From contig JAJZGI010000010.1 in the NCBI GenBank assembly GCA_021798575.1, positions 1 through 52,679 on the forward strand: a stretch of 52,679 bases of DNA, read 5' to 3'. Below are positions 1-52,679 of this stretch, piece after piece. Numbering within the stretch: position 1 is the first letter of the stretch; each line of letters starts with the position of its first letter. The translations under genes and the position numbers were made by a program. Origin of the DNA: Pseudomonadota bacterium. Lineage in GTDB: Bacteria > Pseudomonadota > Alphaproteobacteria > Acetobacterales > Acetobacteraceae. Under the pieces are notes generated by a model that was not told the DNA's origin, did no database searches, and was given only the letters and a program-made list of their open reading frames with translations.

Positions 1-4
1 AATC

Positions 5-169
5 ATCCGATCGGGTAAAGTTGCTCGCCAAACAAAAATCGACGGCAACATCCGATCGGATGGAATCATCCGATCGGGTAAAGTTGCTCGCCAAACAAAA
101 ATCGACGGCAACATCCGATCGGGTAAAGTTGCTCGCCAAACAAAAATCTACGGCAATATCCGATCGGAT
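5..169. repeat. Tandem 45-bp repeats with CCGATCGG palindromes
   Basis: Three near-identical 45-bp units lie at 5-49, 68-112 and 113-157. An 18-bp spacer (50-67) separates the first two. The 8-bp palindrome CCGATCGG occurs five times, and the 12-bp palindrome ATCCGATCGGAT ends the spacer side and the array (50-61, 158-169). Unit and spacer lengths are multiples of three, so one + frame stays open through the array with a 15-residue repeat and runs to 308. It could be the tail of a gene entering from outside the window, but composition and palindromes fit a non-coding minisatellite better. The array may continue upstream of base 1. Confidence 0.8.
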
Positions 170-224
170 GATTTTCTATAACGTTTCGCCATTTCGAAAA
201 TCATGCGCAGCGTGCGTCCCCAGC

Positions 225-269
225 CGTCATCGCGAGAATCATGCGCAGCATGACGAAGCGATCCATCCG
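225..269. repeat. Interspersed palindromic (REP-like) intergenic repeat
   Basis: The segment starts CGTCATCGCGAG, passes through CATGCGCAGCATG and ends GAAGCGATCCATCCG. It resembles the common alphaproteobacterial intergenic repeat that begins GTCATTGCGAG and ends AAGCAATCCA. A partial relative (TCATCGCGAAC followed by CATGCGCAGCATG) lies near 52297-52321 at the other end of the window. The rest of 170-340 shows no gene or other clear signal. Confidence 0.45.
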
Positions 270-340
270 TCAAAACCACCCCAAAACGCCCTAAAAAATC
301 CCCCTTGACATTCCCGCCATATGTCATTATAACTAACTTT

Positions 341-955
341 ATGTCCGGCGATTCCATCAGCACCCGCCTCAACCGCATCGTGGTAACGCTCGCGCAGAGC
401 GTCACCCTCTTTGCCCCGCGCGTCAAAATGCCGGTCTCATTGTGCCAGTTCCTCTCCCGCCGCCTGACGCGCCTGATGGACCGCCTGCGTATCCTCATCG
501 CGCGAGGTCCCTTGCCCGTCCGCCCAAAGCGCGCCACATCCCGCAACCCGCCCACCAACCCGCCAAAAATCGCTGATAAAACCGCTGAATTCTACCCGCC
601 CACCAATTTCGGCTGGCTCGCTTTCATGTTCCCAGGCACCGATATCAGTGCGGTGCGCAGCCATCTGCTCCTCCTGCTGGATGAGCCCGAGACCCAATCC
701 CTCATCACGAGCCACCCGATGCTCGCCCGCAGCATTCGCCCGCTCTGCCACATGCTCGGCATCAAGCCGCCCGCGTGCCTCAAGCTGCCCAAAAAACCGC
801 GCATCAAACGCGACCCCCAAGCCCCAAAAATCCCGCCACAACCGTCAAAAACCCCGCGAAGAATCTGGCGCCCAACCCCACCCAGGGTCATGACGCCCGC
901 CGAGGCCCAACTCGCCGCCCGGCAATTCTTCAACCCGCGCGATTTTTACAACTGA
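341..955 (+). CDS. Hypothetical protein with basic, proline-rich C-terminus
   Basis: About 204 residues if translation begins at the ATG at 341 (MSGDSISTRL); an in-frame upstream ATG at 305 gives 216. No function is recognised. The middle holds a compact block (FGWLAFMFPGTDISAVRSHL, then LLLLLDEPETQSLI) that predicts helices. It is followed by a Pro/Lys/Arg-rich tail and a short C-terminal helix (MTPAEAQLAARQFF). No signal peptide or clear transmembrane segment is visible. I see no strong ribosome binding site. Frames on the other strand are also open here, but this one has the most protein-like segment. The layout resembles conserved hypothetical proteins of acetic-acid bacteria from memory, which I could not check. 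Confidence 0.6.
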   Translation: MSGDSISTRLNRIVVTLAQSVTLFAPRVKMPVSLCQFLSRRLTRLMDRLRILIARGPLPVRPKRATSRNPPTNPPKIADKTAEFYPPTNFGWLAFMFPGTDISAVRSHLLLLLDEPETQSLITSHPMLARSIRPLCHMLGIKPPACLKLPKKPRIKRDPQAPKIPPQPSKTPRRIWRPTPPRVMTPAEAQLAARQFFNPRDFYN

Positions 956-1041
956 AATCCGTCTGTACCCACCCACGCCTAAATTATTACGATATCATAA
1001 CAAAATATCCAGCCAAACCATCCACGCAGCAAAATAACCCG

Positions 1042-1905
1042 CTATTTCGCCTTTTTCAGCACCGCGTTCCCCACCACCTGGTCGATACCCGCCGCCGCCT
1101 GGGTCGCCGCCGCCTGGGCGACATCGCCCCAATAGGGCGTGATATCCTGCGCGTTCAGCAGGTGCAGCTGCGTCACCTGGCCGATCTTGCGATGGTTGGA
1201 ATCCCGCACGCGCCAGTCCAGCTCCACGAGGATCTGCCCGCCCTGCGCTTCAGTCTTTACCCGCCCGGTGACGGAGAAATCGGCATCCCGCAGGCTGTTC
1301 ACCACCACCAGGTCCGGCCCCGGCAGATCCCGCTTGAGGTCGAGCGGCAGCGCGGCATCGCCATCCCCCGGCGCGCCGGTCACGCCGCCGATGAAGATAC
1401 GCGGCGGCCGGTTCTCCAGCGATTCCGGGTTGGAACCCTGCACCTGCGCGTTGATACGCGCCAGAAGCTTGGAGAGCGTTTTGGCATCCACCGTCGCCGC
1501 GCCCTGCAACGCCGTTTCATCCCCCGCCGACCAGGCCTGGGCGGGCTCGGGCGCGCCATCCTCCCGGCCATAGATCTTGCCGTCCGGCCCGGTGATGACA
1601 TAGGCGGGGATCACATTGCCGCCCGCCAGCCTGGCGCTGATGCCAAGCCGCCATTCATCACGCACCACCGGCCCCGCCAGGCTCGGCACATCATAGCGCA
1701 CCAGCGCGTCGGCCAGGTCCTGCGCGTAGCCCCGTGCGGCATCATCGCCCAGCAGGGCTTCCATGGGCGTCGGCACCATGAGCACCGGGGCCGGCGGAAT
1801 CGCGAGCCGCTCCGCCTCCGGCCCTGGGTTGCCATAAAACGGCTCCGGCGGCGTGCCGCAGGCGGCCAGCGCCAAAGGCAGCAACAAGGCCAAAAAACGT
1901 TTCAC
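1042..1905 (-). CDS. Putative outer-membrane lipoprotein
   Basis: About 287 residues starting at a GTG (VKRFLALLLPLALAAC) that overlaps the stop of the upstream gene as GTGA. The N-terminus is a classic lipoprotein signal: two basic residues, a hydrophobic core and the lipobox LAAC with Cys at about residue 16. The mature part is soluble, with a long alternating region and segments such as LVVVNSLRDADFSV that suggest beta structure. No catalytic motif is recognised. It is last in a leftward run after the PgeF-like protein. lgt, whose product lipidates such proteins, is three genes upstream. A trafficking or envelope role is possible, but the function is unknown. Confidence 0.75.
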   Translation of the reverse strand: MKRFLALLLPLALAACGTPPEPFYGNPGPEAERLAIPPAPVLMVPTPMEALLGDDAARGYAQDLADALVRYDVPSLAGPVVRDEWRLGISARLAGGNVIPAYVITGPDGKIYGREDGAPEPAQAWSAGDETALQGAATVDAKTLSKLLARINAQVQGSNPESLENRPPRIFIGGVTGAPGDGDAALPLDLKRDLPGPDLVVVNSLRDADFSVTGRVKTEAQGGQILVELDWRVRDSNHRKIGQVTQLHLLNAQDITPYWGDVAQAAATQAAAGIDQVVGNAVLKKAK

Positions 1906-2639
1906 AGGCGGATCACCGAGATCTGGTGGCCGCCCGGCCCAAAGCCGTGCAGGGTGCGGTAGCGGTGGGAGAAGAACCGCTCCGGCTGCGCGCAGGTGTC
2001 CTGCGCCACCACCTGCGCCGCCACGCCCAGGGCAGCAAGCCGGGCCGCGCAATAGCCCGGCAGGTCGAAGTGCCAGTGCCCGGCGCGCCCGGCGGTAAAA
2101 AACCGCTCATCCGCCGCCGCGTGGGCCAGAACCGCCGCGCGCATATCCGCCGCCACCTCATAGCTCGCCTGCCCGATGCACGGGCCGATGGCCGCCGTTA
2201 TCTCAGTCGCACCTGCGGCCCGCATGGCGGCGACGGTCGCCTCCAGCACGCCTGCCAGCGCCCCGCGCCAGCCCGCGTGCGCCGCCCCCACCACGCCGGC
2301 AGCGCTGAACAGCACCGGCGCGCAATCCGCCGTGATGATGCCCAGCAGCAGCCCCGGCACGTCGCTCACCAGCGCGTCCGCCTGCGGCCCGTCGCCCGCC
2401 GCCCAGGGCCGCGCCACGCGCACGACCTCCGCGCCATGCACCTGCTTCACCCCCAGCAGACACTCGGGCGCCACCCGCATGGCCCGGGCCACGCGCGCGC
2501 GGTTCTCCTGCACATGCACGGGCGCATCGGCGCCGGAGAGCCCACAGTTCAGGCTGGCATAGGCACCGAGGGAAACCCCGCCCTGGCGGGTGAAAAACCC
2601 GTGCGCGGCGGGCAGGTCGGCAGTCAGACATTCCATCAT
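1902..2639 (-). CDS. pgeF: Peptidoglycan editing factor / multicopper-oxidoreductase-like (PgeF/YfiH)
   Basis: About 245 residues, start ATG at 2639 overlapping the upstream stop as ATGA. It matches the PgeF/YfiH (DUF152, LACC1-like) family. It has FFTRQGGVS near the N-terminus, then LLGVKQVHGAEV with the conserved His. The metal-site motif ITADCAPVLF is followed by GAAHAGWRGALAGV, and AAIGPCIGQASYEV supplies the conserved Cys. The end has SHRYRTLHGFGPGGHQISVI, a slightly altered form of the usual SYRRDG..GR. Family members act on purine nucleosides or remove L-Ser misincorporated into peptidoglycan precursors. Which applies here cannot be told from sequence. It is translationally coupled to both neighbours. 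Confidence 0.85.
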   Translation of the reverse strand: MMECLTADLPAAHGFFTRQGGVSLGAYASLNCGLSGADAPVHVQENRARVARAMRVAPECLLGVKQVHGAEVVRVARPWAAGDGPQADALVSDVPGLLLGIITADCAPVLFSAAGVVGAAHAGWRGALAGVLEATVAAMRAAGATEITAAIGPCIGQASYEVAADMRAAVLAHAAADERFFTAGRAGHWHFDLPGYCAARLAALGVAAQVVAQDTCAQPERFFSHRYRTLHGFGPGGHQISVIRL

Positions 2640-3550
2640 TCGAATCCCGGCAGTCGGGGCAGGTGTTCCGGGCACAGCGCCATGGCCTTGAACAAGCTGC
2701 CCATCGCCTCCGGCGCGGTGAGCCGCTCCGCCGCCAGCCGCAGGTCGCCGGCCTTGTCCGGGTGTTTCCGGCCCAGGGAATCTGTGCGCTGGAACAACCC
2801 CAGCGCCGTCAAAAACGCATTCTGCTTCACCGGCCCCTGGGTATGCACGCAGGCGGCAATCGCACTGAAATCGACATGCGCGGTGATATCGGCGGCCCCG
2901 GCGGCGGCCAGCGGGTCGGCGTATTTCCCGGCCCGGATCGCCTGCACGCTCTCTCCCGGCGCACTCATCATGGGCCCGTAGTCCAGGAACAGCGCCACCG
3001 CGCCGCGCGCGGCCAGCGCCCGGCAGAACTCCAGCGCAGCCTGGCCGACCTCGCGCACGCTGCCCTCCGGGTCGTCGGGCAGATTTGTCTCCGTGGGCCG
3101 CTCCACATAGGCCCCATGCTCCACCCAGCGCTCCATCCAGCCCGCCGCGCGGCGGATGAACTGGCGCACCGGCAGCGCATCCAGGAACTCATTGCCAAGC
3201 AGGATCATCGGCCCGGGCGGCAGGCTGGCCAGCGAGTCATGCCAATGCGCATGGGGCACAAGCTCGGCCTGGGCGGCGCGCAGCCTGGCCGAGGTCTCGA
3301 TGAAATGCACCTGCGCCGCAGGCCATACGCGCAGCGCGTTTGCCATCAGCGTTCCACGCCCCGCCCCGGCCTCGGCCAGAATCACGTCCTCGGGCGCCCC
3401 CATCATGCGCCACACGGTCTTCGCCCAGGCGCCCAGCAGCTCGCCGAACACCTGGGTCAGCTCCGGCGCGGTACAGAAATCGGCCGAAAAATCATGGTTC
3501 GCGTAATAAGCTTGATTGGCGCGCGCCATGAAATGGTCGAACCGCTCCAC
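2636..3550 (-). CDS. SAM-dependent methyltransferase, NDUFAF7/COG1565 family
   Basis: About 304 residues from a GTG at 3550 (VERFDHFMARANQAYYANHD), seven bases after the lgt stop. The start DFCTAPELTQVFGELLGAW matches the NDUFAF7/MidA family signature D-F-x-T-x-P-E-x-S-x-x-F-G-E. The SAM site follows as LAEAGAGRGTLMANAL, and LLGNEFLDALPVRQF is the family NE-x-x-DALP motif. In mitochondria the relative dimethylates an Arg of complex I subunit NDUFS2; in bacteria the substrate is usually unknown. The N-terminus is shorter than usual for the family, so the true start may lie upstream inside lgt. Confidence 0.8.
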   Translation of the reverse strand: MERFDHFMARANQAYYANHDFSADFCTAPELTQVFGELLGAWAKTVWRMMGAPEDVILAEAGAGRGTLMANALRVWPAAQVHFIETSARLRAAQAELVPHAHWHDSLASLPPGPMILLGNEFLDALPVRQFIRRAAGWMERWVEHGAYVERPTETNLPDDPEGSVREVGQAALEFCRALAARGAVALFLDYGPMMSAPGESVQAIRAGKYADPLAAAGAADITAHVDFSAIAACVHTQGPVKQNAFLTALGLFQRTDSLGRKHPDKAGDLRLAAERLTAPEAMGSLFKAMALCPEHLPRLPGFE

Positions 3551-3557
3551 CGGCGGG

Positions 3558-4355
3558 TCAGACCTTCTGCCGCCAGGCAAACCAGAGAATGATCGACCCG
3601 CCGATGACCATGGGGATCGAGAGCACCTGGCCCATGGTGGTGCCAAAGGGCAGAAAGCCTAAAAACCAGTCCGGCTCGCGGAAACATTCGCCGATGATGC
3701 GGGCGATGCCATAGCCCAGGACGAAAATCCCGGTGAGTGTGCCGGTGCGTCGGCGGATCTTGTCGGACTGCACGGCGGTGAACAGGATGATGAACAGCAG
3801 CACGCCCTCCAGGCAGGCCTCGATCAGCTCGGAGGGGTAGCGCGGCAGCGGCCCGGCAGCGGGATAGACCATGGCGAGTGGAAACCAGGCCGGCGCCGGG
3901 CGGCCCCACAGCTCGCCATTGATGAAGTTGGCGCACCGCCCGAGGAACAGGCCGATCGGCACCGCGACGGCGATACGGTCGGCGAAGCGGAACGGATTCA
4001 TATTCTGGCGACGGCAGAACCAGAGGATGGCGATCGTGACGCCCAGAAACCCGCCGTGGAAGCTCATTCCGCCGTCCCACACCGCGAAGACCCGCGCCGG
4101 ATGATGGTAGAAAAAGACCGGCTGGTAGAACAGCACATAGCCGATGCGCCCGCCCAAAATGATACCGAGCGTCGCCCAGGTGAGAAAATCATCCACCTGC
4201 GCGGGCGTGGCCGCCAGCGGGTCGCGCGCCACCAGGTTCAGCACCAGCCGCCAGCCGATGAGCAGGGCGATGATGTAGGCCAGCGCGTAGAAATGGATGA
4301 CCAGCGGGCCGAGATGGATGGCGCGCTGGAATACGGGTAGAATGACTGGGTTCAT
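3558..4355 (-). CDS. lgt: Prolipoprotein diacylglyceryl transferase
   Basis: 265 residues, the normal length. Lgt transfers diacylglycerol from phosphatidylglycerol to the lipobox Cys of prolipoproteins at the inner membrane. The signature is present: WDGGMSFHGGFLGV (H-G-G/F-L motif) and GLFLGRCANFINGELWG with the conserved Arg and Asn. There are about seven hydrophobic segments. The ATG at 4355 overlaps the hldD stop as ATGA, so the two are coupled. The lipoproteins at 1042-1905 and 21546-21926 are possible substrates. Confidence 0.93.
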   Translation of the reverse strand: MNPVILPVFQRAIHLGPLVIHFYALAYIIALLIGWRLVLNLVARDPLAATPAQVDDFLTWATLGIILGGRIGYVLFYQPVFFYHHPARVFAVWDGGMSFHGGFLGVTIAILWFCRRQNMNPFRFADRIAVAVPIGLFLGRCANFINGELWGRPAPAWFPLAMVYPAAGPLPRYPSELIEACLEGVLLFIILFTAVQSDKIRRRTGTLTGIFVLGYGIARIIGECFREPDWFLGFLPFGTTMGQVLSIPMVIGGSIILWFAWRQKV

Positions 4356-5329
4356 CGGTACGGGTCCACCTTTGTGAGATAATTCTGGATATAGCGGGTG
4401 ATACCCTGCTCCAGCGTGCAGAATTCATGGTCGAAGCCCGCGGCGCGTAGCCGCGCCATGCTGGCCTGGGTGAAGGATTGATACTGGCCACGCAGGGCGG
4501 CGGGCATATCGATATACTCTATCCGCTCCGCCACGCCGCTGGCGGCGCATACCGCGCGGGCCAACTCGGCGTAGGAGCGGGCGAGGCCGGTGCCGAGGTT
4601 GAACAGGCCGACAATTTTCGGCGTGGTGAGCAGGAATTCCAGCGCCGCGACGACGTCGTCGATATGGATGAAGTCCCGCCGCTGCGCGCCATCGGCCAGG
4701 CCGGGCTCGGCGGATCTGAACAAGCGCACCGGGCCGCCTGCCCGGATCTCATCGTGCTTGACCTTCACGACCGAGATCATGCTGCCCTTGTGGTATTCAT
4801 TGGGCCCGTAGACGTTGAAAAACTTCACCCCCGCCCATGCCGGTGGTGCTGGCATCTTTGCCTCGACCTGATGGGCCACCCAGAGGTCGAACGCGTGCTT
4901 GCTCCAGCCATAGAGGTTGAGCGGCTGGAGCCTGCGCAGCGCTAGCGTGGAGAATTCATCGTCGAACCCCGCCGCGCCATCGCCATAGGTCGCCGCCGAG
5001 GAGGCATAGATGAACCGCACGCCGTTGGCCGCGCACCAGGACCATAGTTTCTGGCTCAGCGCGACGTTGCTGCGCCATACGAGGTCCGCGTCGCTGGCCG
5101 TGGTCTCCGAGATCGCGCCCAGATGCACGACGGCGCTGAGCACCGGGCGTTGCGCCAGGAAATCATCGAGCTGCTCCGGCGCGATGAGCAGGGATGGCGG
5201 ATGCCGCAGGTTGCGCCACTTCCCGTTGCTGCCCAGCCAGTCGCTCACCGCCACCTCGGCCCCGCTGGCGTTCAGCGACGCGTGCAGATTAGAGCCGATG
5301 AATCCAGCGCCACCTGTAAGCAATATCAT
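4352..5329 (-). CDS. hldD: ADP-L-glycero-D-manno-heptose-6-epimerase
   Basis: About 325 residues beginning MILLTGGAGFIGSNL, an N-terminal Rossmann motif GGAGFIGS typical of extended short-chain dehydrogenases. The ASSAATYGDG stretch supplies the catalytic Ser region, and NLYGWSKHAFDLWV holds the Tyr-x-x-x-Lys pair. KFFNVYGPNEYHKGSM is diagnostic of HldD. The enzyme epimerises C6 of ADP-heptose for the lipopolysaccharide inner core. It is divergent from the ubiK-like gene, with 47 bases between start codons. Confidence 0.9.
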   Translation of the reverse strand: MILLTGGAGFIGSNLHASLNASGAEVAVSDWLGSNGKWRNLRHPPSLLIAPEQLDDFLAQRPVLSAVVHLGAISETTASDADLVWRSNVALSQKLWSWCAANGVRFIYASSAATYGDGAAGFDDEFSTLALRRLQPLNLYGWSKHAFDLWVAHQVEAKMPAPPAWAGVKFFNVYGPNEYHKGSMISVVKVKHDEIRAGGPVRLFRSAEPGLADGAQRRDFIHIDDVVAALEFLLTTPKIVGLFNLGTGLARSYAELARAVCAASGVAERIEYIDMPAALRGQYQSFTQASMARLRAAGFDHEFCTLEQGITRYIQNYLTKVDPYR

Positions 5330-5376
5330 GGGCGTGCTTATATGCAGATGTCCCCACTGAGAGAAGGCCCGCGAAC

Positions 5377-5655
5377 ATGAACGAACGCCCCAAATTTTTC
5401 GACGACCTCGCCGGTGTGGCCGGCGGGGCGATGTCCGCCCTGGCCGGGCTGCGCGAGGAGCTGGCAACGCTGGCGCGCGCGCGCGCGGATGAGGCCGTGC
5501 GCCGGTTGGACCTGGTAAAACGCGACGAGTTCGAGGCGATGGCCGAGCTGGCGCAGCGCGCGAAGCTGGAGGTCGAGGCGCTGGAAGCGCGCCTGGCCCG
5601 GCTGGAAGCCACCGGCCAGAACCCCCCGCCGAATGACCCTGAGGTTAAACTTTAA
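5377..5655 (+). CDS. Accessory factor UbiK/BMFP family protein
   Basis: 92 residues. The first third ([22 protein letters not shown]) is an amphipathic helix. The rest is a coiled coil with the family ending [31 protein letters not shown], matching the BMFP/UbiK (YqiC) domain. In Escherichia coli UbiK assists the ubiquinone biosynthesis complex and binds lipid. Alphaproteobacterial members are less studied, so the quinone role is by family. Its stop overlaps the convergent enoyl-CoA hydratase stop by 4 bases. Confidence 0.85.
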
Positions 5656-6425
5656 CCATGCGTGAAGTTGGCCGGGCGCTTTTCCACAAAGGCGGTCATG
5701 CCCTCCTTCTGGTCCGAGGTGGCGAACATCGAGAAGAACAGCCGGCGCTCGAACAGCAGCCCCTCCTGTAGGCTCGATTCAAAGGCCCGGGCGAGGCTCT
5801 CCTTCGTCATCATGGCGATCGGCTTGGACATGGCGGCGATGGTGGCGGCGGTCTTCAGCGCGTCCTCCAGCAGCTCAGCCGCGGGCAGCACGCGGGCGAC
5901 CAGCCCGGCGCTCTCCGCCTCCTGCGCGCCCATCATCCGCCCGGTCAGGCACATCTCCGCCGCCTTGGCCTTGCCGACGGCGCGGGCGAGGCGCTGCGAG
6001 CCGCCCATGCCGGGCATCACGCCGAGCTTGATCTCCGGCTGGCCGAATTTGGCGGTGTCGGCGGCCAGGATGATGTCGCACATCATCGCCAGCTCGCAGC
6101 CACCGCCCAGCGCGAAGCCCGCCACGGCGGCGATGCTGGGGGTACGGATGGCGGCAAAACGCCCCCAGGCGGCGAAAAAATCGGTAAAATACATGTCCAT
6201 ATAGGACTGGCTCTGCATCTCCTTGATATCCGCCCCGGCGGCGAAGGCCTTCTCCGAGCCGGTGAGGAGGATGCAGCCGGTCTCGGGCGACCGGTCGAAG
6301 GCCTCGGCGGCGGCGATCAACTCATGCATCAGCTGCGAATTGAGCGCGTTCAGCGCCTTCGGGCGGTTGAGCGTGATGCAGCCGACGCGGCCTTTTTGTT
6401 CGACGATGATGGTCTCATAACTCAT
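5652..6425 (-). CDS. Enoyl-CoA hydratase/isomerase family (crotonase)
   Basis: 257 residues, standard for bacterial short-chain enoyl-CoA hydratase. The oxyanion-hole loops are visible: [13 protein letters not shown] and [18 protein letters not shown]. The catalytic Glu regions [12 protein letters not shown] and [20 protein letters not shown] are also present, giving both Glu residues of true hydratases. It would hydrate 2-enoyl-CoA in beta-oxidation or an amino-acid degradation route. Its ATG overlaps the stop of ispD as ATGA, so the two are co-translated without an obvious pathway link. Confidence 0.88.
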
Positions 6426-7111
6426 TTCGTTGTCTCCTCTTGCGATAGTTGGGTCTCGGCGCGGCGCAGGTCCTGCGCGGTGGTGATTTTGAAGTTGGTC
6501 TCTGAATCCGGCACCATCTCCACCGCCAGCCCGGCGAACTCCGCGATCATCGAATCATCGGTGAATTCAATCCCCGGCACCTCGCGCAGCGCGCGCTGGT
6601 GGGCCGCCAGAATATCGGCATAGCGGAAACCCTGCGGCGTCTGCGCGCGGAAAATCCTGCCACGGTCGATGGTTTCCATCACCATGCCGTCCTGCACGCG
6701 CTTGAGCGTATCCGTCACCGCCACACAGGCGAGCGCGCCTGGGTGGCGGCTGAGCGAAGCCAGCACCGCCCCGATGGTGGCATGGCCGATGAACGGCCGC
6801 ACCGCGTCATGGATCAGCACATTGGCGGGGTGCAGGTCGGCGATGCCGAGCAGGCCGTTGCGCACGGATTCCTGCCGGGTCGCGCCGCCATGCAGGGGTG
6901 GGCGCAGCGCCAGCCCTTTGGTCGCGCCCACATAGAGGCTGAGGTCATCGGGGTGGATGAGCACCTGCACGGCGTGGATGTCGGGGTGGGTCTGCCAGGC
7001 CAGAATGGTATGGCGCAGGATCGCGCCGCCATTGAGCGGGAGATATTGCTTGGGCAACGGCCCGCCGAGGCGGTGACCGCGCCCGGCCGCGACGATCAGC
7101 GCGATGTTCAT
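6422..7111 (-). CDS. ispD: 2-C-methyl-D-erythritol 4-phosphate cytidylyltransferase
   Basis: About 229 residues from [17 protein letters not shown] at 7111; an upstream in-frame ATG at 7165 is less likely because the family starts right before the nucleotide loop. It has the cytidylyltransferase motif [16 protein letters not shown], then [11 protein letters not shown] and the C-terminal [12 protein letters not shown]. It makes CDP-methylerythritol in the non-mevalonate isoprenoid pathway. The products become the BChl tail, carotenoids and quinone. No fused IspF domain follows, unlike some alphaproteobacteria. Confidence 0.93.
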
Positions 7112-7246
7112 GTTGCCTGCTCCACCCATGCCGAAGGTGAAAGCATAACGCGCGGGCTTGTTCAATCAACCCGCTGCCCTTGTGCCCAAGCTGGGGGAAT
7201 TCTATACAGATAGGCTGGCACCACAGGCGATGATAAGCGGCAAGGC

Positions 7247-8287
7247 ATGAGCACCACCCATCCAATCAACCTGGCCCATAGCCATGTGTTTCTGGGCGCG
7301 GGGCACGACCAGAACGAACGCCGGACGTGGATCGTGGTCGGCGTCTGCGCGGCGATGATGGTGCTGGAGATCGTGGGCGGCATCTGGTTCGGCTCGATCG
7401 CGCTGGTGGCCGACGGCCTGCATATGAGCACCCATGCCGGCGCCCTGTTGCTGGCGGCACTGGCCTATAAATTCGCCCGCCGACACGCCAACGACCCGCG
7501 ATTCTCCTTTGGCACCGGCAAGTTGGGCGACCTCGCCGGCTTCACCAGCGCGATCATGCTGGCAGCGATCTCGGTGTTGATTTTCTATGAGGCAGTGAGC
7601 CGGTTGTTCAATCCGGTGACGATTGATTTCAGCGCGGCGATTCCCATCGCCTGCCTGGGGCTGGCCGTGAATGTGGTGAGCGCCTGGCTGCTGAGCGGCG
7701 GGCATCATCACCACGGTCACGACCATCATGCCGCGCACGACCACGATCATGCGCACGACCACGATCATGCGCATGACCACGAACATGAACATGAACATGA
7801 TCACGATCACGATCACGCGCAGGCGCACGCGGCGCAGCACGCCCAAACCAGGGCGGCACAAAAAACCGGCCGGGACAATAACATGCGCGCGGCGGTGGTG
7901 CATGTGGCGGCGGACGCAGCCGTCTCGGTCCTGGTGATCGCGGGTCTCGTGCTCGCGAAAATTTTCGGCTGGATGTGGATGGACCCGCTGGTCGGCATCG
8001 TCGGCGCGTTGGTGATCGCGAACTGGGCGCTCGGCCTGGCGCGCGATACGGGGGCGATTCTGCTCGACATGACCCCGGACCGGGAAATGGCCAAAACCGT
8101 GCGCGACATGATCGAGTCCGGTGGCGACAGGCTGGCGGATTTTCATCTGTGGCGGCTGGGGCCGGGGCATCTGGGCGCGATCATCTGCGTCGCGACGGAG
8201 CAGGCCCGCGACGCCGGCTATTATCAGGAGCGGCTGGGCAAATTCTCAGCGCTCTCGCATATCACGGTCGAGGTGCGGCAGGTTTAG
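7247..8287 (+). CDS. Cation diffusion facilitator, DmeF-like divalent metal exporter with His-rich loop
   Basis: 346 residues with six hydrophobic segments and a C-terminal cytoplasmic domain. TM2 carries DGLHMSTHAG, so the metal site is H59-x3-H63 instead of the H/D-x3-D of zinc exporters. TM5 carries H219-x3-D223. The H-x3-H form is typical of DmeF-type cobalt/nickel efflux proteins. Between TM4 and TM5 a loop at about 152-194 is almost entirely His alternating with Asp, Glu or Ala, and the N-terminus has extra His. It should export divalent metal in exchange for protons. Substrate (Co, Ni or Zn) is not certain. It stands alone, divergent from ispD. Confidence 0.88.
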   Translation: MSTTHPINLAHSHVFLGAGHDQNERRTWIVVGVCAAMMVLEIVGGIWFGSIALVADGLHMSTHAGALLLAALAYKFARRHANDPRFSFGTGKLGDLAGFTSAIMLAAISVLIFYEAVSRLFNPVTIDFSAAIPIACLGLAVNVVSAWLLSGGHHHHGHDHHAAHDHDHAHDHDHAHDHEHEHEHDHDHDHAQAHAAQHAQTRAAQKTGRDNNMRAAVVHVAADAAVSVLVIAGLVLAKIFGWMWMDPLVGIVGALVIANWALGLARDTGAILLDMTPDREMAKTVRDMIESGGDRLADFHLWRLGPGHLGAIICVATEQARDAGYYQERLGKFSALSHITVEVRQV

Positions 8288-8546
8288 AACGTCGGGTTGA
8301 GGAACCTGGTGTTTCATCAATCCAGGCGAGTGGAACGTAGCCGCTCGGCTTGATCCACGCTCTAGTCCGCCCTTTTTCCAGGCAAAATGACCCAAATATT
8401 GGCTTGGAAAGGCATGCCCCGAATCCATAAGGCGTCAATTCGTTTATTTTTTCTTAATTTTAACACGTTTAGCGCGAAGTTTGAATAAAATTATTGACAG
8501 TTGCGTCTGTGGGTTGTAACGCTCGTCGCAACCAACGGGGGTTGTG
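8288..8546. promoter_or_regulatory. Intergenic leader of the CtrA-like gene, promoter-like
   Basis: 259 bases without a gene. The first half is GC-rich with a short inverted repeat CCTGG/CCAGG near 8310-8331, perhaps the end of the exporter transcript, but with no T-run. The second half (from about 8435) is strikingly AT-rich and holds TTGACA near 8494-8499, a possible -35, followed by GC-richer sequence without a good -10. No TTAA-N7-TTAA box was found here. Confidence 0.35.
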
Positions 8547-9293
8547 ATGAAAATATTATCTTTTGAGGCGATTTCTAATAAAAAAGACCTGATGACCGCG
8601 TTTTTGCGGTCTCGCCTGGCGATCGTCGATGAGACCAACGACCCGGAGGAGGCGCTCGATCTAGTAAAATTCTATGATTATGACGTGATATTGCTGCGAC
8701 TGGCGGAGGACCGGTTGGGGGGCCTTGAAATCGTCCGGAAGCTGCGGCTCGCGCGGGTGCGAGCACCGGTGGTGGCGCTGGCGCGGACGATGAATGAGGC
8801 GGCGCGGCTGCGGGTGCTGCAAGCCGGGGCGGATGATCTGATCGTGGACGCGCTCTCCCACGAGGAGGTGTTCATGAAGGTGCAGAATCTGATCCGCCGC
8901 AGCCGGGGTTTCCAGGAGAATGCGCTGCGTATCGGCGCCGTCGAAATCAATATGAACGCCAAAAAAATCTACGCAAAAGGCAAGCCGGTTACCTTGACCA
9001 AAAAAGAGTATCAGATCGCCGAGATATTGGCGCTGCGCAAAGGCGTGGTGCTGAGCAAGGAGGCCATCTTGGATCATCTCTATGGCGGGCTGGACGAGCC
9101 CAACCCGAAGATCATCGATGTGTTCATTTGCAAAATCCGCAAAAAACTCCAGACCATGGGGGTCGACGACTTCATCGAGACGAACTGGGGGCGTGGCTAT
9201 ATGGTGATCGACCATCGCCAGGACGCGGGCGTGGAGGTGAACTTCCGCAATCTGTCGCCCGTATCCACGGCACCCTCCCGCGCGATTGCGTGA
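8547..9293 (+). CDS. CtrA-like response regulator with degenerate receiver domain
   Basis: 248 residues; ATG at 8547 (a GTG directly before it is also in frame), with GGGGG upstream. Residues 1-118 align without gaps to the CtrA receiver. Residues 130-218 are an OmpR-type winged helix almost identical in pattern to CtrA (LTKKEYQIAEILALRKG, LDHLYGGLDEPNPKIIDVFI, ETNWGRGYM). Key receiver residues are lost: the acidic pair after E7 is A8-I9, the phosphoacceptor D51 is Arg (DVILLRLAED), and the conserved Lys region reads IVDALSH. It should therefore not be switched by phosphotransfer. A 28-residue tail follows the DNA-binding domain. It probably binds CtrA-type TTAA-N7-TTAA sites. A canonical ctrA is expected elsewhere. 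Confidence 0.88.
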   Translation: MKILSFEAISNKKDLMTAFLRSRLAIVDETNDPEEALDLVKFYDYDVILLRLAEDRLGGLEIVRKLRLARVRAPVVALARTMNEAARLRVLQAGADDLIVDALSHEEVFMKVQNLIRRSRGFQENALRIGAVEINMNAKKIYAKGKPVTLTKKEYQIAEILALRKGVVLSKEAILDHLYGGLDEPNPKIIDVFICKIRKKLQTMGVDDFIETNWGRGYMVIDHRQDAGVEVNFRNLSPVSTAPSRAIA

Positions 9294-9327
9294 GCCTCTG
9301 AGTCTCTGAGCGGTCGAGAGGCTCGCT

Positions 9328-9750
9328 CTACCCCGTAATATCGATCCCGGCGAAGAAGAACCCGATCTCCTCGGCCGCTGCCTCAGGCGCGTCCGAGCCA
9401 TGCACGGAATTGGCCTCGATCGATTCCGCGAACGCCGCGCGGATGGTCCCGGCGTCGGCCTTCTTCGGGTCGGTCGCACCCATGATCTCACGGTTTTTCA
9501 GCACCGCATCCTCGCCCTCCAGCACCTGCGCCACCACCGGGCCCGAGACCATGAAGCTGACCAGATCCTTGAAAAACGGCCGCTCCGCATGAACGGCATA
9601 GAACGCCTCGGCCTGGGCCTGGGTGAGCTGTAAACGCCGTGTCGCGATGATGCGCAGACCCGCGCCCTCGAACATGGCGTTGATCTGGCCCGTGAGGTTG
9701 CGCCGCGTTGCGTCCGGCTTGATGATCGAGAGTGTGCGCTGCGTCGCCAT
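9328..9750 (-). CDS. ndk: Nucleoside diphosphate kinase
   Basis: 140 residues from [19 protein letters not shown], the usual length. Ndk moves the gamma phosphate from ATP to NDPs through a phospho-His. The nucleotide-binding start SIIKPDA, the loop [12 protein letters not shown] and the active-site [13 protein letters not shown] with catalytic His are all present. Upstream in-frame ATGs (to 9843) would add an unusual leader and are rejected. It is convergent with the CtrA-like gene and divergent from the ABC-F gene. Confidence 0.95.
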
Positions 9751-9841
9751 GATATTTATGCCCTGCATGAGTGATATGGCCGGGCCATAGCCGGGCCATG
9801 CAGGGTGTGCAAGCCATGCCGGGCGGGCTACAGGGTCGGCC

Positions 9842-11725
9842 ATGAGTGTCCTGAACCTTGAGAACCTCTCCTATGGCATCGCGGGCCGCGCTTTGCTGGA
9901 GCGGGCGAATCTGCTGGTGGACCCGGGCCGACGCATCGGCCTCATCGGCCGCAATGGCGCGGGTAAATCCACACTGCTGAAGCTCATCGCGGGGGAGTTG
10001 CAGCCCGATGGCGGGAGCATCCGCTTTGGCCAGCGCGTGCGGCTGGGCTATGTCGCGCAGGAGGCACCGGGCGGGGATGTCACGCCGCTGGAGGTGGTGC
10101 TGAAAGCGGATGTCGAGCGCAGCACGCTGCTGGCCCAGGCCGAGGACACGGCCACGGCGCATGACCAGTTGGCGGAACTGCACGACCGGCTGCTCACCAT
10201 CGGCGCGGATGCCGCGCCCGCCCGCGCCGCGGCCATTCTCTCCGGCCTAGGCTTCTCCACCGCCTGGCAGGGCCTGGCCATGAGCAGCTTTTCGGGCGGC
10301 TGGCGGATGCGCGTCGCCCTGGCCGCCGTGCTGTTCTCCGCGCCTGACCTCCTGCTGCTGGACGAGCCCACCAACCACCTGGACCTGGAAGCCACCCTCT
10401 GGCTGGAGCAATATCTCGCAAAATTCCCCGGCGCGGTGCTGCTCGTCAGCCATGATCGCCAGCTCCTGGACCGCGCGGTGGAGGCGATCGCGCATCTCGA
10501 TGGCGGCAAGCTCACCCTCACACCTGGCGGCTTTGCCGAGTTCATCCGCATCAAGACCGAGCGCGCCCTGCAACAGACCCGCGCCGCCGAGCGCGCCGCC
10601 GAGCAGCGCGCGCACATGCAGAAATTCGTGGACCGCTTCCGCGCCCAGGCCTCCAAGGCGCGCCAGGCGCAGAGTCGGCTCAAGGCGCTGGAGCGCATGC
10701 CGCAGATCGAATCGGTGGTGGAGGACCACGCTACGCGTTTCTCCTTCCCCGAGCCCAACAAGCTGAGCCCGCCCATGCTGAGCCTGGATGGCGTGGATGT
10801 CGGCTATGACGGCAAAACCGTTCTGTCCGGCATCTCGCTGCGGATCGACATGGAGGACCGCATCGCCCTGCTCGGCACCAACGGCAACGGCAAATCCACC
10901 CTCGCCAAGCTGCTCGCCGGCCGGCTGGAGCCCATGCGTGGCCGCCAGTTCCGCACCGGCAATCTGCGCGTCGGCTATTTCGCGCAGCATCAGGAGGAGG
11001 ATCTGGTGGCGGTTGAAACACCCTATGAGCATCTCTCCCGCGCGCTGCCCAAAGCCACGCCGCCGCAGGTGCGCGCCCAGGCGGCGCGCTTCGGGCTGGA
11101 TGCCGACCGGGTGAACACCAAGGTCGCCGCCATGTCCGGCGGGGAGCGCGCGCGCCTGCTGCTGGCGCTGGCCACGCGCGATGCGCCGCATCTGCTGATC
11201 CTGGACGAGCCGACCAACCATCTGGACATCGACGCGCGAGACGCGCTGGTGCGCGCCCTCGCCGCGTTCGAGGGCGCGGTGCTGCTGATCTCGCACGACC
11301 CCTACCTCGTGGACCTTGTGGCGGACCGCCTGCTGCTGGTCTCAAACGGCAGGGTTGAGGCGCTGGAGGGGGATCTGAAATCCTACGCGGCTTCGGTCAC
11401 CGAGGGCAGCGCCAGCAGCGGCGGGGGCTCGCGCGATCATACCCGCCAGAATGACCGCGCGGAAGCCAAAAAAGCCCGCGCCCAGGCGAGAGGCAAAACC
11501 GCACCCCTGCGCCAGGCGGTGCGGGATGCCGAGCTGAAACTGGCGAAACTGAACGCCGAGCGAGGCCTGCTCGAAAAAAAACTCACCGAGCCCGGCATCT
11601 ATACCCAGGCCAAGGCCCGGGACCTCACCTACATCAATCAGCGCATCGCCAGTATCAAACGCGAGACGGATAGCGCCGAGCAAGCCTGGCTGGCCGCCGC
11701 CGCCGCGCTGGAGGAGGCAATTTGA
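9842..11725 (+). CDS. ABC-F family ATPase
   Basis: 627 residues with two ABC ATPase domains and no membrane segment. Domain 1 has Walker [10 protein letters not shown], signature [10 protein letters not shown] and Walker [16 protein letters not shown] charged helical linker at about 235-300 follows. Domain 2 has Walker [10 protein letters not shown], signature MSGGERARL and [16 protein letters not shown]-terminal extension (about 520-627) is Lys/Arg/Glu-rich coiled coil, as in YheS and Uup. ABC-F proteins act on the ribosome E site, helping translation or resistance; the exact subclass is not decided. A terminator-like hairpin follows at 11781-11804. Confidence 0.9.
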
Positions 11726-11780
11726 CAGGCCCCACGCTTGACGGAAATGGCGGGTTTGGCCATAAGCGGGCCTGATTTCA

Positions 11781-11804
11781 GGGCTGGCCCGTGCCAGCCC
11801 GTTT
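11781..11804 (+). terminator. Rho-independent terminator-like hairpin before rpmB
   Basis: Stem GGGCTGG (11781-11787) pairs with CCAGCCC (11794-11800), followed by GTTTT. It lies between the ABC-F stop and the rpmB start, so it may end the first transcript or act as a leader element for rpmB. Confidence 0.5.
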
Positions 11805-11827
11805 TGCGTCAATTCAAGGATCAACCC

Positions 11828-12127
11828 ATGGCCCGCCGTTGTGACCTGACCGGAAAAACCGTGCAATCTGGCAATAATGTCAGCCACGCGAACAACAAGA
11901 CCCGCCGCCGGTTCCTGCCGAACCTGCAGGAGACCTCGCTGCTCTCGGATGTTCTGGGCACGATCCGCCTGCGGCTCTCCACCCGCGCGATCCGCACGAT
12001 CGAGCATAATGGCGGGCTCGATGCCTATCTGCTCAGCCAGAACGACAGCAAGATGACCACCGAGGGCTTGGCGCTGAAGCGCCGGCTGGAGCGCGCCAGC
12101 GCCAAAAAATCCGCCAAAGCCGCCTGA
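11828..12127 (+). CDS. rpmB: 50S ribosomal protein L28
   Basis: 99 residues starting [20 protein letters not shown], a typical L28 N-terminus, and continuing [16 protein letters not shown]. The C-terminus is longer than in enteric L28 (about 78 residues) and ends in a basic Lys/Ala tail, as in other alphaproteobacteria. The normally present N-terminal metal-binding Cys pair is reduced to one Cys. L28 is a structural protein of the large subunit. An AAGGA sequence lies close upstream. Confidence 0.95.
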
Positions 12128-12158
12128 CGCATCAGCCTCTGGCGGTTGCACGGGTGCC

Positions 12159-12584
12159 ATGCTCATCCCTGTCACCGCAAAACTCGGGATCGACGATTCC
12201 GATCTGGATGAGAGCTTCATCACGGCTTCCGGGCCGGGCGGGCAGAATGTCAACAAGGTCGCCACCGCCGTGCAATTGCGTTTCAACCTACGCGCCTGCG
12301 GCAGCCTGCCTGAGAGCATGAAAACCCGCATTCAGGCGCTGGCCGGGCGACGTCTGAACCAGGATGGCGTCATCGTGATCACCGCCAACCGGTTCCGCAC
12401 CCAGTCACAGAACCGCGAGGACGCGCGAAAACGCCTGCTCGAGATGTTGCGCGCCGCCGCCGTGGCGCCGATCGTGCGCCAACCCACCCGGCCGACCAAA
12501 GCCTCCAAAACGCGGCGGTTGGCAGCAAAAACGCGCCGCGCCACCAGCCTGCGGGAGCGCCACGCGGCGGAGGAACCGGATTAG
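12159..12584 (+). CDS. arfB: Alternative ribosome-rescue factor ArfB (peptidyl-tRNA hydrolase)
   Basis: 141 residues. The N-terminal catalytic domain has the GGQ motif in ITASGPGGQNVNKVATAV, and the C-terminal tail is basic (RRLAAKTRRATSLRERHA) for insertion into the mRNA channel of stalled ribosomes. The short length and the basic tail separate it from class I release factors, which are over 300 residues. It follows rpmB by 31 bases and its stop overlaps the convergent aldehyde dehydrogenase stop by 4 bases. Confidence 0.93.
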   Translation: MLIPVTAKLGIDDSDLDESFITASGPGGQNVNKVATAVQLRFNLRACGSLPESMKTRIQALAGRRLNQDGVIVITANRFRTQSQNREDARKRLLEMLRAAAVAPIVRQPTRPTKASKTRRLAAKTRRATSLRERHAAEEPD

Positions 12585-14014
12585 CCGCTCGCCTGGCTGA
12601 TGAATTTGGTCACCAGATACGGCTCCAGCCCCTCGGCACCGCCTTCCGACCCATAGCCGCTGTCCTTCACCCCGCCGAACGGCGTCTCCGGCAGCGCCAG
12701 CCCATGGTGGTTGATCCCGATCATGCCGGATTCAATCCGCTCGCCCAGCGCCGTCGCGGTAGCGGCGGAGCGTGTATAGGCATAGGCCGCCAGCCCGTAG
12801 GGCAGGCGGTTCGCCTCAAGGATCGCCTCATCAAAACTATCGAAGGGCAGGAACAAAGCGAGCGGCCCGAATGGTTCCTCATGCAGCGCGCGTGTGTCAG
12901 GGCTGAGGTCGGTCAGCACGGTGGGCTCGAAAAAATAGCCCTTGTTGCCGGAGCGTTTGCCGCCGGTGCGGATCCTGGCGCCCTTCTGCACCGCATCGGC
13001 GATAAACCCCTCCATCGCGGCGACGCGGCGGTCGTTGGCGAGCGGCCCCATCGTCACCCCGGCGTCCAGCCCGGAGCCGAGTTTTATCGCCTCCGCCTCG
13101 CGCACGAAACGCTCCAGGAATGGCTCGAAAACTTCGTTCTGCACGATGAAGCGCGTGGGCGCGACGCATACCTGCCCGGCGTTGCGGAACTTATTGGCGC
13201 TGAGGATTTTCGCCGCGAGGTCGAGGTCGGCGTCGGCGCAGATGACCGCGGGCGCGTGCCCGCCCAGCTCCATCGTCGCGCGCTTCATGTTCGCACCCGC
13301 CAGCGCGGCCAGGTGCTTGCCAACCACCGTGGAGCCGGTGAAGGAAATTTTTTTCACCACCGGATGCGGGATCAGATATTCCGAGATCTCCGCCGGTTTG
13401 CCGAAGACGAGCTGCACCACGCCAGCCGGCACCCCGGCGTCGGCGTAGGCGCGCATCAGCTCGGCGCAGCTCGCCGGCGTCTCCTCCGGGCCTTTGAGGA
13501 TAAAGGCGCATCCGGCGGCGAGCGCCGCGGAGACCTTGCGCACCGCCTGGCTGATGGGGAAGTTCCATGGCGTGAAGCCCGCCACCACCCCCACCGGCGC
13601 GCGCACCGAGAGCTGATACACCCCGGCACTGCGCGCCGGGATGACGCGGCCATAGGCGCGCCGACCCTCCTCGGCGAACCAGTCGATCACATCCGCCGAG
13701 CCCAGCGTCTCGGCGAGGGACTGCTCGAGCGGTTTGCCCTGCTCGGTCGTCATCAGCCGGGCGATCGCCTCCGCCCGCTCGCGCAGCAGGTCTGCCGCCC
13801 GGCGCATGATTTTGGAGCGCTCGAAGGCGGACAGGTTGGACCAGACGGTGAAGCCCCTGGCCGCCGCGGCCAGTGCGAGGTCCAGCTCCGGCGGGCCCGC
13901 ATGGGAAGCCTGGCCGAGCACCTCCTCGGTCGCGGGGTTGATGATGTCGAGCGTGCGGCCATTTGCCGCCGCCTGCCATTTTCCGTCGATATGCAGCAAG
14001 ACGTTTGGATACAT
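12581..14014 (-). CDS. NAD(P)-dependent aldehyde dehydrogenase, succinate-semialdehyde type
   Basis: 477 residues, the usual ALDH length. It has TPWNFPISQAVRKV, the cofactor motif FTGSTVVGKHL, the catalytic-Glu segment MELGGHAPAV and the catalytic Cys in NAGQVCVAPTRF. The C-terminal block FGGVKDSGYGSEGG resembles GabD-type succinate-semialdehyde dehydrogenases. It lies 11 bases after the class III aminotransferase on the same strand. The pair suggests breakdown of an omega-amino acid or polyamine: transaminase to semialdehyde, then oxidation to the acid. The exact substrate is not decided. Confidence 0.88.
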   Translation of the reverse strand: MYPNVLLHIDGKWQAAANGRTLDIINPATEEVLGQASHAGPPELDLALAAAARGFTVWSNLSAFERSKIMRRAADLLRERAEAIARLMTTEQGKPLEQSLAETLGSADVIDWFAEEGRRAYGRVIPARSAGVYQLSVRAPVGVVAGFTPWNFPISQAVRKVSAALAAGCAFILKGPEETPASCAELMRAYADAGVPAGVVQLVFGKPAEISEYLIPHPVVKKISFTGSTVVGKHLAALAGANMKRATMELGGHAPAVICADADLDLAAKILSANKFRNAGQVCVAPTRFIVQNEVFEPFLERFVREAEAIKLGSGLDAGVTMGPLANDRRVAAMEGFIADAVQKGARIRTGGKRSGNKGYFFEPTVLTDLSPDTRALHEEPFGPLALFLPFDSFDEAILEANRLPYGLAAYAYTRSAATATALGERIESGMIGINHHGLALPETPFGGVKDSGYGSEGGAEGLEPYLVTKFISQASG

Positions 14015-14025
14015 TTTATGCCCCT

Positions 14026-15348
14026 TCAGGCTGAGATAATCACCCGGCGCGTGATTTCCAGCATCTGTGAAATCTCATCGGTGCTCGCGGCAAACGGCGG
14101 GGCGAGGACGATCGTATCTCCGGCGTTGCGCAGCACCAGCCCGGCCTCGAAAGCCTTGCAAAGCACCTTGAAGCCGCGCTCGCCGGGCTTGCCGCGCGGC
14201 TCGAGGTCGATCGCGCCCAGCAGGCCGAAGCCGCGCGTGTCGGTCACGTAGGGCAGATCACGGAAGGCGCCGACCTGCTCCAGAAACGCCGGGGCGAGGG
14301 CGCGTACCCGCGCGAATGTATCCTCTTCGCGGAAAATTTTCAGCGTGGCGAGGCCGGCCGCGCAGGCCGCCGGATGCGCGGAGTAGGTATAGCCATGGTA
14401 GAGCTCCACCGTGTCCGGCGGCGCGCTGTCCAGTATTGTCTGCTGGACATCCTCCCGCACCGCGACGGCCGACATCGGGATGCACCCGTTGGTGAGCGCC
14501 TTGGCCATGGTCATGATATCGGGCACCACGCTGAAGGTATCGGCGGCGAAGGCCTGGCCGGTGCGGCCAAAGCCGGTGATCACCTCATCGAAGATCAGCA
14601 GGATGCCATGCTGGGTGCAGATCTCCCGCAGGCGCTGCAAGTAGCCCTTGGGCGGCACCAGAATGCCGGTGGAACCGGCGATGGGCTCGACGATGCAGGC
14701 GGCGATCGTGTCGGCGCCGTGCAGATCCACAAAACGTTGCAGGTCATCGGCGAGGTTGGCGCCGTGCGTGCCCTCTCCCATCTCGAACTGGTTTTCAGCT
14801 ATTTTGGTGTGGCGCAGATGCGAGACGCCGGGCAGGCCGACGCCGAAGCCTTTGCGGTTGTTCACCATGCCGCCGACCGACCAGCCGCCGAAATTCACCC
14901 CGTGGTAGCCGCGCTCCCGGCCGATGAGGCGCTGGCGCGCACCCTGGCCGCGCGCGCGGTGGTACTGGATGGCGATCTTCAGCGCGCTCTCAACCGCCTC
15001 GGAGCCGGAGCTTGCGAACAGGACCCGGTTGAGGCCGACGGGGAGCATCTGCGCGAGCTCAGCCGCGAGCTGGAAGGCGGCAGGCACGCCGAACTGGAAC
15101 GGCGGGGCGTAGTCCAGCTCTTCCATCTGCCTGGTTACCGCCTCGCGGATCTCCGGGCGGCCATGGCCGAGCGGGATGCAGTAGAGGCCGGACGAGCCAT
15201 CCAGCAGTTTTTCACCTCTTGTATTAAAATAATAGACACCCTCGGCCCGGGCGATGATCCTCGGCTGCTCCAGAAATTGCCGATTGGCGGTAAATGGCAT
15301 CCATTGGTGCATGAGCGGGTGGTTGCTGGCGCGGCTGGTGGCGGACAT
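14026..15348 (-). CDS. Class III (omega-amino acid) aminotransferase
   Basis: 440 residues. PLP-enzyme fold type I features are seen: ASSGSEAVESALKIA (phosphate-binding), RERGYHGVNFGG, LLIFDEVITGFGRTG (cofactor Asp) and TMAKALTNGCIPM with the Schiff-base Lys. The start MHQWMPFTANRQF resembles beta-alanine:pyruvate transaminases. It would transfer the terminal amino group of an omega-amino acid to pyruvate, giving a semialdehyde for the next gene. It is divergent from ahpC. Confidence 0.88.
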   Translation of the reverse strand: MSATSRASNHPLMHQWMPFTANRQFLEQPRIIARAEGVYYFNTRGEKLLDGSSGLYCIPLGHGRPEIREAVTRQMEELDYAPPFQFGVPAAFQLAAELAQMLPVGLNRVLFASSGSEAVESALKIAIQYHRARGQGARQRLIGRERGYHGVNFGGWSVGGMVNNRKGFGVGLPGVSHLRHTKIAENQFEMGEGTHGANLADDLQRFVDLHGADTIAACIVEPIAGSTGILVPPKGYLQRLREICTQHGILLIFDEVITGFGRTGQAFAADTFSVVPDIMTMAKALTNGCIPMSAVAVREDVQQTILDSAPPDTVELYHGYTYSAHPAACAAGLATLKIFREEDTFARVRALAPAFLEQVGAFRDLPYVTDTRGFGLLGAIDLEPRGKPGERGFKVLCKAFEAGLVLRNAGDTIVLAPPFAASTDEISQMLEITRRVIISA

Positions 15349-15461
15349 GGCGGTTCTCCTCTTTTCCCCTAGCTTACTATATTAAACACTTATGGCCAGC
15401 AAAATTTTACGCTGCACCCGCCAATTTGTGATAAAGTTTTCGGTGGCATATGGTCAGTCGA

Positions 15462-15475
15462 CCACATATATGTGG
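15462..15475. promoter_or_regulatory. Perfect 14-bp palindrome upstream of ahpC
   Basis: CCACATATATGTGG at 15462-15475, 33 bases before the ahpC start, in the 159-base divergent gap between the aminotransferase and ahpC. A second ATATGG-containing half lies at 15448-15453. It has the size and place of an operator, perhaps of a peroxide or redox regulator, but matches no consensus I can name. Confidence 0.4.
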
Positions 15476-15507
15476 CCCGAACACAACCGTAACCAAAGGA
15501 AATTTGA

Positions 15508-16062
15508 ATGCTGACCGTTGGCGACCAATTCCCTGAATTTTCTCTCACCGCCGTGAAGGGTGGGCCCGAGGGGCTGAAACTGGATACCGCATTCATTGAA
15601 ATGACCGAAAAGACCGACGCCGGAAAATGGAAGATCGTGTTTTTCTGGCCGAAGGATTTCACCTTCATCTGCCCGACCGAGATCGTCGCGTTCGGCAAAA
15701 TTCAGGGTGACTTCGCGGATCGGGACGCGGTGGTCTACGGCGTCTCGACCGACAGCGACTTCGTGCATCTGAACTGGCGGCTGCACCATGACGACCTGAA
15801 GACGCTCACCATCCCGATGCTGGCGGATGTGAAGCGCGAACTCTCCGAGGCGCTGGGGATTCTCTCCAAATCCGCGGGCGTGGCGCTGCGCGCAACCTTC
15901 ATCGTCGACCCTGAGAATGTCATCCGCTTCGTCTCGGTCAACGACCTCGATGTGGGCCGCAACCCGGCTGAGGTACTGCGCGTGCTCGACGGCCTGCAGA
16001 GCGACGAGCTCTGCCCCTGCAACTGGCAGAAGGGCGACGCGTTCATCCAACTCGCCGCGTAA
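15508..16062 (+). CDS. ahpC: Peroxiredoxin AhpC
   Basis: 184 residues. AhpC reduces peroxides with the peroxidatic Cys in FTFICPTEIVAFG; a resolving Cys pair lies in ELCPCNWQKGD near the C-terminus. FFWPKDFTF instead of FFYPADFTF, together with the neighbour ahpD, marks the AhpC class that is reduced by AhpD (as in mycobacteria) instead of AhpF. The ribosome site AAAGGAAATTTG lies just before the ATG. A strong terminator-like hairpin separates it from ahpD. Confidence 0.93.
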   Translation: MLTVGDQFPEFSLTAVKGGPEGLKLDTAFIEMTEKTDAGKWKIVFFWPKDFTFICPTEIVAFGKIQGDFADRDAVVYGVSTDSDFVHLNWRLHHDDLKTLTIPMLADVKRELSEALGILSKSAGVALRATFIVDPENVIRFVSVNDLDVGRNPAEVLRVLDGLQSDELCPCNWQKGDAFIQLAA

Positions 16063-16091
16063 TTTCACCCGCCGTATCCATGGTTTTCAGC

Positions 16092-16124
16092 AACGCCGGG
16101 GGAGGTATGATCCCCCGGCGTTTT
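16092..16124 (+). terminator. Hairpin with T-run between ahpC and ahpD
   Basis: A 12-bp perfect stem pairs 16092-16103 with 16111-16122 around a 7-base loop and ends in TTTT. This is a good rho-independent terminator. Because ahpD follows at once, it may act as a partial terminator that lowers ahpD relative to ahpC. Confidence 0.7.
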
Positions 16125-16139
16125 CATGAGGAGTAACAG

Positions 16140-16673
16140 ATGTCGATCGATGCTTTGAAGGAGCGGCTGCCCGAATACGCCAAGGATCTGAAGCTCAACC
16201 TCGGCTCGCTGGCGGCCGAGGTCTCACTCAACACCCAGCAGCGCGCGGGTACCTTCGTGGTGAGCGCGCTGGCCTCGCGCAATGCGGAGGTCACACGCGG
16301 CATCGTCGCGGAATTCGGCCCACAGCTCTCTCCTGAGGCGCTGCACGCCGCGAAGGCCGCCGCCGCGATGATGGGCATGAACAATGTGTACTATCGGTTC
16401 GTGCATCTGGTCGGCGGGGACTACCCGCGGCTGCCGGCCCGGCTGCGGATGAACATCATCGGCAAACCGGGCGTGGAGAAGGTGGATTTCGAGCTATGGT
16501 CGCTCGCCGCCTCCGCCGTGAATGGCTGCGGCATGTGCATGACCAGCCATGAGCAGATGGTGCGGGAGAGCGGGCTCAGCCAGGAGCAGGTGCAGGCGGC
16601 GGTGCGCATCGCCTCGGTGGTGCACGCCGTGGCGGCGGTGCTGGAGGGTGAGGACGCGCTGGCCGGGATCTGA
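16140..16673 (+). CDS. ahpD: Alkyl hydroperoxide reductase AhpD
   Basis: 177 residues, all-helical carboxymuconolactone-decarboxylase fold. The active site is the CxxC in [18 protein letters not shown], with the conserved downstream His and Glu of the AhpD signature. It passes electrons (via lipoamide in mycobacteria) to AhpC. The start [21 protein letters not shown] is typical. SD-like GAGGAG lies just upstream (near 16127). It sits directly behind ahpC. Confidence 0.93.
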
Positions 16674-16688
16674 CGGCCAGCGCCCGGA

Positions 16689-17471
16689 TCAGCCCTGGCG
16701 CTCCAGCATGAGCTGCTTGACCCGGCCGATCGCCTTGGCCGGGTTGAGCCCCTTGGGGCAGGTCTGCGTGCAGTTCATGATCGTATGGCAGCGGTAGAGC
16801 TTGAACGGGTCCTCCAGCGCATCCAGCCGCTGGCCGGTGCGCTCGTCGCGCGAATCGGCGATCCAGCGGTAGGCCGCCATCAGCACGGCGGGGCCGAGGT
16901 AGCGGTCCCCGTTCCACCAGTAGCTCGGGCAGGAGGTGGTACAGCAGAAGCACAGGATACACTCCCATAGCCCATCGATATCCGCGCGTTCCTCCTTGCT
17001 CTGTAGCCGTTCGCCGTCCGGCGGCGCGGCGGTCTCGGTCTGTAGCCAGGGCTCGATGGCGCGGTACTGCGCATAGGCCTGGCTGAGGTCCGGCACCAGG
17101 TCCTTCACCACCGGCATATGCGGCAACGGGTTGATGGCCACGCTGCCCTTGATCTCCTCGATCGGCTTCAGGCAGGCCAGCGTGTTCGTACCGTCGATAT
17201 TCATCGCGCAGGAGCCGCAGATACCCTCCCGGCAGGAGCGGCGGAACGTGAGCGAGGAGTCGATCTCGTTCTTGATCTTGATGATCGCGTCCAGCACCAT
17301 CGGGCCGCAGGTATCGAGGTCGACCTCATACGTGTCGGTGACCGGGTTTTTGCCGTCATCGGGGTTCCAGCGGTAGATGTTGAAGCTCTTCACGCGCTTC
17401 GCACCGGCCGCCGCCTTATAGGTTTTGCCCTTGCCGACCTTGGAGTTTTTTGGAAGTGTGAATTCGACCAT
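16689..17471 (-). CDS. sdhB: Succinate dehydrogenase iron-sulfur subunit
   Basis: 260 residues. All three clusters are seen: [2Fe-2S] ligands in [15 protein letters not shown] and TLACL, [4Fe-4S] ligands in [16 protein letters not shown], and [3Fe-4S]/[4Fe-4S] ligands in [20 protein letters not shown]. SdhB passes electrons from SdhA flavin to quinone in complex II. It normally follows sdhA directly; here an AT-rich 108-residue gene lies between them (17508-17834), so SdhB translation no longer couples to sdhA. The ATG at 17471 is preceded by AT-rich sequence. Confidence 0.96.
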
Positions 17472-17507
17472 AGATATATTCCTATTCTTCCCGCTTGAGT
17501 AATTTAC

Positions 17508-17834
17508 TCAAAGTCCTTCTCTAAAGAACCGCCTAAAATCTCCGAGTGCTTCGTTTTGTTCACCTCCACGCGAGATCGCAATTTCCTCACCGACTGAGAA
17601 AACAACAACATCCATCGTACGGTATCTGTTTCCCTTACGTTCAATAATGGCCTTCACTTTATTTTTTACGGAACCTACAGAATCGTCAGAACGTACAATA
17701 CAGAATTGAAGAAGGTCCTTACAAAAATGCTCAGAACCAAACCCATTCATTATATCTCTATAGATCGAGCCATAAAGATCTCCTGGCGGATTTTCTGGGC
17801 CATGTAGATCGAATGTAATCAGATAACGTGTCAT
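17508..17834 (-). CDS. Small hypothetical protein inserted in the sdh operon
   Basis: 108 residues from MTRYLITFDLHGPENPPGDL, starting 7 bases after the sdhA stop; an extended start inside sdhA (17879) is unlikely. The beta-strand start (RYLITFDL), a helix with DLYGSIYRDIM and a central FCIVRSDDSVGSVKNKVKAI suggest a small ferredoxin-like alpha/beta fold, of the sort seen in Cas2/VapD/SinR-like proteins. This is a shape resemblance only and no catalytic residue can be assigned. The DNA is clearly AT-rich: bases 17581-17640 are 26/60 G+C by my count, against strongly GC-rich sdhA and sdhB. This points to recent transfer. Confidence 0.7.
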   Translation of the reverse strand: MTRYLITFDLHGPENPPGDLYGSIYRDIMNGFGSEHFCKDLLQFCIVRSDDSVGSVKNKVKAIIERKGNRYRTMDVVVFSVGEEIAISRGGEQNEALGDFRRFFREGL

Positions 17835-17841
17835 CGAAATT

Positions 17842-19650
17842 CTAATAAACCCGCTTCTTCGGCGGAAACACCTGAACATCGTTCGTCAGCGTCTGCATTT
17901 TCACCGGGCGATACTCCAACCTCACGCCACCCTTGTCGTCGCAATAGCTGACCGTGTGCTTCATCCATTCCTCGTCATGCCGATCGGGGAAGTCGTCATG
18001 CGCCTGCGCGCCCCGGCTCTCCTTGCGGGCCTCGGCGCTCACCATCGTGGTCATCGCATTGCCCATCAGGTTGTCCAGCTCCAACGCCTCCACCAGGTCG
18101 GAGTTCCAGACCAGTGATCGATCGGTCACCGCCATATCGTCCAGCCCGGACCAGAGTTTCTGCATCTTATCCACGCCCTGGGTGAGGGATTTGGAGTTGC
18201 GGAACACGGCGGCGTGGCCCTGCATGGTGCGTTGCAGCGTGTCCCGCAGCTCCGCCACCTTGGTGCCGCCCTTGGCGTGGCGGGTCTTATCAAACCGCGC
18301 CAGGCTGGCCTGCCCGGCGTCACCCGGCAAGGCTGGCTGGCTGGCGCCGGCTTTCAGCGTGGCCGCCGCGCGGTGGGCGGCGGCGCGGCCGAACACCACG
18401 AGGTCCAGCAGCGAGTTCGTGCCCAGCCGGTTGGCGCCATGCACGGAGACGCAGGCGGCCTCACCCACGGCCATGAGCCCGCGCACGGTGGCGTCCGGGT
18501 TGGCGGCGGTGGGGCGCAGCACCTCGGCGTGATAATTGGTGGGGATGCCGCCCATGTTGTAGTGCACGGTGGGCAGCACGGGAATCGCCTCGCGGGTCAC
18601 ATCGATCCCGGCGAACACCCGCGCGGTCTCGGAGATGCCGGGCAGGCGCTCATGCAAAATCTCCGCACCCAGATGCTCCAGATGCAGCAATATATGGTCC
18701 TTGTTCGGGCCGACGCCGCGCCCCTCGTTGATCTCGATGGTCATGGAGCGCGATACGACGTCCCGCGAGGCGAGGTCCTTGGCGGTGGGCGCGTAGCGCT
18801 CCATGAAGCGCTCGCCCTGCGCATTCGTCAGGTACCCGCCCTCGCCGCGCGCGCCCTCCGTGATGAGGCACCCCGCCGGAAAGATACCGGTGGGGTGGAA
18901 CTGCACGAACTCCATATCCTGCACCGGCAGCCCGGCGCGGATGACCATGCCGCCGCCATCGCCCGTGCAGGTATGGGCGGAGGTGCAGCTCAGGTAAGCG
19001 CGGCCATAGCCGCCGGTCGCCAGCACTACAGTCTGCGCGCGGAACCGGTGGATGCTGCCATCCTCCAGGTTCCAGGCCATCACGCCACGGCAGGCGCCCT
19101 CATCGTCCATGATCAGGTCGAGCGCGAAAAATTCGACGAAAAACTCCGCGTCGTGCTTCAGGCTCTGCTGATAGAGCGTGTGCAAAATGGCGTGGCCGGT
19201 GCGATCCGCGGCGGCGCAGGCGCGCATCGCGGGCTCCTTGCCATATTCCTTCATATGGCCGCCGAAAGGGCGCTGGTAGATCTTGCCATCCTCGGTGCGC
19301 GAGAACGGCACGCCGAAATGCTCCAGCTCATAGATCGCCGGAACGGCCTCGCGGCACATATATTCGATCGCGTCCTGGTCGCCCAGCCAGTCCGAGCCCT
19401 TCACGGTGTCGTACATGTGCCAGCGCCAGTCATCCTCGCCCATATTGCCCAGCGCCGCGCCGATTCCGCCCTGCGCCGCGACGGTGTGCGAGCGCGTGGG
19501 GAACACCTTGGTGATGCAGGCGGTCTTCAGCCCCGCGGCACCCATGCCCAGCGTGGCGCGCAGGCCAGCACCCCCGGCGCCGACGACCACGATATCGTAG
19601 GTATGGTCGATGATATTATAGCCGCCGATGGTCTTCGACATTGCGTTCAT
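17842..19650 (-). CDS. sdhA: Succinate dehydrogenase flavoprotein subunit
   Basis: 602 residues. The FAD-binding start [18 protein letters not shown] is followed by the covalent-FAD motif [16 protein letters not shown] with its His. The substrate region [21 protein letters not shown] carries the catalytic Arg. [19 protein letters not shown] and the C-terminal [12 protein letters not shown] complete the pattern. It oxidises succinate to fumarate in complex II. The upstream gap to sdhD is filled by two long palindromes, and the downstream gap by a foreign-looking gene. Confidence 0.97.
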
Positions 19651-19668
19651 GCGAGCAGAATCCAGTTT

Positions 19669-19743
19669 CTAGTGTCCTGATTCGGAAGTTCGTCATCATT
19701 GGAACCAGCACCTTACGAACTTCCGAATCAATAAGGACACTAG
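19669..19743. repeat. Palindromic element A in sdhD-sdhA spacer
   Basis: A 75-bp near-perfect inverted repeat. The outer arms CTAGTGTCC and GGACACTAG (19669-19677, 19735-19743) and the inner 15-bp arms (19678-19692, 19716-19730) pair, with a 4-base bulge ATAA on the right side. It shares the pattern AGTGT..TG.TTC.GAAGTTC with element B. It looks like a small non-autonomous mobile element or a processed mRNA hairpin. Confidence 0.75.
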
Positions 19744-19755
19744 CAAGTCTATCAT

Positions 19756-19830
19756 TCCAGTGTGGTGGTTCTGAAGTTCCCATGCATTCGCAGAGGCACC
19801 ATTTGGGAACTTCAGAACCACCACACTGGA
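19756..19830. repeat. Palindromic element B in sdhD-sdhA spacer
   Basis: A perfect 27-bp inverted repeat: 19756-19782 pairs with 19804-19830 around a 21-base loop. It directly abuts the sdhD stop codon (19831-19833) and lies 12 bases from element A. The arm sequence is related to A but not identical, so the two look like different members of one family. No open frame or transposase is inside. Confidence 0.8.
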
Positions 19831-20229
19831 TCAAAAGGCGAGTTTCAGGACCGAGACGGCGCAGGCGAGGGCGGACAGAACGATGAGGCCGTTGACGAGC
19901 ATGATCCCGCCCCGGCGTTTGCCCTCATGGCTCACATAATCCTCGATGACGACCTGCAAACCCAGCGAGAGATGATAGAACAGCGCCGCGATGAGGCAGA
20001 GGAAGAGCACCGTGTTCCATGGTTTCGCCATGAAACCCGCCATCCGCGCCTGGGTGGCACCGGCCAGGATGAGGACCGAGGCGACGAAATAGAGCGAGAG
20101 CGGCAGCAGGGCGACGGCGGTGACCCGCTGGGCCCACCAATGCCCCACCCCATGCCGGGCCGCACCCAGGCCCTGCGCGCGGCCGAGCGGGCTGCGCATG
20201 ATGCGCACAGGAACATTCGGGTCTTCCAT
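19831..20229 (-). CDS. sdhD: Succinate dehydrogenase membrane anchor subunit
   Basis: About 132 residues from MEDPNVPVRIMRSPLGRAQG at 20229; upstream in-frame codons to 20352 lie inside sdhC and are rejected. Three hydrophobic helices are visible. ARHGVGHWWAQRVTAVAL precedes the first, and FYHLSLGLQVVIEDYVSHEG supplies the haem/quinone-site His and the conserved Asp-Tyr. It anchors SdhAB and binds ubiquinone. The stop abuts a perfect palindrome. Confidence 0.92.
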   Translation of the reverse strand: MEDPNVPVRIMRSPLGRAQGLGAARHGVGHWWAQRVTAVALLPLSLYFVASVLILAGATQARMAGFMAKPWNTVLFLCLIAALFYHLSLGLQVVIEDYVSHEGKRRGGIMLVNGLIVLSALACAVSVLKLAF

Positions 20230-20234
20230 ATTAT

Positions 20235-20672
20235 TCACCACACCAGGAAACCGACGAGCCAGAAACCTGCCGTGAGGATGACGCTGGCGGCCAGGACGAT
20301 CCAGCCGTTGCGGTGCATGGCGCCAAGCTCGAAGCCGCGCCCGGAATCCCACGCCAGATGGCGGATGCCGTTACAAAAATGGTAGAAGAGCGCGAAGGTG
20401 AAGCCGATGAGCATGAGCAGGCCGAGCCAGGAGGCGAGCAGGCCCTGGATATCGGCGAAGGCCTGCGCGGCGGTCGCGGCGCAGACGAGCCAGAGGGTGA
20501 GCAGCAGCGTGCCGACACCCAGCGCACAGCCAGTGATCCGATGCGCGATGGAGGTCATGGAGGACATCTGGGCCCTGTAGGCGGTGCCGATCATGAAGGG
20601 CGAGAGCGGGCGGCTGACCAGATCCCCCTCTGAATTGCGCCCGATCATCTGGGCGGCGCGGACATGCTTCAT
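20235..20672 (-). CDS. sdhC: Succinate dehydrogenase cytochrome b556 subunit
   Basis: 145 residues with three transmembrane helices. RPLSPFMIGTAYRAQMSSMT followed by SIAHRITGCALG is the SdhC signature with the quinone-site Ser and Arg. FYHFCNGIRHLAWD supplies the haem-ligand His. It starts the sdhCDAB operon, and the 5-base gap to sdhD suggests coupling. A promoter must lie in 20673-20815 but no clear boxes are seen. Confidence 0.94.
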   Translation of the reverse strand: MKHVRAAQMIGRNSEGDLVSRPLSPFMIGTAYRAQMSSMTSIAHRITGCALGVGTLLLTLWLVCAATAAQAFADIQGLLASWLGLLMLIGFTFALFYHFCNGIRHLAWDSGRGFELGAMHRNGWIVLAASVILTAGFWLVGFLVW

Positions 20673-20762
20673 GAGAAATCTTTCCTAGATTTTGTGGCAG
20701 GCCATTTATGTTGCAGTTGCTTAGTCCCGGCTCGTTGCAGGGTCAACGTCATGCGTCTGCGC

Positions 20763-20803
20763 GCCCAGGCCAAGCCATAAACCTGCACGGTCTGGGCTTT
20801 TTT
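20763..20803 (+). terminator. Terminator-like hairpin upstream of sdhC
   Basis: A 9-bp stem (20763-20771 with 20789-20797, one G-T pair) is followed on the + strand by TTTTTT (20798-20803). No + strand gene precedes it closely, so if active it would stop antisense transcription. On the - strand the same hairpin has the A-run before it and is not a standard terminator. Confidence 0.35.
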
Positions 20804-20815
20804 GGGCGGATAAGC

Positions 20816-21064
20816 CTAAGCGACGTGGCGGAATTTTTTGGCCGGCGGGGCGTAGGGGTCGGCCGGAGGGCGGTGCGTCCGGGACAGCTCGGCCAACAGC
20901 CTCTCGACCCCTGAATGCTCGGCGGTGCGGCCCGCCCAGTGGCTGGCCAGCGGCCAGAGGATCAGGCTGATCTGCATGAGCAGGGCGACGAGGCCCTTCA
21001 GAGGTTGGCCCTCAGCGAAGAAGACGGCGCAAGGAAAAACCTGGCGGCGGTTTAATGCGGACAT
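20816..21064 (-). CDS. Small hypothetical protein with one transmembrane segment
   Basis: 82 residues. A hydrophobic segment at about 24-42 (LKGLVALLMQISLILWPLA) is followed by a soluble tail rich in Arg, His and Pro (SRTHRPPADPYAPPAKKFRH). No family is recognised. An exact CtrA-type box (21083-21098) lies 18 bases before its ATG, which suggests cell-cycle-linked control. The frame is flanked by non-coding sequence on both sides and the strand fits sdhC. Confidence 0.6.
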   Translation of the reverse strand: MSALNRRQVFPCAVFFAEGQPLKGLVALLMQISLILWPLASHWAGRTAEHSGVERLLAELSRTHRPPADPYAPPAKKFRHVA

Positions 21065-21082
21065 CTCTTATTCCCAGGACTA

Positions 21083-21098
21083 GTTAACCATTCCTTAA
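21083..21098 (-). promoter_or_regulatory. Candidate CtrA-binding box (TTAA-N7-TTAAC)
   Basis: Read on the - strand, TTAA (21098-21095), seven bases, then TTAAC (21087-21083) match the full CtrA consensus established in Caulobacter and other alphaproteobacteria. On the + strand it includes TTAACCAT. It sits 18 bases from the start of the 82-residue gene, so close that it may repress. It could also serve a promoter with a transcript starting further upstream. Confidence 0.6.
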
Positions 21099-21170
21099 TC
21101 CTGTAGGGCAATTCGGATCGAAGTCAAGATAATTATTGAAAAATCGTGACTTCCGAGGTTTTTCTGAGAT

Positions 21171-21335
21171 TCACGCGGTCGCGGACGAGCCGGAACCAGC
21201 GTGTTGGGCGAGCGCGCGCCAGCGTTCCAGCGTGGCCTCGCGCTCTGGCTGGCCCTCCCGCAGGGAGGCCGCGATCAGCCGGTCGATCACGGCGCTGCGC
21301 AGGTCGGCTTCGGTTTTCAGGGTTTCAGTCTGCAT
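21171..21335 (-). CDS. Short hypothetical protein
   Basis: 54 residues from MQTETLKTEADLRSAVIDRL at 21335, with GGAG about 9 bases upstream of the ATG. A longer in-frame version starts at 21431 or 21461 but lacks a ribosome site. The sequence predicts two amphipathic helices (TEADLRSAVIDRLIAAS, EREATLERWRALAQH). No function is recognised. Coding status is uncertain because of its size. Confidence 0.4.
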   Translation of the reverse strand: MQTETLKTEADLRSAVIDRLIAASLREGQPEREATLERWRALAQHAGSGSSATA

Positions 21336-21545
21336 GGTGGCGCTCCGGTTTTGGGTGCTTGGGGACGAGATATCGACCACGCCAGACTGAGCGGGGAGTA
21401 CGGCGGGAATATGTCGATGGCTTGTTTTCATGATGATGATATGGCCGCTGCACCGCAGCAAAAAAGCAAAAACAAACGCAAAATTCCTCCTTTCAAAGTT
21501 TTAACGTTTTGATATACAGGGGAATGGCGTGACGGCGGGAGAGAC

Positions 21546-21926
21546 ATGGCGGCTCGGCTATTCATACGGGTGGGGGGTGCGGTGGGGGCGCTGTTCTGCC
21601 TCGCCGCCTGCGCCCAGCCGGGCTCGCAGAACGCCCAAACCGGGTTTGCCCAGCCGGTTCTTGCCGCGCAGAATCTCATCGGCGCCACACCCGCATTGCT
21701 GAACGCGGCGTTCGGCCCACCGGCGTTGCGCCGAGTAGATGGCCAGGCGCAGGTCTGGCTGTATCACTCCGAGGTCTGCGGCCTGAATCTGATTCTGTAC
21801 CCCGGGCCGAATGGCGTGCCGCGTGTGGCCGATGCGGTGCCCGACAATGACGACCCGGCGAGCTGCACGGCGAGCCTGCAACGCGGCGTGGCGGATGCGG
21901 CGCTGGAGCCCGTGCCCGCCTCCTGA
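21546..21926 (+). CDS. Small putative lipoprotein
   Basis: 126 residues. The N-terminus has two Arg, a hydrophobic core and the lipobox LAAC (Cys about residue 22), so the product should be lipidated by Lgt. The mature part contains LIGATPALLNAAFGPPALRRVDGQAQVWLY, a layout like the SmpA/BamE-type short domain in which a G..P..L...FG.P motif precedes a W-containing strand. A further Cys pair (EVCGLNL, ASCTASL) may form a disulfide. No enzyme motif. It lies 33 bases before gshB. Confidence 0.75.
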   Translation: MAARLFIRVGGAVGALFCLAACAQPGSQNAQTGFAQPVLAAQNLIGATPALLNAAFGPPALRRVDGQAQVWLYHSEVCGLNLILYPGPNGVPRVADAVPDNDDPASCTASLQRGVADAALEPVPAS

Positions 21927-21959
21927 TAGGCTGAGGTATGAACAGGGTTTGGGGATGAA

Positions 21960-22901
21960 ATGCCGGGCTTGAAGATTGCCGTGCAGATGGACGCGATGCC
22001 GGGGATCGACATCTCCGGGGATTCCACCTTCGCGCTGATGCTGGAGGCGCAGGCGCGCGGCCACGCGCTGTGGCATTATGAGGTGGCGCATATGTGGCTG
22101 GAGGGTACCAGCCTCTACGCCCGCGCGCACCCGCTGCGCGTGCAAAATGTGGTTGGCACGCACTATGAGTTCGGGCCCGAGCGCGTGCTGGAGCTGGCGG
22201 AGATGCAGGTGGTGCTGATGCGCCAGGACCCACCGTTCGACATGGCTTACATCACCGCCACGCATCTGCTGGAGCATATTCATCCCAAAACGCTGGTGGT
22301 CAATCATCCTGCCGCCGTGCGCAATGCCCCCGAGAAGCTGCTGGTCACGCATTTTCCGGAGTTGATGCCGCCCACGCTCATCGCCCGTGACCGCGGCGCG
22401 ATCGCGGATTTTCGGGCGCGCCACAGCGATATCATCGTCAAGCCCCTGTTTGGCAATGGCGGCGTGGGCGTCTTCCGGCTGCGGCCCGAGGATGAGAATC
22501 TCGGCTCGCTGCTGGAGATGTTTTTTGCCGCCTCGCGCGAGCCGGTGATGGTGCAGCGCTACGAGCCCGCAGTGCGGGCAGGGGATAAGCGGATCATCCT
22601 GGTGGACGGCGTTCCGCTGGGCGCGGTGAACCGCGTTCCCGCAGCGGGGGACAGCCGCTCCAACATGCACGCCGGCGGGCGCGCCGAGCGGGCCACGCTG
22701 AGCGCCCGCGAGCACGAGATCTGCGAGGCGATCGGCCCGCTGCTGCGCCGTGAAGGGCTGTTGTTCACCGGCATCGACGTGATCGGCGACTACCTCACCG
22801 AGATCAACGTCACCTCACCGACCGGATTGCAGCAGATCGCCCGGTTCGACGGGGTCAACCTGGCGGCGGCGATCTGGGATAAGATTGAATTGATGCGTTA
22901 A
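21960..22901 (+). CDS. gshB: Glutathione synthetase
   Basis: 313 residues. GshB joins gamma-glutamylcysteine and glycine using ATP. The N-terminal domain starts LKIAVQMDAMPGIDISGDSTFALM, close to the family IA.QMDP...I....DTTF motif. The ATP-grasp region is IIVKPLFGNGGVGVFRL, followed by MVQRYEPAVRAGDKRIILVDG and GIDVIGDYLTEINVTSPTGLQQI. Its stop overlaps the convergent bchH stop by 4 bases. Glutathione fits acid and metal stress but is not specific to phototrophy. Confidence 0.93.
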   Translation: MPGLKIAVQMDAMPGIDISGDSTFALMLEAQARGHALWHYEVAHMWLEGTSLYARAHPLRVQNVVGTHYEFGPERVLELAEMQVVLMRQDPPFDMAYITATHLLEHIHPKTLVVNHPAAVRNAPEKLLVTHFPELMPPTLIARDRGAIADFRARHSDIIVKPLFGNGGVGVFRLRPEDENLGSLLEMFFAASREPVMVQRYEPAVRAGDKRIILVDGVPLGAVNRVPAAGDSRSNMHAGGRAERATLSAREHEICEAIGPLLRREGLLFTGIDVIGDYLTEINVTSPTGLQQIARFDGVNLAAAIWDKIELMR

Positions 22902-25900
22902 GCCGCCCAGTCGATCCCCTCCAGCCGGTCCTCCATCTCTTCGCCCGCTTCGCGCAGCGCGGCCAGCGTCTCCCCGTCGGGCGACCAGAAGGCGCGCTCC
23001 TGCGCCTCGATCAGCCGGTTGGTGAGCCGGGCCGACGCGGTGGGGTTGAGCGCCGCGAGCCGCGCGCGCATCGTTTTGTCCAGCACGAAGGTCTCGGTGA
23101 TCTTCTCATAGACCCAGGGCTCGACGGTGCCGGTGGTGGCGGACCAGCCGAGCGCGTTGGTGACCTGGGATTCGATCTGCCGCACGCCCTCATGGCCATG
23201 CGCCAGCAGATCCTCGATATATTTGGGGTTCAGCGTGCGGGTGCGCATCTCGAGCGCCACCTGCTCGTTCAGGCTGCGGACCTTGGCGGTGCCACGGGTC
23301 TGGTCGCCGATATAGAGCGCCGGTTTTTCACCCCGCGCGGCGCAGATGGCGCGGGTCATGCCGCCCAGCCCGTCGAAATAATGGTCCACGCTGGTGACGC
23401 CGAGTTCGAGCGATTCGAGGTTCTGGTAGGCGGCGGAGACGGTGGAGAGCGCGGCGGTGAGCACGGCGTCGTGCCGCGCCGGGCGGCCATCCACCCCATA
23501 GGCGAAGCCCTTGCGGCTGATATAGGCGCGGCCCAGCTCGTCGGCATCTTCCCATGCACCGGACTCGACCAGATTGTTCACATTCGCGCCGTAGCTGCCC
23601 TCCTGGTTGCCGAACACGCGCAAAGCCGCGTCCTCCAGGCTGCCGCCGTGCGCGGCGATGAATGCCAGCACATGCTTGCGCACGAAATTCTGCTCGGGCG
23701 GCTCGTCGGCGCTTGCGGCGAGCAGCGCCGCCTCGGCCAACAGGCGGGTCTGCATCGGCAGCAGGTCGCGGAAAATGCCAGACAGGGTGATGACCACATC
23801 GACGCGCGGGCGGCCAAGCGCGGTGAGCGGCACCAGTTGCGCGCCGCACAGTCGGCCGTAGCCGTCGCGCCTCGGCTCTGCGCCCAGCAGCCACAGCGCC
23901 TGCGCGAGCGGCCCGCCCTCGGACTTCAGATTATCGCTGCCCCAGAGCAGCAGGGCCACCGTCTCGGGCAAGCAGTTGCCATCCGCCGCGTGGCGGGCGA
24001 GCAGCAGTTCGGCCTGCGCCGCACCCTCGAGCACGGCGAATTCGGTTGGCATGCGGAAGGGGTCGAACCCGTACAGGTTACGCCCGGTGGGCAGGATGGC
24101 GGGTGTACGGATGAGGTCGCCGCCCGGGGTCGGGTGGATGTAGCGACCATCGAGCGCGGTGATGATGGCGGGCAGCTCATGGTCCTGCGCCAGCAGCGCA
24201 TCCAGCCGGGCCCGCTCATCAGGCGCTAAAATGCCCGCTGCGTCCAGAATTCTGCCGCGCGCGGCAGCATCCGGCGGCGCGCCGACGACATGCAGTCCCT
24301 CCGGGATCAGCGTATATTCCAGCTCCAGCAGAGCGGCGGCGAGCTCGGCGGTGCCGGTCTGGGGCAGGTCCACCGCCGTGGCCTGGGCGCGGATCAGCTC
24401 CAGCAGTGCCGGCGCCTCGGCGGCGTCCGGCGCCAGCGCGCGGAAGCGGTCCAGCGAGGCTTTCAGCTCCGAGAAGCCCTTATACAGCCCGGCGGCGCCC
24501 AGCGGCGGGGTCAGGTGGCTGATGAGCGTGGCGAGGCCCCGGCGCTTGGCCAGCATCCCCTCCGAGGGGTTGTTGGCAGCGTAGAGATAAAAATTCGGCA
24601 GATGGCCGATCAACCGGTCCGGCCAGCATCTGCCCGAGAGCCCGACCTGCTTGCCCGGCATGAACTCCAGCGCCCCGTGCGTGCCGAAATGCAGCAGGGC
24701 GTCCGCGCCGAAATCCTCGCTCAGCCAGCGGTAGAACGCGCAGAATGCGTGGGTCGGGGCAAAACCGCCCTCGAACAGCAGGCGCATTGGGTCACCCTCA
24801 TAGCCGAACGCCGGCTGCACGCCGACGAAGACATTACCGAACTGCGCGCCCATGATGAAGATGGCGCCGCCATCGCTCAGCTGGGTGCCGGGTGCCGGGC
24901 CCCAGACCTTCTCGATCTCGGCCAGATGCGGCTCGCGCGCGATATGCAGGTCCCGCCCCACCCGCGCGCCGACATTGGCTGGCGTGCCGTGGGCGCTGGC
25001 GTTGCCCTCCAGGATACGGCCGCGCAGCGCCTCCACGCTCGGGGGTAGTTCCACGCCGTAGCCCGCGACGCTGAGCGCCTTGAGCGTGTTGAACAGCGAG
25101 GCGAACACCGAGAGATACGCCGCGGTGCCGGTGGCACCCGCATTGGGCGGGAAGTTGAACAGCACGATGCCGACCTTGCGCTCGGCGCGCGCGCGCTGGC
25201 GCAGACGCACCAGCCGGGCGAGCCTGGCGGCCAGTTTCGCCGCGCGCTCCGGGTGTACGCACATGCGCCGCTGCTCGAGCGCGGTGCCCGCCTTGCGCCG
25301 CCCGCCGAAGATCATCGGCATCGTCGCCCCGTCCAGCTCCGGCAGCGCCACCATTAGGGTGGACTCGATCGGCGTCATGCCGCGCGGGTCCTGCTCCCAT
25401 TCATCGAGCGTCTGGAACTCCAGCGGCGCGGCGCAGATATAGGGCACGTCCAGCCGCGCCAGCGTGGCCTGCGCGGCGGTCGAATCATTGTAGGCCGGGC
25501 CGCCGACGAGCGAGAATCCGGTGAGCGAGGCGATGGCGTCCACCGCCAGCGTGCCACCTGGCATGAAGAAGCGTTCGATTGCGGCGCGCTGGTCCAGCCC
25601 GGTGGCGAAGATGGGCAAAGTGTTGAAACCCTCCGCCTCGATCGCGCTGATCACGCCGTCGTAATGCGCCGTATCCCCGGCCAGCAGGTAGGAGCGCAGC
25701 AGCAGCACGCCGATGGTGCCGCGCGCGTGGCGGCAGTGCGGGATGGCGTCGGCCTCAATCGCGATCCGCCCGGCGGCGCGCGGATGATAGACCCCCATGT
25801 CCGGATATTCGATGGGCGGCGGTGGCGCCTTGGCCATGCGCAGCGCCAGCCTCGGCCCAGCCGCGTAGCGGCCGATCATGAGCCTGGCCAGGCTCTCGAT

Positions 25901-26461
25901 ATTCTCAGCCGAGCCCGCCAGCCAATATTGCAGGCCGAGGAAGTAGACCCGCAGATCCTGCGCCGTGCCGGGGATGAAGCGCAGGATCTTCGGCAGGTTG
26001 CGCAGCAGCCGCATCTGGCTCTCACCGGCCGAGATTTTCGCCGTGCCCTCGCGCTTGCCCTTGAGTTTTTTCAGCAGGCCGAGCGCGCCGCCGGGCTCGT
26101 TGGCCATGTCCAGCCGTCCGAAGCGCGTTTGCTTTACGATCTCCGCCGCCGACAGCGCGCAGAACATGGCGTCGCACCCCGCCCGCCGGGCCGCCAGCGC
26201 GGGGGCAATGAGCCGTGTGTGCTCCTCCAGAAACAGCATGGTGGCGATGATGATATCGGCCTCCGCGATGGCGGCGTGGCAGGCGTTGAGGGCGGCTTTG
26301 TCGTCCGCGAACTGGTCCGCCGAGTGCAGCTCCATCCGCAGCCCGGGCCAGTCCTGTCGCAGGCGGCTCTCGGCGCTGGCCATAGCACCGGCCAGATGCC
26401 CATCCATGGTGATGATGGCCAGACGCAACGGCGCGTGGGGCGTTTGGGCGTTCGCAGGCAT
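22898..26461 (-). CDS. bchH: Magnesium chelatase subunit H
   Basis: 1187 residues, the length expected for BchH. It binds protoporphyrin IX and is the subunit where Mg is inserted, with BchI and BchD. Recognisable family segments include an N-terminal ANAQTPHAPLRLAIITMDGHLAG, the central LPELDGATMPMIFGG and LHFGTHGALEFMPGKQVGLS, and the C-terminal GNQEGSYGANVNNLVESG and YFDGLGGMTRAI. In many purple bacteria bchH sits between bchB and bchL; here it is 11 kb away, alone, divergent from bchP across a PpsR-type operator. GAGGG lies upstream of its ATG. Confidence 0.97.
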   Translation of the reverse strand: MPANAQTPHAPLRLAIITMDGHLAGAMASAESRLRQDWPGLRMELHSADQFADDKAALNACHAAIAEADIIIATMLFLEEHTRLIAPALAARRAGCDAMFCALSAAEIVKQTRFGRLDMANEPGGALGLLKKLKGKREGTAKISAGESQMRLLRNLPKILRFIPGTAQDLRVYFLGLQYWLAGSAENIESLARLMIGRYAAGPRLALRMAKAPPPPIEYPDMGVYHPRAAGRIAIEADAIPHCRHARGTIGVLLLRSYLLAGDTAHYDGVISAIEAEGFNTLPIFATGLDQRAAIERFFMPGGTLAVDAIASLTGFSLVGGPAYNDSTAAQATLARLDVPYICAAPLEFQTLDEWEQDPRGMTPIESTLMVALPELDGATMPMIFGGRRKAGTALEQRRMCVHPERAAKLAARLARLVRLRQRARAERKVGIVLFNFPPNAGATGTAAYLSVFASLFNTLKALSVAGYGVELPPSVEALRGRILEGNASAHGTPANVGARVGRDLHIAREPHLAEIEKVWGPAPGTQLSDGGAIFIMGAQFGNVFVGVQPAFGYEGDPMRLLFEGGFAPTHAFCAFYRWLSEDFGADALLHFGTHGALEFMPGKQVGLSGRCWPDRLIGHLPNFYLYAANNPSEGMLAKRRGLATLISHLTPPLGAAGLYKGFSELKASLDRFRALAPDAAEAPALLELIRAQATAVDLPQTGTAELAAALLELEYTLIPEGLHVVGAPPDAAARGRILDAAGILAPDERARLDALLAQDHELPAIITALDGRYIHPTPGGDLIRTPAILPTGRNLYGFDPFRMPTEFAVLEGAAQAELLLARHAADGNCLPETVALLLWGSDNLKSEGGPLAQALWLLGAEPRRDGYGRLCGAQLVPLTALGRPRVDVVITLSGIFRDLLPMQTRLLAEAALLAASADEPPEQNFVRKHVLAFIAAHGGSLEDAALRVFGNQEGSYGANVNNLVESGAWEDADELGRAYISRKGFAYGVDGRPARHDAVLTAALSTVSAAYQNLESLELGVTSVDHYFDGLGGMTRAICAARGEKPALYIGDQTRGTAKVRSLNEQVALEMRTRTLNPKYIEDLLAHGHEGVRQIESQVTNALGWSATTGTVEPWVYEKITETFVLDKTMRARLAALNPTASARLTNRLIEAQERAFWSPDGETLAALREAGEEMEDRLEGIDWAA

Positions 26462-26488
26462 TATATTTCCCTCGCGGCCATGGGTCGA

Positions 26489-26517
26489 GGCTAGCGCCGC
26501 GTATCGACGGCTGTCAA
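26489..26517 (-). promoter_or_regulatory. Candidate bchH promoter
   Basis: Read leftward: TTGACA (26517-26512), a 17-base spacer, then CTAGCC (26494-26489). The same layout, TTGACA-N17-TTAGCC, occurs before bchF. The -35 lies within the PpsR-type operator, which would let the repressor block it. The -10 is poor against the general consensus, so the call depends on the match between the two promoters. Confidence 0.45.
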
Positions 26518-26545
26518 TAAATTATTACGTCAATTTTTATTGACA
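26512..26545. promoter_or_regulatory. Composite palindromic PpsR/CrtJ operator between bchH and bchP
   Basis: TGT-N12-ACG (26512-26529) and CGT-N12-ACA (26528-26545) overlap by CG. The whole 34 bp is an imperfect palindrome with 10-bp ends TGTCAATAAA and TTTATTGACA. The PpsR/CrtJ consensus is TGT-N12-ACA, so each half has one deviation toward the centre. Each end also gives a TTGACA: leftward for bchH (26517-26512) and rightward for bchP (26540-26545). Confidence 0.75.
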
Positions 26546-26590
26546 GCCGGGCGCGCCGCGTCGATGGTGAGGCCCGGAGGTTGGGCACCC

Positions 26591-27760
26591 ATGCAGCAGA
26601 TGTTCGACGTGGTGGTGGTCGGCGGTGGCCCGGCCGGTGCGGTGGCCGCCCACACGCTGGCGCAGGCTGGCAAAAGCGTGGCGTTGCTGGACAAGGGCGG
26701 ACGCATAAAACCCTGCGGCGGCGCGGTGCCGCCACGCCTGATCCGGGATTTCAACATCCCTGCGCATCTGATCACCGCGCGCGCGCTGGGGGCAAAAATC
26801 TTCGCGCCTTCTGGCCGCGCCGAGTCGATGCCAATCGGCGAGGGCGGCTATGTCGGCATGGTCGACCGCGACGTTTTCGACGAATTTCTACGCGTTCGCG
26901 CGGCGGATGCCGGCGCGGCGCGGGTGCAGGGTGCATTCATGGAAATCACCCGCGAGGCCGGGCACCCGCAGGTGCAATATCGCACCGCCCAGGGTGTGGG
27001 CAGGCTGCGGTGCCGGCTGGTCATCGGCGCGGATGGCGCGGTCTCCGCCGTGGCGCGCCAGGAGGTACCAGGCGCGGACAAGCCGCATTATGTGTTCGCA
27101 TATCACGAGGTCATTCGCGCGCCGGAGCGCGGGTTCGATGGCGAGCGCTGCGATATCTATTACCAGGGCGCTGTCTCGCCGGATTTTTATGGCTGGGTAT
27201 TCCCGCACGGGGAAACCGCGAGCGTCGGCACGGGCTCGGCGCGCAAGGGTTTCGCCCTGCGCGAGGCGGTGGGGGAACTTCGCACGCGGGCCGGGCTGAG
27301 TGAGGCCCAGACGCTGCGCTGTGAGGGTGCGCCCTTGCCCATCCGCCCGCACAAACGCTGGGACAATGGGCGGGACGTGGTGCTGGCGGGGGATGCCGCC
27401 GGGGTGGTGGCGCCGGCCTCGGGCGAGGGGATCTATTACGCCATGCTGGGCGGCGAACTGGCGGCGCAGGCGGCGGCAGCGTGCCTCGCGACCGGTGACG
27501 CGCGCGCCCTGGCCCAGGCCCGCAAACATTTCATGAAGGCGCACGGCCAGGTCTTCTGGGTGCTGAACTTCATGCAGAATTTCTGGTACGCCACGGACAA
27601 GCGCCGCGAGCGGTTCGTCCGCATCTGCGGAGACAGGGACGTGCAGTCCCTCACCTGGAGCGCCTACATGAACAAGGCGCTGGTCTATGCCAAGCCGATC
27701 GTGCATCTGCGGATATTCCTGAAGAACATCGCGCACCTCACAGGCCTGGCGCGGGCCTGA
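26591..27760 (+). CDS. bchP: Geranylgeranyl reductase
   Basis: About 389 residues from MQQMFDVVVVGGGPAGAVAA at 26591, with CGGAGG 10 bases upstream; earlier in-frame codons (26540, 26564) lack this. BchP reduces the geranylgeranyl tail of BChl to phytyl. The FAD-binding GGGPAGAVAAHTLA, then DKGGRIKPCGGAVPP (the KPCGG motif of the family), and VLAGDAAGVVAPASGEGIYYAM with the second FAD motif are present. It is divergent from bchH and does not form the usual pair with bchG. Confidence 0.95.
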   Translation: MQQMFDVVVVGGGPAGAVAAHTLAQAGKSVALLDKGGRIKPCGGAVPPRLIRDFNIPAHLITARALGAKIFAPSGRAESMPIGEGGYVGMVDRDVFDEFLRVRAADAGAARVQGAFMEITREAGHPQVQYRTAQGVGRLRCRLVIGADGAVSAVARQEVPGADKPHYVFAYHEVIRAPERGFDGERCDIYYQGAVSPDFYGWVFPHGETASVGTGSARKGFALREAVGELRTRAGLSEAQTLRCEGAPLPIRPHKRWDNGRDVVLAGDAAGVVAPASGEGIYYAMLGGELAAQAAAACLATGDARALAQARKHFMKAHGQVFWVLNFMQNFWYATDKRRERFVRICGDRDVQSLTWSAYMNKALVYAKPIVHLRIFLKNIAHLTGLARA

Positions 27761-27781
27761 GCAAACCCAGGCCCGGTTATC

Positions 27782-28048
27782 TCAGCTCTTGGGGGAGTAG
27801 AGCTCGCACCAGCCGTTCGGGCTGATCACGCCCGAGACCAGCGAACAGCTCCCCGGCGCGATGAAGTAGGCACAGCCGCTGCATTGATCGCCATTCTTGG
27901 GCGTGGTCTGATACCCGACCGAGGCGGGCGCGGCCTTGGCGCTCTGCGCCTGCGCGCGCGTGGCGACGGCGGCGACCCCACCGGTGGCAACGAGCACCCC
28001 AAGGCTGGCTTTAATGGCGGCACGGCGGGTGACGGGCTGATTTTTCAT
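27782..28048 (-). CDS. High-potential iron-sulfur protein (HiPIP)
   Basis: 88 residues. A twin-arginine signal (VTRRAAIKASLGVLV) ending near AQA at 32-34 sends the folded protein to the periplasm. The mature part is about 54 residues with four Cys at 56, 59, 68 and 81 in the HiPIP pattern C-x2-C-x8-C-x12-C, with NGWCELY at the last ligand. It should hold one [4Fe-4S] cluster and donate electrons to the reaction centre, as HiPIPs do in several purple bacteria. It is last on the strand of the bchF-hemC superoperon, behind a 46-bp hairpin, so it may have separate expression. AGCAGGA precedes the ATG. Confidence 0.92.
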   Translation of the reverse strand: MKNQPVTRRAAIKASLGVLVATGGVAAVATRAQAQSAKAAPASVGYQTTPKNGDQCSGCAYFIAPGSCSLVSGVISPNGWCELYSPKS

Positions 28049-28088
28049 GCGTTATTCCTGCTGGTTGAAGTTTTACACAACGCTGGCT

Positions 28089-28134
28089 CTCATTGGTCTG
28101 GGTTGAATCATCAGGTTCAATCCAGACCAATGAG
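28089..28134. repeat. Long hairpin in the hemC-HiPIP spacer
   Basis: A 19-bp stem (28089-28107 with 28116-28134, one G-T pair) closes an 8-base loop. It lacks a T-run on either strand, so it is not a typical terminator. It may stabilise or process the message between hemC and the HiPIP gene, or be a small mobile palindrome like those at 19669-19830. Confidence 0.65.
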
Positions 28135-28176
28135 GTCGAAATAGGGGGTCATGCCGGGAATATAACAAGCGATGGG

Positions 28177-29196
28177 TTAAAAAATCCACCTGGGGGCGTC
28201 TTTTTTCAGCGCGGCGCCAAGTTCGTTGCCGATCGCCACGGCGTCATGCATCGCGCCTGCGAGCCGGCGCTTGGCGAGATATCCGCCATCCGGGCTGGCG
28301 AGCAGGCCGGTGAGATGCAGCGTGCCATCGGCGCTGATCCGGGCATAGGCGCCAATGGGCGTGTTGCAGGAGCCATCCAGCACCGCCAGCATGGCGCGCT
28401 CCGCGCTCGCCAGGGCGCGGGTCTCACGGTCCTCGATGGTGGCCAGAAGCTCGCGCATCTGGGTGTCGGACTCGCGCACCGTGATGCCGACGATACCCTG
28501 GCCCGCCGCGGGGACCATCATCTCCGGGTGGATGATGAGGCTGGCCTGTTCGCCAAGGCCAAGCCTGCGCAGCCCGGCATAGGCCAGCAGCGTGGCCTGG
28601 GTGGCCCCGCTGGCAACCTTGTTCAGCCGCGTCTGCACATTGCCCCGGATGATGCTGACGACAAGGTCAGGCCGGGCGTGCAGCAGCTGCGCCTGGCGGC
28701 GGACGGAGGCGGTGCCGACATGCGCGCCGGCCGGCAGGCAGGCCCAGGGGTTCCACGGGTCCACCGCGCCACAGCCGGGGCCCAGGATCAGCGTATCGCG
28801 GGCATCCTCACGCGGCAGCACGCAGCCCAGCACGATCCCCGGGCGCAGCGTGGTCTCCAGGTCCTTCAGGCTGTGCACGGCGATGTCGATCCGCCCGGCC
28901 AGCATGGCCTCGTCGATCTCCTTACTGAACAGCCCCTTGCCGCCGATATCGGCGAGGCGGCAGCCAGACGCCTGGGAGGCATCGCCGGTGGTGGTGATGA
29001 TATGCTCCTGCGTGCCGCTGCCCTGTAACGGTGCGCAGATTTCGCCAAGCCGGGCGATGACATTGCGGGTCTGCGCCAGCGCCAGCGGCGAGCCGCGCGT
29101 GCCGACATGCAGCGGCATCGCGCGCATGTGCGGGGCCACCTGGTAGCGCGGCGTGGCGAGAATTTGCTCTGGCGCGGCCAGGCGGGAGAGATCCAT
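28177..29196 (-). CDS. hemC: Porphobilinogen deaminase (hydroxymethylbilane synthase)
   Basis: About 339 residues from the ATG at 29196, one base after the hemA stop; the family core starts near MPLHVGTRGSPLALAQT, so a later ATG is possible. It joins four porphobilinogens. The dipyrromethane cofactor Cys lies in VLDGSCNTPIGAYA. Conserved LFSKEIDEAML, DIAVHSLKDLETTL, GTASVRRQAQLLH and RGNVQTRLNKV (Arg residues binding the chain) are all present. Its place behind hemA in the photosynthesis cluster supplies extra precursor for BChl. A housekeeping hemC may be elsewhere, or this may be the only copy. Confidence 0.94.
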   Translation of the reverse strand: MDLSRLAAPEQILATPRYQVAPHMRAMPLHVGTRGSPLALAQTRNVIARLGEICAPLQGSGTQEHIITTTGDASQASGCRLADIGGKGLFSKEIDEAMLAGRIDIAVHSLKDLETTLRPGIVLGCVLPREDARDTLILGPGCGAVDPWNPWACLPAGAHVGTASVRRQAQLLHARPDLVVSIIRGNVQTRLNKVASGATQATLLAYAGLRRLGLGEQASLIIHPEMMVPAAGQGIVGITVRESDTQMRELLATIEDRETRALASAERAMLAVLDGSCNTPIGAYARISADGTLHLTGLLASPDGGYLAKRRLAGAMHDAVAIGNELGAALKKDAPRWIF

Positions 29197-29197
29197 C

Positions 29198-30409
29198 TCA
29201 GGCGGCCCGGGCGATCGAGAGTTCGTGCCAGATCGCCTGGAGCGCATCCACCAGATGCGCGATATCGGCGTCCGAGTGCAGCGGCGAGGGGGTGATGCGC
29301 AGTCGCTCCGTCCCGCGCGGGACGGTCGGGTAGTTGATCGGCTGCACATAGATGCCGAAACGGTCGAGCAGTTGGTCGGAGATGGATTTGCACTGCACCG
29401 GATCACCGACCAGAACCGGAACGATATGGCTGGGGTTGTTAAGATGCGGCACGTTGGCAGCGTCGAGTGCGGCGCGCAGCCGGGCGACGCGGTTGTGCAT
29501 ATGGTCGCGCTCCACACTGGAGGTTTTTAAATGCCGGATGGAGGCGAGCGCGCCGGCCGCGACCATCGGCGGCAGCGCGGTGGTGAAAATGAAGCCCGAG
29601 GCATAGGAGCGGATGAAGTCGCACAGGCCGACGGAGCCGGTGATATAGCCGCCGATGACGCCAAAACCCTTGGCCAGCGTGCCCTCGATCACGGTGAGCC
29701 GGTGGCTGAGCCCGTCGCGGTCCGAGAGACCGCCGCCGCGCGGCCCATACAGCCCGACGGCATGCACCTCGTCGAGATAGGTCATGGCAGAGAACTCGTC
29801 CGCGAGGTCGCAGATCTCGGCGATGGGCGCGACATCGCCATCCATGGAATAGACCGACTCGAAGGCGATCAGCTTGGGCCGCGCGGGGTCGATCGCCGCG
29901 AGCTTCGCGCGCAGGTCGGCGAGGTCGTTATGCGCGAACACCTGGCATTCGGCGCGGCTATGGCGGATACCCTCGATCATCGAGGCGTGGTTGCCGGTAT
30001 CCGAGAGCACGACGCAGCCCTTGAGCCTGGCCGCCAGCGTGCATAGCGTGGCCCAGTTGGACATATAGCCCGAGTTGAACAACAGGGCGGATTCCTTGTC
30101 GTGCAGGTCCGCCAGCTCGCGCTCCAGCAGCAGATGGTAATGGTTGGTGCCCGCGATGTTACGCGTACCGCCCGCACCGGCGCCGCACCGGTCGAGCGCC
30201 TCGTGCATCGCCTCCAGCACCTTCGGGTGCTGGCCCATGCCGAGATAGTCATTCGAGCACCAGACGGTGACATCGCGCTTGCCGCGCGCGGCGTGCTGGG
30301 TGGCGACCGGGAACGAGCCCGCCACCCGCTCGAGGTCCGCGAAGATGCGATAATTGCCCTCGCGGTGCAGGGTGTCGAGCTGGCTGCGGAAAAATGCTTC
30401 GTAATTCAT
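29198..30409 (-). CDS. hemA: 5-aminolevulinate synthase
   Basis: 403 residues. ALA synthase condenses glycine and succinyl-CoA, the first step of tetrapyrrole synthesis in alphaproteobacteria. The start [21 protein letters not shown], then [42 protein letters not shown] and [13 protein letters not shown] with the PLP Lys are all typical. hemA commonly ends the puh region of photosynthesis clusters. The gap from the PuhE-CobW gene is 31 bases. Confidence 0.97.
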
Positions 30410-30440
30410 TCATCGCTCCCGTGCGTGGGGTTTCAATGGA

Positions 30441-32240
30441 TCAGGCGGCGAGTTTAACGGCGCAGGCGAGCAGGGCGGCGTGCAGTTCCCGCTCTTCGAT
30501 GTTGCGACCGATGACGACGGCGCGCGCGACCTCCCCTTTGGGCGCCGCGAAGGCGGTGAGGCTGGCGCGCCCGCCCGCGACGTCGAAATGCAGCCAGCCC
30601 GCGCCTGAGCGGGCGAGACCTTTCACGCGCTTGATATCCCCAAAAGCGCCATGGGTGATGGACTCCAGTACGGCGTGCAGCGCGTCGGCGTCGATACTGT
30701 GCTCCAGCTCGGTGTTCCAGGAGGTAAAGCCGAGTTCGGCGCCTGCATGGTCGTGCTGATGCTCATGGTGCTCATGGTGCTCATGGTGCTCATGGTGCTC
30801 ATGGTGCTCGTGTTCATGTTCATGCGCGCAGCTTTCGGTGCACACATGCGCGGCTTCGGGCGGCACCTCCACCAGTGCCAGCGTCTTCACCGGCTCGGCG
30901 TCGACCTGCCCGTAGCGCGCGGTGAGAATGTTCACAGCCGGGTTGAGGTGGCGCAGCGTCTCCGCCACCATCATCCGCACGCCGGGCGTGACCAGGTCCG
31001 CCTTGTTGATCACCAGCGTGGAGGCGAGCCGCGCCTGCGCGCCAAAATGCTTGGGCAGGCTGGCGTAGTCCGCCAGAAACGCCCCGGCATCGATGATCGT
31101 GGTCACCTTGAGCTCGCGCACGAAGGGAGCCAATGCCGGGCGCCGCATGACGCCGATGAGCGAGGCGATGTCCGCCACGCCGGAGGGCTCGATCAGCACC
31201 CGGTCGGGCGACCAGCGCGCCACCGTGTCCTGCAACTGGCGGGAAAGATCATCGCGCAATGAGCAGCAGATGCAACCGTTGGGCAGCTCGACGACATCCG
31301 CGCCCTGGTTGTCCAGCAGCGAGCCATCGATGCCGACACTGGAGAAATCATTCACCAAAACGACGGTCTTGCCGGATATCTTCTGGTCCACTGCTGCGAG
31401 GTCGGCCAGCCTGCGGCGCATATAGGTGGTCTTGCCTGCCCCCAGAAAACCCGCCGTGATCTCGACATCAAAAGCCTTGGCGGGCTTGCGCGAGGCGAGG
31501 CCCCATTGCCAGAGTTTTCCGGCGGGGAGCGGAATAACCAGAAACCAATGCTCGAGCACGGCGAGCGCCATCATCGTGCCGAGAAACGTATCGCCCGAGC
31601 GCGCAAACGCGGTTTTGGCGTCCACCGCATGGACCCACAACAATGTGGTAATGACCATGGAGACCGTGATGGAGACGGGAAAAAACAGATTCATCGGCTT
31701 GGATTTGAGGAAGCTCTTCAGGAAGGTGAGATGCTCGGGCAGAAACTCCTCATTGAGGTTGCGCACGCCAAAGAACACGTTGAGCTTGGCGCTCTGGTGC
31801 ATCCACCATAGCACCATGAAGGTCCACATGCCGATCTGGTTGGGCTGGTGCCAGGTGAGTGCCACGATCGCGACGGCCGAGCCGATGATGGCCAGCTCAT
31901 GATACAGGCTGGTCTGCACCGCGTGCACAAAATGCGCCCAGCCGCTGCAACCCTCCGGGCAGGGCTCGGAGCGCGGGCCGGTTACATAGCCCATATAGAA
32001 GGTGATCTCCTGCCAGCCCCAGGCGAACAGGCCGAAGAAAAATGCCTCATAGGCGGCGGTGAGGCTGGTCTGCCCGGCGGTGGCGTGCAGCCCGATCAGG
32101 CAACCCGCCAACACGGCGCTGGCGCACACCACGCTATAGATGAAGGTTTTTGCAGGCAAATTGTCCAGATAGATGATCGCCCCGGTGGAGAACCACCAGA
32201 CGAACAGGGAGAAGAGTGCCGGAAGGACGTAAGCGTGCAT
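30441..32240 (-). CDS. PuhE photosystem assembly protein fused to CobW/COG0523 metallochaperone GTPase
   Basis: 599 residues in one uninterrupted frame. Residues 1-250 are PuhE (DUF3623), with about seven hydrophobic helices and conserved W-rich stretches (LFAWGWQEITFYMGY, WWMHQSAKLNVFFG, AVLEHWFLVIPLP). PuhE is needed for full reaction-centre/LH1 assembly in Rhodobacter. From about 258 a complete CobW GTPase follows: Walker A GFLGAGKTT (264-272), GID, the metal-binding NGCICC (321-326), VLIEPSGVADIAS, the guanine motif NKAD (412-415), a His-rich loop at 473-498 and a C-terminal CobW domain. Free PuhE is about as long as the first part alone. COG0523 members deliver or handle metals, often zinc. 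The gene sits between acsF and hemA, exactly where puhE lies in other clusters. The GTPase would face the cytoplasm if the last helix ends near 240. Zinc delivery for BChl or the photosystem is inference. Confidence 0.93.
   Translation of the reverse strand: MHAYVLPALFSLFVWWFSTGAIIYLDNLPAKTFIYSVVCASAVLAGCLIGLHATAGQTSLTAAYEAFFFGLFAWGWQEITFYMGYVTGPRSEPCPEGCSGWAHFVHAVQTSLYHELAIIGSAVAIVALTWHQPNQIGMWTFMVLWWMHQSAKLNVFFGVRNLNEEFLPEHLTFLKSFLKSKPMNLFFPVSITVSMVITTLLWVHAVDAKTAFARSGDTFLGTMMALAVLEHWFLVIPLPAGKLWQWGLASRKPAKAFDVEITAGFLGAGKTTYMRRRLADLAAVDQKISGKTVVLVNDFSSVGIDGSLLDNQGADVVELPNGCICCSLRDDLSRQLQDTVARWSPDRVLIEPSGVADIASLIGVMRRPALAPFVRELKVTTIIDAGAFLADYASLPKHFGAQARLASTLVINKADLVTPGVRMMVAETLRHLNPAVNILTARYGQVDAEPVKTLALVEVPPEAAHVCTESCAHEHEHEHHEHHEHHEHHEHHEHQHDHAGAELGFTSWNTELEHSIDADALHAVLESITHGAFGDIKRVKGLARSGAGWLHFDVAGGRASLTAFAAPKGEVARAVVIGRNIEERELHAALLACAVKLAA
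30761..30814. repeat. 9-bp tandem repeat coding the His-rich loop
   Basis: Five perfect copies of GCTCATGGT (30761-30805) and a degenerate sixth (30806-30814). On the - strand they encode repeated His-Glu-His triplets in the CobW domain. Such in-frame repeats can gain or lose units by slippage without breaking the frame. Confidence 0.8.
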
Positions 32241-32257
32241 GGTCGATTCTCCTTCGG

Positions 32258-33313
32258 TTACCAGCTTGGGGCGAGACGGATGTCGGCGGGCAGCGCGTGG
32301 GCTTTGGGCGCCATGAGGAACAATCTGATGAAATGGAATCCCGCCCGCGCCTGCAAGCCGAGTTTTCGAACTTTATTGAAAATGCTTGGATTCTTTTGCA
32401 GCGCGCTGATCTTCTCGGCGATGATCCGCAGCCGCTCCAGCCCGGCGGCGAAGGCCGGGTTCTCGATATCGAGACTAACGGGAAACGTCTGCCGCGCGAT
32501 CTCGGTGGTGATGCGGAACACCTGGAAATCATATTCCGTCGGGTCCAGCCCGAGTGCCGCGTGGAACACCGGGCGGCCGTGGTCGCGCACATACATGGTG
32601 GCGAACACGGCGAGCAGGAAAAACCGGATCCACAGCCGGTTGAGCCCGGTCAGCATCCACGGGTTGGCGCGCATCAGCAGCGCGAAGGCCTCGCCATGGC
32701 GGAACTCGTCATTGCACCATTCGCGAAACCATTTGAAGATCGGGTGGATGCGCAATTCGGGATGCCGCTCCAGCTGCCGGTAGATGGAGATATAGCGCGC
32801 GTAGCCGATCTTCTCGGAGAGATACGTCGCGTAGAAAATGAACTTCGGCTGGAAGAAATGATACTTCTTGGCGCGCGTCAAAAACCCGAGGTCGACCTTC
32901 ATGTCGAAGTCGCGCAGCGCGTCGTTGATAAACCCGGCGTGGCGCGCCTCATCGCGGCTCATATAGCCAAACAGCGCCTTGAGGTCCGGGTTCTGGACCC
33001 GTTTCTTGATCTCGGCATAGAGCACGCAGCCGGAGAATTCGGCGGTGACGGAGGAGACCAGAAAATCCAGCAATTCGGCCCGCAGATCATCGGGCAGCCG
33101 GCCGAGATCGACATCGAATTCCGCCGTCCGGACGAAATGCCCCTTGTTCGGGTCGGCCTTGAACTCGGCCAGCAGGGCGTCCCATTTGTCGCGCAGGCAG
33201 GAGACGTCGATCTTCTCCAGCGCGGCGAAATCAGTCGTGTAGAAGCGCGGGCTGAGCACCGTATTGGTTTGTGCCAGCCTGGTCTGTTCGTTGGGGGCGG
33301 GCAGATCGCTCAT
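32258..33313 (-). CDS. acsF: Aerobic Mg-protoporphyrin IX monomethyl ester cyclase
   Basis: 351 residues. AcsF forms the fifth ring of chlorophyll with molecular oxygen. Di-iron ligands are seen: Glu in [16 protein letters not shown], the E-x-x-H in [13 protein letters not shown], and Glu and E-x-x-H in [18 protein letters not shown]. The start [15 protein letters not shown] is typical. Having the oxygen-dependent enzyme, with no radical cyclase bchE in the window, fits an aerobic phototroph. It lies 4 bases after orf94 and 17 bases before puhE-cobW. Confidence 0.96.
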
Positions 33314-33317
33314 GGGC

Positions 33318-33602
33318 CTAACCTTTCAAATCGAGGGGCTGGAAGCCGACCTCGTAGAGTTCAGCGAGCGCGAAAACCCCGCAGAACCGCGTCCAGGCGC
33401 GGCGCAGAATTCCGGCACGGATGAGGGTGGCGCGCCGCGTGCCGGTGTAGCGCTCGCCAAACCCGATATCGCACGGCGCACCGTGCAGAATGATGACATC
33501 CCCGGGGTTGATGAGCGCGGCATCGGGGATCGCATGGGCGTGGAAACTCTCCCAGGTCTGCTCGATATCGATCTCGCAGGTGAGCTCGATACGGCGGCTC
33601 AT
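33318..33602 (-). CDS. Hypothetical protein of the puh-acsF region
   Basis: 94 residues. It has no membrane segment and reads as a small mixed alpha/beta protein: [16 protein letters not shown], then [18 protein letters not shown] and a Trp-containing helix with [12 protein letters not shown] conserved hypothetical gene lies at this place, between puhC and acsF, in other proteobacterial photosynthesis clusters (from memory), so a role in the oxidative cyclase or assembly is likely but unproven. The ATG overlaps the puhC stop as ATGA. Confidence 0.75.
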
Positions 33603-34045
33603 GGCTTTGCCCGCATCAGCGCGATGAACTCGGCTTCATTGCTCGGGCCAAAGGCCTCCAACTCGACATGCAGGCCGGTCGCGGGGTCGCGCAGTTGCAG
33701 CCGCCCGCCCGCAAACTCGGTCAGCTCGAAGGGCTCGCGCGGGCCGATGTGCCGGCGCATCCGGGCGGCGGCGAGCAGGCGCAGGGTCATGCGCAGAAAC
33801 CCGTCACCCCGCGCCGGGATGGTGGCGATGCGCGCGCCATCCGGGCTCTTCACGGCCACGCCGCCGTTGCCAAGGTCGGTGAAGCTGAGCGCGCGGGCGG
33901 CGACGATAGGCGGCGGCGCGGGCGGCGTGGCATAGCCCGTGAGCCGCGCCAGCGTGGCGCTGAGCAGCGCTGCCCCCAGAACAACCGCCACCACCGCGCC
34001 AGTGGCGTGGCGGGCGTGCGGCAGCGGGGCGGCGAGGCTGGTCAT
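33599..34045 (-). CDS. puhC: Photosynthetic complex assembly protein PuhC
   Basis: 148 residues from MTSLAAPLPHARHATGAVVA at 34045, overlapping the puhB stop by 4 bases. One N-terminal transmembrane helix (about 15-33) anchors a periplasmic domain with LSFTDLGNGGVAVKSPDGAR and GDGFLRMTLRLLAAARMRR, the pattern of PuhC. PuhC assists organisation of the reaction centre-LH1 core. The call is supported by the puhA-puhB-puhC order. Confidence 0.88.
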   Translation of the reverse strand: MTSLAAPLPHARHATGAVVAVVLGAALLSATLARLTGYATPPAPPPIVAARALSFTDLGNGGVAVKSPDGARIATIPARGDGFLRMTLRLLAAARMRRHIGPREPFELTEFAGGRLQLRDPATGLHVELEAFGPSNEAEFIALMRAKP

Positions 34046-34668
34046 GCGGCGTGCGCCAGCGCGCCGGTGGTCTGCGGGGCCGCTGTGGCGGGCACGCTCT
34101 GGCTCAGGCGCCGGGCCAGCAACTCCGCCGCCGCCTGTGGGGCGGGGATGGCGCGCAGCACCGGCTGGGCGCGCCCCTGTGCACCGGCCCGCACATGCGG
34201 CCACAGCAGCAGGTAGGAGAGTCGCCGGCCCTGCGGCAGCCGCAGCGCGATATCCCCGGTACCATCGGCGTGGATCATCAAATCCGCCGCCTCAACGCTG
34301 CCAAACGGCAGGTTGAGCGATTTGGGCAGCGCCATGCCATAGGTGATGACGACGCGTTTCTGCGTAATTGTATAGGTGGTGGTGCGGGCGATGAGCCAGG
34401 CGAACAGGCAGAACAGCAGCACGCCCAGCGCGCCCAGCAGCACGCAGGAGGCGGCGGAGACGACGGCGTAGCGCAGGCTATAGCCCGAGAGCATGGAACC
34501 CGTAACGCGCCACAGCACGAGCAGCGCAAAATAGATGCTGACAAGCCGGATATGGAAGGCACGGCGGGCCAGCGCGCGCCAGTCCGGCGCCGACTGCCAC
34601 AGCACCTCCTCACCCGCGGGCAGGCGGCCTGGCAGCCCGTCCATTGGCCGGCCTTTGAAGCGGCTCAC
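34042..34668 (-). CDS. puhB: Photosynthetic complex assembly protein PuhB
   Basis: 208 residues from a GTG at 34668 that overlaps the puhA stop (GTGA). PGRLPAGEEVLWQSAPDWRALARRAFH is the PuhB N-terminal signature, ahead of three hydrophobic segments and a PH-like domain (TTYTITQKRVVITYGMALPK). PuhB is a reaction-centre assembly factor that dimerises in the membrane. The C-terminal tail (about 160-208) is Ala/Gln-rich and poorly conserved. Confidence 0.92.
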   Translation of the reverse strand: MSRFKGRPMDGLPGRLPAGEEVLWQSAPDWRALARRAFHIRLVSIYFALLVLWRVTGSMLSGYSLRYAVVSAASCVLLGALGVLLFCLFAWLIARTTTYTITQKRVVITYGMALPKSLNLPFGSVEAADLMIHADGTGDIALRLPQGRRLSYLLLWPHVRAGAQGRAQPVLRAIPAPQAAAELLARRLSQSVPATAAPQTTGALAHAA

Positions 34669-35438
34669 AGCACCGGCCCCAGGCGGGCGGGCAGCGCGTA
34701 CAGATGCCCGCTGGCGAAATACGCCTGGATGCGGTCTTCCTCCCGCGCCGTGAGAAAATCCGGGCTCGCGGGCACCGGTGCCGCTGCCAGCAGCGGCGCG
34801 GTGACGCAGACAACGCGCACGATACCCCCCACCGCGTTGGTTTTCACCTGCGTCAGCTCCCACGGCACGATCACGTGGCGGGCAGTGGGGTCGGGCAGGG
34901 CGACCTCGAGGAAGCGTGCATTGGCTTCGGCCCGGTCGATCCAGATATCCGCGACCACGCCCGCGACCTGATCATCAACCGTGACAACCTCCCAGCCGCG
35001 CGGGTCCGGGTCTTCCTCGGCCACCCAATGGTCATCGGCGATCCGCATGGGCACGGTGCGGTGCTCGCCGTGGAAGGTCAGCTCAGGCTCGGTGGCGCGC
35101 AGCGCGTAGCCCGCCGGGCCAACGCCGTCTCGCATCGGGTCGCCGAGCGGCACCCAGGGCGCGCCCTCAAAATTCTGCGCCCGCGCGGCGTTGACGATCT
35201 CGTCGGGCTCCAGCGAGGGTACGCTGCGCGTGCCGCCGTTGCGCAGGATGAAGGTCTTCGGGCTGGGCATCGGCAGAATACCATCCAGCCGCTCGCCGGG
35301 CCGGCTGGTGATCAGCGGAAAACCCTCGCGCTTGCTCTCCAAAATCAAATAGATCACGAGACCGGCAAAAAACAGCCAGAAGGCGTAGAGCACCAGTTGG
35401 GCGACGTCGATATAAGGGGTGATGGCTCCGGTTTGCAT
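34665..35438 (-). CDS. puhA: Photosynthetic reaction centre subunit H
   Basis: 257 residues. One N-terminal helix (YIDVAQLVLYAFWLFFAGLV) followed by the cytoplasmic PRC-barrel with VADIWIDRAEANARFLEV. The start MQTGAITPYIDVAQ is close to other H subunits. H caps the L/M core and guides protons to the QB quinone. The puf genes for L, M and LH1 are not in this window. It lies 13 bases after lhaA. Confidence 0.97.
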   Translation of the reverse strand: MQTGAITPYIDVAQLVLYAFWLFFAGLVIYLILESKREGFPLITSRPGERLDGILPMPSPKTFILRNGGTRSVPSLEPDEIVNAARAQNFEGAPWVPLGDPMRDGVGPAGYALRATEPELTFHGEHRTVPMRIADDHWVAEEDPDPRGWEVVTVDDQVAGVVADIWIDRAEANARFLEVALPDPTARHVIVPWELTQVKTNAVGGIVRVVCVTAPLLAAAPVPASPDFLTAREEDRIQAYFASGHLYALPARLGPVL

Positions 35439-35451
35439 GGCGACCTCTTGT

Positions 35452-36851
35452 TCAGGCTTTGATGGTTTGCAGGGGGAAGCTGGGCTGGGCGTTGCCGCGC
35501 ACCAGCGGGCCCAGCGCGATGAGCGTGACGAAGATCAGGCATATTTCCAGCAGATAGACAGCGTCATATCCGGCGGTCGGGCTGGTGCTCCAGGCGGCGA
35601 CGCTGTCGCGCAAAATACCGCCCAGGGCGATGGCGCTGCCCGCCGCCACCGCCTGCACCGAGCCCCAGGCGCCCAGCGCCAGGCCGCTCTGGCCGCGCTT
35701 GGCGCGGCCCATCGCATCGGAGAGGGTGCCGACCAGGAACAACCCACCGGAGAACCCAACCAGGAACACGCCGCCTGCGAACATCGGCGGGAGGTTGAGC
35801 GGCGCGGAGGCGATCACCGATACAAAGGCGGCGAGACCCATGAGCAACCCCAATGCGGCGATCCGGAACGGGTCGGCCCCACGGGTGAGCCGCCAGCCCG
35901 CCAGTGCCAGGCCGGCCAGCCCGCCACAGGCCAGCGCTGCGGTGAGGGATGTGGTCTGGCTGACGGTCAGGTGCAGCACCTGCCCGCCGTAGGGCTCCAG
36001 CAGAATATCCTGCATGGAGAGCGCCATGGTCCCAAGCCCGATGGTAACCAGTCGGCGGATGGCCCTGTCCTCCGTGCGGAAGGCAGCCCAGGCCTGCGCC
36101 AGGCTGGGCTGCGGCGTCGTGTCCTGGTGGGTGGCGGCGCGGCGCGGCTCCTGCTGCCACATCGCGAAACCATTGATGAACAGCGTGATAACCGCCGAGC
36201 CCTGCACCACCTGCACCAGCCGCAGCTCCGAGAAATGCCGCAGCAGCGCGCCATAACCCAGCGCGCCCAGGCAGATGCCCAGCAGCAGCATCATGCAGAG
36301 CATCCCCACCACGCGCGGGCGGGATTCCTCGGGCGCCATGTCCGTCGCCAAGGCCAGCCCGGCGGTCTGCGTCGTGTGCATCCCCGCACCAACGAGCAAA
36401 AACGCGAGCGAGGCCGCGACAGGGCCGACAAAATACGGCGCCCGGCTGTCGCCCGAGAGCACGATGAGCGCGAACGGCATGATGGCAAGCCCACCCCACT
36501 GCATGAGCGTGCCGAACCACAGATAGGGCAGGCGTTTCCAGCCAAAAGCTGAACGATGCTGGTCCGATTTGAATCCGATGAAGGTGCGCAATGGGGCGAG
36601 TACCAGCGGCAGCGAGATCATGATCGAGACGAGCGCGGCGGAGAGATGCAGTTCCACGATCATCACCCGGTTCAGCGTGCCGATGATGAGCGCCGCGCAA
36701 AACCCGACCGTGATCTGGAACAAAGCGAGGCGGGCCAGCTTGCGCCAGGGCAGGCCGGGCGAGGCGACATCGGCGAACGGCATGAGTGCCCGCCCCGCAC
36801 CCTGCCAGAAGCGCAGCACGCGCCCGCTGGGGCTGAGGATACGCGGCGGCA

Positions 36852-36852
<1 letters not shown>
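35452..36852 (-). CDS. lhaA: Light-harvesting 1 assembly protein LhaA (PucC/BCD family)
   Basis: About 466 residues with 12 hydrophobic segments, a major-facilitator-type protein of the BCD family. The key block LNRVMIVELHLSAALVSIMISLP and the motif APLRTFIGFKSDQHRSAFGWKR are characteristic. It is thought to bring BChl to LH1. The likely ATG at 36852 forms TAATG with the bchM stop; an upstream GTG at 36858 is also in frame. Position next to puhA supports LhaA over PucC. Confidence 0.94.
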
Positions 36853-39957
<3,105 letters not shown>

Positions 39958-39960
39958 CCG

Positions 39961-41795
<1,835 letters not shown>

Positions 41796-42007
41796 TACTT
41801 GACACACCTTTTCTAGGGGCGTTCGATACGCCCGGGAAAGAACGGGATCGCGAGGAAAAAATCTGCAAAACCCGACTCGCGGAAAGGCCTGAGAAACGAA
41901 GATTCGAGGAACATCGAGTGAAGCTGATCACCAGATTTGGCCGAATCATTGCTGCCTCCCCCGTTTTCTACCCGACTGGCGTCAGGCTAATGCGCGGCGC
42001 CTCCACA
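41796..42007 (-). promoter_or_regulatory. bchF leader region with candidate promoter -10
   Basis: Read leftward: TTGACA (42013-42008, inside PpsR site 1), 17 bases, TTAGCC (41990-41985), the same arrangement as at bchH. The transcript would have a long leader. Just before the bchF start a short hairpin (GGGCG/CGCCC, 41817-41833) may affect translation. The rest of the 305-base gap, apart from the PpsR sites, shows nothing recognised. Confidence 0.4.
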
Positions 42008-42025
42008 TGTCAAGTTTATATTACA
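42008..42025. promoter_or_regulatory. PpsR/CrtJ site 1 (TGT-N12-ACA)
   Basis: TGT at 42008-42010 and ACA at 42023-42025 with 12 bases between: an exact match to the PpsR/CrtJ consensus. Its left end gives a leftward TTGACA, a possible -35 for bchF. Confidence 0.85.
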
Positions 42026-42032
42026 CTCGATA

Positions 42033-42050
42033 TGTCAATTTGTATTGACA
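42033..42050. promoter_or_regulatory. PpsR/CrtJ site 2 (TGT-N12-ACA)
   Basis: TGT at 42033-42035 and ACA at 42048-42050, a second exact match with 7 bases between the sites, the spacing known for cooperative PpsR/CrtJ binding. Its right end gives rightward TTGACA (42045-42050), a possible -35 for aerR, so the repressor would control both divergent superoperons, including its own gene. Confidence 0.88.
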
Positions 42051-42100
42051 TAGGAAGGCCGACTGGAACAGAATGTCCAACGTAGGCAGGAGACCATAAA

Positions 42101-43018
42101 ATGACGGATTTAACGTCTTCAGGGGATGCGTCTTTAGAGGATACCGCCACACCTGCACCAAGCATTACGGAGGCGCGGGCCGCGCTCGGCCCCGCCTGGC
42201 GGGAGGCGCTGAGCGATGCGATCGAGAGTGAGGTCCTGCCGCGCCTGCTGGGCGCGCACCGGAACTTCCAGGAGGCCGCGGAGTCGCTCGATATGGGTGG
42301 TTTGCCCGGGCCCGAGGTGGCGGCCTTCGTCGCCTTCATTCTGGCCGAGGATATGGAGCAGGCGCGGGCCATGGCTGACCGCGTGGTGGTGCAGCAGGGC
42401 GGGCGCGATGCCATGCTGAATGCGCTGTTGAAGCCCGCGGCCTGCCTGATGGGGCTGATGTGGGAGCGCGATGAGTGCGACTTCATGGCGGTGACGCTGG
42501 GCGTCTACCGGCTGGACCAGATCATGAAGGAGAGCGCCGCCGTCGGCTGGGGTGGCGCGTTCAATGGGTTCGACCATCGTATATTATTGATGGCGGCGCC
42601 GGGCGAGCAGCACCATTTCGGGGTGGACATGGTGGCGGACGGCTTCCGCCAGGGCGGCTGGTGCGTGCGCGTGGGCCATGGTCTTTCGCGGGCGCAGCTG
42701 TTGCGGCTGGTGCGGGATGAATGGTTCGACGTGATCGGTTTTTCGGTGAGCGCGGAGCGCTGGCTGAAGGGGCTGTCGGCCAGCGTTCGCGCGGTTCGGC
42801 GCGTCTCCTGCAACCCTGAGATGCTGATCATGGTGGGCGGCGTGGCCATTGCCAATCACCCGGAGCGAACGCGCTTCATCGGGGCGGATGTGATGGCCCG
42901 GGATACGGTGGATGCGCTGCTACAGGCGACTATTTTTTTGAACGATTCCAGCGTGACGGGACGAGCGCATCGGGTTAAAAGTCAGGTAGGTGACGGAGTC
43001 CGCGCTCTCAAAGGGTAG
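42101..43018 (+). CDS. aerR: B12-binding antirepressor AerR/PpaA
   Basis: 305 residues. The N-terminal helical part holds MWERDECDFMAVTLGVYRLDQ, the W-x-x-D/E-..F..VT pattern of B12-binding light sensors. A cobalamin-binding domain follows with GEQHHFGVDMVADGF, giving H171-x2-G174 as the probable cobalt ligand. AerR/PpaA binds B12 and modulates PpsR/CrtJ in purple bacteria. It sits directly before ppsR with GCAGGAG near its ATG. Confidence 0.9.
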   Translation: MTDLTSSGDASLEDTATPAPSITEARAALGPAWREALSDAIESEVLPRLLGAHRNFQEAAESLDMGGLPGPEVAAFVAFILAEDMEQARAMADRVVVQQGGRDAMLNALLKPAACLMGLMWERDECDFMAVTLGVYRLDQIMKESAAVGWGGAFNGFDHRILLMAAPGEQHHFGVDMVADGFRQGGWCVRVGHGLSRAQLLRLVRDEWFDVIGFSVSAERWLKGLSASVRAVRRVSCNPEMLIMVGGVAIANHPERTRFIGADVMARDTVDALLQATIFLNDSSVTGRAHRVKSQVGDGVRALKG

Positions 43019-43049
43019 AGCATGGCCGTCATGGTTGAAAGAGCAGGGT

Positions 43050-44471
43050 ATGATGATGGCCTTCAAGTCGCCAGCGCGCTGGTTTTCCGGAATGGATGCG
43101 GACGCCGCGGCCCTGCTGATCGCGGCGGCGGCCGATGTCGCGGTGATCATGGACGAGGATGGCATCATCCGCGACCGGGCGTTCCAGAGCGAGGCGCTGG
43201 CGCTGGAATTCGCCGCGCAGGAGCAGTGGGTCGGCATGCCCTGGCGGGACTCGGTAACCGTCGAGAGCCGCAATAAGATCGACGAGATGCTGCAAGGCGT
43301 GCACGAGAAATCGCTGCGCAATGGCCGGCAGGTGAACTACCCCGCCGTGCGCGGCAACGACATTCCGGTGCTGTTTTCCGTCCTGCCGGTCGGGCAGACC
43401 GGACGGGTCATCGCCTTCGGCCGGGATCTGCGGGCCTTCGCGACGCTCCAACAGCGCGTCGTGGACGTCCAGCAATCTTTCGAGCGCGACTATGCGCGGA
43501 TGCGCCATATCGAGACGCGCTACCGCATATTGTTCCAGATGACGCCGGAGCCGGTGCTGATCGTCGATCTGGCGAAGCTGAAGATCGTCGAGGCGAATCC
43601 GGCGGCACGCCACCTGGGCGGCCCTAAGGGAAAGGTCATCGGCCTGGCGCTCAACCAGATGGTGGAGGCGGACAGCCACGCGGCGCTGGAGGCGATGCTG
43701 GCCAGCGTGCGCGCGTTGGGCCGCGCCGACGACGTGCTGCTGCATCTGGCAGGTGGCGCGGTGCGGATGCAGGCCACGGCCTTCATGTTCAGGCAGGGCA
43801 ATACAAAACTGCTCCTGCTGCGGCTGATGAGCCCCGCAACGCCGGACTCCGGGCGCCTGCTCACCGATGGCAACGAGAAGATGCTGAAGCTGGTGGCGCG
43901 CGTGCCCGATGGCTTCGTGGTGACCGGCCAGGACGGCACGATCGTCGCCGCCAACGAGGCGTTTCTGGAGATGGCGCAGCTGCGCAGCGAGGCGCAGGCC
44001 GAGGGTGAACCGCTGGACCGCTGGCTGGGCCGCCCCGGTGTCGATCTTGGCGTGCTGCTGGGCAATCTGCGCCAGCATGGCTCGGTGCGGCTGTTCTCGA
44101 CCAGCCTGCGCGATGAATTCGGCGTCGAGAGCGAGGTCGAGATCTCAGCCGGCGCCGTGATCAACGGTGGTGAGCCCTGCTACGGCTTCGCGATTCGCAG
44201 CGTCAGCGCCCGGGTCAGCCCGCAGGGCAAGCAACGCACCTTCCCCAAATCTCTGGAACAGATCATCGAGCTCATCGGTCGGGTCTCATTGAAGGACCTG
44301 GTGCGCGAGGCGACCGACGTGATCGAACGGCTCAGTATCGAGGCGGCCCTGACCATGACCGGCGACAACCGCGCCTCGGCGGCGGAGGTGCTGGGGGTCA
44401 GTCGGCAGAGCCTCTACGTTAAAATGCGGCGCCATGGCCTGCTCGAGGCCGAGGTGATGGGTGTTGAATAG
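43050..44471 (+). CDS. ppsR: Photosynthesis gene repressor PpsR/CrtJ
   Basis: About 473 residues from the ATGATGATG at 43050; the longer frame from 42990 overlaps aerR. Order: N-terminal domain, a coiled Q-linker region (LQQRVVDVQQSFERDYARMRH), PAS domains (YRILFQMTPEPVLIVDLAKLK, VARVPDGFVVTGQDGTIVAA), and a Fis-type helix-turn-helix (DNRASAAEVLGVSRQSLYVK) at the end. It represses pigment genes at TGT-N12-ACA. The protein has only one Cys (about 377, GEPCYGF); the HTH Cys used in redox control of R. capsulatus CrtJ and R. sphaeroides PpsR is absent. Confidence 0.95.
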   Translation: MMMAFKSPARWFSGMDADAAALLIAAAADVAVIMDEDGIIRDRAFQSEALALEFAAQEQWVGMPWRDSVTVESRNKIDEMLQGVHEKSLRNGRQVNYPAVRGNDIPVLFSVLPVGQTGRVIAFGRDLRAFATLQQRVVDVQQSFERDYARMRHIETRYRILFQMTPEPVLIVDLAKLKIVEANPAARHLGGPKGKVIGLALNQMVEADSHAALEAMLASVRALGRADDVLLHLAGGAVRMQATAFMFRQGNTKLLLLRLMSPATPDSGRLLTDGNEKMLKLVARVPDGFVVTGQDGTIVAANEAFLEMAQLRSEAQAEGEPLDRWLGRPGVDLGVLLGNLRQHGSVRLFSTSLRDEFGVESEVEISAGAVINGGEPCYGFAIRSVSARVSPQGKQRTFPKSLEQIIELIGRVSLKDLVREATDVIERLSIEAALTMTGDNRASAAEVLGVSRQSLYVKMRRHGLLEAEVMGVE

Positions 44472-44519
44472 TCCGCCTTGCCGGTAGGGTTGGATCGACT
44501 GAACACGAAGGGATCGCGC

Positions 44520-45434
44520 ATGGCGGAGATGAAGACCACGGATGCGCTGCCGGCCCTGCCTGGCCTGCGTGCCCCATCGCTCAAAACCTGCCTGGAGCTG
44601 CTCAAGCCGGTAACCTGGTTTGCCCCCATCTGGGCGTTCTTCTGCGGCGTCGTCTCCTCCGGCCAGGCGCTGGGGCCGCACTGGCCGGTCGTGCTCATGG
44701 GGCTGCTGCTGGCCGGGCCGATGGTGTGCGGCACCAGCCAGGCGGTGAACGATTGGTTCGATAGACACGTCGATGCGATCAACGAGCCGCATCGGCCGAT
44801 TCCCTCCGGGCGGATGCCAGGTCGCTGGGGCTTGTATATTGGCATTTCATGGAGCTGTGCGTCGCTTGTGCTGGCGGCTCAGCTCGGCCGATGGGGCTTC
44901 GGTGCCGCCGTCGTGGCGCTGCTGCTGGCCTGGGCCTATAGCGCGCCGCCGCTGCGGCTCAAGCGCAATGGCTGGTGGGGCAATGCGGCGGTCGCCGCCT
45001 GCTATGAGGGCCTGCCCTGGTTCACCGGCGCTGCCATCATGGCGGATCGCCTGCCCGCCGCGCCGGTGCTCGCGCTGGCCGCATTATACAGCCTGGGCGC
45101 GCATGGCATCATGACGCTCAACGACTTCAAATCCATCGCGGGGGACCGGCAGGTCGGCATCCGCTCGCTGCCCGCCATGCTGGGGGAGGATACGGCGGCG
45201 CGGCTCGCCTGCGCGGTGATGTTCCTGCCCCAGGTGGCGGTCATTCTGCTCATGCTGCTGGGCGGCCACCCGCTCGCCGGGCTGGTCGTCACAGGGCTTG
45301 CGGTGGTGCAGTTGTTTTTAATGGTGGAATTTCTGGATGCACCCGGCCAGCGCGCGGTCTGGTATAATGCCACCGGCACATCGCTCTATGTCGCGGGCAT
45401 GCTGGTCTGCGCCTTCGCGCTGGGGCGCGCATGA
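44520..45434 (+). CDS. bchG: Bacteriochlorophyll a synthase (tail attachment)
   Basis: 304 residues from the ATG at 44520 with GAAGGGA upstream. UbiA-type prenyltransferase with about eight helices. The two Asp-rich sites are NDWFDRHVDAINEPHRPIPSG and NDFKSIAGDRQVGIRSLP. It esterifies bacteriochlorophyllide with geranylgeranyl or phytyl diphosphate. It follows ppsR by 48 bases and shares ATGA with tspO; the usual partner bchP is 17 kb away. Confidence 0.96.
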   Translation: MAEMKTTDALPALPGLRAPSLKTCLELLKPVTWFAPIWAFFCGVVSSGQALGPHWPVVLMGLLLAGPMVCGTSQAVNDWFDRHVDAINEPHRPIPSGRMPGRWGLYIGISWSCASLVLAAQLGRWGFGAAVVALLLAWAYSAPPLRLKRNGWWGNAAVAACYEGLPWFTGAAIMADRLPAAPVLALAALYSLGAHGIMTLNDFKSIAGDRQVGIRSLPAMLGEDTAARLACAVMFLPQVAVILLMLLGGHPLAGLVVTGLAVVQLFLMVEFLDAPGQRAVWYNATGTSLYVAGMLVCAFALGRA

Positions 45435-45928
45435 GCGGGTTTCTGCATAATTGGGGCGCGGTGCTCGTCGCCGCCGGCGGGGTCAGCGTGCTGGCTTTCG
45501 CGGGCATGGCGCTCACCCCGCTCAAATCCTGGTACTACGGGCTGCGCAAGCCCGCCTGGCAGCCGCCGGACTGGGCATTCGGCCCGGCCTGGACGGGCAT
45601 CTTCATCCTGGAGGCCGCCTCGGCGGTCATCGGCTGGCACGCGGTGCACTCCGCGCCCGCCGCCGCGCTGCTCATCTTCGTCTACGTCGCCAACGGCCTA
45701 TGCAATATCCTGTGGAGCCTGCTGTTCTTCACGCTGCGTCGGCCGGATTGGGCGCTGGCCGAGGTCGGGTTCCTCTGGCTCTCGGTTCTGGGCATGATCC
45801 TCGTGCTGGCGCATGATGCAGGCAGCGCCTGGATATTCCTGCTGCCCTATCTGCTATGGGTCAGCTTCGCCAGTTTCCTGAACTACACGATCGTGCGGCT
45901 GAACGCACCGTTCGGGAGCCCCGCATGA
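45431..45928 (+). CDS. tspO: Tryptophan-rich sensory protein (TspO/MBR)
   Basis: 165 residues with five transmembrane helices. Family features are [39 protein letters not shown] and [18 protein letters not shown]. TspO binds tetrapyrroles and in Rhodobacter modulates pigment gene expression. It overlaps both bchG and bchI by 4 bases, so it is made together with chelatase and BChl synthase. A local control of porphyrin traffic is likely. Confidence 0.93.
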
Positions 45929-46941
45929 GGCCGGTTTTCCCGTTCACGGCGCTGGTCGGCCAGGACGAGATGCGGGACGCGCTGGTGCTGGCGGCGGTCG
46001 AACCTCGGCTTTCGGGCGTGCTGATCTTCGGGGATCGCGGCACGGGAAAATCCACCGCCGTGCGCGCGCTGGCCGCCCTGCTGCCGGACATGGAAGCCAT
46101 CGCCGGCTGCGCCTACGGCTGCGACCCGGCGGAGCCAGCCGCGCTCTGCCCCGCCTGCACGGCGAACACCCGCCGGGCGGCGGTGCGCGTACCCGTCCCG
46201 GTGGTGGATCTGCCGCTGGGCGCCACGGAGGACCGGGTGGTGGGCGCGCTGAACCTGGAGCGCGCCCTGGCCGACGGCGCGAAGATCTTCGAGCCCGGAT
46301 TGCTGGCCCGCGCGCATCGCGGCTTTTTATACATCGATGAGGTCAACCTGCTGGAGGATCACATCGTCGATCTGCTGCTCGATGTCGCGGCCTCGGGCGA
46401 GAATGTGGTGGAGCGCGAGGGCATCAGCCTGCGCCACCCGGCGCGTTTCGTCCTCATCGGCAGCGGCAACGCCGAGGAGGGTGAATTGCGCCCGCAGCTG
46501 CTCGATCGCTTCGGCCTCTGCGTCGAGGTGCAGACACCGGGCGACATCCCCACCCGGGTGGAGGTCGTACGGCGGCGGGACGCCTTCGACCGCGACGCCG
46601 CAGCCTTCTGCGCCGCCTACGCGCCCGCCCAGGCCGCGCTGCGGGAGCGGATTCTGCACGCCAGAGCGCGGCTGGCGCAAATCCAGGTCGGCGACGATAT
46701 TTTGAGCGCCGCGGCCGAGCTCTGCCTGGCCTTAGGCACAGACGGTCTGCGCGGCGAGCTCACCCTGCTGCGCGCCGCGCGCGCCTGGGCCGCCTTTTCG
46801 GATGAAAATGAGGTGAGCCTCGCGCATCTGCGCCGCATGAGCGCGCCAGCGCTGCGCCACCGGCTGCGCCGGGACCCTCTGGACGATAGTCTGGCCGGCA
46901 CGCGCGTGGCGCGCGCGGTGGCGGAGGTCCTCGCCGCTTGA
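45925..46941 (+). CDS. bchI: Magnesium chelatase ATPase subunit I
   Basis: 338 residues from [20 protein letters not shown] at 45925. AAA+ motifs are complete: Walker [16 protein letters not shown], the [18 protein letters not shown] loop typical of Bch[27 protein letters not shown] (Walker B) and a sensor/Arg-finger region [11 protein letters not shown]. It powers Mg insertion with BchD and BchH. It overlaps tspO and bchD by 4 bases. Confidence 0.97.
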
Positions 46942-48632
46942 GCCCGTTCGACCCGCACTGGGACGCGCCCACGCCGCTGTGCGACGCGGTGAGCGCCGCG
47001 GTGCTCGTCGCCATCGACCCCAGCCTGGGCGGCATCGTGGTGCGCGGCTGGGCCAGCCCGGCGCGGGCAACGTTCGTCGAGCGGCTGGCAGGCCTGCACA
47101 ATGATGCCCCGCCACGCAAAATTCCGCTCAACATCGCCGATGATCGTCTGCTGGGCGGGCTCGACCTCGCAGCCACACTCCAGGCCGGACGGCCCATCCA
47201 GCGCGCGGGCATTCTGGCCGAGGCCCAGGGCAGCCTGGCGCTATTGGCGATGGCCGAGCGGCTGAGCCCCGCCACGGCGGCGCGCCTAGCCATCGCGCTC
47301 GATTCCGGCGGCGTCGTGTTCATCGCGCTGGACGAGGGCATCGGCCCGGATGAGGCGCCGCCAACAGCATTGCTGGACCGGCTGGCCTTCACGGTGCACG
47401 ATTTGCCGGACGGCGCCGCCATCTGGCCGCCCGCCTCGGTGGTGGCGCGCGCCCGCGCCGCGCTGGGCGGCGTATCCTGCCCGCCGGAGATCATCGCGCA
47501 GCTCTGCGCGGCCTCCGTCGCCCTGGGGGTGAGCACGATGCGCGCCGAGATCTTCACCTGCCGGGCCGCCCGCGCGGCGGCGGCGCTGCGCGGTGCCTCG
47601 GTGGTGGCAGAGGCGGACGCCGAGCTGGCGGCGCGCCTCATCCTGGCCCCGCGCGCGACACAACGGCCAGAGCCCGCACCGGAAGCGCCGCCCGAACCCC
47701 AGACACCGCCGGAAGCCGGGCCCGAGACGCAAGCGCAAAAACTCGACGACCGGCTGGACGACGCCCATTCGGTCGCCCTGCCTGACCATCTCCTGGCCGC
47801 GCTGGCCGGGCACGCCGGGCCACGGCGCATGGCGCGCGGGGGTGGCAGCGCGGGCGCCACCCACAGCCTGCAACGTGGCCGCCCCATCGCCGCCCGGCGC
47901 GGGCCACTCGCGGGCCAGGCGCGTCTCAGCGTGCTGGATACGCTGCGCGCCGCCGCCCCATGGCAACGTCTGCGCGGCAATCCGCCGGGCAGCGGGCGCA
48001 TCGCCGTCCGGGCGGAGGATTTCCACATCAAACGCTTCCGCGAGCAGCCGCGCCGCCTCGCCATCTTCACGGTGGACGCCTCGGGCTCCAGCGCTCTCAA
48101 CCGGCTGGCCGAGGCCAAAGGGGCGATCCTGCGCCTGCTGGCCGATTGCTACGTCCAGCGCGATGAGGTCGCGCTCATCGCCTTCCGGGGTGATGGCGCG
48201 CAGGTCCTGCTGCCGCCCACCCACGCGTTGGCCCGGGTGCGCCGCGCGCTCGCAGCCCTGCCCGGTGGCGGGCCGACTCCGCTCAGCCAGGGTATCCACG
48301 CCGCCCTCACCCTGGCGCTGGCGGCGCGGCGCACCGGCCGCCGCCCGCTCCTGGTGCTGCTGACGGACGGCGGCGCCAATATCGGCCAGAACGGCAAACC
48401 AGGCCGCGCCACCGCCGGGGCGGACGCGCTGGCCGCCGCCCAGGCCTGCGCCGTGGCCGATCTCCCTTCGCTTGTCGTGGACATCGCCCCGCGCCGCCAG
48501 CCCTTCGTGGCCGAGCTCGCGGCGCGGATGCGCGGGCGCTATCTGGCCCTCCCCGTCGCGGACTCCGCACGCCTCAGCCGGGCCGTGCAGGCGCAGGATT
48601 ACGGAGCCTCCCATGGCCGTGCTGCCCGCTGA
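46938..48632 (+). CDS. bchD: Magnesium chelatase subunit D
   Basis: 564 residues from a TTG overlapping the bchI stop (TTGA). The N-terminal AAA-like part lacks a working Walker A, as is normal for BchD. A Pro/Glu-rich linker at about 240-275 leads to a von Willebrand A domain with FTVDASGSSALNRLAEAKG (MIDAS Asp-x-Ser-x-Ser) and VLLTDGGANIGQ. It bridges BchI and BchH. Its presence shows a complete Mg chelatase in this organism; no second chelatase is seen. Confidence 0.95.
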   Translation: MSPFDPHWDAPTPLCDAVSAAVLVAIDPSLGGIVVRGWASPARATFVERLAGLHNDAPPRKIPLNIADDRLLGGLDLAATLQAGRPIQRAGILAEAQGSLALLAMAERLSPATAARLAIALDSGGVVFIALDEGIGPDEAPPTALLDRLAFTVHDLPDGAAIWPPASVVARARAALGGVSCPPEIIAQLCAASVALGVSTMRAEIFTCRAARAAAALRGASVVAEADAELAARLILAPRATQRPEPAPEAPPEPQTPPEAGPETQAQKLDDRLDDAHSVALPDHLLAALAGHAGPRRMARGGGSAGATHSLQRGRPIAARRGPLAGQARLSVLDTLRAAAPWQRLRGNPPGSGRIAVRAEDFHIKRFREQPRRLAIFTVDASGSSALNRLAEAKGAILRLLADCYVQRDEVALIAFRGDGAQVLLPPTHALARVRRALAALPGGGPTPLSQGIHAALTLALAARRTGRRPLLVLLTDGGANIGQNGKPGRATAGADALAAAQACAVADLPSLVVDIAPRRQPFVAELAARMRGRYLALPVADSARLSRAVQAQDYGASHGRAAR

Positions 48633-49539
48633 GCTGCGCGCCGCCGCCACCCGGCCGCAGCCCGCGCGGCCCGGTCGGCCGGACTGGGCACAGGACGGCC
48701 GGGACTGGCCAAACCGTGATCGCAGCTATTTCTGCGTTGCCTCCGGCATCCGCTGGCACGTCCAGGTCGCGGGCCAGGGGCCGGTGCTGCTCCTGCTGCA
48801 CGGCACCGGTGCCGCCACCCATAGCTGGCGGGACATGCTGCTGCCGCTCTCGCGCCACTACACGGTCATCGCGCCGGATCTCCCCGGCCACGGCTTCACC
48901 GAGCAACCCGCCCGTGCGTCCATGGGTCTCCCGGGCATGGCCGCGGCCGTGGCCGCACTCCTGGCGCGCCTCGGTCTGATGGCGGACCACGCCGTCGGCC
49001 ACTCCGCCGGCGCCGCCGTGCTGGCGCAGATGTGCCTGGACGACAAAGCCGCGCCAAAAACCCTGGTGAGCCTGAACGGCGCGCTGCTGCCGCTCGCCTT
49101 CCACGGCGTCACCGGCCCGCTCATGCAGCCCATCGCCCGCCTCTTCGCCAGCAACCCGCTGGTGCCCATGCTCTTCGCCTGGCAGGCCGCCGATGGCGCG
49201 GTCGTCCGCAAGCTCCTGCGCGGCACCGGCTCGAACATCGACGCTTCGGGCGAGAAATTCTACGCGATCCTGGCGCGGCGCAGCGGCCATGCGGGCGCCG
49301 CGCTCGCCATGATGGCGAACTGGGACCTCGCCACCTTCGCCCGCCGCCTGGCGGGATTAAAAACCGAGCTGCTGCTCGTGGTGGGCGAGCAGGACCGCTC
49401 GATCCCCCCGGCGGAGGCGCTGCGCATCCAGCGCCTGCTGCCCGAGGCGCAGATCATCCGCCTGCCCGGCCTGGGCCATCTGGCGCATGAGGAAAACCCG
49501 GAGCTGGCCGTCCGCCTCATCGAGGATTTCTGCCAGTGA
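48613..49539 (+). CDS. bchO: BchO, alpha/beta hydrolase of the Mg chelatase operon
   Basis: 308 residues from MAVLPAELRA at 48613, overlapping bchD by 20 bases. Alpha/beta-hydrolase features are LLLLHGTGAATHSWRD (oxyanion), GHSAGAAV (nucleophile Ser), VVGEQDRSIPP (Asp) and GLGHLAHEE (His). BchO is conserved behind bchID; its substrate is not firmly known, possibly protection of or proofreading at the chelatase step. Confidence 0.93.
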   Translation: MAVLPAELRAAATRPQPARPGRPDWAQDGRDWPNRDRSYFCVASGIRWHVQVAGQGPVLLLLHGTGAATHSWRDMLLPLSRHYTVIAPDLPGHGFTEQPARASMGLPGMAAAVAALLARLGLMADHAVGHSAGAAVLAQMCLDDKAAPKTLVSLNGALLPLAFHGVTGPLMQPIARLFASNPLVPMLFAWQAADGAVVRKLLRGTGSNIDASGEKFYAILARRSGHAGAALAMMANWDLATFARRLAGLKTELLLVVGEQDRSIPPAEALRIQRLLPEAQIIRLPGLGHLAHEENPELAVRLIEDFCQ

Positions 49540-51074
49540 ACATGATGCCGCTCGCGCCGCCCCCGCTCGGCCAAACCCAACCCGACACTCGCCCCCACGC
49601 GGTCGTCATCGGCAGCGGCCTGGGCGGGCTGGCAGCCGCCATCCGCCTGGGTGCGCGCGGCTACCGGGTCACGGTGCTGGAGCATCTGGCCACGCCCGGC
49701 GGCCGCGCGCGTGTGTTCCGCCAGGACGGCTTCATTTTCGACGCCGGGCCGACGATCATCACCGCGCCCTTCCTGCTGGAGGATCTCTGGGCGTTGGCGG
49801 GGCGCCGCCTGGCCGATGACATCACCCTGCATTCCATCTCACCCTTCTATAAAATCCATTTCGAGGACGGCGCGGTCTTTGAGTGCTCCGCCGATCCCGA
49901 AGCGATGCGGGATGAGGTCCGCAAACTCGCCCCCAATGAGCTTCCCGGCTACGAGAAGTTTGTCGCTTTGAGCGAGGAAATCTACAAGATCGGCTTCGAG
50001 CGTCTGGCCCACCGCCCGTTCGGCTCTTGGGTGGATATGCTGCGCATCCTCCCCCATCTGGCGCGCCTCAAAGGCTACCGCAGCGTGCTCGGTCTCGTGG
50101 GCCGCCATGTGCGGGATCCTCGCCTGCGCACAGCGCTCAGTTTCCACCCGCTGCTGGTCGGCGGGGACCCACGCCACACCAGCGCCATCTACTGCCTCAT
50201 CTTGCACCTTGAGCGTAAATTCGGCGTGCATTTCCCTGAAGGCGGCACCGGCGCGCTGGTGCGCGGCATGGTCTCCCTCATCGAGGGCCAGGGCAACGCC
50301 CTGCGCACAGGCGCCCGGGTCGAAAAAATCCTGGTCGAGGACAACACCGCGCGTGGCGTGCAGCTCGCCTCGGGTGAGCGCATCGCGGCGGACATCGTGG
50401 TCTCCAACGCCTGCGCCGCCACCACCTACAGCCAGCTGCTGGCCGGGCAAAAACGCCGCCGCTGGCACGATGCCAAACTCGCCCGCGCCAAATTTTCGAT
50501 GGGCCTGTTCGTCTGGTATTTCGGCACCTCTCGGCGCTTCGAGAACGTCCCGCACCACTCCATGCTGCTCGGCCCGCGTTATGAGGCTCTGCTGGAGGAC
50601 ATCTTCGGGCAAAAAATCCTGGCCGCAGACTTCAGCCTCTATCTCCACCGCCCCACCGCGAGCGATCCCAGCCTGGCCCCGCCCGGCTGCGATGCCTTCT
50701 ACGTGCTCTCCCCGGTGCCCAACCTGCAGGGCGCGGTGGATTGGGCGCAGGCAGCCGAGCCCTACCGGGCCGCGATCCAGGCGCGCCTGGCCGAGCGTAT
50801 CCTGCCCGGCTTAGGTGAGGTCATCATCACCTCGAAAATCCTCACCCCGGAGGATTTCCAGGCGGACTATCTCTCCACCCATGGTGCGGGCTTCGGCCTG
50901 GCGCCCCGCCTGCTGCAAAGCGCCTGGTTCCGCCCGCACAACCGCAGCGAGGAGCTGCGCAACCTGTTTCTTGTCGGCGCCGGCACGCACCCCGGCGCTG
51001 GCGTGCCCGGCGTCCTGTCCTCCGCCCGAATCCTGGATGAGGTGGTGCCCGATGCCGCACAATTATACCGCTGA
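49536..51074 (+). CDS. crtI: Phytoene desaturase
   Basis: 512 residues from a GTG at 49536 overlapping bchO (GTGA). FAD-binding VVIGSGLGGLAAAIRLGARG, the substrate block GFIFDAGPTIITAPFLLEDL, and C-terminal NLFLVGAGTHPGAGVPGVLSSARI are the bacterial CrtI signature. It converts phytoene to neurosporene or lycopene. It is co-translated with crtB; later spirilloxanthin-type genes (crtC, D, F) are not in the window. Confidence 0.96.
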   Translation: MNMMPLAPPPLGQTQPDTRPHAVVIGSGLGGLAAAIRLGARGYRVTVLEHLATPGGRARVFRQDGFIFDAGPTIITAPFLLEDLWALAGRRLADDITLHSISPFYKIHFEDGAVFECSADPEAMRDEVRKLAPNELPGYEKFVALSEEIYKIGFERLAHRPFGSWVDMLRILPHLARLKGYRSVLGLVGRHVRDPRLRTALSFHPLLVGGDPRHTSAIYCLILHLERKFGVHFPEGGTGALVRGMVSLIEGQGNALRTGARVEKILVEDNTARGVQLASGERIAADIVVSNACAATTYSQLLAGQKRRRWHDAKLARAKFSMGLFVWYFGTSRRFENVPHHSMLLGPRYEALLEDIFGQKILAADFSLYLHRPTASDPSLAPPGCDAFYVLSPVPNLQGAVDWAQAAEPYRAAIQARLAERILPGLGEVIITSKILTPEDFQADYLSTHGAGFGLAPRLLQSAWFRPHNRSEELRNLFLVGAGTHPGAGVPGVLSSARILDEVVPDAAQLYR

Positions 51075-52086
51075 TCATGCCGATATCGCCGCCTGCCGCG
51101 CCCTGCTGCGCCATGGCTCGCGCAGCTTCCACGCCGCCTCGCTGCTGCTGCCGGCCCGCATCCGCAATCCGGCAACCGCGCTCTATGCCTTCTGCCGCGA
51201 GGCCGACGACGCGATCGACCTGGGCGGGGACGCCACCAAAGCGCTGGCCGCATTAAAACTCCGTCTGGCGCGCGCCTGCGCGGGCGTGCCCGAGCCCAGC
51301 CCGGTCGATCGCGCCTTCGCCGCCGTGCTGGCGGAGTTCGATATCCCCCACGCCCTGCCGGCCGCCCTGCTGGAGGGTCTGAGCTGGGACGCACAGGCCC
51401 GCCGCTACCCCACGCTGGAATCCCTGCTGGACTATGCCGCGCGCGTCGCGGGCGCGGTGGGGGTGATGATGGCGCTGCTCATGGGCGTGCGGGACCCCGC
51501 CAGCCTGGCGCGCGCCGCCGATCTCGGGGTCGCGATGCAGCTCACCAACATCGCGCGCGATGTGGGTGAGGACGCCGCCGCCGGGCGGCTGTTCCTGCCT
51601 CTGTCCTGGCTGGCGCAGGAGGGCATCGACCCCGAGCGGTTTCTGGCCGCACCGGAGATGACCCCGTCGCTGGGCCGCATCGTCCGGCGGCTCCTGGAAG
51701 AGGCGGATACGCTGTATATTGGCGCGAATGCGGGCATCGCGCGCCTGCCGCCGGATTGCCGCGCGGGCATCGCCATCGCGCGTCGCCTCTATGCCGCCAT
51801 CGGGCAGAAAGTCGCGGCGGCGGGCTATGATTCCATCAACCGCCGCGCGCGGGTCCGCGGATATCATAAGCTCATCCTGGCGCTGGGCGCATTGCCCGGG
51901 CTGCTGGCGGGCGCGCTGGCGCCACGGCGGGCGGATCGCCCGGCGCTACCCGCGAACCTGTTCCTCATCGATGCGGTAGGGCCGGGGCCAGCGCCGGAAC
52001 CAGCAACAGGCCGCGCGGTCAAACTGCTGATATTGTTCGAGCGTCTTGAGCGCATCCAGCGCGAGGCCGCCGGACGAATGGCATGA
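51052..52086 (+). CDS. crtB: Phytoene synthase
   Basis: 344 residues from MPHNYTADHADIAA at 51052, overlapping crtI by 23 bases. The two Asp-rich sites are FCREADDAIDLGGD and NIARDVGEDAAAGRLFLP. It joins two geranylgeranyl diphosphates. The Cys-Arg-Glu helix start ALYAFCREADDAID is typical. The C-terminus overlaps a small downstream gene by 4 bases. Confidence 0.96.
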   Translation: MPHNYTADHADIAACRALLRHGSRSFHAASLLLPARIRNPATALYAFCREADDAIDLGGDATKALAALKLRLARACAGVPEPSPVDRAFAAVLAEFDIPHALPAALLEGLSWDAQARRYPTLESLLDYAARVAGAVGVMMALLMGVRDPASLARAADLGVAMQLTNIARDVGEDAAAGRLFLPLSWLAQEGIDPERFLAAPEMTPSLGRIVRRLLEEADTLYIGANAGIARLPPDCRAGIAIARRLYAAIGQKVAAAGYDSINRRARVRGYHKLILALGALPGLLAGALAPRRADRPALPANLFLIDAVGPGPAPEPATGRAVKLLILFERLERIQREAAGRMA

Positions 52087-52256
52087 CCCGCCATTGGGGC
52101 GTCCTGCTGGACTGGACGGTGGTGGATTTCATCGTCCTGGGCATCGCGATCCAGCAATATGTCTCGATCTCGCGGGATCTGCGGCGCACCCGCGCGCTCC
52201 TGCGCGAAACCCAAGCCGCCCCACCCGAGCCCGAGGCGGACGCGCCGCGCGAGTGA
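52083..52256 (+). CDS. Small membrane protein coupled to crtB
   Basis: 57 residues, starting at an ATG that overlaps the crtB stop as ATGA. It begins MTRHWGVLLDWTVVDFIVLG. One hydrophobic helix (about 11-28) is followed by a basic helix (SRDLRRTRALLRE) and an acidic, Pro-rich tail (PPEPEADAPRE). No family is recognised. The exact coupling and codon pattern argue that it is a real gene at the end of the carotenoid/BChl operon. Confidence 0.7.
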   Translation: MTRHWGVLLDWTVVDFIVLGIAIQQYVSISRDLRRTRALLRETQAAPPEPEADAPRE

Positions 52257-52294
52257 GCGCGATATCAAACGATATGTTTGCATAACCCGCCATA

Positions 52295-52555
52295 TCATCG
52301 CGAACGCCATGCGCAGCATGCCCGCCACCAAATGCGCCCCGATACCATTGTCACCACAAGCGGCGTCAGCAGCAAACCAGTCCGCATCACCACCACCGGG
52401 CAGAGCGCCGGCCAAAGCCATGCGAGCGCATCGAGTGGGTCGATCCGCCAGCCGCGCGCTTCCGCCAGCATTGTCAGCGCTAAACTGTAGGCCACCATGT
52501 CATACGTAAATCCATATGGCGTCGCCAACAGCGAGAGGCACACGGTCAAAGCCAT
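52295..52555 (-). pseudogene. Truncated C-terminus of a membrane glycosyltransferase (GT87/DUF2029-like)
   Basis: 86 readable residues. LSLLATPYGFTYDMVAYSLAL followed by hydrophobic helices resembles the C-terminal end of GT87-type mannosyltransferases. The N-terminal majority is missing because the upstream side is occupied by the IS5-type transposase end. The last residues come from a REP-like repeat (52297-52321). Family assignment is by pattern and moderate. Confidence 0.5.
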
Positions 52556-52679
52556 TAGGTCACCGACTCATAAAATCGCATCCAAATTCGTGCTGAAGCG
52601 AGCTTAACGAGGGCGAGATAGTTGGCGTCGTGTTTTTCGTATCGGGTGGCGACCGCCCGAAAATGCTTGAGTTTGTTGA
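52555..52679 (-). mobile_element. 3' end of an IS5-type transposase gene (partial)
   Basis: Read leftward from the window edge, the frame gives KLKHFRAVATRYEKHDANYL, then LVKLASARIWMRFYESVT and a TAA (52557-52555). This is the typical C-terminus of IS5-family (IS427-like) DDE transposases. The rest of the element lies beyond the window. Its end interrupts the glycosyltransferase remnant. The exact terminal inverted repeat cannot be placed from one end. Confidence 0.85.

Follow-up and report, generated by a model that had tools for sequence, protein, structure and literature searches.

Why would a bacterium join a protein of photosystem assembly to a GTPase of a metal-handling family? The question is raised by one gene in contig JAJZGI010000010.1 (assembly GCA_021798575.1), a stretch of 52,679 nucleotides that we call the window.

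A PuhE-COG0523 fusion

The gene encodes a single chain of 599 residues with PuhE first, then a COG0523 GTPase, and then CobW_C (Table 1). All of the domains exceed curated cut-offs. The Pfam scores are 350.8 bits for DUF3623 (cut-off of 27), 131.4 bits for cobW (cut-off of 20.7), and 39.4 bits for CobW_C (cut-off of 22), and the PuhE family TIGR03055 matches with 314.8 bits (cut-off of 164.05). Thus, a preliminary description of the locus was right that one unbroken frame holds a full PuhE and a full COG0523 GTPase. We also located every motif that it listed: Walker A, the CxCC motif, NKAD, a histidine-rich loop, and a C-terminal domain. The last predicted helix of PuhE spans residues 211-235, and no methionine occurs from there to Walker A, which makes independent initiation of the GTPase improbable.

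The first half of the protein resembles PuhE (TIGR03055, DUF3623) of purple bacteria: it is the same gene in the same place after acsF, and it passes the curated cut-offs. It has seven predicted helices, and the available text of PMC12423673 also gives seven transmembrane helices for PuhE and states that DUF3623 does not share the TmAT acyltransferase fold. Two things set the fusion apart from the usual PuhE, which ends after about 260-290 residues: it runs on into the GTPase and CobW_C, and it has, in the PuhE half, a set of cysteine and histidine residues (C98, H103, H106, and H148) that we consider below.

The second half has Walker A, GCxCC, NKxD, a histidine-rich loop, and CobW_C, like the COG0523 G3E GTPases YjiA, YeiR, ZNG1, and CobW, but it is joined to a seven-helix membrane protein. 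It scores below the NCBIfam cut-offs for CobW (TIGR02475, 105.5 vs. 332.1 bits), for the zinc chaperone ZigA (NF038288, 88.5 vs. 600 bits), and for PRK11537 (58.6 vs. 361). The host genome encodes exactly two proteins of the cobW family, and the second is a true CobW (515.5 bits, with a cut-off of 332.1). These scores do not support the idea that the fusion is the host's CobW for cobalamin synthesis. By predicted fold, the GTPase matched YjiA, HypB, UreG, and IcmF. IcmF is soluble and serves a cobalamin enzyme; its match (4xc6) had a Z score of 14.1 over 180 residues, with an rmsd of 3.1 Å. A fold search with the PuhE half by itself gave no match in the PDB with E under 0.001 (best Z of 5.7).

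Table 1. Features of the fusion gene and its neighbors (positions in the window)
Feature	Position	Strand	Basis
hemA (5-aminolevulinate synthase), directly downstream	29198..30409	minus	TIGR01821, 662.7 bits
puhE-COG0523 fusion gene	30441..32240	minus	599 codons + stop, ATG start
CobW_C domain, residues 504-592	30465..30731	minus	Pfam
His-rich loop, residues about 470-497	30750..30833	minus	sequence
COG0523 (cobW) GTPase domain, residues 260-437	30930..31463	minus	Pfam and fold matches
NKAD guanine-specificity motif, residues 412-415	30996..31007	minus	motif in sequence
IEPSG (G3E ExxG motif), residues 350-354	31179..31193	minus	motif in sequence
CICC (CxCC metal motif), residues 323-326 (GCICC, 322-326)	31263..31274	minus	motif in sequence
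Walker A GFLGAGKT, residues 264-271	31428..31451	minus	motif in sequence
PuhE (DUF3623) domain, residues 3-252	31485..32234	minus	Pfam; seven predicted transmembrane helices
H148 in helix 5, proposed metal site	31797..31799	minus	alignment
H106, proposed metal site	31923..31925	minus	alignment
H103, proposed metal site	31932..31934	minus	alignment
CPEGC, residues 94-98 (C94 and C98 of proposed metal site), loop between helices 3 and 4	31947..31961	minus	alignment
acsF, directly upstream	32258..33313	minus	TIGR02029, 485.4 bits

As the preliminary description had it, the fusion lies in the usual place of puhE, with acsF and hemA adjoining it on the same strand. Just 17 bases separate the end of acsF from the start codon of the fusion, and 31 bases separate its stop codon from the start of hemA; all three genes are on the minus strand. 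The host genome (2.37 Mb, 96% complete) is Acidocella-like and not from Acidiphilium. Fourteen genomes of the host's genus (g1) are in our sample of its family; four of them have PuhE, and all four are fusions. Phototrophic Acidocella were reported previously (PMC10715153), and a search of the available text of that report found no mention of zinc, CobW, or PuhE. The claim that the host has a complete Mg chelatase also holds: BchH and BchI exceed their cut-offs, and BchD is above the cut-off of one model (574.3 vs. 571) and below that of another (404.6 vs. 499.55).

Overall, the fusion is a new joining of a known PuhE to a known COG0523 protein, with a candidate client site. Among the open-licence papers listed in a literature search, none contained both CobW and PuhE, and earlier notice elsewhere is possible; a text search of a survey of COG0523 (PMC2770081) found no mention of fusions, photosynthesis, or puhE.

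Distribution and ancestry of the fusion

An assembly error is ruled out, as the fusion is present in many genomes, including those of named isolates of Acidiphilium rubrum, Lichenicoccus, Fulvimarina, Jiella, and Aurantimonas. We aligned 41 non-redundant fusion proteins. When we scanned the contigs of named genomes, the best 80 loci included 20 fusions (one of them cut); these are from Acidiphilium rubrum ATCC 35905, Lichenicoccus roseus, Fulvimarina pelagi, three further isolates of Fulvimarina or Aurantimonas, and four Jiella, among others.

Our genome sets for the family, the class, and the phylum are samples of these larger groups. In the host's family (f1), DUF3623 was found in 122 of 397 genomes: 28 have fusions (two of these are truncated downstream of Walker A by the end of their contig, and one at its 5' end), 14 have PuhE joined to CobW_C without a GTPase, and 80 have PuhE alone, although many of these 80 are classed so solely because the open frame is too short for a fusion. 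In the class, DUF3623 was above the cut-off in 27 of 385 genomes, with three fusions, one of them in the window genome and the others in G056 and G514. In the phylum, 31 of 398 genomes have DUF3623, again with three fusions (one of the 31 was not read). A separate sample, of the family of G1149, had DUF3623 in 20 of 151 genomes; seven are fusions, and in three of these, PuhE is identical to that of a Fulvimarina or Jiella already in our set. Among plasmid records, 1430 had a match, and none of these matches covers 80% of the fusion protein.

Two of the fusion loci are unusual. Genome G053 has two fusion genes (on G053:C86 and G053:C107), and one of them (L037) is on an 8.7 kb contig on which acsF, puhA, and hemA were not found. 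Locus L045 (CAIPTD010000011.1) is from a metagenome-assembled genome titled "uncultured Ferrovum sp.," which has the fusion and a PufL with histidine at L168; its PuhE groups among the Acetobacteraceae, which implies either a transfer or an error in binning or naming.

We built a tree of 145 PuhE domains, with the five candidate ligand columns left out. All 44 fusion rows (41 of them non-redundant) fall within a single supported clade of 53 rows. The other nine rows of this clade are PuhE-only: eight have every one of the candidate ligands, and one has Arg148. The rows from Fulvimarina, Jiella, and Aurantimonas nest among the Acetobacteraceae, inside the fusion clade, which suggests that these bacteria acquired the fusion by transfer from Acetobacteraceae.

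In a tree of the GTPase domains, a branch with a support of only 80 separates the fusions from the rest, and they are not nested among 25 stand-alone proteins from Alphaproteobacteria. The best stand-alone matches to the fusion's GTPase in 40 genomes have an E value of 5e-34, with 34% identity. Of 37 fusion rows, 34 retain both Walker A and GCxCC. CxCC and most of the histidine-rich loop are gone from three fusions (L026/L047 of G076, L029 of G258, and L188 of G019), in which Walker A and NKxD remain.

A candidate metal site in the PuhE half

Four residues of the PuhE half (C98, H103, H106, and H148), along with C94, are invariant in all 41 fusions. In the 92 rows outside the fusion clade, C98 is present in 17%, H103 in 10%, H106 in 12%, H148 in 0%, and C94 in 60%; position 148 is arginine or asparagine in all 92. 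More broadly, nine positions are invariant (the same in 40 or 41 of the 41 fusions) yet rare outside the clade, and four of these nine are cysteine or histidine, compared to 8 of 250 positions with a cysteine or histidine consensus (hypergeometric P of 5e-5, for a test that was chosen after seeing the data).

The mean number of lysines and arginines is 1.69, 2.08, and 3.78 in loops 1, 3, and 5 of PuhE vs. 0.28, 0.23, and 0.10 in loops 2, 4, and 6, so the CPEGC loop and the C-terminus are predicted to be on the inner (cytoplasmic) side. All five residues are then predicted to be on or near the cytoplasmic side, which is also the side of the GTPase. A first AlphaFold model of the fusion had a pTM of 0.49, with low confidence for the loop that contains C94; residues 84-92 of this predicted structure have pLDDT under 50.

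The link between the fusion and the ligands has little statistical independence, as all of the fusions belong to one clade. H148 changed once on a tree of 104 rows, and there are only two independent pairs on supported branches, so no significant association between fusion and ligands can be demonstrated. Also, the five residues persist in the three fusions that lack CxCC and in the eight PuhE of the clade that have no GTPase at all, so the candidate site can exist without a fused GTPase. Outside the clade, 7 of 92 rows combine the two cysteines and two histidines (CCHH) with Arg148.

Some of the GTPase-less proteins have histidines of their own. L305, L311, and L312 have C94, C98, H103, H106, and H148 and a short histidine-rich tail (for example, HEHTKHQHTH); their relative L310 has no such tail. 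Across PuhE proteins without a GTPase, histidine and cysteine account for 34 of 544 tail residues in the 16 proteins with CCHH vs. 54 of 2032 in the other 71, which is a weak difference (P of 0.016, ignoring kinship).

Proposed loading of PuhE by its own chaperone

Which metal might the GTPase carry? According to the available text of PMC7895991, CxCC proteins of the COG0523 type prefer zinc or cobalt: cobalt-binding CobW has an extra conserved pair of cysteines before CxCC, while YeiR and YjiA lack this pair and prefer zinc. Of the 34 fusions that retain Walker A and GCxCC, none has a cysteine in that segment; the host's own CobW has NCGLENC there. Judged from these motifs alone, zinc would be the likeliest cargo.

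The sequences themselves establish the domain make-up of the fusion, its motifs and distribution, its place in the tree, and the ligand set. As an explanation, we tentatively favor a PuhE with its own zinc-type COG0523 metallochaperone, which would load it in cis and make PuhE dependent on metal and GTP; we would give this somewhat less than an even chance of being correct. The fused GTPase, with Mg-GTP bound, would take up Zn(II) at CxCC, and the histidine-rich loop would collect zinc. The first client would be the attached PuhE, whose Cys2His2(+His) site would then receive zinc from CxCC. Loading with zinc would switch PuhE, as a modulator of bacteriochlorophyll production and of photosystem assembly, to an active or an inactive state. 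The assembly of the photosystem would thereby follow the supply of metal and GTP. In this scheme, we infer the identity of the metal, its transfer, and its effect on PuhE. Going by the title of a 2005 study by Aklujkar, puhE of Rhodobacter capsulatus is reportedly a putative negative modulator of bacteriochlorophyll production.

There are precedents for parts of this scheme. In IcmF, a MeaB-type G3E chaperone is covalently joined to its target, isobutyryl-CoA mutase (PMC9164220, available portion); unlike in IcmF, the GTPase of the fusion is joined to a membrane protein and probably carries a bare metal ion. For yeast Zng1, transfer of zinc from CxCC to a client has been predicted (PMC10642216, available portion). 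The suggestion in the preliminary description that GTP-linked metal handling is tied to a membrane protein of photosystem assembly is the natural reading of a fusion that is real.

A possible sensor without metal transfer

The nearest rival is that the fused GTPase is purely a sensor and transfers no metal. Some proteins do retain part of the fusion's architecture without CxCC. As mentioned above, 14 genomes of the family encode PuhE joined straight to CobW_C (loci L198, L187, L199, L236, L241, L243, L245, L248, L196, L230, L197, L231, L238, and L191), and all 14 have histidine at L168 of PufL. That CobW_C is kept on PuhE in these proteins implies that this domain is useful without metal delivery. 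Similarly, the three fusions that lost CxCC keep Walker A and NKxD, and the reported role of puhE as a putative negative modulator would suit a sensor as well. However, a sensor leaves the cysteines and histidines that mark the fusion clade unexplained, and we did not find a regulatory motif in the fusion. We consider a pure sensor to be rather unlikely, if still a serious contender.

The PuhE halves of the 14 PuhE-CobW_C proteins lie outside the fusion clade in the tree of 145 rows. C98, H103, H106, and H148 are each present in 0 of 14, C94 is present in 5 of 14, and arginine is at both 103 and 148 in all 14. A profile of the fusions' CobW_C matches all 14 proteins with 47.5-91.4 bits; its best score among 60 stand-alone proteins from Firmicutes was 47.0 bits, and none of the 25 stand-alone proteins from Alphaproteobacteria was among the 60 matches listed. 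A tree of CobW_C did not resolve the branching order; these proteins may stem from a shared origin followed by loss or from a separate joining.

Zinc bacteriochlorophyll

The preliminary description proposed that the fusion might be the missing factor for zinc bacteriochlorophyll: it would deliver Zn(II) for this pigment or would swap Mg for Zn at the membrane. As far as the available text of these papers goes, the route of zinc insertion into bacteriochlorophyll is uncertain and Acidisphaera makes zinc bacteriochlorophyll conditionally (PMC12654162), and zinc has been proposed to enter at a late stage, after Mg is removed (PMC4944227).

As a mark of zinc pigment in the reaction center, we considered glutamate at L168 of PufL. 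We could read this position in 134 genomes, comprising 116 of the 122 PuhE-bearing genomes of the family and 18 others. (For the remaining six, G207, G018, G294, and G326 had no match, and G245 and G231 were not included.) L168 is glutamate in 12 genomes, all of the Acidiphilium or Acidocella type, and histidine in 122. The window genome is among the 12: its PufL, which is encoded outside the window (locus L142, G000:C2:10605-11321), has NFEYNPAH. Acidiphilium rubrum (L157), the three other PuhE-bearing genomes of g1, and G023 also have glutamate. By this residue, the phototrophic Acidocella with Glu-L168 are predicted to use zinc bacteriochlorophyll. One genome, G043, has two different PufL genes (on G043:C3 and G043:C45; loci L164 and L167).

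All 12 genomes with Glu-L168 have the fusion, with CxCC intact and 15 to 33 histidines counted in the loop region, and this much of the proposal stands. However, 25 of the 122 genomes with His-L168 have the fusion too: 16 from the family, eight that are named Fulvimarina, Jiella, or Aurantimonas, and the one titled Ferrovum. If His-L168 is taken as a proxy for Mg pigment (an imperfect one, given the conditional zinc pigment of Acidisphaera), this largely amounts to the wide presence among phototrophs with Mg bacteriochlorophyll that the preliminary description had named as grounds for giving up its idea. So, the fusion is not restricted to bacteria with the mark of zinc pigment, and a specific tie to them is not supported. 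The rows with Glu-L168 form one supported clade that is nested within the fusion clade, which indicates that the fusion came first. Under the loading scheme above, zinc pigment in Acidiphilium would then not be what the fusion arose for. With Glu-L168 on just one clade, statistics on independent events are not possible.

One other residue follows the pigment mark. Cys47, in helix 2 of PuhE (32100-32102 in the window), is present in 11 of 11 fusions with Glu-L168 and in 0 of 23 with His-L168. This would fit a zinc-pigment factor; yet two other positions show the same pattern, and it is perhaps no more than a mark of the clade. On balance, we view a dedicated factor for zinc pigment as improbable. 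A combination is a longer shot still: PuhE might be a zinc protein with a GTP-driven loader that was turned, in Acidiphilium and phototrophic Acidocella, to inserting zinc into bacteriochlorophyll at the membrane, with the Glu-L168 reaction center evolving afterwards to make use of this pigment.

A possible supplier for neighboring enzymes, or a passenger

The fusion might instead supply metal to the product of a nearby gene, either iron for the di-iron enzyme AcsF, as the preliminary description suggested as an alternative, or as metal control at the Mg chelatase. In all but two (L037 and L045) of the 20 named fusion loci, acsF is the gene immediately upstream, and the related protein CobW provides cobalt to a chelatase that is akin to BchH. 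(This cobalt chelatase and BchH belong to one family; models of CobN match the host's BchH below the cut-off.) However, acsF is also directly upstream in all 33 of the GTPase-less loci that we examined, so AcsF can do without the fusion, and the case for it is weakened. The preference of CxCC proteins for zinc or cobalt also argues against iron. We consider this explanation very doubtful.

It is similarly hard to credit that the GTPase was once useful and is now a decaying passenger without a general role: CxCC has disappeared from three fusions, some rows of the fusion clade are PuhE-only, and the tail of one PuhE-only protein (G103) resembles a remnant of CobW_C, but nearly all fusions across a deep clade have Walker A and GCxCC intact, and the fusion has been kept in the Fulvimarina/Jiella/Aurantimonas group, which is nested among the Acetobacteraceae.

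Implications

PuhE is a conserved protein of photosystem assembly without a known mechanism. A metal-dependent PuhE that in one lineage is loaded by its own chaperone, as the fusion and the candidate ligands suggest, would be the first testable idea of what it does. And with the fused GTPase domain, the question of how zinc bacteriochlorophyll is made becomes simply testable.
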